A stretch of 64,000 bases of DNA, from contig NZ_CP163520.1 of assembly GCF_041080675.1 (NCBI RefSeq), positions 8,275,501 to 8,339,500 on the forward strand. Direction: 5' to 3'. Origin of the DNA: Streptomyces sp. cg36. GTDB lineage: Bacteria; Actinomycetota; Actinomycetes; Streptomycetales; Streptomycetaceae. The notes beneath the pieces are model-generated. The model was not told the origin of the DNA and did no database searches. It saw nothing but the letters and a program-made list of their open reading frames with translations. The number at the start of each line of letters is the position of its first letter. Within the stretch, counting starts at the first letter, position 1. The position numbers and the translations under genes are program-made. Of this stretch, positions 1 to 64,000 are shown piece by piece.

Positions 1-360
1 GCCGATGAGCCCGAGCAGGGTGCCGGCGACCGCCATGCAGGGTGCCCAGCGCAGGTCGTGGCGGGTTGCCGGGTCCGACAGCACGGCCACCAGGGTGCTT
101 CGCGCGTGCGGCCCGGCTGGCGCTGGGGGTGTCGCCGCCCAGCGGCCCAGGCGGGCGCGCTCGGCGTCGGCCAGGCGGCGCAGCAGCCGGAGTTCGAGCG
201 GCAGGACGAGCAGGCCCACGCCGACGAGGCAGAGCACGGCCGAGTACAGGAGTACGGGTACCAGTATGACCAGGGCCAGGCCGCGGGCGGACGCGGTGGC
301 GCAGTATCCGGCGGCCCGGGCGGAGCGCAGCGCGTGCGTACGCGCCATTGACAGGTCCAT
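1..360 (-). CDS. Sensor histidine kinase, N-terminal part (cut by window edge)
   Basis: Reading leftwards from an ATG at 360, the frame stays open for 120 codons to the window edge. The translation has a hydrophobic segment at about residues 28-52, then a basic amphipathic stretch (LRLLRRLADAERARLGRW), then a second hydrophobic segment starting near residue 105. This resembles the membrane sensor domain that precedes HisKA_3-type kinases in Streptomyces. The kinase core would lie outside the window, so the call rests on the sensor part only. A purine-rich AGAGGAAG lies upstream of the start. An unrelated integral membrane protein is the alternative. Confidence 0.45.
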   Translation of the reverse strand, partial: MDLSMARTHALRSARAAGYCATASARGLALVILVPVLLYSAVLCLVGVGLLVLPLELRLLRRLADAERARLGRWAATPPAPAGPHARSTLVAVLSDPATRHDLRWAPCMAVAGTLLGLIG

Positions 361-473
361 CACGGACCCAGTCTTCCTCTGCGGGCCTCCGGCCACAGTG
401 GAGCCAGCTACACCATGCGCAAGGGAGCGCACACGATCGCCCCGGTCACCCGTCGGTTCGTAGCGTCGCCGCC

Positions 474-1376
474 ATGAAACGAGCGAACTCCCCAGAACGT
501 ACGAGCCCCGGGCTCTTCCCCTTCCTCGTGATCAGCTTCGTCGGCGCGTGGCTGACCATGGTCCCCCTGTGGCTCGACGGCCTGCGCCGCACGAGCGCCG
601 AGCAGGAGACGCCGCCACTCGCGGCAGTCTGCATGCTCCTGATGATGGTGGTGCCGGCCCTGACCGCCTTCGGCCTCACGGCACACCGGCGGGGCGCGCG
701 CGAGGCCGTACGTGTCCTGGGCCTCCTGCGGTCCACACCGTGGCGGCACGAACTGCGCTGCGTGGCCGCGGCGCTCACGATCCCGCTCGGCCTCACCGCC
801 GCCGGCCTGGCCCTCTCCACCCTCGCCGGCTGGTACGTCCCCGCGCACCTGCCCGGGCCCGGCACGGTCGCGCCACTCGTGCTGAGCGCGCTGGTGTCCG
901 TACCGCTGTACTTCGGCGAGGAACTCGGCTGGCAGGGCTACATGCTGCCTCGGCTGGTGGCGCGCGGCAGGTTCCGCGGACTGCTGCTCGGCGGGGCGAT
1001 CTGGGGGGCGTGGCACGTTCCGATGACCGCGCTCGGCGGGAGCTACCCCGGTCATCCGGTGGTGCTGGGGATACCGGTCGCGGTGGTGACCGCGATGCTG
1101 TTCGGAACGGTGATCGCGACCGTGCGGCTGGCAACCGGGTCGGTGTGGGCGGCCGTGGCGGCGCACGTTTCGCTCAACGAGTTCGCACTGCCGCTGACCC
1201 GCCACGTCTCGGGCGAGCTCGTCGACCCGCTGCTCGCGGGGCCGCTGAGCATCACGACCTGGCCGGCGAGCGCCCTCGTGGTGGTGGGCATCTGGCTGAC
1301 GTACCGACGCCGCGGCGGGCTCCACGCGGCGACCGGTGGCGTGGTGGTCGCCGTGTCCGGACGTACCTCGCCGTAA
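474..1376 (+). CDS. CPBP family intramembrane metalloprotease
   Basis: 300-residue integral membrane protein. The CPBP/Abi signature is clear: the paired glutamates in EELGWQGYMLPRL, followed by WGAWHVPM and AHVSLN, which supply the conserved Glu, Arg, His and Asn of this protease family. Several hydrophobic segments surround these motifs, placing the active site in the membrane. Family members process prenylated or other membrane proteins, or act in bacteriocin self-immunity; the substrate here is unknown. The ATG at 474 was chosen because residues encoded between a TTG at 348 and this ATG are low-complexity and not membrane-like. The gene is divergent from the sensor kinase fragment and is not obviously in an operon. 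Confidence 0.85.
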   Translation: MKRANSPERTSPGLFPFLVISFVGAWLTMVPLWLDGLRRTSAEQETPPLAAVCMLLMMVVPALTAFGLTAHRRGAREAVRVLGLLRSTPWRHELRCVAAALTIPLGLTAAGLALSTLAGWYVPAHLPGPGTVAPLVLSALVSVPLYFGEELGWQGYMLPRLVARGRFRGLLLGGAIWGAWHVPMTALGGSYPGHPVVLGIPVAVVTAMLFGTVIATVRLATGSVWAAVAAHVSLNEFALPLTRHVSGELVDPLLAGPLSITTWPASALVVVGIWLTYRRRGGLHAATGGVVVAVSGRTSP

Positions 1377-1544
1377 GCGTGGGGAAGGGGGCATCCAGGT
1401 GTACCCCCGCCCGGTCGGCAGGTGCAGTGGCCTGCCGGGCGCCATCGTGGCCCGCGTACGGATGCGGCGGATTGGTCAGGTCAACTGGTCAGAGGGCCCC
1501 CTCCAGTTGGGTCGAGAACCCGCGCCTTATGGAGGTTCCCTTCG

Positions 1545-1560
1545 TAACACGGCCGTGTTA
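1545..1560. promoter_or_regulatory. Perfect 16-bp palindrome, putative operator
   Basis: TAACACGGCCGTGTTA is a perfect inverted repeat with no spacer. It lies 10 bp upstream of the DasR-like site and about 135 bp before the GH20 start. It is not a DasR sequence, so it may bind a second regulator of the hexosaminidase gene. It lacks a loop and a T tract, which argues against a terminator for the upstream protease gene. The factor is unknown. Confidence 0.4.
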
Positions 1561-1570
1561 AGAATTAGCC

Positions 1571-1586
1571 AGTGGTTTAGACCACT
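1571..1586. promoter_or_regulatory. DasR-responsive element (dre)-like operator
   Basis: AGTGGTTTAGACCACT matches the dre consensus ACTGGTCTAGACCACT at 14 of 16 positions. DasR is the GntR-family repressor released by glucosamine-6-phosphate and controls chitin and N-acetylglucosamine use in Streptomyces. The next gene is a secreted beta-N-acetylhexosaminidase, which is what a DasR target should be. The rest of the 1377-1694 interval holds the adjacent palindrome and otherwise nothing recognisable. Confidence 0.75.
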
Positions 1587-1694
1587 TGGTGCTGGCGGGC
1601 CGTCTTCCGCCCCGGTGTCGCCTGCCCAACTCCAGTCCCTCCGATCGTCACGGTCGAGGGTCCGGACATGCCACCCCCTACCGCGAGGACTCCC

Positions 1695-4058
1695 GTGAAA
1701 CGCACCCTCCTGGCCGGCATGGCGCTCGGCTGTCTGCTGGCCGTCGGCACGGCCCCGATACTTCCCGCACCGTCGGCTGCGGCCGCCGACGGCGCCCACT
1801 CCGCCCCGCTCAATATCGCTCCCGCCGTCGTACCCGCGCCCCAGCAGTGGAGCGCCGGTACGGGGAGGGTCGCCCTGACCGCGAGAAGCCGCATCGTCAC
1901 CCCGCCGGACGCCTCGGTCCAGCTCAAGCAGACAGCACACCAACTAGGTCTAGACACCGAGGAGTTGGTGGCTCTTCGGCTGGAGACGGCCACCGGAGCG
2001 CCTGAACCGGGTGACGTCACACTGAGGATCGACCCGTCCGCGCACTTCGGCAACGTGCTGCCCCAGCTCAAGCAGGAGGCGTACCGGCTCGACGTCAACG
2101 CGGGGCGGGTGACCATTACGGCAGGCGGTCAACCGGGTGCCGTCAATGGCGCCCACACCCTCCTGCAGGCCCTGGTGAGCTCGCCCGACCGGCGCAGCGT
2201 GCCCGTGGGGACAGCGGTCGACTACCCGAACTACGCCGTGCGCGGATTCATGCTGGACGTCGGGCGCCGGTACTTCACACCGGAGTTCTTGCGCTCCTAC
2301 ATCCGCTGGATGGGCTATCAAAAGCTCAACACTCTCCAGATCCACCTCAACGACAACGAGATCGGCGCGCCCGGCGGTGACTGGTCGAAGGCACAGTCCG
2401 CGTTCCGCCTTCGGACGGACAACCCGGCCTTCGCCGGTCTGGCTGCCCCGGACGGGTCCTACACCAAGGCCGACTGGGACTCTTTCGAGGACACCGCCGC
2501 AGCCGCCGGTGTCACGCTGATTCCGGAAATCGACGCACCCGCCCACGCGGCGGCGTTCACTAAGTTCCGGCCGGACATCGGACTCAGGGGCGGCAACTCC
2601 GATCACCTCGATCTGGGCAATCCGGCCGCCACCACCTTCATGAAGTCGGTCTACTCCGAGTTCGCCCCCTGGTTCCGCGGCCCCAGTCTCCACATCGGCG
2701 CCGACGAGTACGAGGGCAAGCTCGTCGACCAGTACAAGACGTACATCAACACCATCGCTACCTACGTGCGCAGCCTTGGCAAGAAGGTCCACGTATGGGG
2801 CAGCTTCAACATGATGTCCGGCGGCGGCGCGGGCTACGACCCCGATCTGACCGTCAACAGTTGGAACAACGGCTGGTACGGTCCCCAGCAGGCCATCGAC
2901 GACGGCTACGACGTCATCAACTCCAACGACGACTTGCTGTACGTCATCCCGCACGCGAGCAACGACCACGGTTACGGCCTCGACGGCCGGCAGATCTTCG
3001 AATCGTGGGAGCCGCACGTCTTCCCGCGCGGCAAGTGCCTCACCCCCCAGCAGCCGCACTTGCTGGGAGCCATGCCGGCCGTCTGGAACGACCTGGTGCA
3101 CACCCCGTACACCGAGATCGAAGTGCACGGCATGGTGGAGAAGAGCATGGCCGCCCTTGCCCAGAAGATGTGGTCGGGTACCAAGGCCGGTACCGACTAC
3201 CAGGCGTTCTTGAACACGGTGCGCGGCGTCGGCCAGGGCCCCGGCACCAGTTTCCTGCCCGACACCCTCGGCTCCAACAGCGTGAGCGCGGACCTGGCTC
3301 GCGGGCGCACCACCACGGCCTCCTCTGTGGAGTCCCTGCGCTTCCAGGCATCCAACGCCACCGACGGCATCACAGAGACCCGCTGGTCCAGCGCCCGCAC
3401 CGACGACGCCTCCCTGACGGTGGACCTCGGTTCGGTCCGCAGGATCGCCTCGGCCACGCTCATCTGGGAGGCCGCCTACGCCAAGGACTACGACCTCCAG
3501 GTCTCCGTCAACGGCACCGACTGGACCACCGTGGCCCGCCGCCGCGGCCTCACCGGGCCGACGACGGAGAAACTCTCCTTCCCGGCCGTCGACGCCCGCC
3601 ACGTCAGGATGCAAGGCATCACACGCGGCACGGCATACGGATACTCGCTCCACGAGCTGGAGGTGTGGGGCGCCGGCGATCTGGCCGCAGGCAGGCCGGC
3701 CACGTCCTCGTCCGACGAGACCGCCGGCCTCACCGCCGACCGTGCCTTCGACAACAACGGCACCACGCGCTGGTCGAGCGGTCGCAGCGACGACCAGTGG
3801 CTGCAGGTCGACCTGGGATCCGTACAGACCGTCACCGAGGCGACCGTGGTGTGGGAGGCCGCCTTCGCGAAGGACTACGACCTTGAGGTTTCCACGAACG
3901 GTACGCACTGGACCACCGTTGCGAGCCGGCGCAACCGAACCTCCCCCGACGCTGACGACTTGCACTTTCCCCCGACCAGCGCCCGCTACGTCAGGATGCA
4001 GGGCATCGAACGCGGCACCCCCTACGGATACTCGATCTACGAACTCCGCCTGAACTGA
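1695..4058 (+). CDS. Secreted GH20 beta-N-acetylhexosaminidase with two discoidin (F5/8 type C) domains
   Basis: 787-residue exported glycosidase expected to remove terminal N-acetylglucosamine from chito-oligosaccharides or glycans. A signal peptide is visible (VKRTLLAGMALGCLL, then an Ala-rich cleavage region near residue 35). The small N-terminal GH20b-type domain is followed by the catalytic barrel (about residues 175-500). It contains RGFMLDVGRRYF and the acid/base pair in HIGADEYEG (D337, E338). Two discoidin-type carbohydrate-binding domains follow (about 533-660 and 663-787), sharing WSSxRxDD and VDLGSV motifs. The GTG at 1695 follows GAGGAC at good spacing; an in-frame ATG at 1668 is the alternative start. 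The dre-like site upstream fits induction by amino sugars. Confidence 0.88.
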   Translation: MKRTLLAGMALGCLLAVGTAPILPAPSAAAADGAHSAPLNIAPAVVPAPQQWSAGTGRVALTARSRIVTPPDASVQLKQTAHQLGLDTEELVALRLETATGAPEPGDVTLRIDPSAHFGNVLPQLKQEAYRLDVNAGRVTITAGGQPGAVNGAHTLLQALVSSPDRRSVPVGTAVDYPNYAVRGFMLDVGRRYFTPEFLRSYIRWMGYQKLNTLQIHLNDNEIGAPGGDWSKAQSAFRLRTDNPAFAGLAAPDGSYTKADWDSFEDTAAAAGVTLIPEIDAPAHAAAFTKFRPDIGLRGGNSDHLDLGNPAATTFMKSVYSEFAPWFRGPSLHIGADEYEGKLVDQYKTYINTIATYVRSLGKKVHVWGSFNMMSGGGAGYDPDLTVNSWNNGWYGPQQAIDDGYDVINSNDDLLYVIPHASNDHGYGLDGRQIFESWEPHVFPRGKCLTPQQPHLLGAMPAVWNDLVHTPYTEIEVHGMVEKSMAALAQKMWSGTKAGTDYQAFLNTVRGVGQGPGTSFLPDTLGSNSVSADLARGRTTTASSVESLRFQASNATDGITETRWSSARTDDASLTVDLGSVRRIASATLIWEAAYAKDYDLQVSVNGTDWTTVARRRGLTGPTTEKLSFPAVDARHVRMQGITRGTAYGYSLHELEVWGAGDLAAGRPATSSSDETAGLTADRAFDNNGTTRWSSGRSDDQWLQVDLGSVQTVTEATVVWEAAFAKDYDLEVSTNGTHWTTVASRRNRTSPDADDLHFPPTSARYVRMQGIERGTPYGYSIYELRLN

Positions 4059-4345
4059 CCGCACCCCCGGCGGCCCCAGGCACGGCAGCCGGGCGGCGTA
4101 CTCGCGCAGCCCGGCAGCCCGGTGGGGGACCAGGCTAATCTTGGTCGGATGCCGAGGAGCCCGACCCCGCCGAGGCGGCGGGGGCTCCGCAGTGGGCGCC
4201 CTCCCAGCCCGGTGCCACGGGTTCGCGTACCTCGGCGGTTCCGCCGCTCATCGCAGCCCGACACGTGACGGGTGCTCTTCGAGACGATTCCGGGTGCGGG
4301 TGCGGGTGCGGGTGCGGGTGCGGGTGTTGGCTGTTCGGCTGACGC
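4059..4345. other. Convergent intergenic region
   Basis: About 290 bp between convergent genes. Apart from the hexamer repeat listed separately I see no gene, and short frames here are low-complexity. Confidence 0.6.
4291..4326. repeat. Tandem hexamer (CGGGTG)6
   Basis: Six perfect copies of CGGGTG lie between the hexosaminidase and the Dabb gene, outside any convincing coding frame. It is a simple-sequence tract that may vary in copy number between strains. Confidence 0.9.
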
Positions 4346-4798
4346 TCACGGGCTGAGGGGCTCGGTGGGCTGGTATGCGCTGCCTGGGTTGGCGGGGGTC
4401 GGTGCGCCGCTGCCGGTGTAGGAAGGGAGGTTGGCCACCAGCTCGGTGAGAGCCGGGTCGCCGGCATAGCGCCGCGTGTGCAGGTCGGTGATCTTGCGGG
4501 CGATGTCGGGGTCGTCGCTGTCGGTGGTGTCGTAGGAGACGAAGGACTCCAGCAGCGGCAGGCCGATGCGGTCGGTGTGGGCGTGGGAGGGGGCCATCAG
4601 GTACTCCCAGTAGCCGTCGAGATCCTGGAGAACGAAGACGGCACCGTACTCGAACTCGCCGCCGATGTCCCTGCCGACTACGTAACGTGTGACCGCGTCG
4701 ATCGACTCGCCCTGATTGCGCAGGCTGGCGAGTGCTGCCTCGCGCTGCTCGGCGGTGGCGGTCGCCTTGAAGGTGAAGCGGTTGTGGTGGTAGATCAT
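4346..4798 (-). CDS. Dabb (stress-responsive alpha/beta barrel) domain protein
   Basis: 150-residue cytoplasmic protein. The N-terminus IYHHNRFTFKATATAEQREA, the later YVVGRDIGGEFEYGAVF and the YLMAPSHAHTD stretch follow the dimeric alpha/beta barrel (Dabb) pattern of a first strand ending in FK, a central GxD turn and a Y-x-x-x-P-x-H motif. Dabb proteins include polyketide cyclases, monooxygenase-like enzymes and stress proteins, so the reaction cannot be named. The C-terminal 40 residues are Pro/Thr-rich. The start ATG overlaps the stop of the upstream tetR gene by 4 bp (ATGA), so the two are translationally coupled. Confidence 0.7.
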   Translation of the reverse strand: MIYHHNRFTFKATATAEQREAALASLRNQGESIDAVTRYVVGRDIGGEFEYGAVFVLQDLDGYWEYLMAPSHAHTDRIGLPLLESFVSYDTTDSDDPDIARKITDLHTRRYAGDPALTELVANLPSYTGSGAPTPANPGSAYQPTEPLSP

Positions 4799-5427
4799 TT
4801 CTCTCCCTTGGCGGTCTGCTCGGGGCTTCGGGGTGTCGCGGTCGGGGCTGACCAGTAGCCGAGCAGTGCGCTCACCGCTTGGTCGGCCAGGCGAAGAGTG
4901 CGGTCGAAGCCGACGTCCTCGATCGACCCGATGCCCGCGAGGCCGTGCAGCGTGCCCCACAACAGGTCGCAGGCGTCCTCGACGCTGACAGGTTCGGCTG
5001 CGGTCTCGGCCGCCCACGCGCCGATCAACTGCCTGGTGAAGGCGATCACGTCGGCGGCGGCGGTGCGGCGGGCGGAGGCATCGACGTCCGTGCCCGGCGC
5101 CCCCGACACGAGCTGGTACAGGCCCGGCTGTGACCTGGCGAACTCCAGGTACGCGGCTGCCGCCAGGTGCGGGCCCCGCGACGCCGGCTCATCGGCCACC
5201 GCGGCTCGCATCCGTTGCGCCAACTCGCCGTTGGCCCGCTCCAGCAGCGTGTGCAGGAGGGCCTCCTTGCTCGGAAAGTGCTGGTAGATCACCGGCGCGC
5301 TGTAGCCGATCTCGGCAGCGACCTTCCGGATGGTCACGGCCCGCCAGCCCTCGGCCTCGGCCATCCGGCCCGCTGCCTCCAGGATCTCGGCGAACGTTTG
5401 CCGACGTACCTCTTCCCGCTTCCCCAC
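4795..5427 (-). CDS. TetR/AcrR family transcriptional regulator
   Basis: 210 residues. The N-terminal helix-turn-helix is classical: ILEAAGRMAEAEGWRAVTIRKVAAEIGYS is followed by the recognition helix region APVIYQHFPSKEALL. The C-terminal ligand domain carries the WHG-like segment LLWGTLHGLAGIG. The GTG at 5427 is preferred over a TTG at 5493 because the intervening DNA contains the dual operator and a TTGACA box. The transcript would then be nearly leaderless. It is followed by the overlapping Dabb gene, and the operator position implies autorepression of the pair. Ligand unknown. Confidence 0.85.
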   Translation of the reverse strand: MGKREEVRRQTFAEILEAAGRMAEAEGWRAVTIRKVAAEIGYSAPVIYQHFPSKEALLHTLLERANGELAQRMRAAVADEPASRGPHLAAAAYLEFARSQPGLYQLVSGAPGTDVDASARRTAAADVIAFTRQLIGAWAAETAAEPVSVEDACDLLWGTLHGLAGIGSIEDVGFDRTLRLADQAVSALLGYWSAPTATPRSPEQTAKGEK

Positions 5428-5435
5428 GAAAAACC

Positions 5436-5466
5436 CTAACGCCGTTAGAAAATCTAACAGCGTTAG
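5436..5466. promoter_or_regulatory. Dual TetR operator
   Basis: Two 13-bp inverted repeats, CTAACGCCGTTAG (5436-5448) and CTAACAGCGTTAG (5454-5466), are spaced 18 bp centre to centre, directly before the tetR GTG start. A TTGACA box lies at 5488-5493 on the minus strand, so the operators cover the start-site region. Tandem repeats of this kind typically bind two TetR dimers. Confidence 0.75.
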
Positions 5467-5493
5467 CATTTTAGGTATTCGTGGATCTGTCAA

Positions 5494-6019
5494 CCCCGGC
5501 GCGGCCGGAGCCGTCGGCGTGGGAGGGGCTGCTCGGGGCGCCGTCCGGGGGCTGCCACGTCAACGCGACCCGGTCCCGGCATGCCGTGAAGCGACCTGCC
5601 AACCGTCATCAGACATCACAGATCGGGGAATTGAGCAGCGCGTTTGGACGTCGAGCCCGCGCACAGTAGGTCGAGCCCGCGCACGGTACGCAGTCGGGTG
5701 TTGGTGAGGGGTTTGTGCTGGTCGGCCATGACCGGACTCCGTGTCCGCGCATCGCGAGAGTGAGGCGGCCGTACCCCTTCCCGCTCCTTGCCCTGGCCGG
5801 CCTTGGCCACGGTTCATTCGGCTGGGGCCGCACTCGCCCCTCTCTCCACCAGCCAACTCGCCGAAGCCGCAGCAGAGCACGACACCGACCCGGCCGCCTG
5901 CACCGTCGATGAAGCATGGGCCGTCGGCAAGCGCCTGGCGAGCCTCTTCTGACCGAACCCGTCTGCCAGACCGGGGTAGGACGTGTCAGTGACCTCGTGC
6001 AGGTCCCGCCCCATGCTGT
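5494..6019. other. Gene-poor stretch with short coding relics
   Basis: No intact gene. At 5650-5688 a 19-20 bp unit (GTCGAGCCCGCGCAC...) is repeated twice in tandem. On the plus strand, 5811-5952 keeps a coding-like tail ending in ACTVDEAWAVGKRLASLF and a TGA at 5950-5952, with no start. On the minus strand a short frame begins MADQHKPLTNTRLRTVRGLD, reminiscent of an HTH protein N-terminus. These look like remains of a lost gene, family not identified. Confidence 0.3.
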
Positions 6020-7210
6020 TCAACATGGCGACTCATGGCTGGGCGGATGTGAACGACCGGCCAGGCCGGGCAGTGGCCGTCGGACTCCCGCGCTCTCCTG
6101 GCCGGTGTGGAGCACCCGGAAACGGTCGGGTTCCGCCGGGTCCCGATCGACAACATGGATGGATGGCCAAGCCCATTGCCAGACGCTGATGCCTGGTGTG
6201 CGGGAGAACCGGATGGGCCCGCGAGTGCCCTCGACCGCCACGCGCGGCCATGACTCGGCAATGGCCGCCCGGTTCGTGCCGTGGGAACGCAACACCGCAG
6301 CCAGGACAGTGACGGTGTCCCAACCCTCGAAGGCGACGAAGGAGGGCGCTGCGCCCAGCCGCTCACGAAGCTCTCTGCCGACGCGTTGGCCGAGCGGACC
6401 GAGGCGCTCGGGCAGGTAGCGCAAGAACGGAATCCCGGCGCCGTCCTGGCCCAGCGCGGCGTCCCATTCGGCGAACTCCGGTTGCCCGGCCGGAGCACCG
6501 ATCAGGATCTGCGCGAGCCGACGGTCGCCGCGGACAGCCTCGACGATCGGCACCGCTGGCTCTGGATGGCCCACCAGCAGCAGGAGCGCTGTCGCACCGT
6601 GATCGACGAGCTTGTCACACAGGGCCTCGGGGGTCAGCGTGTTCGCGTCGAGTTCGAGGACGGTGCCACCGCGGGGCACGAGCCGGTCCCGCAGGATCCG
6701 GGCCCCCGAAGCCCAGTAGGCGCTCGGCTGGGTCGCCACGGCGATCCGGCTCCGGCCCGTACGGAGGAGGAAGTCCGCATAGATCGCCCAGCCGCGCGAC
6801 TGCGCCGGGGCCAGGCGCGCGACCCACTGCGTTGGCTCCTCGGTGAGCGCGTCGAGCACCGCGGACGAACACAGGAACGGCACGCCGAGAGCGTCGGCCC
6901 GGGTGGCGGCGGCGCGGGCGACGACGCTGTGGTACTCGCCCGCCACCGCGGCCACGCCCAGGCCGGCCAGCTCGTCCACGGCCGCCGCCGCCCGCTCCGG
7001 ATCAGCTGCCGTGTCCCGGACCACCAGCTCCAGTGGTCTGCCGTCGATCCCGCCGGCATCGTTGACCTCGCGAACGGCCAGATCGAGACCGGCGAGCAAG
7101 TGCCGGCCCGTCTCGACCCAGCCGGGCCGCGTCAGCGGGACGAGAGCACCCAGGCGTACGGACGACCCGTCTGCATGCCCCGTCTGGGACGGCAATGATG
7201 TCGTGTTCAT
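6020..7210 (-). CDS. Periplasmic-binding-fold (branched-chain amino acid type) protein without signal peptide
   Basis: 396 residues with the Peripla_BP_6 (LivJ/AmiC) layout. It begins RLGALVPLTRPGW, then LLAGLDLAVREVNDAGGIDG, a hallmark of this fold, followed by LELVVRDTAADPERAAAAV. Homologous ABC-transporter binding proteins are lipoproteins or exported. This one starts MNTTSLPSQTGHADGSS with no hydrophobic signal or lipobox, and no permease or ATPase genes lie nearby. It may therefore be a cytoplasmic ligand sensor such as AmiC, an orphan that lost its signal, or have a mis-annotated start. The ATG at 7210 was chosen over an earlier in-frame start at 7264, which adds no signal either. Confidence 0.65.
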   Translation of the reverse strand: MNTTSLPSQTGHADGSSVRLGALVPLTRPGWVETGRHLLAGLDLAVREVNDAGGIDGRPLELVVRDTAADPERAAAAVDELAGLGVAAVAGEYHSVVARAAATRADALGVPFLCSSAVLDALTEEPTQWVARLAPAQSRGWAIYADFLLRTGRSRIAVATQPSAYWASGARILRDRLVPRGGTVLELDANTLTPEALCDKLVDHGATALLLLVGHPEPAVPIVEAVRGDRRLAQILIGAPAGQPEFAEWDAALGQDGAGIPFLRYLPERLGPLGQRVGRELRERLGAAPSFVAFEGWDTVTVLAAVLRSHGTNRAAIAESWPRVAVEGTRGPIRFSRTPGISVWQWAWPSIHVVDRDPAEPDRFRVLHTGQESAGVRRPLPGLAGRSHPPSHESPC

Positions 7211-7380
7211 CGGGTTGCGCCTTTCTGGGGACGATACGGCTGTGGTCCCGCCAAGCCCCGGCACTGTCGGCGGACGCGAACGCCGCGGTGGCCACGGGAC
7301 ATCGAGGGCGTTGAGGCGGCGGCCGGGGCACTTCGCTTGACGTTCACAGGGGCATGAGTCTCGCGAGGGGCGGTGCTTGC

Positions 7381-8019
7381 CTACCGTGGCAGGTCGGCGC
7401 CGAGGAGCGGTGCGAGCGCATCACGTAGTTGCTGGATCCGCTGGAAGTGCAGGCCGGTCATGCCGGTTGCGGTCGCCGCGGTGACGTTCGCGAGGGTGTC
7501 GTCGATGAACAGACACCGCGAGACCGGAACCCCGGCCCGTTCGGCGGCGATCTGATAGACGCGCGGGTCGGGCTTGGCCACACCGATCCGCGCGGTGTTC
7601 ACTACGGCGTCCACCGCGTCGGTCAGCCCCAGCTGGGCGAGGTCCGCTTCCAGCCGGGTGGTGGCATTGGAGACAAGCACGACAGGAACCCGCCGACGCG
7701 CCGCTGCCAGGAGGGCCAGGACGTCTCCGTCGACCCGGCCGGTCAGGAGCCCCCACGCGGCGGACAGGGCCTGCGCTCTCTCGGCCGATCCGCATGCCTC
7801 GGCAAGGTCCTCTGCGACCGCCGAACGCCATTCTTCGTCCGTGATCTCTCCCGTGACGGCAGGTACGAGGCGCTCGGGACGAAAGGCTGTCGCTGCAAGA
7901 GTTCCGGCCGCAAGCCCGTACTCACGGTCAAGGCCGGACATCGCGTCTGGATCCCACAGGCGAAGGACTCCATCGAGGTCGCACAGCACTGCGTCGAAGG
8001 GCATGCAGTTCATGGGCAC
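7381..8019 (-). CDS. HAD-superfamily hydrolase (phosphatase-like)
   Basis: 212 residues with all four HAD motifs: nucleophile D14 and D16 in CDLDGV, Ser in VVLVSNATT, Lys in GVAKPDP and the acidic pair in LFIDDT. The helical cap between motifs I and II places it among subfamily I HAD hydrolases, which include haloacid dehalogenase, phosphoglycolate-phosphatase-like and epoxide-hydrolase N-terminal-like members. The substrate cannot be told. Starts at 8019, 8013 or 8004 (all ATG) are possible; the last leaves only two residues before the beta strand. It stands alone, separated from its neighbours by about 170 bp on each side. Confidence 0.82.
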   Translation of the reverse strand: MPMNCMPFDAVLCDLDGVLRLWDPDAMSGLDREYGLAAGTLAATAFRPERLVPAVTGEITDEEWRSAVAEDLAEACGSAERAQALSAAWGLLTGRVDGDVLALLAAARRRVPVVLVSNATTRLEADLAQLGLTDAVDAVVNTARIGVAKPDPRVYQIAAERAGVPVSRCLFIDDTLANVTAATATGMTGLHFQRIQQLRDALAPLLGADLPR

Positions 8020-8194
8020 GATCTTGCCAGGAGAGGGAGTATCCCCCAGCAGCGGCCTGACGGTCCTTCCTGGACCGTACGCCGAGCCAGGTCGCTGGGG
8101 CCGGCGTGTCGCTAGCAGGGGAACCAGAGAGAGATATCGGCGAGCTGCGCACAGTGATCTCCGTCCGCGCGGGGGAGAAGCCGTCCGCCGCTGG

Positions 8195-8551
8195 TCAGTT
8201 CTCGGTGAGCTGCTGGCGGACGCACTGCTTGTACTGCTGGAAGCTGTCGGGCCGGTAGCAGTCCTGCGTTTTGTCGGCGTACCAGAGGAAGAGGACGGCG
8301 GCCAGGACGGAGACGGTGATCGCGACGGCCGACGTCACCACGGCGGTGACGGCTTTGCCACGGCCGGTACCGGTCCGTCGGCCCGTGGCCAAGGCGATCA
8401 GGCCCAGGATCAGGCCGATGACGCCGATCAGGCCGCCGATGAAGAAGACGGACGTGCTCAGGCCGACGATCCCGAGCACCCTGGCCACCCGGGCCAGACC
8501 GTTGGCCGATGCCGTGCGCTGCGGCGGCATCTGGATTCCTTGCGTGTTCAT
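8195..8551 (-). CDS. Small two-helix membrane protein (DUF4190-like)
   Basis: 118 residues. Two hydrophobic segments (VLGIVGLSTSVFFIGGLIGV and a second beginning VVTSAVAITVSVLAAVLFLW) flank a basic loop, and the short C-terminus contains two cysteines (TQDCYRPDSFQQYKQCVRQQ). The first half, with glycine-rich repeats GLIGVIGLILGLIAL, is typical of DUF4190 proteins common in actinomycetes. Function unknown. GAGGATGTTTG gives a ribosome site just before the ATG at 8551. Confidence 0.7.
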   Translation of the reverse strand: MNTQGIQMPPQRTASANGLARVARVLGIVGLSTSVFFIGGLIGVIGLILGLIALATGRRTGTGRGKAVTAVVTSAVAITVSVLAAVLFLWYADKTQDCYRPDSFQQYKQCVRQQLTEN

Positions 8552-8952
8552 CAAACATCCTCCGGTCGACTGCTGCGAGAACGATCTTGGCCGTCGGGAG
8601 TGCGGATGCGCATCGCGGTAAGGAGGGAGAAAGTGCTCCCCCGATCGGGGGAGGGCACCAGCGGACTGCCCGCCCACGCTGGGACGACCATGATCAGAGC
8701 ACTCCGGCGGCTGCTGCACGTGGCCCTGGGATGGATGGGACGCGGACGACCGGCCTGCTGAGCTTCCCACCGCGCCTGTCGGCGCGGCCTCTGAGCCGGG
8801 CAGCTCGGGGGGCGCGGAAGAGCCCGCGGAAGTGGGCACCTCCGCGTCGGTGGCCTTCCGCAGTTCGCATGCGGCCAGTTCACGCAGCCAGGCGTGTGCC
8901 CGGGACGGCCGAGAGCGCATGCTGCCCAAAGGGTTCAGCCCTGGTCAACAGA
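8552..8952. other. Intergenic stretch, no convincing gene
   Basis: About 400 bp. The only readable frame is a 23-codon peptide near 8691-8762 (MIRALRRLLHVALGWMGR), which has no clear ribosome site. I see nothing firm. Confidence 0.4.
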
Positions 8953-9129
8953 TCATGCACCTGTCCGTACGGGCCCACCGCGCTGGTCCGGGCACTGCCC
9001 GTTCTCGGGGTTGGTCACCTTGCCGTTCACGATGACCGCCGTCGCAGATGTACGTGTAGTTGAAGGTGCCCAGCGGGCCCGTTCCGTCCTGGGCGCGCAA
9101 CCGGACGCCGAGACGGGCCCGGAGGGTCT
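8953..9129 (-). pseudogene. Relic of a small secreted protein, frameshifted
   Basis: The minus strand reads RVRLRAQDGTGPLGTFNYTY-like sequence (LRAQDGTGPLGTFNYTYICDG) in one frame, then continues sensibly in another as AVIVNGKVTNPENGQCPDQ to a TGA at 8953-8955. Joined, it looks like the C-terminal half of a small exported actinobacterial protein with cysteines and a YTYIC core. It has no start and abuts the stop of the next gene at 9130. Confidence 0.35.
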
Positions 9130-9342
9130 CTACTTTCCGGCGGCCTCGGCGAGAGTGTGGGCGACAAGGGCGTTGGCGTGGCCGTGTCCCAAGCCGTGTT
9201 CGGCCTTGAGCCAGGCGACCAGCTCCATGTGCTGGGACAGCGGGGACGTACGGATGAGGTGCTTCCACTCGGCTATGGGGCGGCCGTACTTCTTCTCGAT
9301 CGACGGAAAGTAGCTGGCCGGGCCCTTCACAGGTGCAGTCAT
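9130..9342 (-). CDS. DUF4287 family protein
   Basis: 70-residue protein starting TAPVKGPASYFPSIEKKYG, then PIAEWKHLIRTS and ending with a helix that contains GHGHANALVAHTLA. The pattern SYFPSIEKKYGxPIxxW and the later HGxGHGxANALV is that of DUF4287, small single-domain proteins of unknown function found across actinomycetes. The ATG at 9342 gives the usual family length; upstream in-frame residues are low-complexity. Confidence 0.75.
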   Translation of the reverse strand: MTAPVKGPASYFPSIEKKYGRPIAEWKHLIRTSPLSQHMELVAWLKAEHGLGHGHANALVAHTLAEAAGK

Positions 9343-9543
9343 GAGTGCAGCATGGCACCCACCACTGACAACGCGGCCTGCCCGGCACTTGCAGATCCGC
9401 ACGTGACCGACGAAGCGCTGCCCTGGGATCCGATCGCAGCATCCCGGACGGTGAGCCCGAGGCGTCCTTATGCATGTCCAGCGGGATGGCCGGAGGCATT
9501 GCCAGAGCCTGTGGACTGGCCAGACAGCCCCAGGGGCGGTCGA

Positions 9544-10527
9544 TCAAGCAAGGGGCTTGCGGTAACGGACGTACTCGTTCTGCCGGCGGAACCCCACACC
9601 CTCGTAAAGGTCGTAGGACCGGTGCGGATTTGCCGTGCCCGTGAACAGCCGGGCGGTCGTTGCACCCCGCTCGCGAAGGCTCCGCAACCCGTCCAGCAGC
9701 AGGGCCCGGCCAATTCCGAGGCGCCGCTGGTCCGTCCGGACACTCAGCTCCTCCACCTCGCCCACGGTGTGGTCGTGACGGCGGATGGAGCAGAGGGCGA
9801 CGCCCACCATGTCCTGCCCGTTCCAGGCAGCCCGCCAGCACGCCGGGTCGGCGGCGTCGACGAAGTCCTGGAAAGGCCATCTCTGAGTGAAACCGGTATT
9901 CGCGTACGAATCAACGACCGTCCTCCAAGCTGCACGGTAGTGGCCTGTCCCGATCGGCCCTGTTCGTATCCCGTCCGGCAGTTCGCCGTCCGGCTCGGGC
10001 AACTGCTGCAGATCGCCCAGTTCCAGCTCGACCAGGCTGAAGACACGTCGGTAGCCGGCTGTGCGCAGCAGCGCCGTGGCGTCCTGCTCGGAGGCCGCAG
10101 CGTTCGCGCCGATCACTGCCTTCCGCGTCGTTCCGTGCTGTTCGACGAGCCGGCGGATCCGCTCTTCGGCCCAGCTCAGCATGGCCGAGCCGATGCCCTG
10201 GCCGCGATGTTCGGGCAAGAGGTGGCCGCGGTGCAGGTACAGCCACGTATCGTCCCGCTCCTGCCACCGCCGGATCGTCGAGTATCCGACGACGCTCCCG
10301 TCGAACACCACCAGGATCTGGTTCTTGGACGGCTCCTCCAACTCGGCAGAAGCTTCAGCGATCTCGGCCGCAGTCGGGAGTCCTTCCACCACCGAATGGA
10401 CATCGACGCGGTCCCGTTCCACGCACCCCAGCCTCACCGCGGCCATGACGCCGTGGTCCTCGTCGCCCCGATACGGCCGGAACCCGAAGCCGACCGGAAG
10501 GTCCTGTCCTGCCGTGCCATCCAACAT
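9544..10527 (-). CDS. GNAT family N-acetyltransferase, tandem domains
   Basis: 327 residues with two GNAT folds in series, an arrangement shared with mycothiol synthase. Domain 1 (about 15-150) carries the acetyl-CoA loop in LLPEHRGQGIGSAML. Domain 2 (about 170-325) carries LSVRTDQRRLGIGRALLLDG and ends in a SYDLYEGVGF motif. Both loops keep the (R/Q)xxGxGxA pattern, so both could bind acetyl-CoA, although in paralogues only one usually does. The acceptor is unknown; a dedicated mycothiol synthase is unlikely given the lack of thiol-pathway neighbours. Confidence 0.8.
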   Translation of the reverse strand: MLDGTAGQDLPVGFGFRPYRGDEDHGVMAAVRLGCVERDRVDVHSVVEGLPTAAEIAEASAELEEPSKNQILVVFDGSVVGYSTIRRWQERDDTWLYLHRGHLLPEHRGQGIGSAMLSWAEERIRRLVEQHGTTRKAVIGANAAASEQDATALLRTAGYRRVFSLVELELGDLQQLPEPDGELPDGIRTGPIGTGHYRAAWRTVVDSYANTGFTQRWPFQDFVDAADPACWRAAWNGQDMVGVALCSIRRHDHTVGEVEELSVRTDQRRLGIGRALLLDGLRSLRERGATTARLFTGTANPHRSYDLYEGVGFRRQNEYVRYRKPLA

Positions 10528-10569
10528 GACCGGATGGTCTCGAACTTCGAGACAGGCCCGCCACCCTCT

Positions 10570-10842
10570 TCACGCTGCGCTCGTCCGCGGCGGTTCAGCG
10601 AGCTGGCCGCGTTCAAAGCGGGCCCTGGCGCGAACGAGGGCAACGAGGTGAGGGGCATGCACGGCTCGCCGATGAGCCTGGGTGGACACGACGAGCTTGA
10701 AGACCATCGCCAGGGCGGCGGCGGCCCGGGCCGCTTGGTCGAGTTGCCGTCCGAGCTGGTGCCGCAGGGCGCTGGTGAGCTTGCCCGCCCAGTTGCTTGG
10801 TCCGTTCCGGGGTGAGGCCCGGGTCACGGAAGTGGCAGTCAT
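10570..10842 (-). CDS. Short ORF of uncertain status, possibly a gene relic
   Basis: 90-codon frame from an ATG at 10840-10842. It contains one protein-like segment (LTSALRHQLGRQLDQAARAA then ALAMVFKLVVSTQAHRRAV), faintly like the C-terminal little-finger region of a Y-family polymerase, but too short and divergent to assign. It could be the decayed end of a larger gene. The hairpin at 10862-10879 lies just upstream, between it and the hydrolase gene. Confidence 0.25.
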   Translation of the reverse strand: MTATSVTRASPRNGPSNWAGKLTSALRHQLGRQLDQAARAAAALAMVFKLVVSTQAHRRAVHAPHLVALVRARARFERGQLAEPPRTSAA

Positions 10843-10861
10843 CCGGATGCGCCGTCTCAAC

Positions 10862-10879
10862 CCGGGGCCGTAGCCCCGG
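10862..10879 (-). terminator. GC-rich hairpin after the alpha/beta hydrolase gene
   Basis: CCGGGGC, loop CGTA, GCCCCGG: a perfect 7-bp stem 37 bp beyond the stop of the hydrolase gene on the minus strand. There is no T tract, as is common for actinobacterial terminators. Confidence 0.5.
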
Positions 10880-10915
10880 TGTCCGGCCGGCAAGCGGACG
10901 CCGCGACCAGTTGCG

Positions 10916-11683
10916 TCAGGCCGGTGGGGTGACCGCCCGGCCGAGGTGCCGGGCGAAGAACCGGACCGCGCTGTCGGCCTCGAACCTGGGCAGTTCCTTG
11001 TGCTTGCCCGAGTTCACGTGCAACGACTTCTCCTTCGAGGCGAAGGCGTCGAACAGCGCGAGACCCTCCTCGCGCGCGATGTGCTCGTCGTCCCACTGCA
11101 GGTCGAACTCGATGGGGATGGTGATCTGCTTCGCCTTCTCGGCCAGGGCGTCGGGCCAGTGCTGACCGAAGACCGCGGCGGTGATTTTGGGTTCGGTCGC
11201 CACGAACGGCACGCCGATCGCGGTGCCCATGTTGATGCCCCAGAAGCCGACCGGCCCGTCGGCGCCGATCTCCGGGAGTTCCTGGAGGGCGTCCAGGGTC
11301 GCCTGGTACTCGGGCACGGCGAGGTTGGCCAGGTGGTCGTTGTAGCGCACGACGATCGGGCCTTCCGGCTCGCCCGCCGCCCTCGCCCGGAACAGCTCGG
11401 CGATTTCCGCCTCGTCGTGTGCCGTGCGCGGCCGGTCGCCGTGGCCGGGCGCGTCGATGACGGCGACGTGGAAACCGCAGCCGGTCACGAGGAGACGGGC
11501 ACGGCCGGACATCGCCGGGTGCTTCTTGTGGTTGCCGCCCCCGTGAGCCATCAGGATCAGGGGTGCGCGATCGGCCGCATGGGAGGCCGGCGACCAGAGG
11601 ACGCCGGGGACGCGGGCCAGGGTGAAGTCGCGTTCGATCATGCCGTTGGACGACGACTCGGCGGTGAAGTGCAGAGAGTGCAT
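10916..11683 (-). CDS. Alpha/beta hydrolase family protein with Asn at the usual nucleophile position
   Basis: 255 residues. The oxyanion-side strand and loop (PLILMAHGGGNHKKHP), a VAVIDAPGHGD motif and a late acid-histidine region (NSGKHKELPRFE) fit the alpha/beta hydrolase fold. The nucleophile elbow reads GFWGINMGTAIG, so residue 151 is Asn where Ser, Cys or Asp is expected. Either the nucleophile is elsewhere (Ser residues occur nearby only outside the elbow), this family uses a different chemistry, or the protein is non-catalytic. The ATG at 11683 follows AAAGGCAACACC. Downstream lies a hairpin. Confidence 0.7.
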   Translation of the reverse strand: MHSLHFTAESSSNGMIERDFTLARVPGVLWSPASHAADRAPLILMAHGGGNHKKHPAMSGRARLLVTGCGFHVAVIDAPGHGDRPRTAHDEAEIAELFRARAAGEPEGPIVVRYNDHLANLAVPEYQATLDALQELPEIGADGPVGFWGINMGTAIGVPFVATEPKITAAVFGQHWPDALAEKAKQITIPIEFDLQWDDEHIAREEGLALFDAFASKEKSLHVNSGKHKELPRFEADSAVRFFARHLGRAVTPPA

Positions 11684-11909
11684 AGGTGTTGCCTTTCGGG
11701 AGTGCCTTGTTGGTGAGGCGCTCCCGGCGACACTCACGTCAATCGCCGGCCGTGACGGCAAGGGGGAGCACCCACATGGATACAGCGTTCATGGGTCTCA
11801 CCTCCTCGGGCGGCGTCACGGTCGACTGGAAGCTACCAGCCCGACGATTACCCCCTCAATCCCTTTCCCCACCACGTCGTCACGGCGCCAGACTGGCCCC
11901 GGGACGGAC

Positions 11910-12329
11910 CTACGGCTGGGCCGTCCCGTCCGGCACCGGTGTGGCCTGGTGGTAGTAGAGCCGGAACTCCCCGGCGGCGTCGCGGCGCCAGATCGACGAA
12001 CGGCGGGCATGCCGGTCCTCGATGTGGGTCTCGTAGGTGAGGTGGACGATCCCGGGGGCGAGGACCGTGCCCTCGAAGTGTTCTGCGGTGATGGGGGTGC
12101 TGTTCTCGGCGCCGCCGTGGAGCGTGGGCAGGGCGGCGACCATCTCCGCGTGCGTCCACCGTCGTCCGGAGGCGCCGACCTCGATGAAATCGGGGTCGAA
12201 GAGGGCTTGGGCCAGAGAGGTGGAGAGACGGATGGAGGGGTCGTGGAGGCGTCGCTCCCGGACGATCGCCTCGGTGACGTCCGGATGCTGAGGGAGGGTC
12301 TTGGGCGCGTGCCGGTCGTTCTGGATCAT
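11910..12329 (-). CDS. NTF2-like (DUF4440-type) protein
   Basis: 139 residues. The core reads EAIVRERRLHDPSIRLSTSL, then LFDPDFIEVGASGRRWTHAE and ends VYYHQATP-like (FRLYYHQATPVP). This is the DUF4440/SnoaL-like cone fold: a small alpha/beta barrel with a single pocket. Such proteins act as isomerases, cyclases or binding proteins; no catalytic residue set is evident. Divergent from the next gene, which is also NTF2-like, across 136 bp, so the two may share a control region. Confidence 0.72.
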   Translation of the reverse strand: MIQNDRHAPKTLPQHPDVTEAIVRERRLHDPSIRLSTSLAQALFDPDFIEVGASGRRWTHAEMVAALPTLHGGAENSTPITAEHFEGTVLAPGIVHLTYETHIEDRHARRSSIWRRDAAGEFRLYYHQATPVPDGTAQP

Positions 12330-12465
12330 GGCGACATGATGCCCGGTCGGGGGCGGCGGGATCAGGGGCGCAACGTCAACGACGTGGCGAGATCCTCTCC
12401 CGCCTCGACCACGTCGTCCACCGGCGCCGTAACGTCGTCGAACGCACGGCTGGTATTACTGGGGT

Positions 12466-12843
12466 ATGCAGGAAGAGACGGCACGCTCCGCGATCGACAC
12501 GTTCATTTCCGCGTTCAACGCCTCGGACGACAGCTCTGTGACTGCCCTGCTGTCCCAGGCCCTGACCTCAGATGTGGTGTTCTGGGGGCCGTTGGGTCGC
12601 AGCGAGGGCATCGAGGCGGTCGAGCGGTTCGTGCTGGACATCCGCCGCCACCCGGCGGGGACGGGCACGATGGTGCGCTGTTCAGCGGTGGACATGCCTG
12701 ATGAGTGGGCCCGGTACGAGTGGGTCTTCACGACGCCGGGCGGAGGCCCCCGCCTGGCGGGAACGGACGTCGTCCATCTGCGGCGGAGCCTCATCGACCA
12801 GGTGATCGTCTTCGCTGGGGAGATCGGTCCGTCCGCCTCCTGA
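12466..12843 (+). CDS. SnoaL-like / nuclear transport factor 2 family protein
   Basis: 125 residues: ARSAIDTFISAFNASDDSS, then LTSDVVFWGPLGRSEGIEAV and VVHLRRSLIDQVIVFAGE. The helix-helix-strand start and the late I-x-x-V-x-V strand fit the SnoaL fold used by polyketide cyclases and by stress-linked binding proteins. No cluster of polyketide genes is present, so a cyclase role is not implied. Converges on the tetR gene that follows. Confidence 0.7.
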   Translation: MQEETARSAIDTFISAFNASDDSSVTALLSQALTSDVVFWGPLGRSEGIEAVERFVLDIRRHPAGTGTMVRCSAVDMPDEWARYEWVFTTPGGGPRLAGTDVVHLRRSLIDQVIVFAGEIGPSAS

Positions 12844-12890
12844 GCCGTCCTTCGGCCACGGTTCCTGTGCGCCCGCGCGGTTGGCCGAGC

Positions 12891-13517
12891 TCACCGCACA
12901 TCCGGAGCGCTGGCCCGTAGCAGGGCCAGTGTCGTGTCGAGGGCGGCTTCGAGGTGCGTGGTGCTGCCGGTGGCAGTCAGGATGGTCACGCCGCCCTGCA
13001 CCGCGGCGACCAGTGCGGCGGCCGTACGGTCGGCGTCCAGGCGGTGGTCGATCTGGCCGGTCTTCTGCATGGCCCGGATGCCCTCGCGCAGGGCCGCCTG
13101 CCACGTACTGATCAACTGGCCCGTCAGCTGTTGCGCGGCCGGAGTGGTGCGCCCCAGTTCGGTGAGCAGCACTCCGAGCGGGCAGTTGATGCCCTGCTGC
13201 TCATAGCGCCGCAGCACCGCGTCGCGCCAGTCCTGCCAGGCCGCCCATGTGCGCAGGTCGGACAGGTGGGGTTCCTGGTCCTCCAGGACCCGGTCGGCCT
13301 CGCGGGCGGCGACCGCGAGGAGCAACTCCTCCTTCCCGCCCGGGAAGTAGTGGAAGATCTGGCTCTTGCTGGTCGCGGTCCGGGCGCGGATGTCGTCGAG
13401 GGTCGCGCCGGCGGCACCCCGCTCGCGGATCTCCTGGGCCGCGCCCTCGACGATGCGCCGCCGGGTCTCCCTGCCCTTGCGGGTCAACCGGTCCGCTGCG
13501 TCTTGGCCGATGGTCAC
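12891..13517 (-). CDS. TetR/AcrR family transcriptional regulator
   Basis: 208 residues with the N-terminal HTH (RRRIVEGAAQEIRERGAAGA, then LDDIRARTATSKSQIFHYFP) and a C-terminal TetR_C-type ligand domain containing CPLGVLLTELGRTTPAAQQ. Similar regulators with this Cys-Pro-Leu-Gly motif often respond to electrophiles or quinones. It is divergent from a quinone oxidoreductase gene and a symmetrical operator lies between them, so it likely represses that gene and itself. Confidence 0.88.
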   Translation of the reverse strand: MTIGQDAADRLTRKGRETRRRIVEGAAQEIRERGAAGATLDDIRARTATSKSQIFHYFPGGKEELLLAVAAREADRVLEDQEPHLSDLRTWAAWQDWRDAVLRRYEQQGINCPLGVLLTELGRTTPAAQQLTGQLISTWQAALREGIRAMQKTGQIDHRLDADRTAAALVAAVQGGVTILTATGSTTHLEAALDTTLALLRASAPDVR

Positions 13518-13541
13518 GGGTGCCTCCCGAGGCTCCAGAAG

Positions 13542-13557
13542 TGGACTTGCCGGTCCA
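13542..13557. promoter_or_regulatory. TetR operator between tetR and oxidoreductase gene
   Basis: TGGACTTGCCGGTCCA: 5-bp arms TGGAC/GTCCA with a 6-bp centre, located 25 bp before the tetR start and about 50 bp before the oxidoreductase start, where one dimer could control both promoters. Confidence 0.65.
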
Positions 13558-13604
13558 TTTTATGCGGGGGAAAGTGAACGGCATCCGGAAGAAAGGTGCC
13601 TGAC

Positions 13605-14570
13605 ATGCGCGCCATCGTTGTGGAAGAACTCGGCGGACCCGAGCAGTTGCACATCGCCCAACTCCCCACCCCCGTACCCGGGCCGGGAGAGATCCGCGTG
13701 GACGTCACCGCGGCCGGGGCCAACTTCATGGACACCGGGGCCCGCAGACTCGGCCCGGCCACCGGTGAACTCCCCTTCGTGCTCGGGGTGGAGGGCGCCG
13801 GCCGCATCAGCGCGCTGGGGCCGGACGTGAGCGAGTTCGCCGTCGGAGACCGGGTCGCCTGGGTGTACGCGTACGGTTCCTACGCCGAGCAGATCGTGCT
13901 GCCCGCAGCCGACGCCGTACCGCTGCCCGACGACATCCCTGATGACGTGGCCGCGAGCCTGATGATGCAGGGCATCACCGCCCATCACTTCGTCACCGAG
14001 GCCGCCGACATCCAGCCCGGCCAGACCGCGGTGGTGCACGCCGCCGCCGGCGGCCTCGGCCAGAAACTGACCCAGCTCATCAAGACGCGCGGCGCCACCG
14101 TCATAGGGATCGTGTCCGGTGCGCAGAAGGCCGACATCGCCCGCCGTGCAGGCGCCGATCACGTCGTGCTGTCCAGCGGCGCCGCGTTCGTGGAGCCGGT
14201 GCTGGACCTGACCAGCGGAGAGGGTGTCCATGCCGTCTTCGACGGCGGCGGCGAGACCACGTTCCGCGCCTCCATGAGCGTGCTCCGCCGGCACGGGCTG
14301 CTCCTCTACTACGGGGCCTTCCTGGGCTCAGCCCCCGTCATCAACATGCGGGAGCTGCCCCGCAGCATCAAGATCTCCTATCCCGTCTTCAGCGACCACA
14401 TCCCCACCCGCGAGGCACTCCTGAACCACAGCGCCGACCTCTTCGACCTCGTACGGAACAAGGACCTCGACCCCGGGATCGGCCACCGCTACCCACTCGA
14501 CGCCGCCGCCCAAGCCCACCGCGACATCGAGTCCCGCGCCACCACCGGCAAACTCCTGCTGCTTCCCTGA
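13605..14570 (+). CDS. Zinc-free NADPH:quinone oxidoreductase (zeta-crystallin-like)
   Basis: 321 residues of the MDR superfamily. The N-terminal GroES-like domain (RAIVVEELGGPEQLHIAQLP) lacks the cysteine cluster of zinc alcohol dehydrogenases. The Rossmann domain shows VVHAAAGGLGQKLTQLIKTR with the A-A-x-G-G-x-G nucleotide-binding pattern of quinone oxidoreductases. It likely reduces quinones or enones with NADPH in the cytoplasm. The ATG at 13605 follows GAAAGG with 8-nt spacing; a GTG at 13596 is an alternative. Divergent from its probable TetR repressor. Confidence 0.88.
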   Translation: MRAIVVEELGGPEQLHIAQLPTPVPGPGEIRVDVTAAGANFMDTGARRLGPATGELPFVLGVEGAGRISALGPDVSEFAVGDRVAWVYAYGSYAEQIVLPAADAVPLPDDIPDDVAASLMMQGITAHHFVTEAADIQPGQTAVVHAAAGGLGQKLTQLIKTRGATVIGIVSGAQKADIARRAGADHVVLSSGAAFVEPVLDLTSGEGVHAVFDGGGETTFRASMSVLRRHGLLLYYGAFLGSAPVINMRELPRSIKISYPVFSDHIPTREALLNHSADLFDLVRNKDLDPGIGHRYPLDAAAQAHRDIESRATTGKLLLLP

Positions 14571-14687
14571 ACCGGGAACGACCTCGACGCGCCGGCCGGC
14601 AGACCACGCAAGACAGCGGAACCGGGAGGGCGGAGCTCTCGGGGCACTGTCCGTGGCTCGGGGCAGACTGCTAGAACGGGTCAGTAC

Positions 14688-14870
14688 GTGCGCGGCGGCG
14701 CGGGGGAGGGTCTCTGTGTCGGTACAGCGAGGAGAGGACGCAAGACGGACGCCATTCTGCGCAGCAATGGCGGCGACAAGCTGCCGGGTGAGCCCTACCC
14801 CGGTCCGCACCAGTCGCCCACCCCTGGCGGCGGCCCCCGCGTCCCCAACCCGCCGAAGGCCATGGGCTAG
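14688..14870 (+). CDS. Short Gly/Pro-rich peptide ORF coupled to the methyltransferase (possible RiPP precursor)
   Basis: 60-codon frame from GTG 14688 to TAG 14868-14870. The TAG overlaps the GTG start of the methyltransferase by one base (TAGTG). Third positions are strongly GC from about codon 19 on. The peptide segment there is DAILRSNGGDKLPGEPYPG followed by a Pro/Gly-rich tail ending PNPPKAMG. An excellent ribosome site, GAGGAGAGGA (14729-14738), lies 6 nt before an ACG codon at 14745 rather than before the GTG, so translation may start at a non-standard ACG or a mutated ATG, giving a 41-residue peptide. It has Asn-Gly and Asp near the middle, the kind of residues PIMT-like enzymes act on. 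Precursor status is inference. Confidence 0.45.
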   Translation: MRGGAGEGLCVGTARRGRKTDAILRSNGGDKLPGEPYPGPHQSPTPGGGPRVPNPPKAMG

Positions 14871-16054
14871 TGGCCGCTGACGTAGACCAGGAACGCCCCA
14901 GCCTCACAGAGCTGGGGCGTGCCCTCATGTCCGGGCGCGTCCTCACCTCGGATTGGGCGCCCTCATTCGCTGCCGTTCCACGCGCCGGCTTCCTCTCTGA
15001 CCTCATCTGGCCATGGGACATGAAGACGGGACAGAGCGTCCCCGTGTCGCGGACCGACGACCCGAAGACCTGGTACGGATACGCGGACTCCGACGCTCCC
15101 GTGGTCACCCAATGGGACGACGGCACGCACACGGGAGCTGAACCCGGGGAGCTCTCCACCAGCTCCGCCTCCATGTCGAGCGTCGTGTTCTCCATGCTCC
15201 GGGACCTGGACGTCCAACCCGGCTCCCGTGTGCTGGAGATCGGCACCGGCACGGGGTGGAACGCCGCACTCCTCGCCCACCGGCTCGGCCCCGGGAACGT
15301 CGTCAGCGTGGAGGTCGATGAGGCTGTGGCGGCTGCCGCGAGGGCCGCTCTCGACCGGTTCGGTCTGCCGGTGCGCGTGGTCCACGGCGACGGCATCGAG
15401 GGGGACCCGGCAGGGGCGCCGTACGACCGGATCATCGCCACGTGCGGGCTGCGCTCCATCCCGTACGCATGGATCGAGCAGTGCCGCCCCGGCGGGGTCG
15501 TCGTGGCGCCGTGGGGAACGCACTACGGCAACGGGGACGCCGTGGCCCGGCTGACCGTCGCGGACGACGGAAGGAGCGCCACGGGGCCGTTCACCGGGCC
15601 CGTGGAGTTCATGAAGGCACGAGCCCAGCGCCGGCCACCTGTGCGGCACGCCGACTACGTTCCCGGCAGTGTCGCCGACGGGGACGAGTCGTCGACGACG
15701 GTCACGGAAGACCAGTTCCTGAGTGGCCGGTTCAGCCCGCAGGAATTCGTCCTGGGTCTGGGCGTCCGCGACTGTGTGCGTGCGGTGGCGGCGAAGGAGG
15801 ACGGGGCACGCGCCGTCTGGTTCTACGGACTGTCGGACCGCTCATGGGCGTGTGCGCAGTTCCGGGACGAAGACACCACCCGCGTATGGCAATCGGGTCC
15901 ACGCCGGCTGTGGGACGAGACCGAAGCCGCCCACCGATGGTGGCAGGGACAAGGCCGCCCCGGCTTCACGCGCTTCGGACTGACCGTGGACGACGAAGGT
16001 GAACGGGCATGGCTCGACTCGCCAGGGCACCCGGTGCCGGTCCGCAGCACGTAG
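14870..16054 (+). CDS. PIMT-like O-methyltransferase (protein-L-isoaspartate methyltransferase family) with C-terminal extension
   Basis: 394 residues. The SAM-binding core is clear: LDVQPGSRVLEIGTGTGWNA (motif I), VVSVEVDEAV (motif II) and PYDRIIATCGLRSIPYAWIE (post I). The upstream S-x-S-S-M-x-S-VVF segment is a variant of the PIMT substrate loop. The core is followed by a C-terminal domain of about 170 residues ending near WLDSPGHPVP, absent from housekeeping PIMT. This architecture is that of the stand-alone PIMT-like enzymes associated with actinobacterial peptide-modification loci, where they methylate Asp to form aspartimide. Here no ATP-grasp or lanthionine synthetase is adjacent. The start overlaps the stop of the short peptide ORF. 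Confidence 0.8.
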   Translation: MAADVDQERPSLTELGRALMSGRVLTSDWAPSFAAVPRAGFLSDLIWPWDMKTGQSVPVSRTDDPKTWYGYADSDAPVVTQWDDGTHTGAEPGELSTSSASMSSVVFSMLRDLDVQPGSRVLEIGTGTGWNAALLAHRLGPGNVVSVEVDEAVAAAARAALDRFGLPVRVVHGDGIEGDPAGAPYDRIIATCGLRSIPYAWIEQCRPGGVVVAPWGTHYGNGDAVARLTVADDGRSATGPFTGPVEFMKARAQRRPPVRHADYVPGSVADGDESSTTVTEDQFLSGRFSPQEFVLGLGVRDCVRAVAAKEDGARAVWFYGLSDRSWACAQFRDEDTTRVWQSGPRRLWDETEAAHRWWQGQGRPGFTRFGLTVDDEGERAWLDSPGHPVPVRST

Positions 16055-16184
16055 CCGCATCTGACCCGCGGCCAGTTCGGCATCTCGGCCTGCGCTCACA
16101 GCCCCCTGATGCTCACGAATATGCAGCCCTGTCGATCTGCGTTGTGACAGGCTGGCCTGACCGGACCCGGGGAGGGGTGACGCG

Positions 16185-16838
16185 GTGAATCGTGAGGAAC
16201 GGCGGCGCGCAGAGCGTGCCCAGCGTAAGAACGAGGCTGACGGCGGGCCGTCGTTGAGCTCACCCGCGCAGGGTCGGCTGATTCGCAGTACGGCGTTCAC
16301 CGAGGCCGATGAGGCGAGGCAGCGTCAGGACTTCCTGGCGGGCACGGTGTTCGCGGCCGGGGCCGATGTCGCTCTACCCCAGGACGGTCCGGGCGCGATG
16401 CCGATCGGCGCGCTGTTCGTGGTCTACGTTCACGAGGACGAGCGGACCTTTGGCCCGGCGCCGCAGCTGCGCGAGGCGTTCACTCTGCTGGATGAGATCG
16501 GTACGTTCGCGCTGAACGAGCGGATGGATGTCGGTACGGGCTGGTCCGGGATGGGCGGCCACGACCCGTTGGTCAAGCTGAAGCTGGAATTCCATGGCCC
16601 ACACCCGAAGAAGGGGGCGGCGGGACTGATCCTGCTGGGCAACCAGTACGCGGGGATCTGGCACCACATCGTCGGCGGCGGCTTGCTCGGCATCACCACC
16701 CAAGAGCGCATGAGGCAGGCCACCCGCCGGCCCGGAGCGACCTTCAGTGACGGGCTGGAGGCGTGCATCATGCTGGGGCTCGGCACCTCCCCGGTCCTGG
16801 AGCAGTTCATCGACGGCTACGGCTGGCCTCGCACCTGA
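16185..16838 (+). CDS. Hypothetical protein
   Basis: 217 residues from a GTG preceded by GGAGGGG. A very basic N-terminus (NREERRRAERAQRKNEADGG) leads to a globular alpha/beta part with MPIGALFVVYVHEDERTFGP, a Gly-rich centre (NERMDVGTGWSGMGGHD) and a hydrophobic stretch LILLGNQYAGIWHHIVGGGL that is probably buried rather than membrane-spanning. No signal peptide or family motif is recognised. It lies between the methyltransferase and a membrane protein, all on the same strand but with gaps over 100 bp. Confidence 0.6.
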   Translation: MNREERRRAERAQRKNEADGGPSLSSPAQGRLIRSTAFTEADEARQRQDFLAGTVFAAGADVALPQDGPGAMPIGALFVVYVHEDERTFGPAPQLREAFTLLDEIGTFALNERMDVGTGWSGMGGHDPLVKLKLEFHGPHPKKGAAGLILLGNQYAGIWHHIVGGGLLGITTQERMRQATRRPGATFSDGLEACIMLGLGTSPVLEQFIDGYGWPRT

Positions 16839-17090
16839 CCCCGCTTCCTCCTGCCGTGCCGAGCCGCTGCACGGCCTGACCGGATCCCGCCCCTGCCGAC
16901 GACCGGCTGCTGACGGATCCGGAGACGATCGCGATCATGGCGTACGTCGAAGCCTGATCACACGGCCGTGCCCCGGACGCACTGCGCGCGGCGTGGTCAG
17001 GCGGCAGGTGGTGCGTGAGCACGTGCCGGGCATTCTGGCGCTGATGCCCGGGCTGTGGTTGTCTCAAGGTCCGACGGCTGGGGGTGTCAC
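16839..17090. other. Short intergenic region with possible relic
   Basis: Around 16900-16960 the plus strand reads DDRLLTDPETIAIMAYVEA to a TGA in a coding-like frame without a start. It may be the tail of a lost small gene, perhaps an antitoxin. Nothing else is seen. Confidence 0.2.
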
Positions 17091-18263
17091 ATGGATGTGG
17101 CAGGGAGCATGGCGTCATCTGCCGTACAGGTACTGACCGGCCTGGCCACGGGGGCGGCCACGGCGGTGGGGAACGAGGCGGGCCGGGCGTTGGGCGACAT
17201 CGTCCGGGCGCGGCTGGGTACTTCCGAGGACGGGCGCGCCGCTCTGGACGGGGTCAGCACCGATCCCGCGGATCCGTCGGCGGTCCGCGGGCTGGAGGAG
17301 GCGATCCGGGAAGTGCTGGCTGCCGATCCCGAGTTCCGGGCCCGTATGGCGGCAGCACTTGCCGGTCCGCCGCCGGACGCGCCGCCCGCGCATGCTGTCA
17401 GTCCCCAGTACACCGGCAGCATCATCATCGGGGGTGGCAGCAAGGTACGGAACAGCCAGATCTCACTGGGCCCGCTGACCATTACCAATACGCGTGCCGC
17501 CCGCGTATCCCTCACCGGGATCGCCGCCCTGCTGGTCGCGTTGCTCGCCCTGGGCCTCTACCGGGGCGTGCAGTTGCACACCGGTGATGATTCTCCCCAC
17601 TCAGCCGCGCCGTCTTCCGGCGGAAAGTCCCCTGCCGCAACGCCTTCCCGCTCGGCGTCCGGTGCGTCGGAGGGCGGCGCCCCGGCAGTGCGTGACGCGG
17701 CGAAGGTCCAGCAGATCCTCCCGGACGCAGCGAGCCTGCCGCAGGGCTGGGCCGTCGCGAGCGGCTCGCCGACGACGCAGCAGTGCCGTCGCGGTCGCGT
17801 CGGCATTTCGAAGGACGGGCAGTCCCACCCCATCTGCGAGACCGGTCCGGTTCTCGACCTGCAGTCGGAGTACCGCCCGGGCCCCGGGACCGACTACGAC
17901 AAGGTGAATGTCGAGGTTCTGGCCTACCCTTCGGTGGCCGCGGCGGCCGAGGGCTTTGCGGGAGTGGAGGTCGAGAACGCTGACAGCAACGACGCGAAGC
18001 AGGTGACGCAGGCGACTCTGCCGTCCTATGGGGACGAGTCGGAGGCGGTCACGATGACCGGCACCGTGCCCGGCACGGGGTCGCGCGTGTCGCAGGGACT
18101 CTCGGTAGTGCGCTGCGGGAGCATCGTGGTGCGGGTCGTCGTCTCCGACGACGACGGCAGCACCGTCGGCCTCGACGCACTCAACGCTTTCACCCGGTCA
18201 GTGGCCGCCCGGGCGCAACAGGCGCTGCACGACACGACGCCCACCACCGCCGTCGAACTTTAA
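17091..18263 (+). CDS. Single-pass membrane protein with extracytoplasmic domain, function unknown
   Basis: 390 residues. The N-terminal 100 residues are helical and cytoplasmic (GSMASSAVQVLTGLATGAAT, later EEAIREVLAADPEFRARMAA). A short beta stretch (GSIIIGGGSKVRNSQISLG) is followed by one transmembrane segment at about residues 143-165 (SLTGIAALLVALLALGLY). Beyond it are a Ser/Pro/Gly linker and a folded outer domain with two pairs of cysteines. The ATG at 17091 follows GGGGGTG. The N-terminal half resembles domains that other Streptomyces proteins attach to diverse C-termini, but I cannot name the family. Confidence 0.65.
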   Translation: MDVAGSMASSAVQVLTGLATGAATAVGNEAGRALGDIVRARLGTSEDGRAALDGVSTDPADPSAVRGLEEAIREVLAADPEFRARMAAALAGPPPDAPPAHAVSPQYTGSIIIGGGSKVRNSQISLGPLTITNTRAARVSLTGIAALLVALLALGLYRGVQLHTGDDSPHSAAPSSGGKSPAATPSRSASGASEGGAPAVRDAAKVQQILPDAASLPQGWAVASGSPTTQQCRRGRVGISKDGQSHPICETGPVLDLQSEYRPGPGTDYDKVNVEVLAYPSVAAAAEGFAGVEVENADSNDAKQVTQATLPSYGDESEAVTMTGTVPGTGSRVSQGLSVVRCGSIVVRVVVSDDDGSTVGLDALNAFTRSVAARAQQALHDTTPTTAVEL

Positions 18264-18438
18264 GGACCGCCCCGCCCACCGCGTGCAAGGAATCCGCCTG
18301 GGCGTTGTCTGGGCGAACATGCGGGTCAACCGCAGCAGGTGGACGCCGCGTTGACGAGTACCGCAGTCACCCTTACCCGCCGTCCGCGGCGCTGTGGCTT
18401 TGCCAGTGCTGTCGTTTCGGCGCCCGGGTGTGCGGGAG

Positions 18439-19281
18439 TCAGTGAGCCGTGCGGGCGTGGTGTTGGGCGAAGTCTTCGAATGTGTATGCGCGACTTCCGG
18501 TGACGCGTTCGACGGTGTCGGTCACCGGGACGAGGAGTTGCCCTGTGGAGGGCTGGATGTGGGTGTTGGCCATGTGCCAGGCGTGTTCGAGGGGGAAGCC
18601 CATCGCTGTGAGGTCGGTGACGAAGTCTTCCGCCGGGATGGAGGTGTACTCGATGCGTCGGCTCAGAGCAGCGGTGAGGGATGCGGCCACCTGGCTGTGG
18701 GTGATGGCCTGCGGGCCAGTGACAGGCAGAATACCGGCCGGCCCGTCCTCGGCGAGGGCCGCGATTGCCACGGCGGCAAGGTCACGGCTGTCGACGAACG
18801 GAAGCCGTCCCTCTCCAGTGGGGAAACGCAGGTGCCCGGCGGCAGTCATCGCGGCGAAGCCGCCGGTGGTGAAATTGTCCATGAACCAGGTGGGCCGCAC
18901 GATGGCCCACTGCACAGGAAGCTCGCGCAGGGCCTGCTCGGCAACGGGCTGGAGTGTGCCTGCGGGGGCTGTGTCGACGTCCATGGCGGACAGCAGCACG
19001 ATCTTTTTCACGCCCGCGTCGGCAGCGGTGCGCAGCATCGCGGGTGCCTGGTCGAGGATGCCGGGGTGTTCGGCCGGCAGGACGATGTAGGCGGCGTCGG
19101 AGCCGGTGAAGGCAGGGGCCCACGTGTTCTGGTCCGACCAGTTCATGGGGACCCACTCGCCCTGGCCGCCGTCCCGGCGGGAGGCGGCCCGCACGCGCCA
19201 GCCACGCTGCAGGGCCTGGGTGATGACATGGCGGCCGGTCTTGCCGGTCGAGCCGGTGACCGTCACGGTGTAGTTATTCAT
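18439..19281 (-). CDS. NmrA-like NAD(P)-binding oxidoreductase (atypical SDR)
   Basis: 280 residues starting NNYTVTVTGSTGKTGRHVIT, with the GxTGxxG dinucleotide motif, then IVLLSAMDVD and AIVRPTWFMDNFTTGG, the pattern of NmrA/SDR_a5 proteins. These bind NAD(P) and act as redox sensors or as reductases of quinones and activated double bonds. Divergent from the AraC-type regulator across 90 bp, which probably controls it. Confidence 0.82.
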   Translation of the reverse strand: MNNYTVTVTGSTGKTGRHVITQALQRGWRVRAASRRDGGQGEWVPMNWSDQNTWAPAFTGSDAAYIVLPAEHPGILDQAPAMLRTAADAGVKKIVLLSAMDVDTAPAGTLQPVAEQALRELPVQWAIVRPTWFMDNFTTGGFAAMTAAGHLRFPTGEGRLPFVDSRDLAAVAIAALAEDGPAGILPVTGPQAITHSQVAASLTAALSRRIEYTSIPAEDFVTDLTAMGFPLEHAWHMANTHIQPSTGQLLVPVTDTVERVTGSRAYTFEDFAQHHARTAH

Positions 19282-19371
19282 ACCTCCACGCTAGGCAGCC
19301 ACCCTGATATGCAAAATGGCTCAGGGGATCAAAAGGATGTCCATCTGTATCGATATGCGACGCTGGGGGAC

Positions 19372-20325
19372 ATGGACGTACTTACGGACGTGCTGGCCGC
19401 GACACGTACCGGTCAGGCCGGATCGGTGCAGACGACGCCGCGCGGCCCGTGGACGATGGAGATCAACGACCCGGACCGGACCGGCTTCCACGTGGTCCTC
19501 AAGGGCGCCGCCGTCATCTGGGAGACCGACCGCCCCGAGCAGGTCATGTGGCTGAGTCCCGGAGACATCGTGCTGTCACCCGCCGGGAAGGGGCACGTCA
19601 TCGCCGACGCGCCTGCTCGGCATCGGGCGGCGGCCGACCCCGGTTGCCCGGGGGCCGCCGACGCGGCGCTGCTGTGCGGTTGGTTCGAGCACGGCGCAGC
19701 CACCGCCCACCCGCTGCTGGCCGCTCTGCCTCCGCTGCTGGTCGTCTCCAGCCAGCACGGCCGCCGCCGGGACCTGGCCGCCGCCGTCGACCTCCTCGCA
19801 GCGGAGACCGCAACGCGCCAGCCAGGAACCGACGCAGTCGTCGCGAGGCTGGTCGAGATCCTTCTCGTGCTGGCCGTACGGGCATGGCTCGACTCCGAGC
19901 CCGCCGACGAGTCCTGCCCGCCGTGGCTGACCGGCCTGCGTGACCCGCTCACGCAACGAGCCCTTCAAGCCCTCCACGAAGCGCCCTCCCGCCCCTGGAC
20001 CGTCCAGGCCCTGGCCGATCACCTCCAGGTGTCCCGTCCCACCCTGGCGCGCAGATTCGCCGACCACCTCGGCGAAGGGCCCATGTCCTACCTCACCCGC
20101 TGGCGCATGACCCTCGCCGCCCAGCAGCTGCGCGACACCGACGCACCCATCGAAGCCATCGCGCACCGGAGCGGCTACGCATCCTCGTACGCCTTCAGCA
20201 AGGCATTCACCCGCACCCATGGACAAGCCCCCACCCACTTCCGCCGTGCCATGACCGGGCGGGCAGGCAACGGCGATCTGTTGATCATGGAGCCGTCAAG
20301 TGAGGGAGCTGGCAGTAAAGGATGA
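19372..20325 (+). CDS. AraC family transcriptional regulator with cupin domain
   Basis: 317 residues. The N-terminal AraC-binding cupin (Cupin_6 type) includes GPWTMEINDPDRTGFHVVLK and a LSPGDIVLSPAGKGHVIADA strand. The C-terminal double HTH includes WTVQALADHLQVSRPTLARR and the conserved IAHRSGYASSYAFSKAF. The ATG at 19372 is preceded by GGGGGAC. Similar cupin-AraC proteins control adjacent short-chain dehydrogenase or NmrA genes, matching the divergent neighbour. Confidence 0.88.
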   Translation: MDVLTDVLAATRTGQAGSVQTTPRGPWTMEINDPDRTGFHVVLKGAAVIWETDRPEQVMWLSPGDIVLSPAGKGHVIADAPARHRAAADPGCPGAADAALLCGWFEHGAATAHPLLAALPPLLVVSSQHGRRRDLAAAVDLLAAETATRQPGTDAVVARLVEILLVLAVRAWLDSEPADESCPPWLTGLRDPLTQRALQALHEAPSRPWTVQALADHLQVSRPTLARRFADHLGEGPMSYLTRWRMTLAAQQLRDTDAPIEAIAHRSGYASSYAFSKAFTRTHGQAPTHFRRAMTGRAGNGDLLIMEPSSEGAGSKG

Positions 20326-20841
20326 GCTTGCCTCCGAGTCGATTGATGCGGCCACGTCGGACGGGCCGTTGAGCGGGTGGTGGTTGACCGGCTCGCAGCA
20401 GTGGCCTGCAACGGACCGGTGGGGGCGGGCTGTGGGAGTAGTGGGTCAAGGTGCGCGAGTCGGCTCTGAAAGGGGAGGGTCACCGATCACGTCGGCCATG
20501 GGATGCGCGATTGTGCCGGGAAGACCAACGGCAGCAGTCGCCGTGGGAACCGTGTCAGGACTGTTCTCACCGCCTCTTCGCTGACGGCGCCGAGACTTCG
20601 ACAAGTACCGCCGCGTCATGCTGCCCCGTGGCATCACTCAGAACGAGCTGGGTCCCCAGCAAGTTTCGCCAGTTCTGGGCATGGAGAGGCCGGTATTGAG
20701 TGCATGGCGCCCTGAGAAGAATGTATTTTCACCAAATGCGTGAGGCTCGACCGGCCTGGGGGTTCTGGTCGAGCCTGCCAGCGCGGCACAGTTCCGGTCG
20801 CCACAGATAGTGCGGCGGTATTCGACGCAGCAGGCGTGGGC
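20326..20841. other. Gene-poor stretch
   Basis: No intact gene. At 20594-20743 the plus strand keeps a coding-like run (VMLPRGITQNELGPQQVSPV, ending SPNA before a TGA) that resembles a small HTH segment, but it lacks a start and neighbouring coding. The rest shows nothing recognisable. Confidence 0.3.
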
Positions 20842-21491
20842 TTACGGTGTCGCGTCATCCTGCCGTCTCACCTGCACGTTGCCCGTGTCGCGGTCGACTC
20901 GCGCCGAGTGCCCAGTCTGCGCCAGGATCACCGTCAGCGCGCGGCAGAGTCGAATGCATCCCCTCGTGAGCCGACTGGTGCAGACCTTCCGGATCAAGCC
21001 CGGAACCCGGCTCCCACGACACCACGACGGCATCCGCCTCCCGGCGGACCCACAACCCGTACGGGTCCCGCTCGGACGGCGCCAGATCGAAACCGGCCTG
21101 CACAAACGGCCGGGAGCACCCGCAGCCGTGGCGGTGGGTAGAGGTGGCGACGGGGGCGTTCCAGCCCAGGGCCACGAAGACGTCGCGCACGCTGTGGGCC
21201 ACCAGGCGCGGGTGCCACGCAGCTGGCCCGTGCCACGCGGGGCGGCGCGGTCGGTGCGAGCAGGTTGACACGCAGGCGGGCCAGGTCGACCAGATGGGCG
21301 GTGCGGCGCTCGGCGGTGGGGCCGGCGTCTGGTCCGGCCGGGCGCGGCAGCGCCTTGGTGCACTGCTGGATAAGGGCGCGGCGCTCGGTGGGCCAGGTCT
21401 GTTCGCGGGCGGCCCCGGCCTCCGCGACCGTCGCCAGTGGGGCGCGGGATCCGGCGGGGCCATTGATGGTGACCGTCGTCGTGGGTGCCAT
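20842..21491 (-). pseudogene. Frameshifted gene of unknown family
   Basis: Three minus-strand frames carry successive coding-like pieces. From an ATG at 21491: APTTTVTINGPAGSRAPLAT and AHLVDLARLRVNLLAPTAPP. Then, shifted near 21200-21240: HPRLVAHSVRDVFVALGWNA and FDLAPSERDPYGLWVRREAD. Then, shifted again near 20950: CRALTVILAQTGHSARVDRD, ending in TAA at 20842. Joined, they form about 215 residues of one small protein. It is not recognised by family. Two sequencing errors could give the same picture. Confidence 0.5.
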
Positions 21492-21698
21492 GCCGGAACG
21501 CCGGCGATGCCCCGGGGGGCGTACTCGCATGGTGGAGCGGTCAGCCGCGCGCAGCCGGGGTGAAGCGCGCTTCTGTGCGCCCCCAAGATCACCCTGCGGC
21601 GTCGCAACGTCTACCCACCGGAGGCCATGCGCTGGTGCAGACTCCGTGCCGGATGGTTGGCCGTCGGCCGACGTCCGCCAAGGTAAGGAGCTCACCAC

Positions 21699-22025
21699 GT
21701 GCGTCTTCGTCATTCCCTCGCGGCTGCTCTTGGCGCCGTGGCACTCATCGTCACCTTGCCCGCATCCGCCCACGCCACCGAAGGCGACTTCCTCTACACG
21801 GGGCCCCTCGGCAAGGCGCACAAGCTGACGGATCCCGCCAGCGGCGAGTGCATCAATCTGCCCGAGCCCGTCAACGCCCTGCTTCCCGCGCACTCACCGC
21901 AGAACAAGACCACCGCCACTGCCACCGTCTACCTCAAGCAGGACTGCGAGGGCACGTCCACCGTGATGACCCCGGGCCAGATGCTGGGCAGCAGCACCAA
22001 GTTCCGCTCGGTCCTGTTCGACTGA
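21699..22025 (+). CDS. Small secreted protein
   Basis: 108 residues from a GTG with AAGGAG eight bases upstream. A Sec signal peptide is plain (RLRHSLAAALGAVALIVTLP, cleavage after SAHA). The mature part of about 83 residues has two cysteines (ASGECINLPE and KQDCEGTSTV) that could form a disulfide, and ends FRSVLFD. It resembles the many small exported proteins of streptomycetes with no assigned role. A strong terminator hairpin follows directly, so it is monocistronic. Confidence 0.72.
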   Translation: MRLRHSLAAALGAVALIVTLPASAHATEGDFLYTGPLGKAHKLTDPASGECINLPEPVNALLPAHSPQNKTTATATVYLKQDCEGTSTVMTPGQMLGSSTKFRSVLFD

Positions 22026-22036
22026 TCCCCGGCCCC

Positions 22037-22076
22037 CGCCCCGGCACGAGCCGGTCAACGGCTCCGTGCCGGGGCG
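22037..22076 (+). terminator. Strong hairpin terminator after the secreted-protein gene
   Basis: CGCCCCGGCACGAGCC pairs with GGCTCCGTGCCGGGGCG across a 7-nt loop, with a single bulged base. It starts 12 bp after the stop codon. Confidence 0.8.
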
Positions 22077-22107
22077 GAGCCAGGTGGGTTGGCCAGGGCC
22101 GCCCTAG

Positions 22108-23113
22108 GCGCTGTTTCTTGGATCATGTTCGGAGCCAGATGGTGAGGGCTGCGAGGGTGATGGTGCCGAGGTAGATGTAGGCCCGTTTCTCGTAGCGTGT
22201 GGCGACGGCACGGAAGCCCTTGAGCCGGTTGATGGCACGTTCGACGGTGTTGCGTTTCTTGTAACGCTCGCTGTCGAAGCCGGTGGGACGGCCGCCCCGG
22301 GAGCCTCGGTTGTGCCGGTGACGCTGCTGGTCAAGACGTTCGGGGATGGTGTGGCGGATCCCGCGTCGTCGCAGGTAGCGGCGGTTCTTGCGGGAGGTGT
22401 AGGCCTTGTCCGCCAGGACACGGTCGGGCCGGGTGCGGGGTAGGCCAACTCCGATACGGGGCACGGACAACCGCTCCAGCACACGCTCGAGTTGTGGGCC
22501 GTCACCGTAGTGACCAGGTGTCAGGACGAGACAGAGGGGCCGGCAGCGTCCGTCGGCGGCGAGGTGGACTTTGGTGGTGAAACCCCCGCGGGAACGTCCC
22601 AGGCACTCGCCGATCTGACCACCTCCTCCAGCCGGACGGACGGCCAGTTTCCGAAGAACCGGATCGACCTGATTCGTCCCCGACGCGACCCCCTTTTGAG
22701 GAATCACAACGGGCGGCTCCTTCTTCGCACCGGCAGCATGCTGGTGAGCCCGCACCGTGGTGGAGTCCACCGACACGTCCCAGTCGATCCGCCCTTCGGC
22801 GTCCTCCGCAGCCTGCACCTTCGACAGCAGCATCGTCCACGTCCCATCCGCTGACCAGCGGCGATGACGTTTATAAACCGTCTCCCACGGCCCGAACCGC
22901 TCAGGCAGATCCCGCCACTGCACACCCGTCCGCACCCGGTACAACACCCCGTTGATCACCCGACGGTGATCACTCCACCGACCCCCACGAGCACCACCAC
23001 GAGGCAAGAACGCCTCCAGCCGATCCCACTCCGCATTCGTCAGATCCCCACGACCCATACAGCCAGCGTGACCCCAACACCCCACACCTGTCAGGAGATC
23101 CAAGAAACAGCGC
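22108..23113 (-). mobile_element. IS5-family insertion sequence, intact copy 1
   Basis: A 1006-bp element bounded by perfect 17-bp inverted repeats (GCGCTGTTTCTTGGATC at 22108, GATCCAAGAAACAGCGC ending 23113). CTAG lies directly outside both ends (22104-22107, 23114-23117), consistent with a 4-bp target duplication of the palindrome CTAG. It encodes one transposase on the minus strand. A nearly identical inverted copy lies at 43252-44249. Confidence 0.93.
22123..23058 (-). CDS. IS5-family transposase (DUF4096 N-terminal domain)
   Basis: 311 residues from the ATG at 23058. The N-terminal DUF4096 region reads LTNAEWDRLEAFLPRGGARG and LYRVRTGVQWRDLPERFGPW. The DDE catalytic residues sit in VDSTTVRAH (D), RVLADKAYTSRKNRRYLRRR (D) and KRNTVERAINRLKGFRAVAT (E). 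The frame is unbroken across the two short direct repeats where the other copy is deleted, so this copy is probably active. The stop lies 15 bp inside the left inverted repeat end. Confidence 0.93.
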   Translation of the reverse strand: MGRGDLTNAEWDRLEAFLPRGGARGGRWSDHRRVINGVLYRVRTGVQWRDLPERFGPWETVYKRHRRWSADGTWTMLLSKVQAAEDAEGRIDWDVSVDSTTVRAHQHAAGAKKEPPVVIPQKGVASGTNQVDPVLRKLAVRPAGGGGQIGECLGRSRGGFTTKVHLAADGRCRPLCLVLTPGHYGDGPQLERVLERLSVPRIGVGLPRTRPDRVLADKAYTSRKNRRYLRRRGIRHTIPERLDQQRHRHNRGSRGGRPTGFDSERYKKRNTVERAINRLKGFRAVATRYEKRAYIYLGTITLAALTIWLRT

Positions 23114-23313
23114 CTAGCCCCATAGGCCGGGCATTGCGCGCTACACGCCCGCCAATGGAGTGACCGCGCCAGAAGTGGCGGCGGAGGCTTGGGCGCATCA
23201 GGTGATGCGGTGGGTCATGAGCGCCGCACGGGTACGCCCAGGAGCAGCATTCCGGGGAGCAGCGGCAACTGCCGGGCTGCGCGGGGTGCGGGGGGTGGCG
23301 GGGCCGACGACGG

Positions 23314-23539
23314 TCAGGCGGCGGTCAGGTGCTCGCACAGGCGGCGGGCACGGGCCAGGACGCTGAGGGACGCCGGTGAAAGGTCGGTGGCGGGCGGCTG
23401 GATCCGTACGTGACGCGGCCGGTGGGCGAACAGGAGCAATCTGGATCTCCAGCGCGGCCGCGGCCCGGGAGGATACGTCCCGGCCGCTGGGGAGGGTCAC
23501 GTGCAGGACGTTCTCCTCAACCGTGTGCCGGATGGACAT
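23314..23539 (-). pseudogene. STAS-like (anti-sigma factor antagonist-like) gene with a single frameshift
   Basis: From an ATG at 23539 preceded by GGAGGGCGCC the frame reads SIRHTVEENVLHVTLPSGRD and VSSRAAAALEIQ. After a one-base shift it reads LLLFAHRPRHVRIQPPATDL and SVLARARRLCEHLTAA to a TGA at 23314-23316. The 226-bp length is one base away from a multiple of three. The joined 74-residue protein has the strand-helix rhythm of short STAS proteins found beside regulatory ATPases in Streptomyces. A sequencing indel is possible. Confidence 0.55.
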
Positions 23540-23758
23540 GGCGCCCTCCTGCGGTTCCTCGTGTGCTTTCTGCCGACAGCTTCGAGCATCCGTCCTCAGC
23601 CTGGCAGGCTGCACTTCCTCCACGGCCCCAGCCGACACGGTCACGTCCGTCATCAGATGTCACTCCACTTTCAAGATCCACCGTTGACCGTGCATACCCC
23701 GACAGAGCCGCCCTCACCGGAGAAGAGTGAGGGGCGGGGCAGGCGGTTGGGTGGTGGG

Positions 23759-24625
23759 TCATGCGGTCTTGGTGAACGTGTGGAGGTGCTCGCGGAGGAA
23801 GGCGTGCAGTGTCCTGGCGGGGCGGCCGAGGACGGTCTCGATGGTGTCGTTGGGGGATTCCGGTTGTGCGATGGCCAGTTGCTGGATCTCTACGACGTGA
23901 TTGGCGAGCCAGGGCGGCATGTGTGCGGCGGACACGAGGTGGCGGTGGAAATCGCTCGGAGGCAGGTCGATGTAGCGGACGGGGCGGCGGGTCAGCTCGC
24001 CGAGCAGACAGGCGAGCTCGGGGTGGCTGAAGGCTTGCGGGCCGGTGAGGGTGTAGGTGGCGCCGGCAAGGCTGGGGCACAGGAGGGTTTCGGCGGCGAC
24101 GTCGGCGATGTCCCGGACGTCGATGTAGTTGCAGGGTGCCTCGCGCATGGCCCCGATGAGTACGCCCTCGGCGATGGCTGGGGCGTTGAGGAGCAGCTTG
24201 TGCATGAACGCGTAGGGCCGGAGCAGCGTGGCCGTCATTTCGGTGTTGGCCAGGTGTTCTTCGACCTGCCAGTGGCTGCGCGAGAAGGCCACCGGTGAGG
24301 CGGGCTCGGCTGCCGGGGCGGAGAGTTTGACCACGTGCCGTACCCCGCAGTGGGCTGCCGCGTCTATCACGTTGGTCTCCAGCTCGGCTTGACGCGGGCT
24401 GTTGGCCATGGCGAGGAACAGTTGCGTGGATCCCTCGAACGCGGCGCGGAGCGTCTGAGGATCTGCGGCGTCCGCACCGACGATCTCGACGGGCATGTGT
24501 GTACCGATGGCGGCGCGCAGATTGCCGGGCGTACGGCTGACGGCGCGGCAGGGCACTTCGCGTTCGGAGAGCCGCCGGAGCAGGGCGCTGCCGGTGGCGC
24601 CGCTGGCGCCGATGATGGTGATCAC
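23759..24625 (-). CDS. NmrA-like NAD(P)-binding oxidoreductase
   Basis: 288 residues from a GTG that begins the first beta strand: VITIIGASGATGSALLRRLS with the GxxGxxG motif, later HVVKLSAPAAEP and TATLLRPYAFMHKLLLNA. The catalytic Tyr-x-x-x-Lys of classical SDRs is absent, as is usual for NmrA/SDR_a5 proteins. It ends HLHTFTKTA. AAAGG lies before the GTG. It is the last gene of a MarR-controlled unit, 53 bp after the membrane-protein gene. Confidence 0.82.
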   Translation of the reverse strand: MITIIGASGATGSALLRRLSEREVPCRAVSRTPGNLRAAIGTHMPVEIVGADAADPQTLRAAFEGSTQLFLAMANSPRQAELETNVIDAAAHCGVRHVVKLSAPAAEPASPVAFSRSHWQVEEHLANTEMTATLLRPYAFMHKLLLNAPAIAEGVLIGAMREAPCNYIDVRDIADVAAETLLCPSLAGATYTLTGPQAFSHPELACLLGELTRRPVRYIDLPPSDFHRHLVSAAHMPPWLANHVVEIQQLAIAQPESPNDTIETVLGRPARTLHAFLREHLHTFTKTA

Positions 24626-24678
24626 AGTGTGCCTTTCGTAGGTGAGGGGTTGGGAGTACCGGATGGGGAAGGGGTGGG

Positions 24679-25140
24679 TCAGGCCGACTGCCGGGATGCC
24701 GTGCCGTGCCACCGCCAGGTGACGATGGCGGCGGCCAGGCCGGCCGACAGCGGCAGGTCGATCCGCAGCCGCTCCAGCCATCCCGCATCGGGCACCGGTG
24801 TGTGCGACGGCAGCCAGCCGGATCCGAACCATCCGGCCAGGGCGGCGATTCCGGCCGCTGTCAGGGCAACTCCGAGGGTGAGTACTGCTCGCGGTGCCGA
24901 GGCCGTCCAGCGCCGGGGCCGGCCACGACGGTGCAGCCACGCGCCGATGATGCAGGCCATCAAGGCCGATGTGGCCCCGATGGAGGTGAAGGCCGCCCTG
25001 GTCAGTTCGGGCTGGCCGCTGAGGAGTCCGCCGAGCCCGGCGGTGAGGGCAGGTGCCAGGTAGGCGGTCGCGACTTCCTTCCACAGGGTGAACGGACGCG
25101 TGGCGAAAGCGCGCTGGGCGGTTCTGGGAGGGGGGTTCAT
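24679..25140 (-). CDS. Four-helix membrane protein
   Basis: 153 residues with four hydrophobic segments: EVATAYLAPALTAGLGGLLS, SIGATSALMACIIGAWL, LTLGVALTAAGIAALAGWFG and LPLSAGLAAAIVTWRW. Basic loops lie on one side. No family is recognised. The ribosome site GGAGGAACCAC is ideal for the ATG at 25140. It is the first gene downstream of the MarR-type operator pair, and its position suggests a partner role to the NmrA-like protein. Confidence 0.65.
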   Translation of the reverse strand: MNPPPRTAQRAFATRPFTLWKEVATAYLAPALTAGLGGLLSGQPELTRAAFTSIGATSALMACIIGAWLHRRGRPRRWTASAPRAVLTLGVALTAAGIAALAGWFGSGWLPSHTPVPDAGWLERLRIDLPLSAGLAAAIVTWRWHGTASRQSA

Positions 25141-25159
25141 GTGGTTCCTCCAAAATAAA

Positions 25160-25191
25160 TTAGCTGGCTAATCATATGCTTAGGAGGCTAA
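25160..25191. promoter_or_regulatory. MarR-type operator pair
   Basis: TTAGCTGGCTAA (25160-25171) and TTAGGAGGCTAA (25180-25191) are two similar dyads 20 bp apart in the AT-rich promoter of the membrane-protein/NmrA unit. A related half, TTAGCTGCC, lies on the minus strand just before the marR start (about 25790-25803). The shared TTAGC word supports one regulator acting on both promoters. Confidence 0.65.
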
Positions 25192-25258
25192 CTAGTAGAG
25201 TGCGCGAAAGGGCGCCGTGCGGTCGGGGTGGCCGCCCCGCGCGGATGTGGTGCGGCAG

Positions 25259-25780
25259 CTAGTCGGCAGTCAGCGCGTCGATCCGCTCGGTGATCCGCTC
25301 CAGGAGGTCGAGGAACAGTCCGCGTTCGCCGGCGGCCAGTCCGCCGACCAGTGCCTCAAGCCGTGCGAAGTGGTCCCCGGCCATGTCGCGCAACCGATGG
25401 CTGCCGCGCGCCGTGAGTACGACCACTGAGCCCCGCCCGTCCTCCGCTGAGGCGCGGCGGGCCACCAGGCCCTCGCGCTCCAGGCCGACGACCAGGCCCG
25501 TCACTGTGGCGCGCGAGACGCCAAGACTCTTTGCGAGGTGTGACGGTGACTTCTCCCCGTCGCTGTCCTCGAGATCCACCAAGAGGCGGTAGCGTCCGGT
25601 CGACAGCCCGGAACGCGCAAAGTGCACTTCGGACGCCCGGTCCAGGCGTGCCCCGGCAGCCATCAGGCGCACCGCGACCAGCACCGCCTGCGGGTCGGCC
25701 TCAAGCCCGTACCGCGCGATCTGCTTCCGCGCCTGTTCGAGCGTGGGCGCAGCGCCGGGGTTCGCATCCTCGTCACTCAT
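25259..25780 (-). CDS. MarR family transcriptional regulator
   Basis: 173 residues with the MarR winged helix: [20 protein letters not shown], then [20 protein letters not shown] (recognition helix) and the wing [20 protein letters not shown]. It likely represses the membrane-protein/NmrA unit 119 bp downstream, and itself, through the TTAGC dyads. The ligand is unknown; NmrA partners hint at redox-active or phenolic compounds. Confidence 0.88.
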
Positions 25781-26279
25781 GAAAAATAATATGGCAGCTA
25801 ACTATCTGTCGGTCAAGTCGCCAGGAGCCTCGCAGCCGCGGACTTGACCCCGACGTGCCCGGGGGCCTTGCCGCAGTCCTCGTCATCGGTACCCTGGACG
25901 AGCGGTGGTTTGTTGACTGCGGGTCGGGGCTGAGATGCGTGGGTATCTGATGCGCGTACTGCGCCAGGGTGTGGGAGCAGCCCAAGGCCCAGCGCCCATG
26001 AAGCGCTGTGCTCGTTGGTGTGCGGGACGTAGGGACTGACGCGTCCCTGGAATGGCTTGGTGAAGTCGACCCGCGCATGGCTGGTAGGCACCACGAGAGA
26101 TCCTCTCGGCAGCGCGGGGAGCCTTCGGGTGTTGCCTGGCCAAGGGAAGGCTGTGCTGGCGAGCAGGGCCGCTTCTCGACACTGACGACTGTTCCGCCGT
26201 TCTTACCGATACCAACGGCCACGGAGCGCCGCAAGCACCTGCAGGCATCCTCATGGAGCAGAAGGGGTGGCGTCTCCGC
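25781..26279. other. Gene-poor stretch upstream of marR
   Basis: The first 25 bp hold the marR promoter. The remainder has only shadow frames; I see no gene. It merges leftward-reading with the relic at 26280-26560. Confidence 0.4.
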
Positions 26280-26560
26280 GTGCGGGTCGCGGCGCAGCTC
26301 TTTCGGCAGGGAGAACGTGATCGATTCCTCGGCCGCCTCGACGATCTCCACGTCCTTGAGGCCGCGCTGGGCGAGCCACTCCAGGACGCCCTCGACCAGG
26401 ACCTCGATGCCCGCCACGTCCTCGGGGCCATCGATCAGCGTGATGTGGTCGGGGGCCTCGCCGGAGAGCAGAAGGCTCCCGTGACCGCACGACCCCACTC
26501 TGCGTCAGGAGGAAGCGCGTGGCGGTGGAGTGGGCAAGGTTCCCGGCTATGGGGTGACGG
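26280..26560 (-). pseudogene. Gene fragment of unknown family
   Basis: The minus strand carries strongly coding-like sequence (high third-position GC): [20 protein letters not shown], then [20 protein letters not shown] and [20 protein letters not shown]. In another frame just upstream comes [18 protein letters not shown], indicating a frameshift near 26490. No start with a ribosome site and no clear end are visible. The family is not recognised. Confidence 0.4.
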
Positions 26561-26592
26561 GACTTCTCGAAAGGCCGTGAGGGTGGTGGGGG

Positions 26593-26607
26593 TGGAATAA
26601 TATTCCA
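26593..26607. promoter_or_regulatory. 15-bp palindrome upstream of the lectin gene
   Basis: TGGAATAATATTCCA: 7-bp arms around a central A, about 100 bp before the lectin start and in AT-rich DNA unusual for this window. The word ATTCCATCGT recurs just before the lectin start codon (26700-26709). Probably an operator; the factor is unknown. Confidence 0.45.
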
Positions 26608-26707
26608 TCGTATTGGGCGTCCTTCCGTGCCCGGCGTCCCGTTAATAACATCCTGTGCTGTGAGGTGAATCCGGCGCTTTTCGCCGGTAGAGGAAAGGAA
26701 TTCCATC

Positions 26708-27214
26708 GTGCGCAGAATGAGTGCGGGGATGCTGGCGCTGGCCGCTGCGGGCTCGCTCACCGTCGCAACCCCTGTGGTGGCATCAGCCACCAGTGCCGCG
26801 GTGTCGCCGGGCGCCAAGGCCGTTCAGTCCCAGCCCTATCTGATGTACCGGGACCAGGGCAACAATCAGTGCCTGGACTCTGACAAGGCAGGCGGTCAGG
26901 TCCGCAACCGGCAGTGCCAGAGCGATAACCCGTACATGCACTGGCGGCAGGTGGACACCGACGACAATGGCTATTTCGTACTCCAGAACCTGGGGCAGAA
27001 CACCTGTCTGGACAGTGACAAGTCGGGTGGTCGGTCCTACAACCGCAACTGCAACCTCAACAATCCGTACATGCGGTGGAGGATGGACTCGTCCAATGGC
27101 GTGTCACTGCTGGTGAACAAGGGCCAGGGCACCTGCCTTGTCGCAGACGGAAACAGTTACGTGTACAACAAGAGCTGCGATCAAAAGAATCCCTATATGT
27201 CCTGGGTGAACTGA
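26708..27214 (+). CDS. Secreted ricin-type beta-trefoil lectin domain protein
   Basis: 168 residues. Signal peptide (RRMSAGMLALAAAGSLTVAT, Ala-rich cleavage region near residue 30) followed by a single trefoil domain. Three internal repeats are visible, each with a CLDSDK or CLVADG turn and an NPYMxW end: NNQCLDSDKAGGQVRNRQCQ, QNTCLDSDKSGGRSYNRNCN and QGTCLVADGNSYVYNKSC. Each keeps paired cysteines. It has no attached enzyme, so it is probably a free carbohydrate-binding protein. The GTG start follows GAGGAAAGG. A strong terminator lies downstream. Confidence 0.82.
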   Translation: MRRMSAGMLALAAAGSLTVATPVVASATSAAVSPGAKAVQSQPYLMYRDQGNNQCLDSDKAGGQVRNRQCQSDNPYMHWRQVDTDDNGYFVLQNLGQNTCLDSDKSGGRSYNRNCNLNNPYMRWRMDSSNGVSLLVNKGQGTCLVADGNSYVYNKSCDQKNPYMSWVN

Positions 27215-27627
27215 GAGGCAAGGGCATTCGGCAGCACTCCCTCAACATCTTCGACGTTTTCTGAGGGTCGGCGCCAATGGTGTCGGGCTGCGACACGGGT
27301 GGGTAGGGCGAACGGCTGGGGGCTCGGTCCGGGATACCGGATCGAGCCCCCAGGCGTGTGCGGATGAGGGTGAGGATGGCCGAGCCGTCGTCAGTACGGG
27401 CCGCAACCTGGTCGGGGAGGTGACGGCACGCGACCATGACCTGACGGAACACGTGTAGGCCGCCGAGACACCGTGGGGGAGATACCGGAGGAGTGGCCTC
27501 GCCGGCCTCTGGCCTGCGACCAGGCAGCCATCAGTGAACCGCTCGCCCACGCAGCCCGCACCTTGACCTGCAGACGGCCGGTCAAGGTGCGGCACATCGT
27601 CGGGGTGGAGCGGTTCCGGCCCGGTGG
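27215..27627. other. Intergenic stretch after the lectin gene
   Basis: Holds the terminator at 27316-27353. The rest has only out-of-frame or low-complexity reading frames on both strands; no gene seen. Confidence 0.45.
27316..27353 (+). terminator. Long hairpin terminator after the lectin gene
   Basis: CTGGGGGCTCGGTCCGG, loop GATA, CCGGATCGAGCCCCCAG: a 17-bp stem with one G-T wobble, 100 bp beyond the lectin stop. Confidence 0.75.
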
Positions 27628-28491
27628 TCAGGGGCGTGGCCGTGTCGGCGGGTAGTAGGGGCGGTTGTGGGCGGCGACGGGGGGAGACTGGTAGGTCCAT
27701 GCCCCGGCGGCCGGTGTTGTGTCGCCGAGGAGTGTGCGGATGCCGTGGCCGAGGCTGTCGTGTGGGGCGTGGACGGTGAGCCGGGTGCGGGCGGCGTGTT
27801 CGGGGGAGGTCAGGTCGTACCAGCGGTAGGGCTGGTAGACGTTCATGGGGCCGGCCAGCAGGCGCCCCTCGGGGTCGGTGCCGTAACCGGTGATGGGGGC
27901 GGAGTTGGCGGCAGTGGAGGTGAGGCCGTCCAGCTTCGCGGTGATGTCGAGCAGCGGGCGCGGGTCCTTCTCCAGATTGCCGTCCGGGCTGATCGTGGCG
28001 GCCTTGCACTGGACGGTCCAGGTGTCACCGACGGGTCCGTTGAGGGAGGGCAGGTCGACCTCGAACCAGCCCGGGTGCTTCGGTTCCGCGTAGAGCTCTT
28101 GCCCGGCTCTGATGGCGAAGGGGTTGTCGCACACGACGTGGAGGCGGGCGATGCCGAGCAGTTTCGTCTGGTCCCAGCCCTGAACGTACTGGGCATAGGT
28201 CAGCCGTGGGAGCCGGTCGCCCTCGTGCGTGGGAAACGCGATGACGTTGAACTCGATCTCCTGGGTGGTGCCGCCGCCGAACGAGTACTGGGCGAAGTAC
28301 AGCTGATAGTTGAGCGATACCAGCGCCTGCCCGTCCTCGAAGACGGCCGCGGTCAGATCTGGGTGCTGTTGCGCGAGCAGTTTGCGGACCGGTTCCGGGT
28401 CGACGAGCCAGTCGATGCCGATCTGGTGCAATGCGCCGTAGTGGAAGGGGAGCTGGAAAGGCTCGGGCACGGGCGGCAGGGGGGCGGTCAT
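27628..28491 (-). CDS. Acetoacetate-decarboxylase-like protein
   Basis: 287 residues. The segment EIEFNVIAFPTHEGDRLPRL, then LLGIARLHVVCDNPFAIRAG and QELYAEPKHPGWFEVDLPSL resembles the acetoacetate decarboxylase superfamily, where a lysine in a G-x-x-K-x-P-type strand forms a Schiff base; K in EPKHPG could be its counterpart. Many members are not decarboxylases but aldol or dehydration enzymes on oxo-acids. The ATG overlaps the stop of the GMC oxidoreductase gene by 4 bp. It is the third gene of the operon and may process the oxidised product. A 172-bp piece of this gene recurs at 56144-56315. Confidence 0.6.
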   Translation of the reverse strand: MTAPLPPVPEPFQLPFHYGALHQIGIDWLVDPEPVRKLLAQQHPDLTAAVFEDGQALVSLNYQLYFAQYSFGGGTTQEIEFNVIAFPTHEGDRLPRLTYAQYVQGWDQTKLLGIARLHVVCDNPFAIRAGQELYAEPKHPGWFEVDLPSLNGPVGDTWTVQCKAATISPDGNLEKDPRPLLDITAKLDGLTSTAANSAPITGYGTDPEGRLLAGPMNVYQPYRWYDLTSPEHAARTRLTVHAPHDSLGHGIRTLLGDTTPAAGAWTYQSPPVAAHNRPYYPPTRPRP

Positions 28492-30362
28492 GTCGGGACT
28501 CCTGGGGTCGGTGACGGCCCGTTGGGCGCGGGCGACGTCGGAGGTGCGACGAGGGGGGCCGGGTGGTCGCGGGCTGCCAGGTCCGCCTCGATGCGCTCCG
28601 CGCTGCGCAAGGCGAGGGCGGCCATCGTCAGCGTCGGGTTGGAGGTGGCCACCGAGGGCATGCTGCCGCAGCCGATCGCGTACAGGCCGGGGTGGTCCCA
28701 GCAGCGCTGCCACGCGTCGACCACCGAGGTGGCGGGGGAGTCGCCCATGACGTGGGTGCCGGCGGCGTGGCCGGCGCCGCGGTAGCCGTAGACGCGGCCG
28801 TCGTGCTCGAAGCGGCCCGGCCAGAACGCCGCGGGAGTGTAGTCGGTGTGGTCCTCGGCGCCGAGCAGCGCGAAGATCTGGTCCGAGACCGCCCGGGCCG
28901 CCGCCATGCCTTCCTTGACATGTGTGTCGAGGTCGTAGGTGACGAGAGGGCGGGGCAGGCCGAGCGGATCGCGTTCGTAGGGGTGGAGGGTGACCCGGTT
29001 GGAGGGGGCGGCGCCCTGTTCCATCTCGAACTGGAGGGTGAACTGGCGGCGGACCCGGTCCCCGACCGCCCGCCGCAACTCCGCCCCGAACAAGCCCCGC
29101 TCGGTGAGGAAGTGGTGTACCTCCGCATCGACGGAACCCCTCGCCCAGACCCAGCCCCACGCCCCGAGCTCGATACGGAACGGCGCCCGCAGCCGGCGTG
29201 CGGCACCGGAGCGGAAGCCCTCCAGGCCGGAGACCGAACCCGGGCCCCGGTACGGCGCGGTGTCCTCGGGCAAGAGGCCCCAGGTCAGCAGGACCGGATG
29301 GTCCATCAGATTGCGGCCGACCTGGCCGCTGCGGCCGGCGAGCCCGGAAAGGAGCAGCAGGCGGGCGTTTTCCACGGCGTGCGCGGCGAGCACGACGACA
29401 TCGGCGTGCGCGAGGGACACCTGCCCATCGTAGGCGTGGTACTCCACGCCCGTGGCGCGTCCCCGCCCGTCGACGAGGACCCGGCTCACCACGGACCGGT
29501 CCCGGAGCGTGACGGTCGTACTCCAGCGCCCTTGGGTCTTGAGCGGAGTGTATTTGGCGTACGAGGGGCAGTGCGGCACGCAACTCGCGTTGCCCACGCA
29601 CCGGCTGTCCGCAGCGGGCTGTCCGTTGCGCCCGCGCGGCACATAGCCGCGGCCACCGTCGTACCGGGGGTCCGGGACGCCGTTGCGCGCGTGCGGCGTG
29701 CCGACCACCCGCAGTTCGACCTCGCTCAGGGAGACGGGGTCCTTGACGCGCCGCCCGTCGAGGCGGGCGGAGAGGATGCGGTCCACACGCGAGGCGGGCA
29801 GGGCCCGCATGGGGAACACATAGTCGTCGGGGAAGGGCAGGCCGACGTGCGTGCGCTGTTCGTCGGCGTCGGCGGCCACCCCCATCTCCTCCTCGGCCGC
29901 CCGGTAGTGGCGCTCCAGGTCGTCGTAGGTGAGGGGCCAGCGCCGCCCGTACCCGAAGGACTCGGTGTCGAAGTCCTCCGGCAGCATGCGCGGCGCGAGG
30001 CCGGTCCACACGTTGCCGGTGCCGCCGTTGACGCGGACGTATCCGCTGGCGTACGGGAGCGGCCCGTTCTGGCGCAGGTGACCGTCCGCCCGGAAGCTGG
30101 AGATCCCTTCCGCTGCGGAGAGGCCGGACAGATCCGTCACCTCGGGCCAGGGCGCCGCCGGGTCGGCCCGGTAGGGGGAGCCGGGTACCTTGGCAGCGGC
30201 CGTCAGGTACGTGGTGAGCGGATCGGCGGGCGGCTCGTGGGCGCCGGGGCCGGCCGCGCCCGCCTCCAGCACCAACACCCGCCTGCCGTGCCGACCGAGC
30301 TGGTGCGCGACGAGCGAGCCCGCGACACCGGCGCCGACGACGATCACGTCGTACCGTGTCAC
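28488..30362 (-). CDS. GMC-type FAD-dependent oxidoreductase
   Basis: 624 residues. The FAD-binding Rossmann motif is at the N-terminus (VTRYDVIVVGAGVAGSLVAH), a GMC substrate region follows, and the C-terminal signature includes GAGHAAGTHVMGDSPATSVV and IGCGSMPSVATSNPTLTMAA. A CVGNASCVPHCPSYAKYTP motif with three cysteines resembles that of bacterial membrane-type sugar or polyol dehydrogenase large subunits. There is no twin-arginine signal, so it is probably cytoplasmic or exported with a partner. The GTG at 30362 overlaps the upstream small-subunit stop (GTGA) and the stop overlaps the next ATG (ATGA). Confidence 0.87.
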   Translation of the reverse strand: MTRYDVIVVGAGVAGSLVAHQLGRHGRRVLVLEAGAAGPGAHEPPADPLTTYLTAAAKVPGSPYRADPAAPWPEVTDLSGLSAAEGISSFRADGHLRQNGPLPYASGYVRVNGGTGNVWTGLAPRMLPEDFDTESFGYGRRWPLTYDDLERHYRAAEEEMGVAADADEQRTHVGLPFPDDYVFPMRALPASRVDRILSARLDGRRVKDPVSLSEVELRVVGTPHARNGVPDPRYDGGRGYVPRGRNGQPAADSRCVGNASCVPHCPSYAKYTPLKTQGRWSTTVTLRDRSVVSRVLVDGRGRATGVEYHAYDGQVSLAHADVVVLAAHAVENARLLLLSGLAGRSGQVGRNLMDHPVLLTWGLLPEDTAPYRGPGSVSGLEGFRSGAARRLRAPFRIELGAWGWVWARGSVDAEVHHFLTERGLFGAELRRAVGDRVRRQFTLQFEMEQGAAPSNRVTLHPYERDPLGLPRPLVTYDLDTHVKEGMAAARAVSDQIFALLGAEDHTDYTPAAFWPGRFEHDGRVYGYRGAGHAAGTHVMGDSPATSVVDAWQRCWDHPGLYAIGCGSMPSVATSNPTLTMAALALRSAERIEADLAARDHPAPLVAPPTSPAPNGPSPTPGVPT

Positions 30363-30832
30363 CGACCGCTCCCTTCGGCCCCGGCGTCGGGATCGGTCCG
30401 GTCGCCCGTCTCGCCCCAACTGCCGTACCCGCCAGGATCGGTGGCCGGAGCCTTGAGGCCGGCCGCCTTCCACACCAGGCCCTCGGCGTAGGCGCGCGGA
30501 GAGACCACGGTCGGCGGCGGTCCCGGCCAGCTGCCCGTGTACCAGAGGTACGTCACCGCCCTGGCCGCTGCCAGCAGTTCGTCATCCATGGCGGCGTCCG
30601 GCTCGCGCACCTCGCGCAGCAGCCGCCCGTACCGCTCGACGCCGAGCTCTTGCGCAGCGACCGCCCGGTACACCTCGGTCAACCCGGTGGTTTGCAGGGA
30701 TGCTTCGTCGAAGCCGGTCAGCCGCGCCGACAGGTCGGTGAAGCGAGGCAAGTCGTCTGTGAGGGGCACGCGGGCATCGGTGCCCAGTTGCCTGGCGGAC
30801 CATGCGCCGCGCTCTCGGAAGGGCTTGTTCAC
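30359..30832 (-). CDS. Small subunit-like protein of a flavin-dependent dehydrogenase
   Basis: 157 residues. LPRFTDLSARLTGFDEASLQ, then TEVYRAVAAQELGVERYGRL and, near the end, TYLWYTGSWPGPPPTVVSPR with AYAEGLVWKAAGLKAP and GGYGSWGE, follow the pattern of the small subunits of FAD-containing sorbitol or gluconate-type dehydrogenases. Those proteins usually carry a twin-arginine signal; this one begins NKPFRERGAWSAR and shows none. GTG start. It is the first gene of the three-gene operon and overlaps the GMC gene by 4 bp. Confidence 0.65.
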   Translation of the reverse strand: MNKPFRERGAWSARQLGTDARVPLTDDLPRFTDLSARLTGFDEASLQTTGLTEVYRAVAAQELGVERYGRLLREVREPDAAMDDELLAAARAVTYLWYTGSWPGPPPTVVSPRAYAEGLVWKAAGLKAPATDPGGYGSWGETGDRTDPDAGAEGSGR

Positions 30833-30860
30833 GCCACGGGCGAGGCTGGATCTTGGCAGG

Positions 30861-31106
30861 ATGCACGCTCACAACGGGTTCGGCCTCGACTGGCGCCGCC
30901 TTCAACACGTACTCATCGCAGCTTCCCTCAACCTCGTCCAGACCGATGCCGGGCTGACCGGGATGCCGCTTGTCGGCACCCGCGCCTCCCGTATCAGTCA
31001 CCTGCCTTGCATAGACACCGCCGCATTCGCAGGCGCTGCGCTTCACGTTCAATCTTCTACGGTCGTACGTTGTCTCGAAGTTGCTGGCGTTGAGCTGAGT
31101 GCCTGA
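30861..31106 (+). pseudogene. C-terminal relic of an IS1182-type transposase
   Basis: The plus strand reads GLDWRRLQHVLIAASLNLVQ, then TDAGLTGMPLVGTRASRISH and a degenerate tail to a stop at 31106. The order of an LxHxxxAxxxNxxRxDAxxxG-like segment followed by RTSHLARL-type residues is the C-terminal signature of IS1182-family transposases. All upstream catalytic sequence is gone. Confidence 0.6.
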
Positions 31107-31188
31107 CGTGAATGCGGCCTTCGGATGTGCCTGTGCTCCGTCACAGCGGTGCTGGATTCGACCGGTGGTGGGAGGGTGGTTCTCTGGC

Positions 31189-32058
31189 CTAAAGGGCGGA
31201 GATGGGGCGTGTGACGATGTCCAGCCAGTCCGTGCTGCCTGTCCGTGCCGCGTATTCGCGGGCTTCGGCCACGGCTTGCCCGAGTAGCTGACGGCGCAGC
31301 GGTACACCGTCGTAGGTCTCGTCTTCGGCTGGATGGTCCCAGGTCACGGTCCGGGGCATGGGGTCACGGGTGGCCCTGCAGGGGCTGAGCCCGCAGTGGG
31401 TTCCCGCTTCCTCGTAGCCGGCGCTCATGACGTCGGCGACCCAGTACGGAACGCAGTCGCACGGGAGCAGGAGCCGGACCTGGAGGGCGGGGAGCAGCCG
31501 GTAGGCGTATTTCTCCATCAGCGGGAGCCATTTCTCCACGAGGTGGTGCGGCAGGAGAGCCGCGAGCCTGGCGGAGCCCACGGACAGCATGAACAGGTGG
31601 TCTCGGCTCCGGGGGAAGTCGCAGGTTGGGCAGATCCGTGGATGTACGTCCCAGTGGTCGAATCGCAGTTGTCGGACGAGTTCGGATCGGGGGGCGAGGC
31701 CGGCCAGGGCGAGGAGCTTGGCGGTGATGGTCTCCAGGGGATCCGCGGAGGTGACCGGGATGCAGGCGGGTGTGGTTGCTCGGGTCAGCGGGATGTCCGG
31801 GGCCGGTGTGCGTTTGCGCAGGTTGTCGGTGCGGCGTCGCAGGCCCTGATGGCGTGCGCCGATGAAGTTGAAGGTCTGGGGTGCCCAGGCGATGCGCATC
31901 TCGGAAGTGGAGCGTGCAGCGGTCGCATTGTCCCGGAGCAGGGAGGTGCGCGTGGCCCGGGTCGCGCAGGCGGTGCACAGCCAGTTCAGGGGGCTGTGCT
32001 CGCCGAGGGCTGCCTCGGCGTCATGGTCCGAGGCCCATCCCCGGACCATTTCGCCCAA
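31189..32058 (-). CDS. Cysteine-rich protein of unknown function
   Basis: 289 residues from a TTG at 32058 (an ATG at 32049 is possible). Coding-like sequence extends upstream of the TTG to the TAG of the preceding gene (LPRDLTAADYGRYVCAALGE), so an unusual CTG start or ribosomal reinitiation is conceivable. Paired cysteines recur: LCTACATRATR, RICPTCDFPRSRDH, LLPCDCVPYW and THCGLSPCRATRD, which could bind zinc. No transmembrane segment. It lies directly downstream of another unknown gene on the same strand, so both are probably one transcript. No family recognised. Confidence 0.6.
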   Translation of the reverse strand: MGEMVRGWASDHDAEAALGEHSPLNWLCTACATRATRTSLLRDNATAARSTSEMRIAWAPQTFNFIGARHQGLRRRTDNLRKRTPAPDIPLTRATTPACIPVTSADPLETITAKLLALAGLAPRSELVRQLRFDHWDVHPRICPTCDFPRSRDHLFMLSVGSARLAALLPHHLVEKWLPLMEKYAYRLLPALQVRLLLPCDCVPYWVADVMSAGYEEAGTHCGLSPCRATRDPMPRTVTWDHPAEDETYDGVPLRRQLLGQAVAEAREYAARTGSTDWLDIVTRPISAL

Positions 32059-32112
32059 GGCGGCGCAGACGTAGCGGCCGTAGTCGGCGGCCGTCAGATC
32101 GCGTGGCAGGGG

Positions 32113-33138
32113 CTAGAGGCCGAACTGACCGTATCCCAGGCACAGGAGGGTCAGTCTGCGCAGAGGGTCCGGCAGTGCGCACAGGATGCCTGTGTGGAGC
32201 AGGGAGCCGTTGCCGGTGCTCCGGGCGACCTCGTCGATACGGGCGAACCAGCGCAGGGTGATGGTGCCGATGGCGTTGCGCCGCAGCCAGCGCCATTGCG
32301 GGTCGGCCATGGCGAGGCTGGTGCGGCGGGCTTTTGCGACGGAGGTGCCGAAGGCGGTGGTGATGGCGGCTGCCATGCCCTGTTCGCGCGGGAGGCTCTC
32401 CCAGTCGGGCATGTAGGTCATGATCGCGTCGGCGTAGGAGAGGAAGGCTGCGCGCAGGCCGACACGGCTGTCCGCGCAGGTGGCGACCAGTGGGCTCAGG
32501 TAGTGGTGGTGGCCCAGGACCGGGCCGGCCGCGCTGTCCAGGACGGCCGTGTTGGCGTCGCCCTTCTCGTAGCCGGCCTCCTCGAAGCCTTCGTGGTGGG
32601 CCGTGGGATCGAGTGCGGCGAGCAGGGCTCTGGCATGGGTCTCGGTGATGGCGTATGCGGCGTGCAGACAGCGGTGCAGCACGAGGTCGTCGGGTTCGGT
32701 GGCCCAGGTCTCGACAGCGAGCAGGTGGTGCAGCAGGGCTTGGAACTCTTCGGTCAGGCCGAGATCTGCCAGGTGGAGGTGGACCCGGTCTGCGGCGTCG
32801 AGGAAGCTCCGCAGTGAGCCGGCTCTGTCGGCGGGTTTTCCTGGACGGCGGTTGACGCAGGGCGCTGCGACGGTGGCGTCGTGGGCGGCGCCCGACTGGT
32901 GCTCACGGGCGAGGAGATCTCTTATTTCCTCGTCGACGACCAGGCAGCCCCGGCCCGCGATCAGGGCCAGGGCCCGGTGGTCCATGATGCCAGAGGATCG
33001 TTCGGGTAGAAGGGTGACAGCGAACTCCCGGAAGGCGTCGAGGTCCGTGGCCGCGACCGCGGCCTCCAGGGCAACGTCACCGGGTTGGGCCACGGGTACG
33101 CGAAGGCAGTCGTCTCGGGTGGGTCGGGTGGGGCACAT
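32113..33138 (-). CDS. Hypothetical protein, first gene of a two-gene unit
   Basis: 341 residues, mostly alpha-helical and soluble. It starts CPTRPTRDDCLRVPVAQPGD with GGAGC before the ATG at 33138. Features include LDAFREFAVTLLPERSSGIM, a repeated acidic-helical middle (SFLDAADRVHLHLADLGLTE) and a C-terminus ending CLGYGQFGL. No signal peptide, membrane segment or catalytic motif is evident. The next gene begins within about 55 bp and its coding extends to this stop. No family recognised. Confidence 0.6.
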   Translation of the reverse strand: MCPTRPTRDDCLRVPVAQPGDVALEAAVAATDLDAFREFAVTLLPERSSGIMDHRALALIAGRGCLVVDEEIRDLLAREHQSGAAHDATVAAPCVNRRPGKPADRAGSLRSFLDAADRVHLHLADLGLTEEFQALLHHLLAVETWATEPDDLVLHRCLHAAYAITETHARALLAALDPTAHHEGFEEAGYEKGDANTAVLDSAAGPVLGHHHYLSPLVATCADSRVGLRAAFLSYADAIMTYMPDWESLPREQGMAAAITTAFGTSVAKARRTSLAMADPQWRWLRRNAIGTITLRWFARIDEVARSTGNGSLLHTGILCALPDPLRRLTLLCLGYGQFGL

Positions 33139-33215
33139 GACTTGCTCCTCGGCTGGACCGCCGGGAGCACGCCCGGCGGTCGGAGAGCGGCATCGGGCCG
33201 TGACCGGCCATGGGG

Positions 33216-34400
33216 TCACGCCGGAGGCGGCCCGGGAACTTGGCGGGTTCGGCGGTGTAGACCGGGGTGCGGGAGCCTGCCCGTCGAGAAGCGGTCGACG
33301 GCCGGCTTCTCGACATACCGGTGGAGGAGCCACGCGGCCGCGCATGACAGGGGCAGGAAGGCCAGGAACACCCAGCCGAGGCCCGCCCAGGTCCCGTACC
33401 GCGTGCCGGGGCCGAGGACGAAGTGCCTGGTGTACATGATCACGACGTAGTGGACGAGGTAGAACGCGAAGGCCCGGTCCCCGAGGAAGACCAGGGCACG
33501 ACCACGAAGAGGTGACGGAGCGCGGCGGGCATCGCGGGAGGCCAGTTCAGCGATGATGACGGCAACGGGTGCTGCGAAGTACGGACCGAAGGCGAAGACC
33601 GGCGGCAGCACCGCCAGGGTGGCGATCGCCGTGAACGGCAGGGGAAGGATCCACCGCAGGCGCAGTGGACGCCACATCCCCTCCATGACAATGCGGGCAA
33701 GCAGCATCCCCAGGACGAACTCCGGCAGCCGGCTCGGCGGGAACATGTAGGCCGCCCAGAGCTGTTCGAGCGAGACCGGCACAGAGGGCATGAAGTCGGG
33801 CCCGTCCAGCAGCAGGGCGAGGCAGGGGACGCTCAGGCCGATGCCGGTGGTGAGTGCGGTGCAGTGCCACAGCCTGTGTCGTGGGATCCGCCGTACCAGT
33901 GTGAGCAGCAGGGGGAAGGCCAGGTAGAAGAGGAGTTCACAGGCCAGGGACCAAGTGACCGGATTGACCGCGGTCATGAGGTCGTATCTCGGGTAACAGG
34001 CTTGGAGCAGGAAGAGATCGGCCAGCGCCGGGCCGGGTTTGAGGGGGCCGGAGACCGTGAGCATCTGCGCGGAGATGCCGTACCCGGCGATCAGCGGCAC
34101 CGCGAGGGTCCAGACCGTCAGATGGGCGGGGAAGATCCGTACCAGACGGCGTCTTCGGAAGGCGTTCGCGTCGAGTCTGGTGGGGGCGGACCACGTCAGG
34201 ACGAGTCCGCTGAGGACGAAGAACAGTGTCACCGAACTGGTGGCCAACGGAATCGTGGCGTCTGCGGCCTTGCGCGCGGCGGACCCGGCGAAGACTCCGG
34301 AGACAGACAGCGCGTGAGGCAGGAAGACCGCGAGGGCAGCAAACGCCCTGATGCCAGTGAGGGAGCGAATACGGTCGGGGGATGAACCGGGAGTGCTCAT
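33216..34400 (-). CDS. Acyltransferase family 3 membrane protein
   Basis: 394 residues. The N-terminal signature IRSLTGIRAFAALAVFLPHA (R-x-x-x-x-L-R-x-x-A-x-x-x-V-x-x-x-H) is that of acyltransferase_3/OatA-type proteins, followed by about ten hydrophobic segments including SSVTLFFVLSGLVLTW, where FFVLSG is a family hallmark. Members O-acylate cell-wall sugars, glycans or secondary metabolites. There is no C-terminal SGNH domain. The ATG at 34400 follows GAGGGTCCTCC. It is transcribed toward the unknown gene pair with a 77-bp gap. Confidence 0.85.
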   Translation of the reverse strand: MSTPGSSPDRIRSLTGIRAFAALAVFLPHALSVSGVFAGSAARKAADATIPLATSSVTLFFVLSGLVLTWSAPTRLDANAFRRRRLVRIFPAHLTVWTLAVPLIAGYGISAQMLTVSGPLKPGPALADLFLLQACYPRYDLMTAVNPVTWSLACELLFYLAFPLLLTLVRRIPRHRLWHCTALTTGIGLSVPCLALLLDGPDFMPSVPVSLEQLWAAYMFPPSRLPEFVLGMLLARIVMEGMWRPLRLRWILPLPFTAIATLAVLPPVFAFGPYFAAPVAVIIAELASRDARRAPSPLRGRALVFLGDRAFAFYLVHYVVIMYTRHFVLGPGTRYGTWAGLGWVFLAFLPLSCAAAWLLHRYVEKPAVDRFSTGRLPHPGLHRRTRQVPGPPPA

Positions 34401-35046
34401 GGAGGACCCTCGTGCGGGTGACGGGTGGAGCATGGGACCTGTGACGTGGTCATCCGTGGAATGCCCGGCCGGTGCCGTCAGGCTTTGCCTTCCCCCGAGG
34501 CATTCGGAGGGCGCGGTGTCGCTCCGGAGACGCGGCGCCGTCTGAGCCAAGGATGGCGCTGCGCACGGTGTCTCCGGAGGGCGCAGTCGGCACCACAAAG
34601 CGCACCACCGCGCACATCACCTCGACGCGCATTCGCCCGTCCGGGCCGTCTTCGCTACTCCTGCACCCCAAGCGCCCCGCAGCACATGACCAGTCGTGAG
34701 GAACCCCCGCCAGACGTGCTCCCGAGGTCCCAGCCGCCCCGTCCGCTGGGGCCAAGGCCGTAGCCTCCGGACACTGGCGATCGCCACGGGGTCGCCGTAT
34801 CCCGGGGGCGCACGTGACAGGCGGACGAGGTGTGCACACCGTCCGGAGGTGCCCTGGAGCGCGTTTCGGTGCTGGGCTCACTCGTGCTCTGCCAGCGCAC
34901 ACCTCGAAGAGCGGGATGCGCCAAATGCCCCTGCACCGCGCGGGTCTGCTCCTCCCGGAGCTCGGCGGTGACGCGCGGGATCTTGCAGGTGCCGTTCCCG
35001 AGTCCGGCATCCGTGCTCTGCGTGACCGTGTGGATGCTGGCCGGTG
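34401..35046. other. 646-bp stretch without a convincing gene
   Basis: Both strands have open frames but with non-coding composition. A short minus-strand run near 34940-35040 (GNGTCKIPRVTAELREEQTR) looks protein-like yet has no start or family match; it may be a relic. I see nothing else. Confidence 0.4.
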
Positions 35047-36774
35047 TCAGCGTTTGACGCGTCCGCGGATGGCGAGGGCGGCGAGGGCGAGGAGGACGGG
35101 CTCGGTGAAGCGGGAGGCCATTTCGGTGTAGGTGCCGGCGGGCGTGAGGTTCTGGCCGGAGGAGCGGAACACGACGGAGTTGACGACGACCCGTACGGCT
35201 TTCTCCGTCCGGTCGGCGCTGAAGCGCCTCGTGTACGGCCCGCGAAGCTGCGGGTCGGGGTTCTGGGTGGTGAGGCGGAGGGGCCGGCCGGTGGCGGGCA
35301 GGGTGCCGGTGGTGACCGGTTCGGGGTCGTGGGTGGGCAGGCCCCACAGCATCATCGCGAGTACCGTCGAGGTCATTGCCGTCAGCAGCCAGCCCAGTGC
35401 GCGCGAGGCGCGCAGCCCGTACCCGGACAGTGCCCAGTACCCGGCGAGCAGGGCGCGTTCGGCACGTGGACGGTCGTGGTCGTGGCGGCGCATCTCGCAC
35501 TCGCCGTAGTAGAAGTCCGCGGCGTCCGGCTCGTTCTTGCCGTCCTCGAACGCCTTGCGCAGGTCCCGGTACAGCACCGCAAGGTCACCGGGACCCAGGG
35601 TCCGGTCCGGATCGGAAGGCGTGCGGCCGGGGCGCCAGCATTGGTCGGCGGGGGCGCCGGGTGGTGCCGGGTAGGCAGTGGCCCGCCAGTGGTGCTCCTC
35701 CAGTAGCGTCTTGCGCCGCGTCCAGTGCCGGGGTAACCCGTGGCGCCACCGGACACCGCGCGGGACCTCGGCGAACCGCAGCCGCCGGCCCCGCAGCCGC
35801 ACCTGGTCGAGGTGGAAGGCGTCCGCGAACAGACAGCCGGACAGGTCCACGTCGGTGAGCACCAGATGTGCCGTGTCCACGGCGCCCAGCGAGGTGATGC
35901 GCACCGTGCCGGGGCCCGGCAGGCCCGGCTCCGGCAATGGGGTGGGAACCGGGGCCCTGCTGGTGAACGGGACGGGGTGGGCGCTCACGGCGAGGGGCTG
36001 GGTGAGCACCGCACCGGTCAGATCGAGCTGGGCGTGGCGCAGCCGCATCGTTGCCGTCGACTCCCAGCGTGTCCGGTCGCACCTCACCCGCGCGGCGGCG
36101 GCCTCGATGGTCACCGCCGTCCCGAACACCACCCGGGACAGTGCCACCTCCCCGGCACACACCAACGGCCCCAGCGAAGCGGTCCCGGTGAATGTGGCGC
36201 CTTGGAACATGACGTCACGGGTGAACGTCGCGCCGTCGAAAAAGACTTTTCGGGCGAACACCGCGTCATCGAACCAGGCGTCGTGGGTGAACAGCGCTTC
36301 GCTGAAACGGATGTTGCGGGAGAACGCCGCACCGTCGAACCAGGCTCTGCCGGTGAACTTCGCGCCGCTGAAACGGGCGTCGCCGGTGAAAGTTGCGCCG
36401 TCGAACCAGGCTTCGCGGGCGAACGTCGCATCGATGAACCATGCCTCGCGGGCGAACATCACACCGCTGAACGGGGCGTCGCCGCTGAACACCGAACCGC
36501 TGAACTCGGCGAGACCGAGGCGTGGTGCGGAGGTGGCGGGGTCGCGGAAAGCGTCCAGGAGATCGGTCAGGTCTTCGGAGGTGAAGGTGGTGCCGCGGTG
36601 GTCGAGGTCGGCGCCAGGGGCCAAGCCTGCGAGATGGGCGGCCCGCTCGGGTGCGGCGAGGTGAGCAAAGCACTGGGCGTGGGGATCGGCGCGACGGCCG
36701 CGGCAGCCGGCGGGATCATCGCAGTGCGGCCAGGACGGCGGGATGAACGCGGGGGTGCCGGGCGGCGTCGTCAT
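35047..36774 (-). CDS. Pentapeptide-repeat protein with C-terminal membrane segments
   Basis: 575 residues. About residues 90-220 contain a run of approximate A(N/D)FxxA repeats, seen as spaced F-x-G-A-x-F units (APFSGVMFAREAWFIDATFA, RFSGAKFTGRAWFDGAAFSR), which should form a right-handed quadrilateral beta helix. A second set lies near 310-350. A linker with DFYYGECEMRRHDHDRPRAE precedes two membrane segments (LGWLLTAMTSTVLAMMLWGL and VLLALAALAIRGRVKR). Related actinobacterial proteins couple pentapeptide repeats to ion-channel-like membrane parts. Divergent from the short zinc-ribbon-like ORF. Confidence 0.82.
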   Translation of the reverse strand: MTTPPGTPAFIPPSWPHCDDPAGCRGRRADPHAQCFAHLAAPERAAHLAGLAPGADLDHRGTTFTSEDLTDLLDAFRDPATSAPRLGLAEFSGSVFSGDAPFSGVMFAREAWFIDATFAREAWFDGATFTGDARFSGAKFTGRAWFDGAAFSRNIRFSEALFTHDAWFDDAVFARKVFFDGATFTRDVMFQGATFTGTASLGPLVCAGEVALSRVVFGTAVTIEAAAARVRCDRTRWESTATMRLRHAQLDLTGAVLTQPLAVSAHPVPFTSRAPVPTPLPEPGLPGPGTVRITSLGAVDTAHLVLTDVDLSGCLFADAFHLDQVRLRGRRLRFAEVPRGVRWRHGLPRHWTRRKTLLEEHHWRATAYPAPPGAPADQCWRPGRTPSDPDRTLGPGDLAVLYRDLRKAFEDGKNEPDAADFYYGECEMRRHDHDRPRAERALLAGYWALSGYGLRASRALGWLLTAMTSTVLAMMLWGLPTHDPEPVTTGTLPATGRPLRLTTQNPDPQLRGPYTRRFSADRTEKAVRVVVNSVVFRSSGQNLTPAGTYTEMASRFTEPVLLALAALAIRGRVKR

Positions 36775-36927
36775 ACCGGATCCGACGTCCTGGCCGCCAC
36801 GATGGTTGCGCGGCCACGGGGGCGGTACCAGCAAGGCCGCCTTGCCGCACGGGCATTCGCCCTACGACGACACCCGCGTGCTCCAGGCGGCCGGGGCCGG
36901 TTCCGGCCCCCAGGTCGCCAGGCCACG

Positions 36928-37155
36928 GTCGACCTCACCCCGCGCACGTCCCGCACCGGCTACCTGCCGCGGGACATCCTGCGTGCTCTGGGTCGCACCA
37001 ACCACCGGCCCGTCGAGCGTACGGTGTGCTGCGGCGGCCGGTTCCATCCGGGCGACCCGCTGGATGCGCTGTGGCCGGTGGTCGAGGACCTGGCCGCGCG
37101 GCTCGGTTCCGTGAAGCTCGGCACAGTCTGCGGTCGGTGTGACGGGCGACGATGA
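36928..37155 (+). CDS. Possible small zinc-ribbon protein or gene fragment
   Basis: The frame ending at a TGA at 37153-37155 has strong third-position GC and reads TVDLTPRTSRTGYLPRDILR, then TVCCGGRFHPGDPLDALWPV and VKLGTVCGRCDGRR. The cysteines (CC...CGRC) suggest a metal-binding knuckle. No start with a ribosome site is seen in this frame; upstream sequence looks coding in another frame (SPYDDTRVLQAAG), so a frameshift near 36910 is likely. Family not recognised. Confidence 0.35.
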   Translation, partial: VDLTPRTSRTGYLPRDILRALGRTNHRPVERTVCCGGRFHPGDPLDALWPVVEDLAARLGSVKLGTVCGRCDGRR

Positions 37156-37290
37156 ACAATCCCAGCGGTACTTTCTGTACGCCGACTACTCACACGCGAA
37201 ACGGTCCAGGGGGCGCCGGCGCCGCATCGGTGTCGAACTCCGTCCCTCTCTGCGCTGAATGCCGTGTGTGCCCGGGCGGTCGGGCTGGGT

Positions 37291-38202
37291 TCACTTGCTG
37301 GTGAGGCTCCAGGTGCCGTCGTGGGCTTCGGCGGTGGCGTGGAGGGCGGTCCATTCGGTGCTGTCGGAGGTGAGGGCTGCGCGGAGGTAGGCGGAGATCA
37401 CGTCGGCCGTGAGGGCGACACGGGCGGGGTCCTCGTCGGTGGTCTCGGCGACCTTCTCGCCGGCGATGCCGCCCATGGTGTGTTCGGCCTCGGTGATGCT
37501 GAGCAGGCTCTTGGGCGCCGGGCTGAGGTGGTAGGCGTCGGTGAACCACTCCGGTCCGCGGGTGGAGAGCTGCGAGTCGTCCTTGCCGCCCGCGACAACC
37601 AGGGCCGGGGTGGTCATGGTGGAGAAGTCCGGCTTCATGAACGGAAGGTTCTCGGCGGCGAACGGGGTCAGGGTGTCGCCGGTTCCCGTCGCCCCGATCA
37701 GGGCGCCGGCCGACACCGCGGAGTGGGAGAAGTCCTCTCCCGCAACACCCTCGGTGTCCAGCACGCGCGCCCCGAGGAGGGCGCCTGCGGTCTGGGCGCC
37801 CCACGAATGGCCGACCACGGCGATGCGTTCGCGGTCGGCGCGGGCCTCCAGGCCGGCGTGGGCCAGGACGTCTGCGCGGTGGTCGAGGACGGCGTGCAGG
37901 TCGGTGATCCGCACGCGCCAGATGGTGGCGAAGCGCGGGTCGTCCCAGGCGATGGCGTTGCGCCGGGAGTCCAGGTGCGTGGGCTGCACCACGACGAATC
38001 CGGCGGCGGCCCACCGGTCGACGAGGGGCGCGTACCCGTCCAGTGACCACGCGTTCCCGTGGGAAAAGACGATCACAGGCAGGTTCCGGCCCGACCGGGG
38101 TGCGGTGACCTTTACCTGAAGGTCGATGCCGCGCCCGGGCGAGGGAACGGTGATGGGCTTGACCGAGACGATCTGCTGGTTGAGCGAGTGGGACGAGGAC
38201 AT
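37291..38202 (-). CDS. Alpha/beta hydrolase (chlorophyllase/PAF-acetylhydrolase-like)
   Basis: 303 residues. VIVFSHGNAWSLDGYAPLVD contains the oxyanion motif, RIAVVGHSWGAQTAGALLGA the GHSWG nucleophile elbow, PALVVAGGKDDSQLS the acid and EAEHTMGGIAGE the catalytic histidine. The family hydrolyses esters; no signal peptide is present, so it is cytoplasmic. ATG at 38202. Divergent from a TetR gene, with two tetR-type operators between them, so the hydrolase is probably the regulated gene. Confidence 0.85.
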   Translation of the reverse strand: MSSSHSLNQQIVSVKPITVPSPGRGIDLQVKVTAPRSGRNLPVIVFSHGNAWSLDGYAPLVDRWAAAGFVVVQPTHLDSRRNAIAWDDPRFATIWRVRITDLHAVLDHRADVLAHAGLEARADRERIAVVGHSWGAQTAGALLGARVLDTEGVAGEDFSHSAVSAGALIGATGTGDTLTPFAAENLPFMKPDFSTMTTPALVVAGGKDDSQLSTRGPEWFTDAYHLSPAPKSLLSITEAEHTMGGIAGEKVAETTDEDPARVALTADVISAYLRAALTSDSTEWTALHATAEAHDGTWSLTSK

Positions 38203-38245
38203 GAGGGTCCTGCGCTTTCGGTGAGTACCGGGATGCCATAATTTG

Positions 38246-38286
38246 GCGGAGCGTCGTTCCGCCAAATTAGCGGAACATTGTTCCGC
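38246..38286. promoter_or_regulatory. Two TetR operators between hydrolase and tetR genes
   Basis: GCGGAGCGTCGTTCCGC (38246-38262) and GCGGAACATTGTTCCGC (38270-38286) are 17-bp dyads 24 bp apart. The first is embedded in longer 11-bp arms AATTTGGCGGA/TCCGCCAAATT. The second ends 18 bp before the tetR start. Both promoters of the divergent pair would be covered. Confidence 0.8.
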
Positions 38287-38304
38287 GAACAAGGGGAGGC
38301 ATCC

Positions 38305-38874
38305 GTGCCGGAGCCGGTCGGGGTCCGCCAAGCGCAGGCCCAGCGCACCCGCAGCGGCGTGCTGGAGGCCGCTGCGGCAGTCTTCGTGGACCGGGGCATC
38401 CAGGCACCCGTCCGCGACATCGCCGAACGCGCCGGCGTCGGTCTCGGCACGGTCTACCGGAACTTCCCGACCCGCGCGGATCTCGTCACCGCCGTCTACC
38501 GGCACCAGATCGACGCCTGCGCCGCTCTCGCGCCCCGCCTCCTTGAGGAATCCGCCTCGCCGTTCACCGCCCTGACCCTGTGGACGGACGCGTTCGTGGA
38601 CTTCCTGGTGACCAAGCACGGCCTCGGCGCGGCGCTGGGATCCGGTGACCCAGGACTGGAAAACCTCCACGCCCTCATGCTCGACACCCTGGTCCCGGCC
38701 TGCGCGTCCTTGCTGGACGCCTGCGCCGCCACCAAGGAACTCCGCCCCGGCGTCGCCGCCTACACGCTCCTGCGCGCCATCGGAAACCTCTGCATCACCG
38801 GCCCCGACTACGGCCAGGCCGACGCCAAGCGCATGGTCGCCCTCCTCCTCGCCGGATGCCGCAGCACGGTATGA
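38305..38874 (+). CDS. TetR/AcrR family transcriptional regulator
   Basis: 189 residues from the GTG at 38305 with GGGGAGG upstream (a TTG at 38278 lies inside the operator). HTH: RSGVLEAAAAVFVDRGIQAP, then VRDIAERAGVGLGTVYRNFP. The C-terminal ligand domain includes LLRAIGNLCITGPDYGQADA. It likely represses itself and the divergent hydrolase gene through the paired operators. Confidence 0.88.
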   Translation: MPEPVGVRQAQAQRTRSGVLEAAAAVFVDRGIQAPVRDIAERAGVGLGTVYRNFPTRADLVTAVYRHQIDACAALAPRLLEESASPFTALTLWTDAFVDFLVTKHGLGAALGSGDPGLENLHALMLDTLVPACASLLDACAATKELRPGVAAYTLLRAIGNLCITGPDYGQADAKRMVALLLAGCRSTV

Positions 38875-39443
38875 CGGCCGGGCCGCATCAGGGGACGGTC
38901 GGAAGCGGCGTCACCACTGCTCGATTCCGACGAGTGCCCCTGCCGCGGCGACCACGGTGGCGGGGGTGGCTGACCGCTGGACGGTGGAGCTGCGCTGGCT
39001 CGGTCGGAGCAGCCGCCGCGGAGGCATGGCCCGGCCTTTGACGAGACCATCGAACAAGTCCGCACGGCCGCCGACTTCGGAGCGGGCCTGGTGCCCGTCG
39101 GCACTGACCGGTGCGTGCGGCGGGTGTCCACGTGATCCTCCCCCAGCCTGAGTTCCCGGGCTTGCGGGGCTCAGGTCTTTCCTGTGACGACGCGGATACG
39201 GTGTCCGAGTGTGTGCCCGAGGGCGGTGGTGAAGTGCGGGTTGAGGAGTGGCCGGTCGTCGAGCTGGAAACCGAGGCAGGCAAGCGGAGCCGGGGAGTCC
39301 ACGCGATCCCGTAGCTCTCCGCCCGGGCGTCGGCGTAGGCGTGCGTGTTCACGGAGCGCCTGAATCCGGCTCCTCGTTGTAGCTGTGCGTCGCACTCGTG
39401 CGGCGGTAGGCTGGTGAGGTCAGCCTGGGGCTCGGTGATCCTG
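38875..39443. other. Gene-poor stretch with coding relics
   Basis: No intact gene. On the plus strand, about 39035-39135, a run FDETIEQVRTAADFGAGLVP resembles the start of a luciferase-like (LLM) oxidoreductase. On the minus strand, 39171-39290, a tail APLACLGFQLDDRPLLNPHF ending RIRVVTGKT before a stop looks like a lost C-terminus. Both lack starts. Confidence 0.35.
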
Positions 39444-39486
39444 CCTCGATCCAAGTTGGCGCCATGTACGGCGACTTGGATCGAGG
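39444..39486 (+). promoter_or_regulatory. Hairpin overlapping the ribosome site of the STAS gene
   Basis: CCTCGATCCAAGT pairs perfectly with ACTTGGATCGAGG (13 bp) around a 17-nt loop. The right arm runs into GAGGGG, the Shine-Dalgarno sequence of the STAS gene whose ATG is 7 nt beyond. In RNA the stem would hide part of the ribosome site; as DNA it could instead be an operator. Confidence 0.7.
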
Positions 39487-39492
39487 GGCATT

Positions 39493-39834
39493 ATGCCCGT
39501 TCCCAGCGAAGTGTCTCTGCTGACCGCGCACGCACATGGGGCGGCCACCCTGGCCACTCTGCGCGGCGAGATCGACATCCTCACGACTCCCGGGCTCACC
39601 AGCGGTCTGATGCTGCTGCTTGAAGGGCCGACACCAGATCTCGTCGTCGACCTCCGCCACCTGACGTTCATCGACGGGACCGGTGTCGCCGCGTTGGCCG
39701 ACGTGCGCGGCCGGGCCGAGGACCGGCAGGGCCGGCTGCGGCTGGTCTGCACCCACCCGATCACTCTGTGGCTGCTCCGGCATCCGGCTCTCGGGCTCGG
39801 CTTCGACATCCTCGACCAGGTTCCAGCGGCTTGA
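39493..39834 (+). CDS. STAS-domain anti-sigma factor antagonist-like protein
   Basis: 113 residues: LLTAHAHGAATLATLRGEID, a LTTPGLTSGLMLLLE helix and DLVVDLRHLTFIDGTGVAAL. This is the SpoIIAA/RsbV fold, which binds anti-sigma kinases. The serine phosphorylated in such proteins (D-S-x-G) is replaced by Gly62 in FIDGTG; Thr63 is adjacent. It may therefore be a non-phosphorylatable, constitutive partner. No anti-sigma or sigma gene lies next to it. A hairpin overlaps its ribosome site and a strong terminator follows. Confidence 0.82.
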   Translation: MPVPSEVSLLTAHAHGAATLATLRGEIDILTTPGLTSGLMLLLEGPTPDLVVDLRHLTFIDGTGVAALADVRGRAEDRQGRLRLVCTHPITLWLLRHPALGLGFDILDQVPAA

Positions 39835-39987
39835 CCAGCAGGTCTTCACCGAAGGGGCCGCAGTCACAGCTGTGAACGACGTGGCTTCGGCCCGGCGCGA
39901 GCCCCTGGCGCGGCACTTGTCCCGCGGTGCCGGCCTCGGCCGCTGCCGCGAGGACGCGCGATGACCGGGGAGCGCCGCGCACCTCGC

Positions 39988-40022
39988 CCGGGGGCCACCA
40001 CCTACGGGGTGGTGGCCCCCGG
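39988..40022 (+). terminator. Strong hairpin terminator after the STAS gene
   Basis: CCGGGGGCCACCACC, loop TACGG, GGTGGTGGCCCCCGG: a perfect 15-bp stem. It may serve both the STAS gene and the converging DUF4239 gene. The rest of 39835-40184 shows no gene. Confidence 0.85.
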
Positions 40023-40184
40023 CACCGAGTGCGGCTGCTCCCCGCTCGTCGTTGCGCTGTCCTAGGTGCTGGATGCGCCTGTGTGTGGGGCGAAGGCACG
40101 GATCGGCCCGAGAGATCCGATCCGTCGACAGCTCATCACAGGACCTCGCCCTCCTGTTCCAGCAGTTCGATCGGCTGGTGTGCT

Positions 40185-40935
40185 TCAGGGCAGGGTGGTG
40201 AAAACGCTGGTGTTGTCGGCGACTGTATGGCCGAAGGGGGAGTTGAAGTCCCAGATGAGGAAGAGCAGGAAAGCGATGAGGGCGCTGTAGAGGGCGGCCA
40301 GCAGCAGTTCGCGGCGGGTGCGGCTGATCTGCAAGGTGAAGATGAGTCCGATGGCGACCACGGCGCCGGTGATCAGCCCGAACCACACGACACCGGGCAT
40401 CGTGGGACCGGCGCTCTGTGCGCGGGCTGAGCGGGCGGTGTCGACGGCTGAGGCTTGGTCGAGCAGGGGTTGGTAGGACTGCATCTCGTGGTCGTTGCGC
40501 GGCTGGTAGGCGCTGAGGTCGGTGCGGAGCTTGGCGAGGAGGTCATCACCTTCGGGGGTGAGGTCGCCGGTGCGCAGCATGGTGCGCCACTCATGGTGTA
40601 CGACGTAGTCGGTGTAGGCGCCGACGTCGGCGCGCAGCCGGTCGCGGGCAACGGGTTCATAGACCTGGACGCGGCTGCTGATCTCGTGCAGTGCCTGTGC
40701 CTCCGCCAGAGCGGTGGCCTGGGCAGAGTTGCGGGCTTCCCAGACCCCGGCGATCGCCAGGCCGACCACGATCGCGTAGACGACTCCGATCATCATGGTC
40801 ATGTATTCGATGACGTCGGGGGTTTCGCTGGGATCCTCTGCCTTCCGATTCTGCGCTGGCGCCACAGGACGATGGCGAGCACGACGGCGCAGACGAAGGC
40901 CATCGCGAGGGCCAGGACGAGCCACGGGTTCACGT
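40185..40935 (-). pseudogene. DUF4239 membrane protein gene, frameshifted near its start
   Basis: A GTG at 40935 with GGAGAAG upstream opens a frame reading NPWLVLALAMAFVCAVVLAI and VLWRQRR, the first membrane helix of DUF4239 proteins. The rest of the family sequence continues in another frame: EDPSETPDVIEYMTMMIGVV, then ALHEISSRVQVYEPVARDRL and MPGVVWFGLITGAVVAIGLI to the stop at 40185. The shift lies near 40850-40860. If real, only an internal ATG at 40802 could restart. DUF4239 proteins are bestrophin-like membrane proteins of unknown role. A sequencing indel is possible. Confidence 0.65.
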
Positions 40936-40958
40936 CTTCTCCTGATCTGGTGCGGATG

Positions 40959-41636
40959 TCAGCGCGTCCCACCGCCCCCGGTGCTGCCCCCGCCGGCGCC
41001 GGAGCGTGAGCGCAGTGCGGCTGCGGCGAGGACGGCGGGAGCGGTGAGCAGCAGCATCGCGGTGACGGGTGAGGTGCCGGCGGCGGGCTTCTTTTTGCTG
41101 AGGGGGCGATAGGCCGGGATACGGCGGGTGCGCGGCGGCGGTGCGGGGGCCGCACTGGAGGCGGGGGGAGGCGGCGGGAGCGTGGCCGGGGCGTTGGGGT
41201 GGATAGCCGGTAGAGCGGGGGCCGGGCGCTGATGTGCGGGTGCTGGCGCGGGTGTTGGACGGGGGCGGGGCGGTGGAGTGCAGTAGAGACTGATACCGGC
41301 CTGGGCGTGGTCGGCGCGGACCTCGGCGTGGACGCAGCCGAAGTGCGATTCGACGGTGGCGCGCGGGCCGGTACGGGAGATGGTGACGTGCGGCAGCGGC
41401 AGGCGGCCTCGTCCTGGTGTCCAGGCGGGCAGGCGAGCTGCCGGGGGCAGGGCGGGGGAGTGTACGTGATGCGGTGCGGCCACGGATGGGGGCGGGAGGG
41501 GGAATGGTGTGGTTGCCCGGGCGTGGGTGGGCAGTGCGAGCGTGAAGAGTGCGGCAAGGGCCGCACTTGCGGACCACAAGGCCGGGGGCGGGACGGTCCT
41601 CGTGCGGTTCGGCGCGGCTGCGAGTGGGAGGTGCAC
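40959..41636 (-). CDS. Proline-rich exported protein with C-terminal membrane anchor
   Basis: 225 residues from a GTG preceded by GGAGAGG. Signal-like N-terminus (LWSASAALAALFTLALPTHA), a mature part of very high Pro content with a small cysteine-containing core (HFGCVHAEVRADHAQAGISL, then YC), and near the C-terminus SPVTAMLLLTAPAVLAAAAL followed by a Gly-rich basic end. The layout is that of wall- or membrane-anchored surface proteins. It lies between the polyprenyl synthase and the DUF4239 gene on the same strand. Confidence 0.55.
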   Translation of the reverse strand: MHLPLAAAPNRTRTVPPPALWSASAALAALFTLALPTHARATTPFPLPPPSVAAPHHVHSPALPPAARLPAWTPGRGRLPLPHVTISRTGPRATVESHFGCVHAEVRADHAQAGISLYCTPPPRPRPTPAPAPAHQRPAPALPAIHPNAPATLPPPPPASSAAPAPPPRTRRIPAYRPLSKKKPAAGTSPVTAMLLLTAPAVLAAAALRSRSGAGGGSTGGGGTR

Positions 41637-41765
41637 GTGCTGCTGTCCTCTCCGCGAGCGTGGGCAGCGGTGAGTTGCGGGCCACCGCTGCTGCTCGCTT
41701 CGTTCGGCATGACGTCTTGGGAGCGGGGAGGAGGCCGTGGGGTGCAGGGGCTCCGGGTGTGGGGT

Positions 41766-42851
41766 TCAGGAGGCCCGGTCGGTGGCGATGGCGATGAGGG
41801 CGTGCAGTTCTTGCACCGGCGCGCCGTGTTTCTCCACGTGCTGCAGGGCGAGCCGTGCCTGGCTTGCGAGTTCGTCGATGGTGTCCTCGACGGTCGCGCG
41901 GGCGCCCGTGGCATCGAGAATGGACCGGATGTGGTCGGCGGCCTGCTCGTCGAGGTCCGGGTTGCCGACCAAGGTGGTGAGCTCCCGGCTCTGATCGGCG
42001 GCGGCGCGCTGGTGAGCCAGGGCCAGCAGCATGGTGTGTTTGCCCTCACGCAGGTCGTCGAGCGTGGACTTGCCGGTGTGGTGCGGGTCGCCGAAGACAC
42101 CGAGAAGGTCGTCGCGGAGCTGGAACGCCTCACCCAGCGGGAGCGCGTAGCGGCTGAGCGCGGCGCAGAACGCCTCGTCGGCTCCGGCGAGGACCGCTCC
42201 GATGTGCAGGGGCCTTTCGACCGTGTACTTGGCTGTCTTGTAGCGTATGATCCTGCGGGCCGCGTCGAGGTCGTCGGCCGGGCCGAGGGGATTGAGAAGG
42301 TCGAGGTACTGGCCGTAAAGCACCTCTTCCCGCATCGCTTGCACGATCTGGCGCAGCTGGTTGAGGCAGGGCTTCGCGCAGGTCTCCGCGAAGAGCAGTT
42401 CATCGGCCCAGGCGAAGGCCATGTCTCCGACAAGAATGGCTTGGCTGATGCCGAGCCAGTCGGCGTCGCGTGCCCGGCTGCGGGCATGACGGGCGGTCAG
42501 TCGGCAGTGGACGGTGGGCTGGCCGCGCCGCAGGCTGCTCTGGTCGAGGATGTCGTCGTGGATCAGGGCAAAGGCGTGGAACAGTTCCAGTGACGCCGCC
42601 ACGCGGACTGCTTCGTCCTGCAGGGCGGGCAGGCCGCCCGCCGCCCGGTAGCCCGCCAGGCACAGGCGGGGACGCAGGCGTTTGCCGCCTGCGCCGAGGT
42701 ATCGGCCGAGTACTTCGCCCACTTCCAGTGGCAGACCGGCCGAGCGTGCCTGCCGCATTTTGTCGGCGAGAAAGGTGTCGAGCACGGTGTTGACGAGTGT
42801 CGCTGTCCCACTGCCCTGCCAGGCATGAGACGCATCGGAATCCGTGGTCAT
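41766..42851 (-). CDS. Polyprenyl synthetase (GGPP-synthase-like)
   Basis: 361 residues. The two aspartate-rich motifs that bind Mg-diphosphate are present: LIHDDILDQSSLRRGQPTVH (first) and AFQLRDDLLGVFGDPHHTGK (second), with GAGGKRLRPRLCL upstream that contacts isopentenyl diphosphate. It makes a C15-C20 prenyl diphosphate. No terpene cyclase or carotenoid genes follow. Upstream on the same strand, now beyond an insertion sequence, lies a broken family 2B encapsulin shell gene; polyprenyl synthases are known cargo-type partners of that shell family. ATG at 42851 chosen, since upstream in-frame codons are not protein-like. Confidence 0.88.
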   Translation of the reverse strand: MTTDSDASHAWQGSGTATLVNTVLDTFLADKMRQARSAGLPLEVGEVLGRYLGAGGKRLRPRLCLAGYRAAGGLPALQDEAVRVAASLELFHAFALIHDDILDQSSLRRGQPTVHCRLTARHARSRARDADWLGISQAILVGDMAFAWADELLFAETCAKPCLNQLRQIVQAMREEVLYGQYLDLLNPLGPADDLDAARRIIRYKTAKYTVERPLHIGAVLAGADEAFCAALSRYALPLGEAFQLRDDLLGVFGDPHHTGKSTLDDLREGKHTMLLALAHQRAAADQSRELTTLVGNPDLDEQAADHIRSILDATGARATVEDTIDELASQARLALQHVEKHGAPVQELHALIAIATDRAS

Positions 42852-43247
42852 TGCTTCCCTCAGCAGAGTGTTGGGGCCAGCGGAGTGCTGGCGGTAGCTG
42901 ACGGTTCGTCCGAGGTGCAGGCGGGTCGCACCGGGGCGGCACTGGAACACCGGGCCTACGACGGGGGCCGCTGCTTGGGCCCGGGGAGCAGGGCGGTACC
43001 GCCGCCTTACCCACTCGGCCCGGGCGGGGTGGGCAAGGGCGCTGTACGGCGGTCACGGGGCACTCCGGAGCAGGCGGGCGACCGGTGACGGTGAAGGCAC
43101 GCCAGGCGGCAGTGGCCCCCCGGGCTTGGAGGTGGTCCGCCCATATGGGCACGCCGCCTGGGATCGGTCCCCGCCCAGGGCACGGCAGCGGGCTGCCCCG
43201 TGGCCGCGTGTTCGTGCCTGCGGACAGCCCGCGCCCCTCGCTGAGTA
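42852..43247. other. Region between the polyprenyl synthase gene and IS copy 2
   Basis: About 400 bp with no gene. Before IS insertion this was presumably the intergenic region or the lost end of an encapsulin operon. No promoter is obvious. Confidence 0.35.
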
Positions 43248-43251
43248 CTAG

Positions 43252-44249
43252 GCGCTGTTTCTTGGATCTCCTGACAGGTGTGGGGTGTTGGGGTCACGCT
43301 GGCTGTATGGGTCGTGGGGATCTGACGAATGCGGAGTGGGATCGGCTGGAGGCGTTCTTGCCTCGTGGTGGTGCTCGTGGGGATCGGTGGAGTGATCACC
43401 GTCGGGTGATCAACGGGGTGTTGTACCGGGTGCGGACGGGTGTGCAGTGGCGGGATCTGCCTGAGCGGTTCGGGCCGTGGGAGACGGTTTATAAACGTCA
43501 TCGCCGCTGGTCAGCGGATGGGACGTGGACGATGCTGCTGTCGAAGGTGCAGGCTGCGGAGGACGCCGAAGGGCGGATCGACTGGGACGTGTCGGTGGAC
43601 TCCACCACGGTGCGGGCTCACCAGCATGCTGCCGGTGCGAAGAAGGAGCCGCCCGTTGTGATTCCTCAAAAGGGGGTCGCGTCGGGGACGAATCAGGTCG
43701 ATCCGGTTCTTCGGAAACTGGCCGTCCGGCTGGAGGAGGTGGTCAGATCGGCGAGTGCCTGGGACGTTCCCGCGGGGGTTTCACCACCAAAGTCCACCTC
43801 GCCGCCGACGGACGCTGCCGGCCCCTCTGTCTCGTCCTGACACCTGGTCACTACGGTGACGGCCCACAACTCGAGCGTGTGCTGGAGCGGTTGTCCGTGC
43901 CCCGTATCGGAGTTGGCCCCGCACCCGGCCCGACCGTGTCCTGGCGGACAAGGCCTACACCTCCCGCAAGAACCGCCGCTACCTGCGACGACGCGGGATC
44001 CGCCACACCATCCCCGAACGTCTTGACCAGCAGCGTCACCGGCACAACCGAGGCTCCCGGGGCGGCCGTCCCACCGGCTTCGACAGCGAGCGTTACAAGA
44101 AACGCAACACCGTCGAACGTGCCATCAACCGGCTCAAGGGCTTCCGTGCCGTCGCCACACGCTACGAGAAACGGGCCTACATCTACCTCGGCACCATCAC
44201 CCTCGCAGCCCTCACCATCTGGCTCCGAACATGATCCAAGAAACAGCGC
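43252..44249 (+). mobile_element. IS5-family insertion sequence, defective copy 2 (inverted relative to copy 1)
   Basis: 998 bp with the same perfect 17-bp inverted repeats (GCGCTGTTTCTTGGATC) and CTAG on both outer sides (43248-43251, 44250-44253). It is nearly identical to the 1006-bp copy at 22108-23113 but in the opposite orientation. The 8-bp size difference is two separate 4-nt deletions. It lies between the encapsulin relic and the polyprenyl synthase gene. Confidence 0.93.
43307..44234 (+). pseudogene. IS5-family transposase, broken by two 4-nt deletions
   Basis: The transposase starts normally (GRGDLTNAEWDRLEAFLPRG) and keeps the first catalytic Asp. Near 43725 one GTCC of a tandem GTCCGTCC is missing, shifting the frame from KLAVRPAGGGG to KLAVRLEEVV. 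Near 43917 CTAC is missing relative to copy 1 (GVGLPRTRP becomes GVGPAPGP), shifting it again. The second Asp and the Glu therefore lie in a third frame, and no functional enzyme can be made. One substitution (Gly to Asp in GGARGDRWSD) is also seen. Confidence 0.88.
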
Positions 44250-44276
44250 CTAGTCGCCCGCCCGGGGCCTGTACGG

Positions 44277-45213
44277 TCAGCGCCAGCGGCTGACTTCCAC
44301 GTTCTCCAGGACACCGAGGGCGTCCGGGACGAGGATCGCGGCGGAGTAGTAGGCGGTGACCGGGGAGGAGATGATCGCCTGCTCGTCGATGCCCATGAAA
44401 CGTACGGACAGGCTCGGTTCGATCTCGTCGGGGATACCGTCCTGGCGCAGGCCGATCATCCCCTGCTCGTCCTCACCCGTACGCATGCACAGGATCGAGG
44501 TGGTGCGCTGTGGCGGGACGGGGATCTTCCCGCACGGGAAGATGGGCGCGCCGCGCCACGCGGGGATCCGGTGTCCGTTGAAGTCCAGTGACTCCGGGAT
44601 CAGACCGCGTTTGTTGCACTCGCGGCCGAAGGCGGCGATGGCCCGCGGGTGGGCCCGGAAGAACTTGCTGATGGCCGGCCGCCAGGTCGATGGCCGCCTC
44701 ACCGTACTTGTTGGTGCGCTGCTCCGGGATCAGCGCGTATGCGGAGAGGTGTTCACTCAGTGAGGTCGCGCGCTCGGCCAGGTTGAGGACGTCCGCGCGG
44801 GTGAGCACCAGTAACTGGTCCTTGGTTCCGCCCAGCTCGGCCAGTACCTCGCCGGCGGCGTACTCGCGCTGTTCGCAGCGGTGCGCCGGCTCGGTCAGTG
44901 CCGAGCCGTCCTCGAATCCGCGTAACGCGGGCAGTTCCCCCAGCTCGGCCGGGATCACGGCCATCCGCTCGCCGGTCTGCACGAAGGAGATCTTGCCGTC
45001 ACCCACTGAGTAGCTCAGCCGCCGGTTGACCCGGTACGTACCGCCTTGGACGTGTACCCACGGCAGCATCCGCAGCAGCCACCGGGAGGTTATCTCCTGC
45101 ATCTGCGGGACGGATTTGGTGGTCGTCGCCAGATTGCGCGCGGCTGCGGTGCCAAGGCTCTGCTGTGCGCGTCCTTGTTCGGCAGGTGCTTGCGGGCGTA
45201 CCTCGACCGGCAT
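44277..45213 (-). pseudogene. Family 2B encapsulin shell protein (EshA/SrpI-like), internally deleted and frameshifted
   Basis: From an ATG at 45213 preceded by GGAGAAGGAACC, the frame reads [20 protein letters not shown], then [20 protein letters not shown] and [20 protein letters not shown], hallmark sequence of type 2 encapsulins. The cyclic-nucleotide-binding insertion is cut short ([20 protein letters not shown]), missing roughly 50 residues of its barrel. Near 44670-44690 a second deletion with frame change removes about 100 residues. Coding then resumes as [20 protein letters not shown] and runs to [20 protein letters not shown] and [17 protein letters not shown]. The shell cannot assemble from this gene. 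It stands upstream of a polyprenyl synthase gene, from which IS copy 2 separates it. Confidence 0.85.
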
Positions 45214-45834
45214 GAAGGTTCCTTCTCCGCTGGGGAAAGCAGACATTGACAGCGTGGCGAGACGGGACGAATTCTGCTAGTACCCGAAAGGGTTAATCGG
45301 TTGTGCGGCTTGCCGGAATTTCCACAGGTTCGCGGTCGGTAAACACTAATTTGCGGTTCACGCAGGGCTTCTGCGTGGTGTTCTAATGCGTGAATCGGTA
45401 GGGGTGATCTGGCTTGATCCGTCATTGATTCGTGTCATCATGTGGGACCCGGCCAAGGGTCAATGGGTGGCGCGCCACGCGAACGTATGGTGTGCGGGTG
45501 CTGGATCAGGGAAGACCTGCCTTCCTGCGGAAGCGGTCCGCAGGTGCAGCCAGTAACGCAAGTGCTTTCTTGGCGGATCTCCCTGTCCCGTACGCGGTGG
45601 CCTCAATTGCGGTGTTCGTGCAACCGGTTAGTGGATGACGGAGCCGGCACACCCGGACCGGGCGGGCACCCAGGGCCCGGCCTGCTGGTGCTGGCCGCTG
45701 GCCGAGTAATTGTCGAGACCCGTGGCCGCCACGTCCGGGTGAAGGCATCGCCGCCGCTGACCGCCGACTCCGAGCCACCCTGGTCAAGGCCGGCCTCACG
45801 CAGACGTGTTGTTCCGACGGGTAGCCGCTGGACG
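45214..45834. other. Promoter region of the encapsulin relic plus unassigned DNA
   Basis: 45250-45431 is AT-rich for this window and probably held the encapsulin promoter. From 45500 to 45834 the minus strand has open frames, one ending in EATAYGTGRSAKKALALLAA and FRRKAG, but no convincing start. It may be a degenerate gene following the three-helix-bundle gene. Confidence 0.3.
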
Positions 45835-46053
45835 TCAAACATCGCGTTCGCCTCGTTCGTCGTCAGGGAGCAGATCTTTGGCCCGGCGTTCCATGAGGAC
45901 AGGCAGGTACGTGCGCACGCGTGCGTATCTGAGCTCGTCGTACGCCGTCTGCACCGATACCCGTACGACCCTGTCGTCCAGGTGAGGGTGCGTCTTCATC
46001 AACCGCTCCACGACGAGGTGGATGAGCTGGGCATCCTCATCCGGTTCCGTCAT
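45835..46053 (-). CDS. Three-helix bundle dimerization domain protein
   Basis: 72 residues: QLIHLVVERLMKTHPHLDDR, then VVRVSVQTAYDELRYARVRT and YLPVLMERRAKDLLPDD. This is the small helical domain found in many actinobacterial proteins of unknown role, often encoded alone. A GAGG lies before the ATG at 46053. No partner gene is obvious. Confidence 0.7.
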   Translation of the reverse strand: MTEPDEDAQLIHLVVERLMKTHPHLDDRVVRVSVQTAYDELRYARVRTYLPVLMERRAKDLLPDDERGERDV

Positions 46054-46551
46054 CCGGCACCTCAGCCTTCCTTCGGATCAGGCCCTCCAGTCTCGTAGGG
46101 GTACGCCCGGCCGGTAAGTCGATCTTCCGCCGCAAAGTGCGGCTTGAGGTCGATGCGAACGGGCCGGAACCTGATGCGTCAGTTCCGGCGGCTGGCGGTG
46201 TCGCGTATCGCGCGCCGCGACGTCGGGCGCTCGGCCGCCCTCCGTGCGGGACGGGAACGCGGTGGGGGCGGCTGTCAGGTCGGCTGCCGCAGATCCCGGC
46301 TGGCCCGAAGACGCCCGCCCCGTCCGCCGCAGCCCGACGGGCGTCCCGGGCAGCACCCCCTGGATGCGCTGTGCGGCAACGTCCTGTTCCGTTTGGCGCC
46401 GGGGCGGTCCAACGCCCGGATCGCCGGGCAGAGCTGTCTGACCGAAGAGACGGTCAAGGCGTACGTCACCACCGACTCGCACTGTGCTGGGAGGGGGGCG
46501 GGACAACTGCCCGTACCGGCTCGCTCCGCGGGCCAGCGGCTCCTGCCCGCT
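46054..46551. other. Gene-poor stretch with LuxR-type HTH relic
   Basis: About 500 bp. The only recognisable content is the HTH remnant at 46360-46476; other frames are not coding-like. Confidence 0.4.
46360..46476 (+). pseudogene. Relic of a LuxR/NarL-type DNA-binding domain
   Basis: The plus strand reads NVLFRLAPGRSNARIAGQSC then LTEETVKAYVTT, which matches the pattern of LuxR-type HTH domains (VLRLVARGxSNAEIAxxLxLTExTVKxHV) with several substitutions. Receiver sequence upstream is degenerate and the C-terminal helix is lost. Confidence 0.5.
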
Positions 46552-47613
46552 TCACCCTGCGGTTGCCGTTGGACGGGGACGCGTGAGCCGGTTCGCGGCG
46601 AGCTTTTGCAGCAGGCTGAAGGCGAGGACGGGCAGCAGGACCTGCGGCCGGTCGGGCATCGCCGTAGTGATGAGCACGGCGCCCGCGCTGCTGTTGCTCA
46701 TGCCGCAGGCCAGGGTGACGGAGGTACGGGCGGGGGCGGCCAGCCGCAGGAGGTGGGCGGAGCAGCGGCCCCAGGTGAAGGACATGGCACAGGCGGCCGC
46801 TGCGGTACCCGCTGCCGCGAGGAGCAGCAGCGGGCGCGGGTGGATGAGGAACTGCCCGATCGCGCCCGCGGCGTTGACGTAGGTGAGCAGGATCGAGGCG
46901 AGGACCGCGGTCAGTGCTGCCAGGGACATCACCGTGGGCTTGGCGCGTTGGGGGAGCAGGAGGCGGCAGCCGATGCCCGCGGCGCAGGGGAGCAGGACGC
47001 CGGTGAGGGCGAAGCCGCTGCCGGTGCCGCGCGCGGCACCCGCCAGGCTCTGGGCGTAGTCCGTGTTCAGCAGGGGGGTGAGGGTGTTGATGGTGGCGGG
47101 GAGCGTGAACGGGCTGAGGGCGGTGGAGGCGAGGACCAGGCCCAGCATGGCGGGTTCGTCACCGCGGCCACCGCCGGTCCATACGGTGGCGCCGGCGGCC
47201 ACCGGCATGGAGACGGTGAGGATCATCGCGGCGATCATGCCGCTCCCGCCGTCGGAGTCGGGCGAGCAGCGCAGGGTGAGAGCGATGACGGGGATGACCA
47301 GCAGCGGCGCGGTGAGGTGAAGGATGAGGCCGGTCAGCAGGACGCGGGGTCGGCCCAGCAGCCGGGTCAGGGCGTGCGGGCAGGCGCGCAGCCCGGCCGT
47401 GAAGAGTACGGCGGCGAGCAGCAGTTGCGTGATGTTGAGGCCGACGCGCAGGTGCGCGCCGAGGGGAGCGGTGTGGGCGTGGCGCAGCCACAGGCCCGGG
47501 GCGGGCAGGGCCGCGGCGGCGAGGTAGGCACCGCAGGTGGCCCGTCCGAGCCGTCTGCGCAGGAAGTTCAGGGGCGCGGCGAGAGGGACTGCGGAGGGTG
47601 GCGCGGTCGGCAT
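46552..47613 (-). CDS. Bile acid:sodium symporter-like membrane protein
   Basis: 353 residues with about ten hydrophobic segments, including LRVGLNITQLLLAAVLFTAG, PLLVIPVIALTLRCSPDS, MILTVSMPVAAGATVW, VTLACGMSNSSAGAVLITTA. The GMxNS motif near the end and the overall order fit the BASS/SBF family, which moves organic anions with sodium. The substrate is unknown. A TCAGG direct repeat that recurs before the COG4705 gene lies 66 bp upstream of its ATG, suggesting control by the adjacent two-component system. Confidence 0.7.
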   Translation of the reverse strand: MPTAPPSAVPLAAPLNFLRRRLGRATCGAYLAAAALPAPGLWLRHAHTAPLGAHLRVGLNITQLLLAAVLFTAGLRACPHALTRLLGRPRVLLTGLILHLTAPLLVIPVIALTLRCSPDSDGGSGMIAAMILTVSMPVAAGATVWTGGGRGDEPAMLGLVLASTALSPFTLPATINTLTPLLNTDYAQSLAGAARGTGSGFALTGVLLPCAAGIGCRLLLPQRAKPTVMSLAALTAVLASILLTYVNAAGAIGQFLIHPRPLLLLAAAGTAAAACAMSFTWGRCSAHLLRLAAPARTSVTLACGMSNSSAGAVLITTAMPDRPQVLLPVLAFSLLQKLAANRLTRPRPTATAG

Positions 47614-47678
47614 GGCGGGGAGCGTAGGCGCGGCGCCGCTTCGGGGGTGGGGTGTTCGGGGTGTGGTGGCCGACGTGC

Positions 47679-47694
47679 TCAGGATGTGTTCAGG
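47679..47694 (+). promoter_or_regulatory. TCAGG direct-repeat box, site A
   Basis: TCAGGATGTGTTCAGG: two TCAGG words 11 bp apart, the period typical of OmpR/PhoP-family boxes. It lies between the symporter gene and the histidine kinase gene. Fifteen of 16 bases match site B at 54762-54777. Confidence 0.55.
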
Positions 47695-47906
47695 CTGCTA
47701 CTCGCGGCGTCCGTGCCATGGCGCATGAGGTGCAACGTTTCTGTGGGTGCCCGGGGGCGCCCGCGAGCGGTTGTCGGTCACAGCTGGTCGGCGAGGGGCG
47801 GCCTGGAGCTCGGCACGGTGTCCTCTCGCGGTGTTCCTTGAGGCGGCCCTGGGCCTCGTGGTCTTCCCCACGGTGTCCCGACGCGGTGTGACGGACCGCG
47901 AACGGG

Positions 47907-49271
47907 TCAGCCGGCCGGCAGTGTGACGGTGAACCGTGCACCTGGACGGTGCCCTTGGTCATGCTGTACGTCACCGTTCACGGAGCGGGCCAGGCGTCGC
48001 GCGAGCGGCAGCCCGAGGCCGGCTCCGCCGTGCCCGTCGTCGGGGTTGGCGCGCCGTCCCGGGCGAAAGAGCTCCGGGGCGAAGGACGGCGGCACTCCCG
48101 GTCCGTCGTCGCTGACGTCGATGCGGATGCCCGTGTCCTGGCGGCAGGCGCTGAGGCGGACCTGGGAGCGGGCGTGGCGCAGGGCGTTGTCCAGCAGGGG
48201 GCTCACGGTGCGTTCGAGCAGGGCCTGTGGCACACCGGCCGTCAGGTCTCCGGCGACCTGTGTGATCTGGACGTCGATGGGCTGCGGTGGGGAGAGCCTG
48301 CCGGTGAGGCGGATCAGTGTCGACCGGACGTCGGCGGTGCCGCGGTGGGCGCCGGAGCTACTGCGGGCATCGTCGAGCAGGGTGTCGCAGATGGTGCGCA
48401 TGCTCTGGGCGGCGTCTTCGACGGCGGCGCAGACGCGTTGTGTCTCGGCGGCGGAGCGTGGCCTGCTCTGCCACCAGTCGACTTCGGCGATGATCCGGGC
48501 GAGCGGGTTGCGCAGTTCGTGGGACAGCTCGCGGGTGAGCTGCTGTTCGTGGCGCAGCCCGGCCCGGATGCGGTCGAGCAGGGCGTCCAGCGAGTGGCCG
48601 AGCCGGGCGAGTTCGTCGGGCCTGCGGGCGTTGCCGAACCGGTCGTCACAGGCGTGGGTGCTCCACGCGGTGGCCTGCTCGGTCATGGTGCGTACGGGGC
48701 GCAGCGCACGGCCCACCGCGAGGCGTGTCAGTACATAGGTGCAGGCCAGCATGGCCGCGTCCAGGGCGAGCGACGCGTACAGCACGGTGTCTGCGGTGCT
48801 GCGGTAGGGCGCGAGGCCGCGGGCGGTGACCACGGCGGCTGGGGCACTGCCGGAACCGGTGACGGGCTGGACGCACAGCCGGACCGGCTCCGGTGCTTCG
48901 GCGGTGGCACAACGACGGCCGCCGTCGGCGGCGAGGGTGTCCGCGGCCCTGTTGAGCGGGCCGCCGGGTACGGTGCCGGGCGGGGCTTCGAGGCGTACCG
49001 GTCCGGCGTAGATCCAGACGTCTGCGTCGAGTGCGTCGTCGTTGGGCACTTCCACCACGCGGGCCCTGGCTCCGGTGGTGTCCACGGTCGCCGCGATGGC
49101 GGCGGCGCGGGTGTAGAGGTGGTCGTCTGCCTGTTGCTGGAGCCTTTGGCGCACGACGGCGTTGAAGCCTGCGGTGAGCACGACCATCAGCAGCGCCGCG
49201 GCGGCGCACGCGACCAGTGAGAGCCGCCCTCGCAGGGTGCGGGGCCGCCAGCCGCGCGGGTGCATCGTCAT
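47907..49271 (-). CDS. HAMP-type sensor histidine kinase
   Basis: 454 residues. A first membrane segment (SLVACAAAALLMVVLTAGFN), an extracytoplasmic sensor of about 110 residues and a second segment (LYASLALDAAMLACTYVL) are followed by a HAMP-like linker. The H-box LSHELRNPLARIIAEVDWWQ, N-box SPLLDNALRHARS, and G-boxes VSDDGPGVPPSFAPELFR and GAGLGLPLARRLARS are all intact. The ATG overlaps the response-regulator stop by 4 bp, so the two are co-translated. Confidence 0.9.
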   Translation of the reverse strand: MTMHPRGWRPRTLRGRLSLVACAAAALLMVVLTAGFNAVVRQRLQQQADDHLYTRAAAIAATVDTTGARARVVEVPNDDALDADVWIYAGPVRLEAPPGTVPGGPLNRAADTLAADGGRRCATAEAPEPVRLCVQPVTGSGSAPAAVVTARGLAPYRSTADTVLYASLALDAAMLACTYVLTRLAVGRALRPVRTMTEQATAWSTHACDDRFGNARRPDELARLGHSLDALLDRIRAGLRHEQQLTRELSHELRNPLARIIAEVDWWQSRPRSAAETQRVCAAVEDAAQSMRTICDTLLDDARSSSGAHRGTADVRSTLIRLTGRLSPPQPIDVQITQVAGDLTAGVPQALLERTVSPLLDNALRHARSQVRLSACRQDTGIRIDVSDDGPGVPPSFAPELFRPGRRANPDDGHGGAGLGLPLARRLARSVNGDVQHDQGHRPGARFTVTLPAG

Positions 49272-49930
49272 GACAGGCGGTGCCCCATGCCGCGGCTGGT
49301 GGTGATCGCGCGGTCGCTGCCCGCGGTACGGAGCTTGCGGCGCAGCCGGCTGAGGTACTGGTCGAGGGTGTTGTCGCTGACCTGGGCGCCCTCGGGCCAG
49401 CCCGCGCGGACGAGGTCGCGGCGGGTCACGAGTGCGCCTGCGGCGCTGATGAGCGCCGCCAGCAGCCGGAACTCGGTCGGTGTCAGGTCCACCGGCGTTC
49501 CCGCGATGGTGCAGGTGTAGCGGATGGGGTCGAGCAGCAGGTCGCCCGCTGCGGCGGGCGGCTGCGGGGCCGCCCTCTTGAGGGCCGCCCGCAGACGGGC
49601 CGCGAGCTCGGCGAGGTGGAAGGGCTTGGGGAGGTAGTCGTCGCCCCCGGCGGCGAATCCGGTCAGCCGGTCGGTGAGGTGGTGGTGTGCCGTCAGGAAG
49701 AGGACGGGGGCGCTGAATCCGCGTGCCCGGAGCGCCTGGCAGACGTCCCTGCCGTCCGCGTCGGGGAGTGCGACGTCCAGGACGACCGCGTCGAAGCCGT
49801 CCTGGGCCAGTCGCAGCGCGGCTGCCCCGTCGGGCGCCGGGACCGGGTCGAAGTCCTCGTCGCGCAGGCCGCGCAGCAGTACGTCCCGCAGGGCGTGGTC
49901 GTCTTCGACGACCAGGATGCGCCGAGGCAC
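49268..49930 (-). CDS. OmpR-family response regulator
   Basis: 220 residues from a GTG. Receiver domain: acidic pocket VVEDDHALRD, phospho-acceptor D52 in VVLDVALPDADGRD, Thr in LFLTAHHH and Lys in YLPKPFHLAEL. Winged-helix effector: TPTEFRLLAALISAAGALVT, then SDNTLDQYLSRLRRKLRT. It is encoded upstream of and overlapping its kinase. The TCAGG repeats at 47679 and 54762 are plausible targets. Confidence 0.92.
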   Translation of the reverse strand: MPRRILVVEDDHALRDVLLRGLRDEDFDPVPAPDGAAALRLAQDGFDAVVLDVALPDADGRDVCQALRARGFSAPVLFLTAHHHLTDRLTGFAAGGDDYLPKPFHLAELAARLRAALKRAAPQPPAAAGDLLLDPIRYTCTIAGTPVDLTPTEFRLLAALISAAGALVTRRDLVRAGWPEGAQVSDNTLDQYLSRLRRKLRTAGSDRAITTSRGMGHRLS

Positions 49931-50376
49931 GTCAGACCTCGGCCGGAGGCCGGGCGGCCGTACGCCGGGCGGATCCGTTGCGGTGCTGGTCCCTCCGCCG
50001 GGAGGGCGGCAGTGCGCACGCCATCACGAAGGGCGCGGGGAAGTTGGCGGCCGGTACCGGTCGGCGTCCCCGGGCCGGAAGGATCCGACCGGTAGCCCGG
50101 TCTCCGCGCCCGTCGCCGCCGCTGCGTCGAGCACGCCGAGCGTGGCCGGTGGGGAGCGGGTGCTGAGGGCATGCGGCGGCGGGGTCGGGCGTGGCGTGGA
50201 CGGAAGCGGCCATGCGGATGGGGCCTCTCATGGGGGCCGGGCAGACGGGCGCAGGGCGGGGCACGGGGTGGCTGCGGCCCCAGGGACGGTCTACTGCACT
50301 GTAGACGATGGCGAGGCGGGGATCGGGGGCGATGGTCGGATCACCAGGTGCCGGGCCCGTGGCGCGGGCGCTGTCG
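49931..50376. other. Leader region of the two-component genes with BlaI-type site
   Basis: About 445 bp. It contains the dyad at 50289-50306. A minus-strand frame ending 2 bp before the response-regulator start (49932) is Ala/Arg/Pro-rich and unconvincing as a protein. The region may be an untranslated leader. Confidence 0.4.
50289..50306. promoter_or_regulatory. BlaI-type operator, site 1
   Basis: GTCTACTGCACTGTAGAC, core TCTAC-N6-GTAGA. It lies between the uppP stop and the two-component genes, in a place suited to the promoter of the latter. Confidence 0.6.
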
Positions 50377-51213
50377 TCAGGCGCTGAGGGCGCCGGTTGC
50401 GAGCAGGCCGAAGAGCAGGACTCCGGCGGCGATCCGGTAGGTGACGAAGGCGTTGAAGGAGTGCTTGGCGACGAACTTGAGGAGCCAGGCGATCGAGGCG
50501 TAGGCGACGACGAAGGACACCGCGGTGCCGACGACCAGCGGGAGGGTGTCGACGCCGGCGCCGATGGCGTCCTTGAGCTCGTACAGGCCCGCGCCGGTCA
50601 GGGCGGGGATGCCGAGGAAGAAGGAAAGGCGGGTGGCGGCGACGCGGTCGAGGTCGAGGATGAGGCCGGTCGAGATGGTGGCGCCGGAGCGCGAGAAGCC
50701 GGGGAAGAGCAGGGCGAGGATCTGCGAACAGCCCACCAGCATGGCGTCCTTGAGGGTGGTGTCGTCCTCGCCGCGTTTGTGGCGGCCCATCTGGTCGGCG
50801 GCCCACATGAGGCCGCTGCCGACGATCAGGGAGGCGGCCACCACCCACAGCGACGCCAGCGCGCCCTCGATGAGGGGTTTGGCGGCCAGTCCCACGGCCA
50901 CGATGGGAATGGTGGCGTAGATGACCCACCAGGCGAACCTGTAGTCGTGGTGGTGGCGCTCCTCGCGGTGGGCCAGGCCGCGCCCCCAGGCCCGCACGAT
51001 CCGCACGATGTCCTTGAAGAAGTACACCAGTACCGCGGCGATGGCCCCGACCTGGATGACGGCGGTGAAGGCGACGACGGCCTTGTCGTCCACCGGAATG
51101 CCCATCAGCCCTTCGGTGATCTTCAGGTGTCCGGTGGAGGAGACCGGCAGGAATTCGGTGACCCCTTCGACGATGCCGAGGACTGTTGCCTGCCCGATGT
51201 CGATGGTGCTCAA
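50377..51213 (-). CDS. uppP: Undecaprenyl-diphosphatase UppP (BacA)
   Basis: 278 residues, the usual length. It dephosphorylates undecaprenyl diphosphate at the membrane, recycling the lipid carrier for peptidoglycan, and confers bacitracin tolerance. Signatures: GIVEGVTEFLPVSSTGHLKI, with the catalytic glutamates, and LFPGFSRSGATISTGLILDL with the PGxSRSGxT phosphate loop. Eight hydrophobic segments follow the family plan. The TTG at 51213 places the first strand as in homologues; no better start is seen. A BlaI-type palindrome lies between it and divergent blaI, suggesting control by cell-wall stress. Confidence 0.92.
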   Translation of the reverse strand: MSTIDIGQATVLGIVEGVTEFLPVSSTGHLKITEGLMGIPVDDKAVVAFTAVIQVGAIAAVLVYFFKDIVRIVRAWGRGLAHREERHHHDYRFAWWVIYATIPIVAVGLAAKPLIEGALASLWVVAASLIVGSGLMWAADQMGRHKRGEDDTTLKDAMLVGCSQILALLFPGFSRSGATISTGLILDLDRVAATRLSFFLGIPALTGAGLYELKDAIGAGVDTLPLVVGTAVSFVVAYASIAWLLKFVAKHSFNAFVTYRIAAGVLLFGLLATGALSA

Positions 51214-51373
51214 TTCGTCCGTCCCTGAAAGGTTGGGTCCGATGCGATGGCGGTGGAGCGGTGGGCCGGCCGGTGCGCCTGTGCCGCCGTCCGCGAAGAG
51301 CACGGGATTCCTGTCGTCGCCCCGCGAACGGCGCGGGGCACGGGGGACAGCAGGCATGGCAGACTCGGGGAAG

Positions 51374-51409
51374 ACCCTCGTCTTCTACGCGCGCGTAGAA
51401 GACGAGGGT
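51374..51409. promoter_or_regulatory. 36-bp perfect palindrome containing BlaI-type operator, site 2
   Basis: An 18-bp arm, ACCCTCGTCTTCTACGCG, is followed immediately by its exact reverse complement with no loop. The centre is TCTAC-GCGCGC-GTAGA (51384-51399), matching sites 1 and 3. It lies between uppP (minus) and blaI (plus), so one repressor could silence both. Confidence 0.85.
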
Positions 51410-51442
51410 GACTGTAGAGGATGGGCAAGGAGGCAGCCAACA

Positions 51443-51847
51443 GTGGACGGGCACGACCGCACCGGCATCCCGCACGAGGGGGACCGCCGCCTGGCCAACG
51501 GGCAACGGGAGGCCGAGGTGGTGGCCGTACTCCGCGCGGCCTCCGGACCGCTCACGCCCCGGGAGGTGCTGGAGCGCATCGGCGGCGACCTGGCGTACAG
51601 CACGGTGGTGACGATCCTGACCCGTCTGTATGAGAAGGACGTACTGACCCGGGCGGCTCATGGCCGGGCCTTCGCCTACGCCCCCGCCACGGACGAACCT
51701 GGCTTCGCCGCCCGCAAGATGCGCCAGGCGATGGAAGAGGTGCCGGACCGCGAGAGGGTCCTGACACGGTTCGTCGACGACCTCTCCAGCCGGGACGAGG
51801 CATTGCTGCGCCGGTTGCTGGGCGGCGACCTGGACACGGGCCGGTAG
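51443..51847 (+). CDS. BlaI/MecI/CopY family transcriptional repressor
   Basis: 134 residues from a GTG with AAGGAGG upstream. NGQREAEVVAVLRAASGPLT, then PREVLERIGGDLAYSTVVTI and LTRLYEKDVLTRAAHGRAFA form the winged helix of the Penicillinase_R family. The C-terminal helices (LTRFVDDLSSRDEALLRRLL) dimerise and hold the proteolysis site. The M56 protease gene follows 14 bp later, the classical BlaI-BlaR1 arrangement in which signalling cleaves the repressor. Confidence 0.92.
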   Translation: MDGHDRTGIPHEGDRRLANGQREAEVVAVLRAASGPLTPREVLERIGGDLAYSTVVTILTRLYEKDVLTRAAHGRAFAYAPATDEPGFAARKMRQAMEEVPDRERVLTRFVDDLSSRDEALLRRLLGGDLDTGR

Positions 51848-51861
51848 GCGCGAGGCAGGCC

Positions 51862-52803
51862 GTGCATCTCGCCGTCTATCTCCCCCTGCTCTTCCCGCTG
51901 TTCGCCGCGCCGGGAGCCCGTCGCCTCGCCGATCGCCTGGAGCCGCGGCCGGCCACCCTGCTGCTGACGGGGGGTGCGGTGGTGCTCGCCGCCGGCAGCA
52001 CGACGGTGCTGGGGCTGCTGGCCCTGGCGGGTCTGGTCCGCATACCGCTGGTCGCCCGGCTGGCGGAGCTGTCACCGGCGGTGCTGGCGCGCGACGACCC
52101 CGCACGGGTCCCGGTCGCCGTGGTGGCCGCGCTGCTGCTCGCGGTCGTCGCGGTGGCCGGCGCGCGCTTCGCGTACCGGCGGCTGCGGGCGGTGTGCGCG
52201 GCCTTCCTGGAGGCCGCCTGCTTCCCCGGGCAGAACCCGCTCGTCATAGTGGAACAACGGGCGGCCGACGCGTTCGCCATGCCCGGACTGCCCGGCCGCA
52301 TCGTGGTCTCCACCGGCATGCTGGATTCCCTCGACGCCGCCGAGCGGGAGATCCTGCTCGCCCACGAGCGGGCCCATCTGCGAGGCCACCACTACCTCTT
52401 CATGGCGGCCGTCCAACTGGCCGCCGCCGTCAACCCGTTGCTGCGCCCGCTGGTGGGGCAGGTCGCGTACACGCTGGAGCGCTGGGCGGACGAGGCCGCC
52501 GTCCTGGAGAGCGGCGACCGGCGCCGGGTGGCCGTGACCGTGGGGAAGGCCGCGCTCGCGGCGAAGCACTCGGGCGGTCGGCGCAGTCTGCCGGCCGCGG
52601 CCCTGGGGCTGCTCGGCCGCCCGCGGCGCCGAGAGGAGCCGGGGCCCGTTCCCCGGCGCGTCGCCGCCCTGCTCTCGCCCCGGCCGGCCGGTGGCCGATG
52701 GCGGGGAACTGTCGCGGCGGCCTACGTCACGGCTGCCGCGCTGTGCACGGCGGACGCGGTCCAAGACCTTCACGAGGTGCTGAAGCGGGCCAAAGGGGGG
52801 TGA
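51862..52803 (+). CDS. M56 family metallopeptidase (BlaR1-like, without sensor domain)
   Basis: 313 residues. Membrane segments near residues 5-20, 35-60, 85-105 and close to the C-terminus surround the zinc protease site HERAHLRGHH (H168, E169, H172), followed by RWADEAAVLESGDRR with the third-ligand ExxAD pattern. The family cleaves BlaI-type repressors. No penicillin-binding sensor domain is attached, so the signal is likely something other than beta-lactam acylation. GTG start 14 bp after blaI. Confidence 0.9.
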   Translation: MHLAVYLPLLFPLFAAPGARRLADRLEPRPATLLLTGGAVVLAAGSTTVLGLLALAGLVRIPLVARLAELSPAVLARDDPARVPVAVVAALLLAVVAVAGARFAYRRLRAVCAAFLEAACFPGQNPLVIVEQRAADAFAMPGLPGRIVVSTGMLDSLDAAEREILLAHERAHLRGHHYLFMAAVQLAAAVNPLLRPLVGQVAYTLERWADEAAVLESGDRRRVAVTVGKAALAAKHSGGRRSLPAAALGLLGRPRRREEPGPVPRRVAALLSPRPAGGRWRGTVAAAYVTAAALCTADAVQDLHEVLKRAKGG

Positions 52804-53271
52804 AGTCGGCCCCGAGGGGGATGTCGGGGTACTGAGCGGGCGCGAAGCCGTGAGGCCGCAAGCCTGGATGCCATCAAGGCGTACAAGCGTTGCGGCGCTG
52901 CGGCAACGGGGGTGTGGCGGCGTGGGCCGCCTGGCCGGGGAACAGGTAAACGTCTACAGGCGTGTAGACGCAGCCCGATTGGCTGGCTAAGGTATCCCGC
53001 AGCTAACCGTGCGGCGCCCGATCTCGCGCGGTTCCTCCCTGTTTCTCCCGTCGGCACGTGCCCGTGACCGCGCGCTGCCCGCTCCCCGATCGATGTAAGG
53101 ACGTTGACCTTGCCCCGACTTGGGCGGCCGTTCCTGGCTCCGTCGACAACGGCCCCATCGCCTCTCGCACTGGCGGGTGGTGGCATCTCGCAGGATGACG
53201 AGCGCGCCGACGGCACACCCGCAGCAGGCGGCCCCCGCTCTCTGGCCGGTCGGTCGACCACCGTCCGCAGC
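52804..53271. other. Intergenic region with BlaI-type site 3
   Basis: About 470 bp. It holds the dyad at 52951-52970, which may be a promoter operator for the decayed binding-protein gene that follows. No intact gene is seen. Confidence 0.45.
52951..52970. promoter_or_regulatory. BlaI-type operator, site 3
   Basis: CGTCTACAGGCGTGTAGACG: 7-bp arms around AGGCGT, core TCTAC-N6-GTAGA as in sites 1 and 2. It lies about 320 bp upstream of the recognisable part of the decayed binding-protein gene. Confidence 0.7.
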
Positions 53272-53593
53272 GGGCGGCGCGAGCGGATCCTCAAGGCCCT
53301 GACCACGGCATTCGGAAAGCGTGCCGGGCTCACGGTGGGGCTGCGCCCGGGCGACGAGGCGGAGCTGGCCCCTCAGATTCTGCGGGGAGGGCTCAGCCTC
53401 ACCGGCCGACGTGTTCTGCGCCGAGAACCCTCCGGCACGGACCCTCCTGGAAGAGGAGGGCCTGCACGCACTCGTCGTACCCGGCAGCCTCAAGTCCGTT
53501 ACAGCAGAGGACAGTTCGCCCCGGGCCGACCAGGCGGGGGTGTCCGCCCAGCAGCTGGTCGCCGGGTCCCAGCGCGACGCGTCTCCCGACTGA
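53272..53593 (+). pseudogene. Relic of an iron(III) ABC-transporter substrate-binding protein
   Basis: One frame reads ERILKALTTAFGKRAGLTVG and LRPGDEAELAPQILRGG, the N-terminal segment of FutA/FbpA-type ferric-binding proteins. After a shift near 53385 another frame reads SASPADVFCAENPPARTLLE, EEGLHALVVPGSLKSVTAED and SSPRADQAGVSAQ, their next conserved block. The signal peptide and all C-terminal sequence are missing. Confidence 0.65.
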
Positions 53594-53874
53594 CCTGCGT
53601 GCTGGGCAAGGCCGAACCCACCCCGCTCGCCCCCATCGCAACCGTCGCGCCCGTCGCCGACCTCGGAGACGGCAGGCCGCACTGCAACTTCTCCGCCTGC
53701 ACCCACACGGCACGGTCCCCGGGTGAGGCAGACGTCGAGGTCGGCAGCCTCGCCCACCCTGTCCACGACCCGACCGTGCCCCTGCTCTGAGCGGCTTTCG
53801 AGGAAGCGGCTCCGCATCGCCGATATCGCAGCGCGGCCTCCCGGCCGCGCGACGCAGAAAGGAGTGCCGCCGTC
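53594..53874. other. Intergenic stretch
   Basis: About 280 bp after the binding-protein relic; open frames are not protein-like. AAAGGAG near the end is the ribosome site of the following gene. Confidence 0.4.
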
Positions 53875-54675
53875 TTGGGCGTCACGACAACCCCTGGGGC
53901 GCACCGCCGCGCCCATGACCGGGCCGTTCGGCCCGCGGTCAGCAAGGTCCCCGAGGTGACCGCGGTGTTCTGGATCGTCAAGATCCTCACCACCGGCATG
54001 GGCGAGACCACCTCCGACTACCTCGCCCGCGCCCTCGGGCCCGTCCCGGCGGTCGCCGCGGCCGGTCTGCTGCTGGTCGCCGCCCTGATAGCGCAGGCGC
54101 GCACACGCCGCTGCGTCCCAGCCGTGTACTGGTCCGCGGTGGTCATGGTCAGCGTCTTCGGGACCATGGCCGCCGACGTCGCACACGTCGCCCTCGGCGT
54201 GCCCTACACCGTGTCCGCTGTCGTGTTCGCCCTGGCCCTGGCCCTGGTCTTCGCGGCCTGGCGGCGGTCCGAGGGCACCCTCGCGGTGCAGACGGTGGCC
54301 GGCGGTCGCCGCGAGGTCTTCTACTGGAGCGTGGTCATGGCCACCTTCGCCCTCGGCACGGCCGCCGGCGACCTCACCGCCGCGACCCTGGGCTGGGGAT
54401 ACCTGGCCTCCGGGCTGCTGTTCGCCGCCTTGATCGCCCTGCCCGCGCTGGCTCACCGGCTGTTCGCCCTCCCGCCCGTGCTCGGCTTCTGGTGGGCCTA
54501 CGTGCTCACCCGGCCGCTCGGCGCCTCCTTCGCGGACTGGGCCGGTGTCGGCGCCGGGCGCGGCGGCCTCGGGCTGGGCACCGGGCCGGTCAGTCTGGTC
54601 CTCGCCGTGCTGATCGCCGCCGTGGTCCTGTGGCTGAGTGCCGCCGACCGCCGCGCGGCACCGTCCCTGTCCTGA
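53875..54675 (+). CDS. COG4705-type membrane protein, copy 1
   Basis: 266 residues from a TTG preceded by AAAGGAG. SKVPEVTAVFWIVKILTTGM then GETTSDYLARAL begins the characteristic repeat of COG4705 proteins, repeated in the second half (REVFYWSVVMATFALGTAAG, LGFWWAYVLTRPLGASFADW). Eight hydrophobic segments form two similar halves. Biochemical role unknown. The next gene is a longer paralogue. Confidence 0.78.
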   Translation: MGVTTTPGAHRRAHDRAVRPAVSKVPEVTAVFWIVKILTTGMGETTSDYLARALGPVPAVAAAGLLLVAALIAQARTRRCVPAVYWSAVVMVSVFGTMAADVAHVALGVPYTVSAVVFALALALVFAAWRRSEGTLAVQTVAGGRREVFYWSVVMATFALGTAAGDLTAATLGWGYLASGLLFAALIALPALAHRLFALPPVLGFWWAYVLTRPLGASFADWAGVGAGRGGLGLGTGPVSLVLAVLIAAVVLWLSAADRRAAPSLS

Positions 54676-54761
54676 CGCCCCGGCCCTGTCGCCGTACTCG
54701 ACCGCCTGCACCACCGAGTACGGCGACAGAGGCGTTGCTCCCGTCATGCCCGGTGAGGCAG

Positions 54762-54777
54762 TCAGGATGCGTTCAGG
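54762..54777 (+). promoter_or_regulatory. TCAGG direct-repeat box, site B
   Basis: TCAGGATGCGTTCAGG, 15/16 identical to site A at 47679-47694. It ends 6 bp before the ATG at 54784, so it overlaps the promoter or start of the second COG4705 gene. If it is a promoter element, the true start may be the ATG at 54802. Confidence 0.55.
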
Positions 54778-54783
54778 TTTCCC

Positions 54784-56109
54784 ATGGCACCGTCGGGCCG
54801 CATGACCTACGAAACGTCGGAGAGTCCCACGGCTCCAGGGGCAGGGGCCCCTCCAGGAGACCAGCCGCGAGTCGGCGAGGGCGTTCGCACACCCTCCGGA
54901 CAGATGTGGAACAAGGTTCCCGAGGTCACGATCTGGTTCTGGATCATCAAGATCCTGTGCACCACGGTCGGTGAGAGCTTCGCCGACTGGATCAACATGA
55001 ACCTCGGTGTCGGCCTGGGCAACACCGCTTTGATCTTCACCGGCGCTCTGGCAGCCGTCCTGGCCTGGCAACTCAGGGCCGAACGCTATGTCCCGTTCGT
55101 GTACTGGCTCACCGTCGTCGTGGTGAGTGTGACCGGCACCCTCTACACCGACATCCTCACCGACAGCCAGGGAGTGCCCCTCGCCCTGAGCAGCAGCGTC
55201 TTCGCCGGCGCGCTCGCCGTGGTCTTCGGCATCTGGTACGTGCGCGAGCGGACCCTGTCGGTCCACAGCATCACCACCCGGCCCCGGGAACTGTTCTACT
55301 GGCTCGCGGTCCTGGTCACCTTCGCGCTCGGCACGGCCACCGGGGACTGGACCCTGGAGCTGACCGGCTGGACCGCGGGCGTCTCCGTGCTCCTGCCGCT
55401 CGGCCTGATCGCCGCGATCACCGTCGGCTGGCGCCTCGGTGCCAACGCCGTGCTCTCCTTCTGGCTGGCCTACATCCTCACGCGCCCGCTCGGTGCCAAC
55501 CTCGGTGACTGGTTCGGATCGCCCAGCGGAGACGGTGGCCTGGGCCTGGGCACCGCACTGACTAGCGCGGTCTTCCTGGCCGCCATCCTCGCCACGGTCG
55601 TGTACCTCACGCTCAGCCGGAGCGATGTCATCGAGGACCAGGGCCTGACGATGACGCCACGGACGCTGAGCCCGGCCCGCGAGCGGGGCATGCTCGCCTA
55701 CTACGCCGCCGTAGCGGTGGCAGCCGTGGTGCTTCTCGTCTGGGCACACCACCGGCCGCACGCCGCCGCGGCCGGAGAGGAGGACACCCCTGCGCCGGTG
55801 AGCAGCCACTTGAGCTCGCAGGAGGCGACAGCGCCGTTCCCTCCGGCCGAGATCGCGAAGTTCCGCACCATCACGGCCGACACCCTGGCGAAGGTCAACT
55901 CCGGTGATCAGCAGGCCGCGACCAGCCGCGTGAGCGACCTGGAGACCGCGTGGGACGACGACCAGTCCGCTCTTGAGCCCAAGAGCGAGAAGGCATGGGG
56001 CTTCCTCGACGGCGAAATCGACCAGGTACTCAAGGCAGTGCGGGCCCCGCACCCCGACAAGGCAGCCGAAGCCGACGCCCTCAACACGCTCCTCACCTCG
56101 CTGGGCTGA
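54784..56109 (+). CDS. COG4705-type membrane protein, copy 2, with extracytoplasmic C-terminal domain
   Basis: 441 residues. The first 300 resemble copy 1 (KVPEVTIWFWIIKILCTTVG, ESFADWINMNLGVGLGNTAL, LYWLAVLVTFALGTATGDWT). After a further membrane segment (AAVAVAAVVLLVWAHHRPH) comes a soluble helical domain of about 110 residues (FRTITADTLAKVNSGDQQAA, then TAWDDDQSALEPKSEKAWGF) that would lie outside the membrane. A later ATG at 54802 is possible. A TCAGG box just upstream points to regulation by the OmpR-type protein at 49268. Confidence 0.78.
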   Translation: MAPSGRMTYETSESPTAPGAGAPPGDQPRVGEGVRTPSGQMWNKVPEVTIWFWIIKILCTTVGESFADWINMNLGVGLGNTALIFTGALAAVLAWQLRAERYVPFVYWLTVVVVSVTGTLYTDILTDSQGVPLALSSSVFAGALAVVFGIWYVRERTLSVHSITTRPRELFYWLAVLVTFALGTATGDWTLELTGWTAGVSVLLPLGLIAAITVGWRLGANAVLSFWLAYILTRPLGANLGDWFGSPSGDGGLGLGTALTSAVFLAAILATVVYLTLSRSDVIEDQGLTMTPRTLSPARERGMLAYYAAVAVAAVVLLVWAHHRPHAAAAGEEDTPAPVSSHLSSQEATAPFPPAEIAKFRTITADTLAKVNSGDQQAATSRVSDLETAWDDDQSALEPKSEKAWGFLDGEIDQVLKAVRAPHPDKAAEADALNTLLTSLG

Positions 56110-56143
56110 ACGCCCGAGAGGAAAGACCGCCCGCGTCTCCCTT

Positions 56144-56350
56144 GAGTGTGCGGATGCCGTGGCTGAGGCTGTCGTGTGGGGCGTGGACGGTGAGCCGGGT
56201 GCGGGCGGCGTGTTCGGGGGAGGTCAGGTCGTACCAGCGGTGGGGCTGGTAGACGTTCATGGGGCCGGCGAGCAGGCGGCCCTCGGGGTCGGTGCCGTAG
56301 CCGGTGATGGGGGCGTGTACCAGAGTTACGTCACCGCCCGGGCCGCTGCC
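56144..56350 (-). pseudogene. Collapsed duplicate of the GMC operon: decarboxylase-like fragment fused to small-subunit fragment
   Basis: Bases 56144-56315 align without gaps to 27730-27901 in the acetoacetate-decarboxylase-like gene, with only a few substitutions. Immediately after, 56314-56350 align to 30536-30572 in the small-subunit gene. The roughly 2.6 kb between those points in the intact operon, including almost all of the GMC gene, is missing. This is the scar of a second copy of the operon that lost its centre. Confidence 0.8.
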
Positions 56351-56399
56351 CGCGGGAGGCCCCGAGAGCTGAGAGTCGGGCGAACCAGGTTCTCGGGAT

Positions 56400-56654
56400 G
56401 GTCGGTGTGCTCGAAGACGTGCGGAACTTGTCGAGGCCGAACGGGTGCAGGACTGCTCGGCATCCCCGCGGATGAACCGCTACCGGAGTAGGGACCGGGA
56501 CTGGGAAGACCTCGCCGACTTCTACGGCGCCCCGATCGCACAGCCGTCCCTGTTCATCGGCGGCAGCCAGAACGCCTACATGGCTCACCGCCGCGTCGAC
56601 GCGTACCTCCTGGGACCGTGCCGGTTCGCAGGCCGGTCTCTGGGACGTTGGTAG
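56400..56654 (+). pseudogene. C-terminal relic of an epoxide-hydrolase-like alpha/beta hydrolase
   Basis: The plus strand reads MNRYRSRDRDWEDLADFYGA, then PIAQPSLFIGGSQNAYMAHR. This matches the cap/C-terminal pattern of epoxide hydrolases (LNxYRxxDxxWE...IxxPSLFIxGxxD), but the nucleophile region is absent and the catalytic histidine end is degenerate. Confidence 0.55.
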
Positions 56655-56817
56655 GTCCGCCGGCCTCAACCGGGGTGGCGATCGTCAGGCAAATTCCGCT
56701 CCATCGGATCGTGTTCACTCGTCTGCGGGTCCGCCACGATCTCCGTCGTGTGAGTGGCTCGGAGCTGTCGAGGGGCAGTGAGTCCAGGCGCAACCGCCGA
56801 CCCGCCCGGCGTTGCCG

Positions 56818-58038
56818 CTACGGCGAGGGGAGTCTCTGCGGCGAGCGGAGTACGAGCAGGGTGATCTCGCTGGGGGCGAAGACGCGGAACGGCGGTCCCC
56901 AGAAGCCGGTGCCCCGGCTGGTGTAGAGGAGGGTGCGGGTGCCGTGGCGGCTGAGGCCGGCGACGGCGGGCTGGTCGAGGCGGACCAGGTGGTGGAAGGG
57001 CCAGATCTGGCCGCCGTGGGTGTGGCCGGAGAGTTGGAGGTCGACGCCGACGGCCGCCGCCCGGTCGACGAACTTGGGCTGGTGGGCCAGGAGCAGGACG
57101 GGGTGGTCGGGGTCGGTGCCGTGCAGGGCTCCGGCGAGGTGGGCGCGGTGGCCGGTGAGGCCGGAGGAGTGGGCGGTGACGTCGTCCACGCCGGCGACCA
57201 CGAGGGTGTCGCCACCGCGTTCAAGCAGCAGGTGGCGGTTGCGCAGCGGCTCCCAGCCCAGCTCGTCCATCAGGTCGACCCAGCCCTGGGCCTCGCTGTA
57301 GTACTCGTGGTTGCCCGTGACGTAGACGCGGGCCCGGCTGGCCCGCACGGTGGCGAGTGGCGCGGCCTGGGCGCGCCGTCGTTCTGCGGTGCCGTCCGCG
57401 ATGTCTCCGGTGTGGCAGACGAGGTCGGCCTGCAGGGTGTTGACCGTCTCGCAGACCCGTGCCGACCAGCGGGCGCGGTCGAGCGGGCCGTAGTGCGTGT
57501 CGGTGATCAGGGCGACGCGTGTGCCGTCCAACCCGGCTCCCAGACGGGGGAGTTGTACGTCGAGGCGGCGTACCCGGGGGACCCGGCGAGCCTCGACGTA
57601 CCCCCAGACGAGCAGTACGGCGGCCGTGCCGAGACTGGCCCAGGAGACGATCCGGGCCCGGTCCTGGCCGTCGCCGACGCCGGTCACGGTCAGGGCGAGC
57701 CGCAGCAGGACGCCGAGCAGAACGGACCAGGTGAACAGGACCCAGATGGTGCCCAGCAGGGTGTCCCCGACGATCGCCGCCCCGTCCTTCTGCCGTCGGC
57801 CGTGGCCGCGCACCATCGCGAGCGGCATACCGACGAGGCCAAGGACGAACAGGGTGGTACCGGCCGACGTGACAGGGAGCGGCCAGTGCTGACCGGCGTA
57901 CAGCAGCAGCCAGCAGGGCACGGTCCACAGCAGGACGGGGGCGACCAGGGGGAGGTAGCGCATCAGGCGGCGCAGTCGGCTCCGCTGAGCCCCGTGGGCC
58001 GCGCTGTCGGCGGAACGGGTTTCGCTGGTATCGGCCAC
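56818..58038 (-). CDS. Membrane-anchored metallophosphoesterase
   Basis: 406 residues. Four or five hydrophobic segments occupy the first 155 residues (YLPLVAPVLLWTVPCWLLLY). The catalytic domain then shows all metal motifs: VALITDTHYG (D-x-H), LVCHTGDIADG (GD), VYVTGNHEYYS (GNH), LLLAHQPKF and LQLSGHTHGGQIWPF (GHTH). Such YkuE/YaeI-like enzymes hydrolyse phosphodiesters or lipid A-type substrates at the membrane. The GTG at 58038 follows GAGGAGGGAAAAC. Confidence 0.9.
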   Translation of the reverse strand: MADTSETRSADSAAHGAQRSRLRRLMRYLPLVAPVLLWTVPCWLLLYAGQHWPLPVTSAGTTLFVLGLVGMPLAMVRGHGRRQKDGAAIVGDTLLGTIWVLFTWSVLLGVLLRLALTVTGVGDGQDRARIVSWASLGTAAVLLVWGYVEARRVPRVRRLDVQLPRLGAGLDGTRVALITDTHYGPLDRARWSARVCETVNTLQADLVCHTGDIADGTAERRRAQAAPLATVRASRARVYVTGNHEYYSEAQGWVDLMDELGWEPLRNRHLLLERGGDTLVVAGVDDVTAHSSGLTGHRAHLAGALHGTDPDHPVLLLAHQPKFVDRAAAVGVDLQLSGHTHGGQIWPFHHLVRLDQPAVAGLSRHGTRTLLYTSRGTGFWGPPFRVFAPSEITLLVLRSPQRLPSP

Positions 58039-58149
58039 GTTTTCCCTCCTCGATCAACCAGGCTGCCGTCGCGCGCACTGTAGCCGGTCGTCTTGGGCCG
58101 GGGGAGCGGGGTGCTCATGACGGGCAGCCGATGTGGTGAAGACCCCTGG

Positions 58150-58660
58150 CGGTGCCGCGCCCCAGCTCCCGGTCTGATGCCCGCCGACGTGACTGCCTCC
58201 TGCTTGAGCCGGTGCACCTCGTGGTTGCCCGTCGTCTCGGTTCTGCCCTTGGCGACGTACTCGCCGTTCGCTGTGTCGCGGACGGCCAGGTTCACGGCCG
58301 CCCATCCGTCCCGCAGTTCCTCGAAGGTCAGCCGCCGGTGCACCACGGGACGTCCGGTGACCTCGGTGATGATCGCGGCGGCGTCGGCGTCGCTCAGCGT
58401 CTGCGGCTCGGTCAGTATCCGGTCGGTGTCGGTGTCGGTGTCGGTTCGCCGGTGACTCTACGCACGGCGACAGCGGCGATGTCCGCCGCGTCGACGAACC
58501 CGATACGACCGTATCCGGAAGCCGTCAGAATGGCGCTGGCCTCACGGCTGCCGCGCGTATGGGCCGTGGCGCCGGTGAAGTTCTGCGTGAACCCGGAGGG
58601 CTGCAGCACCGCCCACTCCTTGGGCAGGGCTGAACTCTTCCCCTCGCCCCGGCCGAGCGG
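58150..58660 (-). pseudogene. NmrA-like oxidoreductase fragment with hexamer tract and frameshift
   Basis: The minus strand reads ALPKEWAVLQPSGFTQNFTG, then ASGYGRIGFVDAADIAAVAV in one frame. At a run of ACCGAC hexamers (about 58418-58443 on the plus strand as GGTGTC repeats) the frame changes, and coding continues as RILTEPQTLSDADAAAIITE and VVHRRLTFEELRDGWAAVNL. This is the C-terminal half of an NmrA-type protein; the dinucleotide-binding half is absent. Confidence 0.6.
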
Positions 58661-58699
58661 CGATGCAGCGGTGGACGTATTGCGCCACCGGGGGCGAGC

Positions 58700-59242
58700 T
58701 CAGTTGTTGCAGCGGACCACCAGGTCGTCAAGGCGTACGGCCCTGGGTGTGCCGTCGGAGCCGAGGATCGCCTCGACAAAGGCGTTGTTCTGCTGCTCGG
58801 CGATCCACGTGACCTGCACCGTCTGATAGTTGCCGTTGGCCACGAGCCAGGGCGCGTTGCTGGCGAGCTTGGTGCCCTGGGGGTTCCAGACCCTGAGTTC
58901 GAACTGGAGGTCTTGGACGGGCTTGACGTAGATCTCAGCCGTGCACACCGTTCTCGGCCAGATGTTCGCCCCGAAGGATGCCCAAGTGCCCTCACGGGCC
59001 CAGCCCCGGGTGGTGGACAGCCAGCCGTTGACCCGGCCGGATCGGGCAGTTCCTGCGTTGGTCTCGAATGCGGCCATGCCGTCACCGCCCGTCAGGCGGT
59101 CCCATCGGTCGATGTCGTAGCCTTCGAAGCCGTTGGTGGTCACCTTCTCCTCGGCGTGTGCTGTCGGCGACACCGTCAGGGCTGCCAGGGACACCAGGGC
59201 GAGGACTGCCCATCTGCCCATACCGCGGGTGTATGTCCGCAT
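58700..59242 (-). CDS. Secreted protein with probable carbohydrate-binding-like fold
   Basis: 180 residues. Signal peptide (RGMGRWAVLALVSLAALTVS, cleavage after AHA). The mature part starts EEKVTTNGFEGYDIDRWDRL and continues through NGWLSTTRGWAREGTWASFG, VCTAEIYVKPVQDLQFELRV and AVRLDDLVVRCNN. The ordered beta strands and the terminal LDDLVV-R-C motif resemble the CBM4_9-type jelly roll that ends in LDDVxL. One disulfide is likely. GGAG precedes the ATG at 59242. Confidence 0.65.
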   Translation of the reverse strand: MRTYTRGMGRWAVLALVSLAALTVSPTAHAEEKVTTNGFEGYDIDRWDRLTGGDGMAAFETNAGTARSGRVNGWLSTTRGWAREGTWASFGANIWPRTVCTAEIYVKPVQDLQFELRVWNPQGTKLASNAPWLVANGNYQTVQVTWIAEQQNNAFVEAILGSDGTPRAVRLDDLVVRCNN

Positions 59243-59334
59243 CGCTGTCTCCAAAGATCGCCACGGTGGATGTTCGGTCCAGGCTTGCGCATGCTCTGCG
59301 ACACTGGCAATGCACCACTGGGAGGATGGCTGTA

Positions 59335-59628
59335 TCAGGTTGTCCGTGCTCGGCGGTGATGCCGAGGTGCGTAGTGACCGTGTCGAGGATGGGCGAGGCG
59401 GCCCACAGGGAATGCCTCAGCGGCTGACTTCGGCGCAGTTGCTCGGCCGCGTACCGCGGTGACGGCTTCGTAGATGACCCATTGCAGCTCGGGTGTGCCG
59501 TCGCTGCGGACCCAGGTTTTCGTCGCAGCCTCGGCGCAGGCGAGCCTGCGGGCGATCAAAACGCGGGCCCGCAACTCGCCCATCAGGTCTGCCTTGTTGT
59601 CGGGCGGGTGGGAGGCTGGAGCGGACAC
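59335..59628 (-). CDS. Short hypothetical ORF
   Basis: 97 codons from a GTG (or 82 from an ATG at 59583). The central part ELRARVLIARRLACAEAATK then TPELQWVIYEAVTAVRGRAT is helical and coding-like; the ends are not. No family is recognised and no good ribosome site is seen. It could be a relic. Confidence 0.35.
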   Translation of the reverse strand: MSAPASHPPDNKADLMGELRARVLIARRLACAEAATKTWVRSDGTPELQWVIYEAVTAVRGRATAPKSAAEAFPVGRLAHPRHGHYAPRHHRRARTT

Positions 59629-59665
59629 GCGTGAATCGTCGTGTGCCCGACGGCGCTTTCGACGC

Positions 59666-59696
59666 TTGACCTTGACGTAACGGCAGGGTTTCTACT
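59666..59696 (+). promoter_or_regulatory. MerR-type promoter with 19-bp spacer
   Basis: TTGACC (59666-59671) and TCTACT (59691-59696) are separated by exactly 19 bp, the overlong spacer that MerR-family activators correct by twisting DNA. The imperfect dyad CCTTGACGTAACGGCAGGG (59670-59688) fills the spacer. The merR ATG at 59703 is 7 bp past the -10 box, so the mRNA is probably leaderless. Confidence 0.75.
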
Positions 59697-59702
59697 GGCG
59701 TC

Positions 59703-60437
59703 ATGCGAATCGGAGAGGTCGCCGCGCTCGTGGGGCTCACCACCCGGGCGATCCGGCACTACCACCATGTCGGCCTGCTTCCGGAACCGGAGCGGCGCCC
59801 CAACGGCTACCGGAACTACAGCGTTCGCGACGCGGTCCTGCTCACCCGGATGCGCCGCCTCACCGAACTCGGCCTCAGCCTCGATGAAGTGCGCGACGCC
59901 CTCGCCGAGGATGCCGGACGCGAACTGACCGAGATCCTGGAAGAACTCGACGCCGACCTGGCCCGCCAGGAAGCCGACGTCAGGGAGCGCCGTCGTCGGC
60001 TCGGCGCCCTGCTCGCAGAGCCGCCGGGCGCAACCGGGCCCGTCTCACCCGCCCTCGCCGCGCTGCTGACACAAGCTCCCCAGACGGACTCGCCGAGCGC
60101 GGCCAAGGACCGCGAGTACCTCACGCTGCTGGACGCCACCCGTACCGGCAGCCAGGAGATGCTCGCGCTGCTCGGGACGCTGGCCGGCGATCCCGCGGTT
60201 GCCGACCTCTACGAGCGTCTCGACGCCCTCGCCGAAGCCCCCGCCGACGATCCGCGCATCGCACCCCTGGCAGCCGACCTGATGGCAGCGGTCCCCGAGG
60301 AGCTGTTCGCCGCACTGCCCGAGGGCGGGGTTGTCGTGAGCGGGTTCAGGGAGGCGCTGCTCGCCGAGTACAGCCCCGCGCAGGCGCAAGTCGTCAGCCG
60401 TCTCATCGACGCGTTCCGGCAAAGGGGCCGGGGATGA
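59703..60437 (+). CDS. MerR family transcriptional regulator
   Basis: 244 residues. The N-terminal winged helix is typical: RIGEVAALVGLTTRAIRHYH, then HVGLLPEPERRPNGYRNYSV. A coiled-coil dimer helix (LTEILEELDADLARQEADVR) follows, then a C-terminal effector domain of about 130 residues without the cysteines of metal sensors, so the ligand is probably organic. Its own promoter carries the MerR-type 19-bp spacer. The stop overlaps the next start by 4 bp. Confidence 0.88.
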   Translation: MRIGEVAALVGLTTRAIRHYHHVGLLPEPERRPNGYRNYSVRDAVLLTRMRRLTELGLSLDEVRDALAEDAGRELTEILEELDADLARQEADVRERRRRLGALLAEPPGATGPVSPALAALLTQAPQTDSPSAAKDREYLTLLDATRTGSQEMLALLGTLAGDPAVADLYERLDALAEAPADDPRIAPLAADLMAAVPEELFAALPEGGVVVSGFREALLAEYSPAQAQVVSRLIDAFRQRGRG

Positions 60438-61273
60438 GCGACCGGCCAGCAAGCGTACGCGCGGCACGGGGAGCGGTAGCCGCCGTGCTGGCGGGGGAAT
60501 TGGCCCTGGTGGCCTGCCTGCTGGTCGGGGTCCGGCTGCCCGGGTGGGCGCTGGCGGGCGCCGAAGCGCTGGCGGGCGCGGTGTTGCTGCTGGATGCCTG
60601 GGTGCTGCGCTCGCTGTACGCTGCCGTGCGCGCCCGTGGCGCGGACCGCCGCGCGGCGGGGCGGGTTGCCCTACATGAGGCGGTGCCGGTGACGGTCCGC
60701 CGCCTGATCCTCCACGAGCTGCGCGCCCTCGCCTCCCTGGGGCGGTGGGCCCTGCGCCGCACGCACGGCGTGGGCCCGGGTGACCTCGCTGCCGCGTACA
60801 CCGGGCCCCAGACCACGATGATGTACGGGCTGCTCTTCGTGATGGTGATCGAGACGGTGGGCCTCGCCTACCTCATCCCCTGGCAGGCAGTCCACCGGCT
60901 GATCCTCGTATTCGACCTCTACGGCGTCGTCCTCGTGCTGGCCCTGCACGCCGCCTGCGTCACCCGACCGCACGTCGTGAGCCCCGACGGCTCGCTGCGG
61001 ATCCGCTACGGAGCCCTCTTCGACCTCGCCGTACCGCCGGACGCGGTCGCCTCGGTCCGGGTCGACCGGCGCTACCCCGAGGGCCGCCTGATCACCCTCT
61101 CCGAGGACGGGGTCCTCGACCTGATCGTGGGCAGCCAGACCTCGGTGACCCTGGAGCTGAACCGGCCGCTCCCCTTCACCCGCCCGCTCGGCGCAACACA
61201 AGAGGCCCACACCATCCGCTTCCACGCCGACGACCCGCGCACACTGGTCACCGCACTCCACCAGCCCGCCTGA
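60434..61273 (+). CDS. Membrane protein coupled to MerR gene, function unknown
   Basis: 279 residues. Hydrophobic segments near 15-35 (VAAVLAGELALVACLLVGV), 40-60 (ALAGAEALAGAVLLLDAWVL), 130-150 (MMYGLLFVMVIETVGLAYLI) and 155-175 (ILVFDLYGVVLVLALHAACV) are followed by a soluble C-terminal domain of about 100 residues (RIRYGALFDLAVPPDAVASV, then LDLIVGSQTSVTLELNRPLP) resembling a PH-like beta fold. The ATGA overlap with merR makes it the regulated partner. No family name recognised. Confidence 0.7.
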   Translation: MSDRPASVRAARGAVAAVLAGELALVACLLVGVRLPGWALAGAEALAGAVLLLDAWVLRSLYAAVRARGADRRAAGRVALHEAVPVTVRRLILHELRALASLGRWALRRTHGVGPGDLAAAYTGPQTTMMYGLLFVMVIETVGLAYLIPWQAVHRLILVFDLYGVVLVLALHAACVTRPHVVSPDGSLRIRYGALFDLAVPPDAVASVRVDRRYPEGRLITLSEDGVLDLIVGSQTSVTLELNRPLPFTRPLGATQEAHTIRFHADDPRTLVTALHQPA

Positions 61274-61526
61274 GCACACGGGCTGGTCCTCAGCCGCGAC
61301 GTGGTGCCCGGCAAGGCGTTCCCATGACTTTGTCTGCCGACGATGCGGCGCGGTGAAGGGTCTCCCGCTTGGCGGCTTGGCCGACGTGGCCCACCACATC
61401 GATGAGCTGACCGGGCTGCGGTCGGCAGGAGGAGGAGTTCTGTGGGTGTCCCGGTGGCGGGCGCTGGGGCAGGTGGGCGCGCGGATCCGGGAGGTGCCGG
61501 TCGTGCGTCCCACCTCGCGGGTGCGG
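61274..61526. other. Convergent intergenic region
   Basis: About 250 bp between the membrane-protein gene and the xylA stop. No gene or clear hairpin seen. Confidence 0.5.
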
Positions 61527-62699
61527 TCAGCGGGCGCCGAGGAGGTGTTCGAGGGCCAGCTGGTCCAGTTGCTCGAAGGCCATGCCGCGGCGGGCGGCGG
61601 CCTCGACGTCGAACTCCTCGAAGGCCGACCGGTCCGTGAGCAGCCCGGTCAGGCCGTCCGGGGCGGTGGGGAGGCCGAGTTCGGGCAGCCGGGAGGCATC
61701 GAGCGCGTTCTTGACCGCGGGGTCGGCGCGGAAGGCGCGGGAACGCTCGGCCAGCAGCAGATAGTTGCGCATGCAGCCGGCCGCGGAGGCCCACACGCCG
61801 TCGAAGTCCTCGGTGCGCGGCGGCTTGAAGTCGAAGTGCCGCGGGCCGTCGTAGCCGGCCGACTCCAGCAGGTCGACCAGCCAGAACGCCTGGCGGAGGT
61901 CGCCCGCGCCGAAGCGCAGGTCCTGGTCGTACTTGATGCCGGACTGGCCGTTGAGGTCGATGTGGAACAGCTTGCCGTGCCACAGGGCCTGGGCGATGCC
62001 GTGCGGGAAGTTGAGCCCGGCCATCTGCTCGTGTCCGACCTCCGGGTTGACGCCGACCCGGTCGGGCCGCTCCAGTGCGTTGATGAAGGCCAGGGCGTGG
62101 CCGACGGTGGGCAGCAGGATGTCGCCGCGCGGCTCGTTGGGCTTGGGCTCGATGGCGAAGCGCAGGTCGTAGCCCTGCTGCTCGACGTACTCGCCCAGGA
62201 TGTCGAAGGCTTCCTTGAGGCGGTCGAGCGCGCTGCGCACGTCCTTGGCGGCGCCGGACTCGGCGCCCTCGCGGCCGCCCCAGGCGACGTACACGGAGGC
62301 TCCGAGCTCCACGGCCAGGTCGATGTTGCGGATCGTCTTGCGCAGCGCGTAGCGCCGCACGTCGCGGTCGTTGGCGGTGAAGGCGCCGTCCTTGAAGACC
62401 GGGTGGGTGAAGAGGTTGGTGGTCGCCATCGGGACCTTGAGACCGGCGGTGTCCAGCGCGGTGCGGAAGCGCTTGACGGCCTGCTCGCGCCCGGCCTCGC
62501 TGGTGCCGTAGGGGATCAGGTCGTCGTCGTGGAAGGTGACGCCGTAGGCGCCGAGTTCGGCCAGTCGCTGGACGGTCTCGACCGGGTCGAGGGCGGCGCG
62601 GGTCGCGTCGCCGAAGGGGTCGCGCCCCTGCCAGCCGACGGTCCACAGGCCGAAGGTGAACTTGTGCGCGGGGCGGGGAGCGAGCGGGTCGCTGGACAT
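61527..62699 (-). CDS. xylA: Xylose isomerase
   Basis: 390 residues, the class I actinobacterial length. It interconverts D-xylose and D-xylulose (and glucose and fructose) in the cytoplasm using two divalent metals. Family motifs include [32 protein letters not shown] (catalytic His), [31 protein letters not shown] (catalytic Lys and metal Glu), [14 protein letters not shown] and [10 protein letters not shown] (metal Asp). Divergent from xylB with a XylR-type box between, so the pair is induced by xylose. Confidence 0.97.
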
Positions 62700-62725
62700 G
62701 GAGCGGCTCCGGATCCGTGCCGAGA

Positions 62726-62752
62726 TAGTTTGTAATGGCGCACAACAAATTA
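62726..62752. promoter_or_regulatory. ROK-type XylR operator
   Basis: TAGTTTGT (62726-62733) and ACAACAAATTA (62742-62752) form an imperfect dyad between divergent xylA and xylB, matching the TTTGT...ACAAA pattern bound by ROK-family XylR repressors in Streptomyces and relatives. No xylR gene lies within the window. Confidence 0.75.
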
Positions 62753-62793
62753 GTATGCCGAAGCGTCAGAAGGAACCCCCACCGGAGGAACGC

Positions 62794-64000
62794 ATGGCTG
62801 AACAACGTGTCGTGATCGGCATCGACAGTTCGACGCAGTCCACCAAGGCCCTCGCCGTCGACATCGACACGGGCGCCGTCGTGGGCCAGGGCAGCGCCCC
62901 GCACACCGTCAGCGGGGGCGGCGCCCGCGAGAGCGACCCCGAGCAGTGGTGGGACGCGCTGGGTGCGGCCGTAGCGCGCACCGGCTGGGCGGACCGCACA
63001 GCCGCCGTCTCGATCGCGGCTCAGCAGCACGGCCTGGTCACCCTTGGCGCGGACGGCCGGCCGGTCCGCCCGGCGCTGCTCTGGAACGACGTCCGATCCG
63101 CGCCCCAGGCGGCCGAGTTGAGGGCCGCGATCGGCACCGCGGAGCTCGCCCGCCGCACCGGGAGCGTCCCGACCGCCGCCTTCACCGCCGCCAAGTGGGC
63201 CTGGCTGCGCGCCCACGAACCCGCCGCCGCGGACCGGGCCGCCGCGGTCCGGCTGCCCCACGACTTCCTGACGGAGCGGCTGACCGGCCAGGCGGTCACC
63301 GACCGCGGCGACGCCTCCGGAACCGGCTGGTGGGGAGGCGACGGCTACGACGAGGACATCCTCGCCCGCATCGGCCTGGACCCGGCACTGCTGCCGCGAG
63401 TCCTCGCGCCCGGCGCGCGGGCGGGCACGGTCCGTGCCGGGCTGCCGCTGCGCCAGGGGGTGCCGGTCGCCACCGGCACGGGCGACAACATGGCCGCCGC
63501 TCTCGGCCTCGGCCTGCTGCCCGGCCGGCCGGTGCTCAGCCTCGGCACCTCCGGAACCGTGTACGCCGTCGGCCGGTCCCGGCCCGCCGACCCGGGCGGC
63601 ACCGTCGCCGGGTTCGCCGACGCCCTCGGCGGCTGGCTGCCGCTGGCCTGCACGCTCAACTGCACCCTCGCCGTCGATCGCTTCGCCGCCCTCCTGGGGC
63701 GCGGCCGTGACGACGTCGAGGACGGCGGCACCGCCGTAGTCCTGCCCTACCTGGACGGCGAGCGCACCCCCAACCTCCCGGCCGCCTCCGGCCTGGTCCA
63801 CGGGCTGCGCCACGACACCACCCCGGGACAACTGCTCCAGGCCGCCTACGACGGCGCCGCCCATGCCCTGCTCGCCGCCCTGGACGAGGTGCTGCGCGCG
63901 GCAGGCGCGGACCCGGCGGGTGAGGAACCGCTGCTGCTGATCGGCGGCGGCGCTCGCGGACCGGCCTGGCAGCAGACCGTCCTACGCCTGTCCGGCCGGG
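62794..64000 (+). CDS. xylB: Xylulokinase (cut by window edge)
   Basis: 402 codons to the window end, with about 60-80 residues missing. It phosphorylates D-xylulose to xylulose-5-phosphate. FGGY-kinase motifs: VVIGIDSSTQSTKALAVDID (phosphate 1), SIAAQQHGLVTLGADGRPVR, LWNDVRSA (substrate), [20 protein letters not shown] (catalytic Asp in GTGDN), LSLGTSGTVYAV (phosphate 2) and LLIGGGARGPAWQQ (adenosine). Ribosome site CGGAGGA before the ATG. Divergent from xylA. Confidence 0.95.
   Translation, partial: MAEQRVVIGIDSSTQSTKALAVDIDTGAVVGQGSAPHTVSGGGARESDPEQWWDALGAAVARTGWADRTAAVSIAAQQHGLVTLGADGRPVRPALLWNDVRSAPQAAELRAAIGTAELARRTGSVPTAAFTAAKWAWLRAHEPAAADRAAAVRLPHDFLTERLTGQAVTDRGDASGTGWWGGDGYDEDILARIGLDPALLPRVLAPGARAGTVRAGLPLRQGVPVATGTGDNMAAALGLGLLPGRPVLSLGTSGTVYAVGRSRPADPGGTVAGFADALGGWLPLACTLNCTLAVDRFAALLGRGRDDVEDGGTAVVLPYLDGERTPNLPAASGLVHGLRHDTTPGQLLQAAYDGAAHALLAALDEVLRAAGADPAGEEPLLLIGGGARGPAWQQTVLRLSGR

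Follow-up and report, generated by a model that had tools for sequence, protein, structure and literature searches.

Anatomy of the locus

A broken gene for a family 2B encapsulin shell (44277–45246, minus strand) and an open gene for a polyprenyl (GGPP-type) synthase (41766–42851, minus strand) lie on the same strand in the stretch of Streptomyces sp. cg36 DNA analyzed here (64,000 nucleotides, hereafter the window), with an IS5-family insertion sequence (IS; 43248–44253, plus strand) between them. The window occupies 8.28–8.34 Mb of an 8.60-Mb contig in a genome of 9.02 Mb on three contigs. The shell pseudogene has two candidate starts, 45246 and 45213, and is read in two minus-strand frames, an N-terminal one (45246–44473) and a C-terminal one (44702–44277). 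The N-terminal frame matched the NCBIfam model NF041163 (encap_f2b) at profile positions 1–121 (192.8 bits, E 1.2e-56), and the C-terminal frame matched it at positions 323–450 (221.4 bits, E 2.4e-65) and also matched PF19307; a third, weak stretch (profile 167–220, E 8.5e-6) was found in a genome-wide search with the profile. Taken singly, neither piece reached the 400-bit cut-off set for the whole protein, as is to be expected of fragments. The top PDB matches of both pieces were 9bhu, 9bje, and 9bix, whose entries describe nucleotide-binding or Crp/Fnr proteins (470–477 residues) and which we infer to be family 2B shells.

The two deletions in the shell gene were sized against the intact 471-residue shell of the most similar locus found, L163 of Streptomyces genome G339 (described below), in which a cNMP-binding domain (PF00027) spans residues 117–204 and the SrpI-like part residues 220–468. 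At the first junction (44811–44853), 165 bp (55 codons) were absent, in frame and within the cNMP-binding domain; at the second (44669–44682), 311 bp were absent, out of frame and in the SrpI-like (HK97) part, removing about 104 shell-domain residues. On L163 numbering the missing segments correspond to about residues 134–190 and 238–341 of 471. The cNMP-binding domain was thus mostly deleted, no Pfam domain was detected in the N-terminal frame, and the window holds no complete shell reading frame. The initial annotation had described a family 2B shell that keeps both termini and has lost about 50 and about 100 residues; the profile matches and deletion sizes bear this out, and the frame break caused by the second deletion is an addition to it. 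Four of four ORFs tested upstream of the shell gene (45442–46583) had no Pfam match.

The synthase frame ran for 361 codons without a stop, as had been proposed for an intact enzyme gene on the strand of the shell. Its product matched PF00348 (E 7e-54) and contained DDILD and RDDLLGVFGD, which we take to be the two aspartate-rich motifs of polyprenyl synthases; the Polyprenyl_synt domain and these motifs together place it among the GGPP-type synthases. Beyond it lies a bestrophin-like gene (40185–40925, minus strand; PF14023, E 7.8e-52).

The expected IS of about 1 kb between the two genes was found to be an element with CTAG at both ends and a transposase (NF033580, PF13340) spread over two frames, the first scoring 129.7 bits against NF033580 (cut-off 110) and the second 46.2 bits. 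The host genome gave 12 matches to it, six with 99–100% identity and six shorter or weaker. All six near-identical copies carried CTAG at both termini; their lengths were 1006, 1011, 1009, 1008, 1014, and 1009 bp, and their reading frames differed. The transposase profile, inverted ends, and several copies identify an IS5-family element, and the same profile and ends and many near copies are found among such elements of Streptomyces; nothing unusual was seen in the one in the window. Shell, IS, and synthase all sit where the initial annotation had placed them, and the evidence for each is well above chance. Between the IS and the synthase gene is an unexplained spacer of 396 bp (42852–43247), which had no match to L163 and contained no trace of dxs or ispG; a search for a second copy across the host genome returned only the spacer itself.

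A fuller collinear cluster in another Streptomyces genome

When the synthase DNA was compared with 392 genomes of the genus, 19 matches at 1e-60 or better were obtained, including the window's own genome. The closest other genome was G339, with 75% identity, and the next had 72%. In G339, locus L163 carries on one strand, in this order, a bestrophin-like gene, ispH, the synthase gene, ispG, dxs, and the intact shell gene, and the gaps between shell, dxs, ispG, synthase, and ispH are short. Beyond the shell gene there are ORFs resembling transposase remains and, on the opposite strand, a terpene synthase gene and the start of a methyltransferase gene. The window and L163 shared five collinear blastn blocks (40190–41272, 41840–42774, 44275–44670, 44672–44811, and 44840–45168). 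The synthases were 69% identical over 342 residues, and the bestrophin-like proteins, whose genes are a common anchor of the two loci, 79% identical over 216 residues. Synonymous divergence between the two loci was 0.63 for the shell, 0.72 for the synthase, and 0.54 for the bestrophin-like gene.

Three genes of the L163 cluster are missing from the window. The blastn blocks stop at 41272 and resume at 41840, and the site of ispH (41273–41765) lacks the gene; the IS occupies the position where dxs and ispG sit in L163. A tblastn search (word size 2, unmasked) of positions 40001–46600 of the window for dxs, ispG, and ispH gave nothing better than E 0.033, and tblastx output was left out as noise from GC-rich sequence. 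Whole-genome copy numbers of dxs, ispG, and ispH were two, two, and one in the host genome and three, three, and two in G339, whose extra set is that of L163. The idea of one operon split by an IS was therefore right as regards a single co-directional cluster, as G339 has it, but that cluster is a fuller one of shell, dxs, ispG, synthase, and ispH from which three genes have gone, and not merely a split pair.

With a 5.6-kb query running from the L163 shell to its synthase, for which one best match per genome was counted and 371 of the 392 genomes were scored, shell and cassette were spanned together in G339 only among the matches listed; the other genomes listed matched either the shell or the cassette but not both. 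Both ispG and ispH of G339 are divided over two frames, and this cluster, too, may be decaying, or it may have been badly sequenced.

Constraint on the shell gene

Over the 284 retained codons, with the shell of locus L042 of the host genome as a third row, the window shell had 25 amino-acid changes of its own, L163 had 3, and L042 had 7, and all three differed at six sites. Silent changes on the same codons numbered 41 for the window and 25 for L163, so that amino-acid changes relative to silent ones were in excess in the window shell (Fisher p 0.012). The 25 own changes against 3 in L163 showed an apparent relaxation of constraint on the window shell, a count that covers the retained codons only and could be distorted if L042 has been overwritten by conversion, as it may have been. 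The dN/dS ratios against L163 were 0.12 for the retained shell codons, 0.35 for the synthase, and 0.32 for the bestrophin-like gene.

These values also bear on whether the shortened shell gene might still be alive, its truncated product having taken on another role. The in-frame first deletion, an N-terminal frame open for 257 codons, and a dN/dS of 0.12 that is still low would suit such a product. The second deletion, however, is out of frame and costs the shell domain about 104 residues, amino-acid change is in excess on the window branch, and a low dN/dS fits equally well a recent death after long constraint. A living truncated gene is, in our estimation, scarcely credible.

In the shell tree, L163 grouped with the host-genome shells L041 and L042 (support 90/63), with the window shell outside. 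The window and G339 shells were not recovered as exclusive sisters in this tree, and a clade of the two was not rejected (p-AU 0.206).

The synthase is not a standard Streptomyces encapsulin cargo

The initial annotation had treated the synthase as the usual cargo of a family 2 encapsulin. Against the family 2 cargo model NF041169 it scored 251.4 bits and did not reach the cut-off of 450, and the cargo type adjoins a shell of its own elsewhere in the same genome, at 2.73 Mb (L042), where the polyprenyl synthase (polyprenyl transferase, PT) scored 497.6 bits and passed. The window synthase was 33% identical to this PT of true cargo type. PMC8346489 gives cargo PTs of family 2 a long disordered N-terminal domain of 50–100 residues; in the window synthase the Pfam domain begins at residue 46, and the first 52 residues were unmatched by the cargo profile. 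In L163 the synthase is encoded with an intact 2B shell, with dxs and ispG in between. By its score and identity the window synthase is not a standard Streptomyces encapsulin cargo; the ordinary Streptomyces shell–PT pair lies elsewhere in the genome, and the pair in the window is something else.

The same evidence weighs on the simplest reading, in which one IS split a shell gene from the gene of its native cargo, the synthase, and no further genes were lost. Of the set, shell and synthase are the two genes that can still be recognized, they share a strand, and the IS lies between them; shell–PT pairs are common in Actinobacteria according to PMC8346489, and a synthase of the L042 type was directly downstream in 25 of 29 shell loci from other genomes (L010–L038), one of the four exceptions (L020) being a short contig end. 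But the PT of those loci is of another type, dxs and ispG separate shell and synthase in G339, and copies matching these two genes are absent from the window genome. We regard a simple split pair as quite improbable.

Among 5.8 billion proteins searched for a close counterpart of the synthase, at least 171 matches at E ≤ 1e-90 were found within the 8000 candidates scored. The best non-self identity was 61% among the best 120 of these at least 171 matches; the G339 synthase, at 69%, was absent from the same 120, probably because it was read as part of an 840-residue frame.

Other family 2B shells in the host genome

Four further 2B shell loci were found in the host genome. Two have whole frames, L039 at 0.12 Mb with a geranyl diphosphate methyltransferase gene downstream and L040 at 7.06 Mb with a SufS-type cysteine desulfurase gene downstream, and two have split frames, L041 at 0.70 Mb with a geranyl diphosphate methyltransferase gene downstream and L042 at 2.73 Mb with its PT gene. 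A compartment system in decay whose enzyme survives, as had been proposed, therefore describes the locus, where the shell has decayed and the synthase frame is open, but not the organism, which has these four other shells. The split frames of L041 and L042 had raised a genome-wide loss of PT-type shells, which was set aside in favor of a probable assembly error in repeats: the two shells are 99.6% identical, and the six IS copies likewise differ by small indels, which suggests such an error.

Relatives of the synthase and the link to shells

Loci of the nearest 80 named of 380 synthase relatives were compared. At least one 2B shell was present in the flanks examined at 23 of the 80, namely at 23 of 25 loci from Streptosporangiales and none of 49 from Streptomyces, for 30 of which both flanks were near full length. 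Of 13 synthase loci retrieved from the genus, one, L163, had a shell. Hence the expectation that near relatives pair this synthase with a shell failed for the 49 Streptomyces loci in the flanks examined and held for G339 and, more distantly, for Streptosporangiales, so that the pairing does occur in relatives.

In a tree of 93 synthases, those of the window and L163 were sisters (SH-aLRT 100) inside a group of nine (support 99), the other seven of which had no shell in the stretch examined. By a quick method, the shell label changed three times on this tree when the L042 PT was counted and twice without it. The shell link here looks, from the synthase tree, separate from that of Streptosporangiales. 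The Streptosporangiales loci (L121, L130, and L148, for example) resemble the window in that a synthase of about 50% identity adjoins 2B shells, in some loci with ispH as well, but differ in mostly having two 2B shells and a terpene cyclase of a 727-residue type, which is presumably geosmin-synthase-like. The Streptomyces dxs–ispG–synthase cassettes (for example, L166, L167, L172, and L177) are of the same kind, whole or partial, and have the nearest synthases after L163, but no shell in the flanks examined; some adjoin P450 or terpene-cyclase-like genes.

Such distributions could also arise if a duplicated shell gene were decaying beside a secondary-metabolism synthase with which it had never formed one functional unit. 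Shells occurred in 147 of 150 genomes of the genus, often in several copies, and the Streptomyces counts above (0 of 49 in the flanks examined, 1 of 13) show how seldom one adjoins this synthase. Against mere neighborhood, the whole shell gene of L163 is closely spaced with dxs, ispG, the synthase gene, and ispH, all on the same strand; shell and synthase have similar synonymous divergence; and 2B shells accompany a related synthase at nearly all the Streptosporangiales loci (23 of 25). We consider chance adjacency unlikely. Chance joining and later decay can be compatible, and the odds of the alternatives overlap in part.

Proposed history of the locus

We propose, with a probability of about 85%, that the locus is the decaying remnant of a co-directional cluster of shell, dxs, ispG, GGPP-type synthase, and ispH, of which G339 retains a fuller form. 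The gene order of G339 would then be ancestral, and the genes would probably have been transcribed as an operon. In the ancestor, three enzymes of the MEP pathway (DXS, IspG, and IspH) would have raised the supply of IPP and DMAPP for condensation by the synthase into a longer prenyl diphosphate; the synthase may have sat in or on the shell. On this account the lineage of the window has lost dxs, ispG, and ispH, its shell gene has taken two deletions and an excess of amino-acid changes, and the IS5-family element now lies in the gap left by dxs and ispG. The window synthase may still draw on the general pool to make a prenyl diphosphate, with no shell supplied by this locus. Against this account stand the occurrence of the fuller cluster in one genome of 371 scored, among the matches listed, the frame-split ispG and ispH of G339, the lack of a sister pair in the shell tree, the unexplained spacer, and a synthase score below the cargo cut-off.

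According to PMC8346489, terpenoid precursor genes are frequently encoded in PT systems, and the general plan is therefore already known. Like the 2B shell–PT operons described there for Actinobacteria, the window has a shell gene with a polyprenyl synthase gene; it differs in the subfamily of its synthase, in its broken shell, and in having lost the precursor genes. Among the papers listed on encapsulins and pseudogenes, titles and abstract openings mentioned nothing on such a locus, which is no claim that none is in print.

More tentatively, and at slightly less than an even chance, a 2B shell may have been joined in a small Streptomyces group, separately from the Streptosporangiales, to a ready-made cassette of MEP genes and GGPP synthase, forming a shell-linked module of isoprenoid supply quickly gained and quickly lost, of which one lineage keeps open frames for shell, dxs, and synthase, its ispG and ispH being frame-split, and the other, without the shell and the three MEP genes, for the synthase alone. 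The shell would here have met precursor-supply genes on a synthase branch otherwise without shells. G339 and the window offer a fuller and a reduced form for studying the breakdown of a family 2B encapsulin cluster, and comparing the two would help to show whether the shell makes any difference to the synthase. Because every IS copy ends in CTAG, the target site cannot tell whether the IS caused the loss of dxs and ispG or came later. A search of plasmids for the cluster gave 384 matching records, none of which covered 80% of the query at a single site; the best 20 of the 384 matched the IS only, and IS relatives on Streptomyces plasmids had 85–87% identity to the element in the window.

Shell genes and isoprenoid genes around the encapsulin loci

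In the Streptomyces sp. cg36 genome, the shell genes of two other family 2B loci, L041 (L041:7134-8503, at 0.70 Mb) and L042 (L042:7677-9046, at 2.73 Mb), showed 1366 identities over an alignment of 1372 positions; they lay in different operons with unlike flanks. When L042 was compared with the related genome G339, the flanks matched at approximately 83–91%, whereas the shell matched at only 82% (over retained codons). Furthermore, the L041 operon, which contains a geranyl diphosphate methyltransferase gene, carried a shell of the polyprenyl transferase-associated type, with no terpene synthase in between. This pattern suggests that encapsulin operons have exchanged shells or undergone gene conversion with one another.

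The frame of each of these shell genes was split by one small indel, perhaps an assembly error in repeats. The six copies of the IS5-family element in the same genome (L051–L056; 1006–1014 bp) also differed from one another mainly by small indels, which may be uncorrected long-read errors in repeats of the assembly.

In G339, a terpene synthase (PF19086) gene and the beginning of a gene for a geranyl diphosphate methyltransferase were located within L163:15134-19500 on the strand opposite the shell, approximately 4 kb past the intact shell gene; therefore, a 2-MIB-type gene pair lies near the shell-MEP cluster. A BacA-type gene (PF02673; window 50377-51357, minus strand), presumably encoding undecaprenyl diphosphate phosphatase and being another isoprenoid phosphate metabolism gene, was found approximately 5 kb from the shell remnant in the window, probably by coincidence.

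A conserved stretch in the shell N-terminus (window 45159-45130, minus strand) resembled the GPTGLGT-type motif reported for terpene cyclase cargo in PMC8346489. The terpene synthase at L163 contained a similar PSGLGT (L163:18295, plus strand). The likeness between the shell stretch and the terpene cyclase cargo motif may be due to chance.
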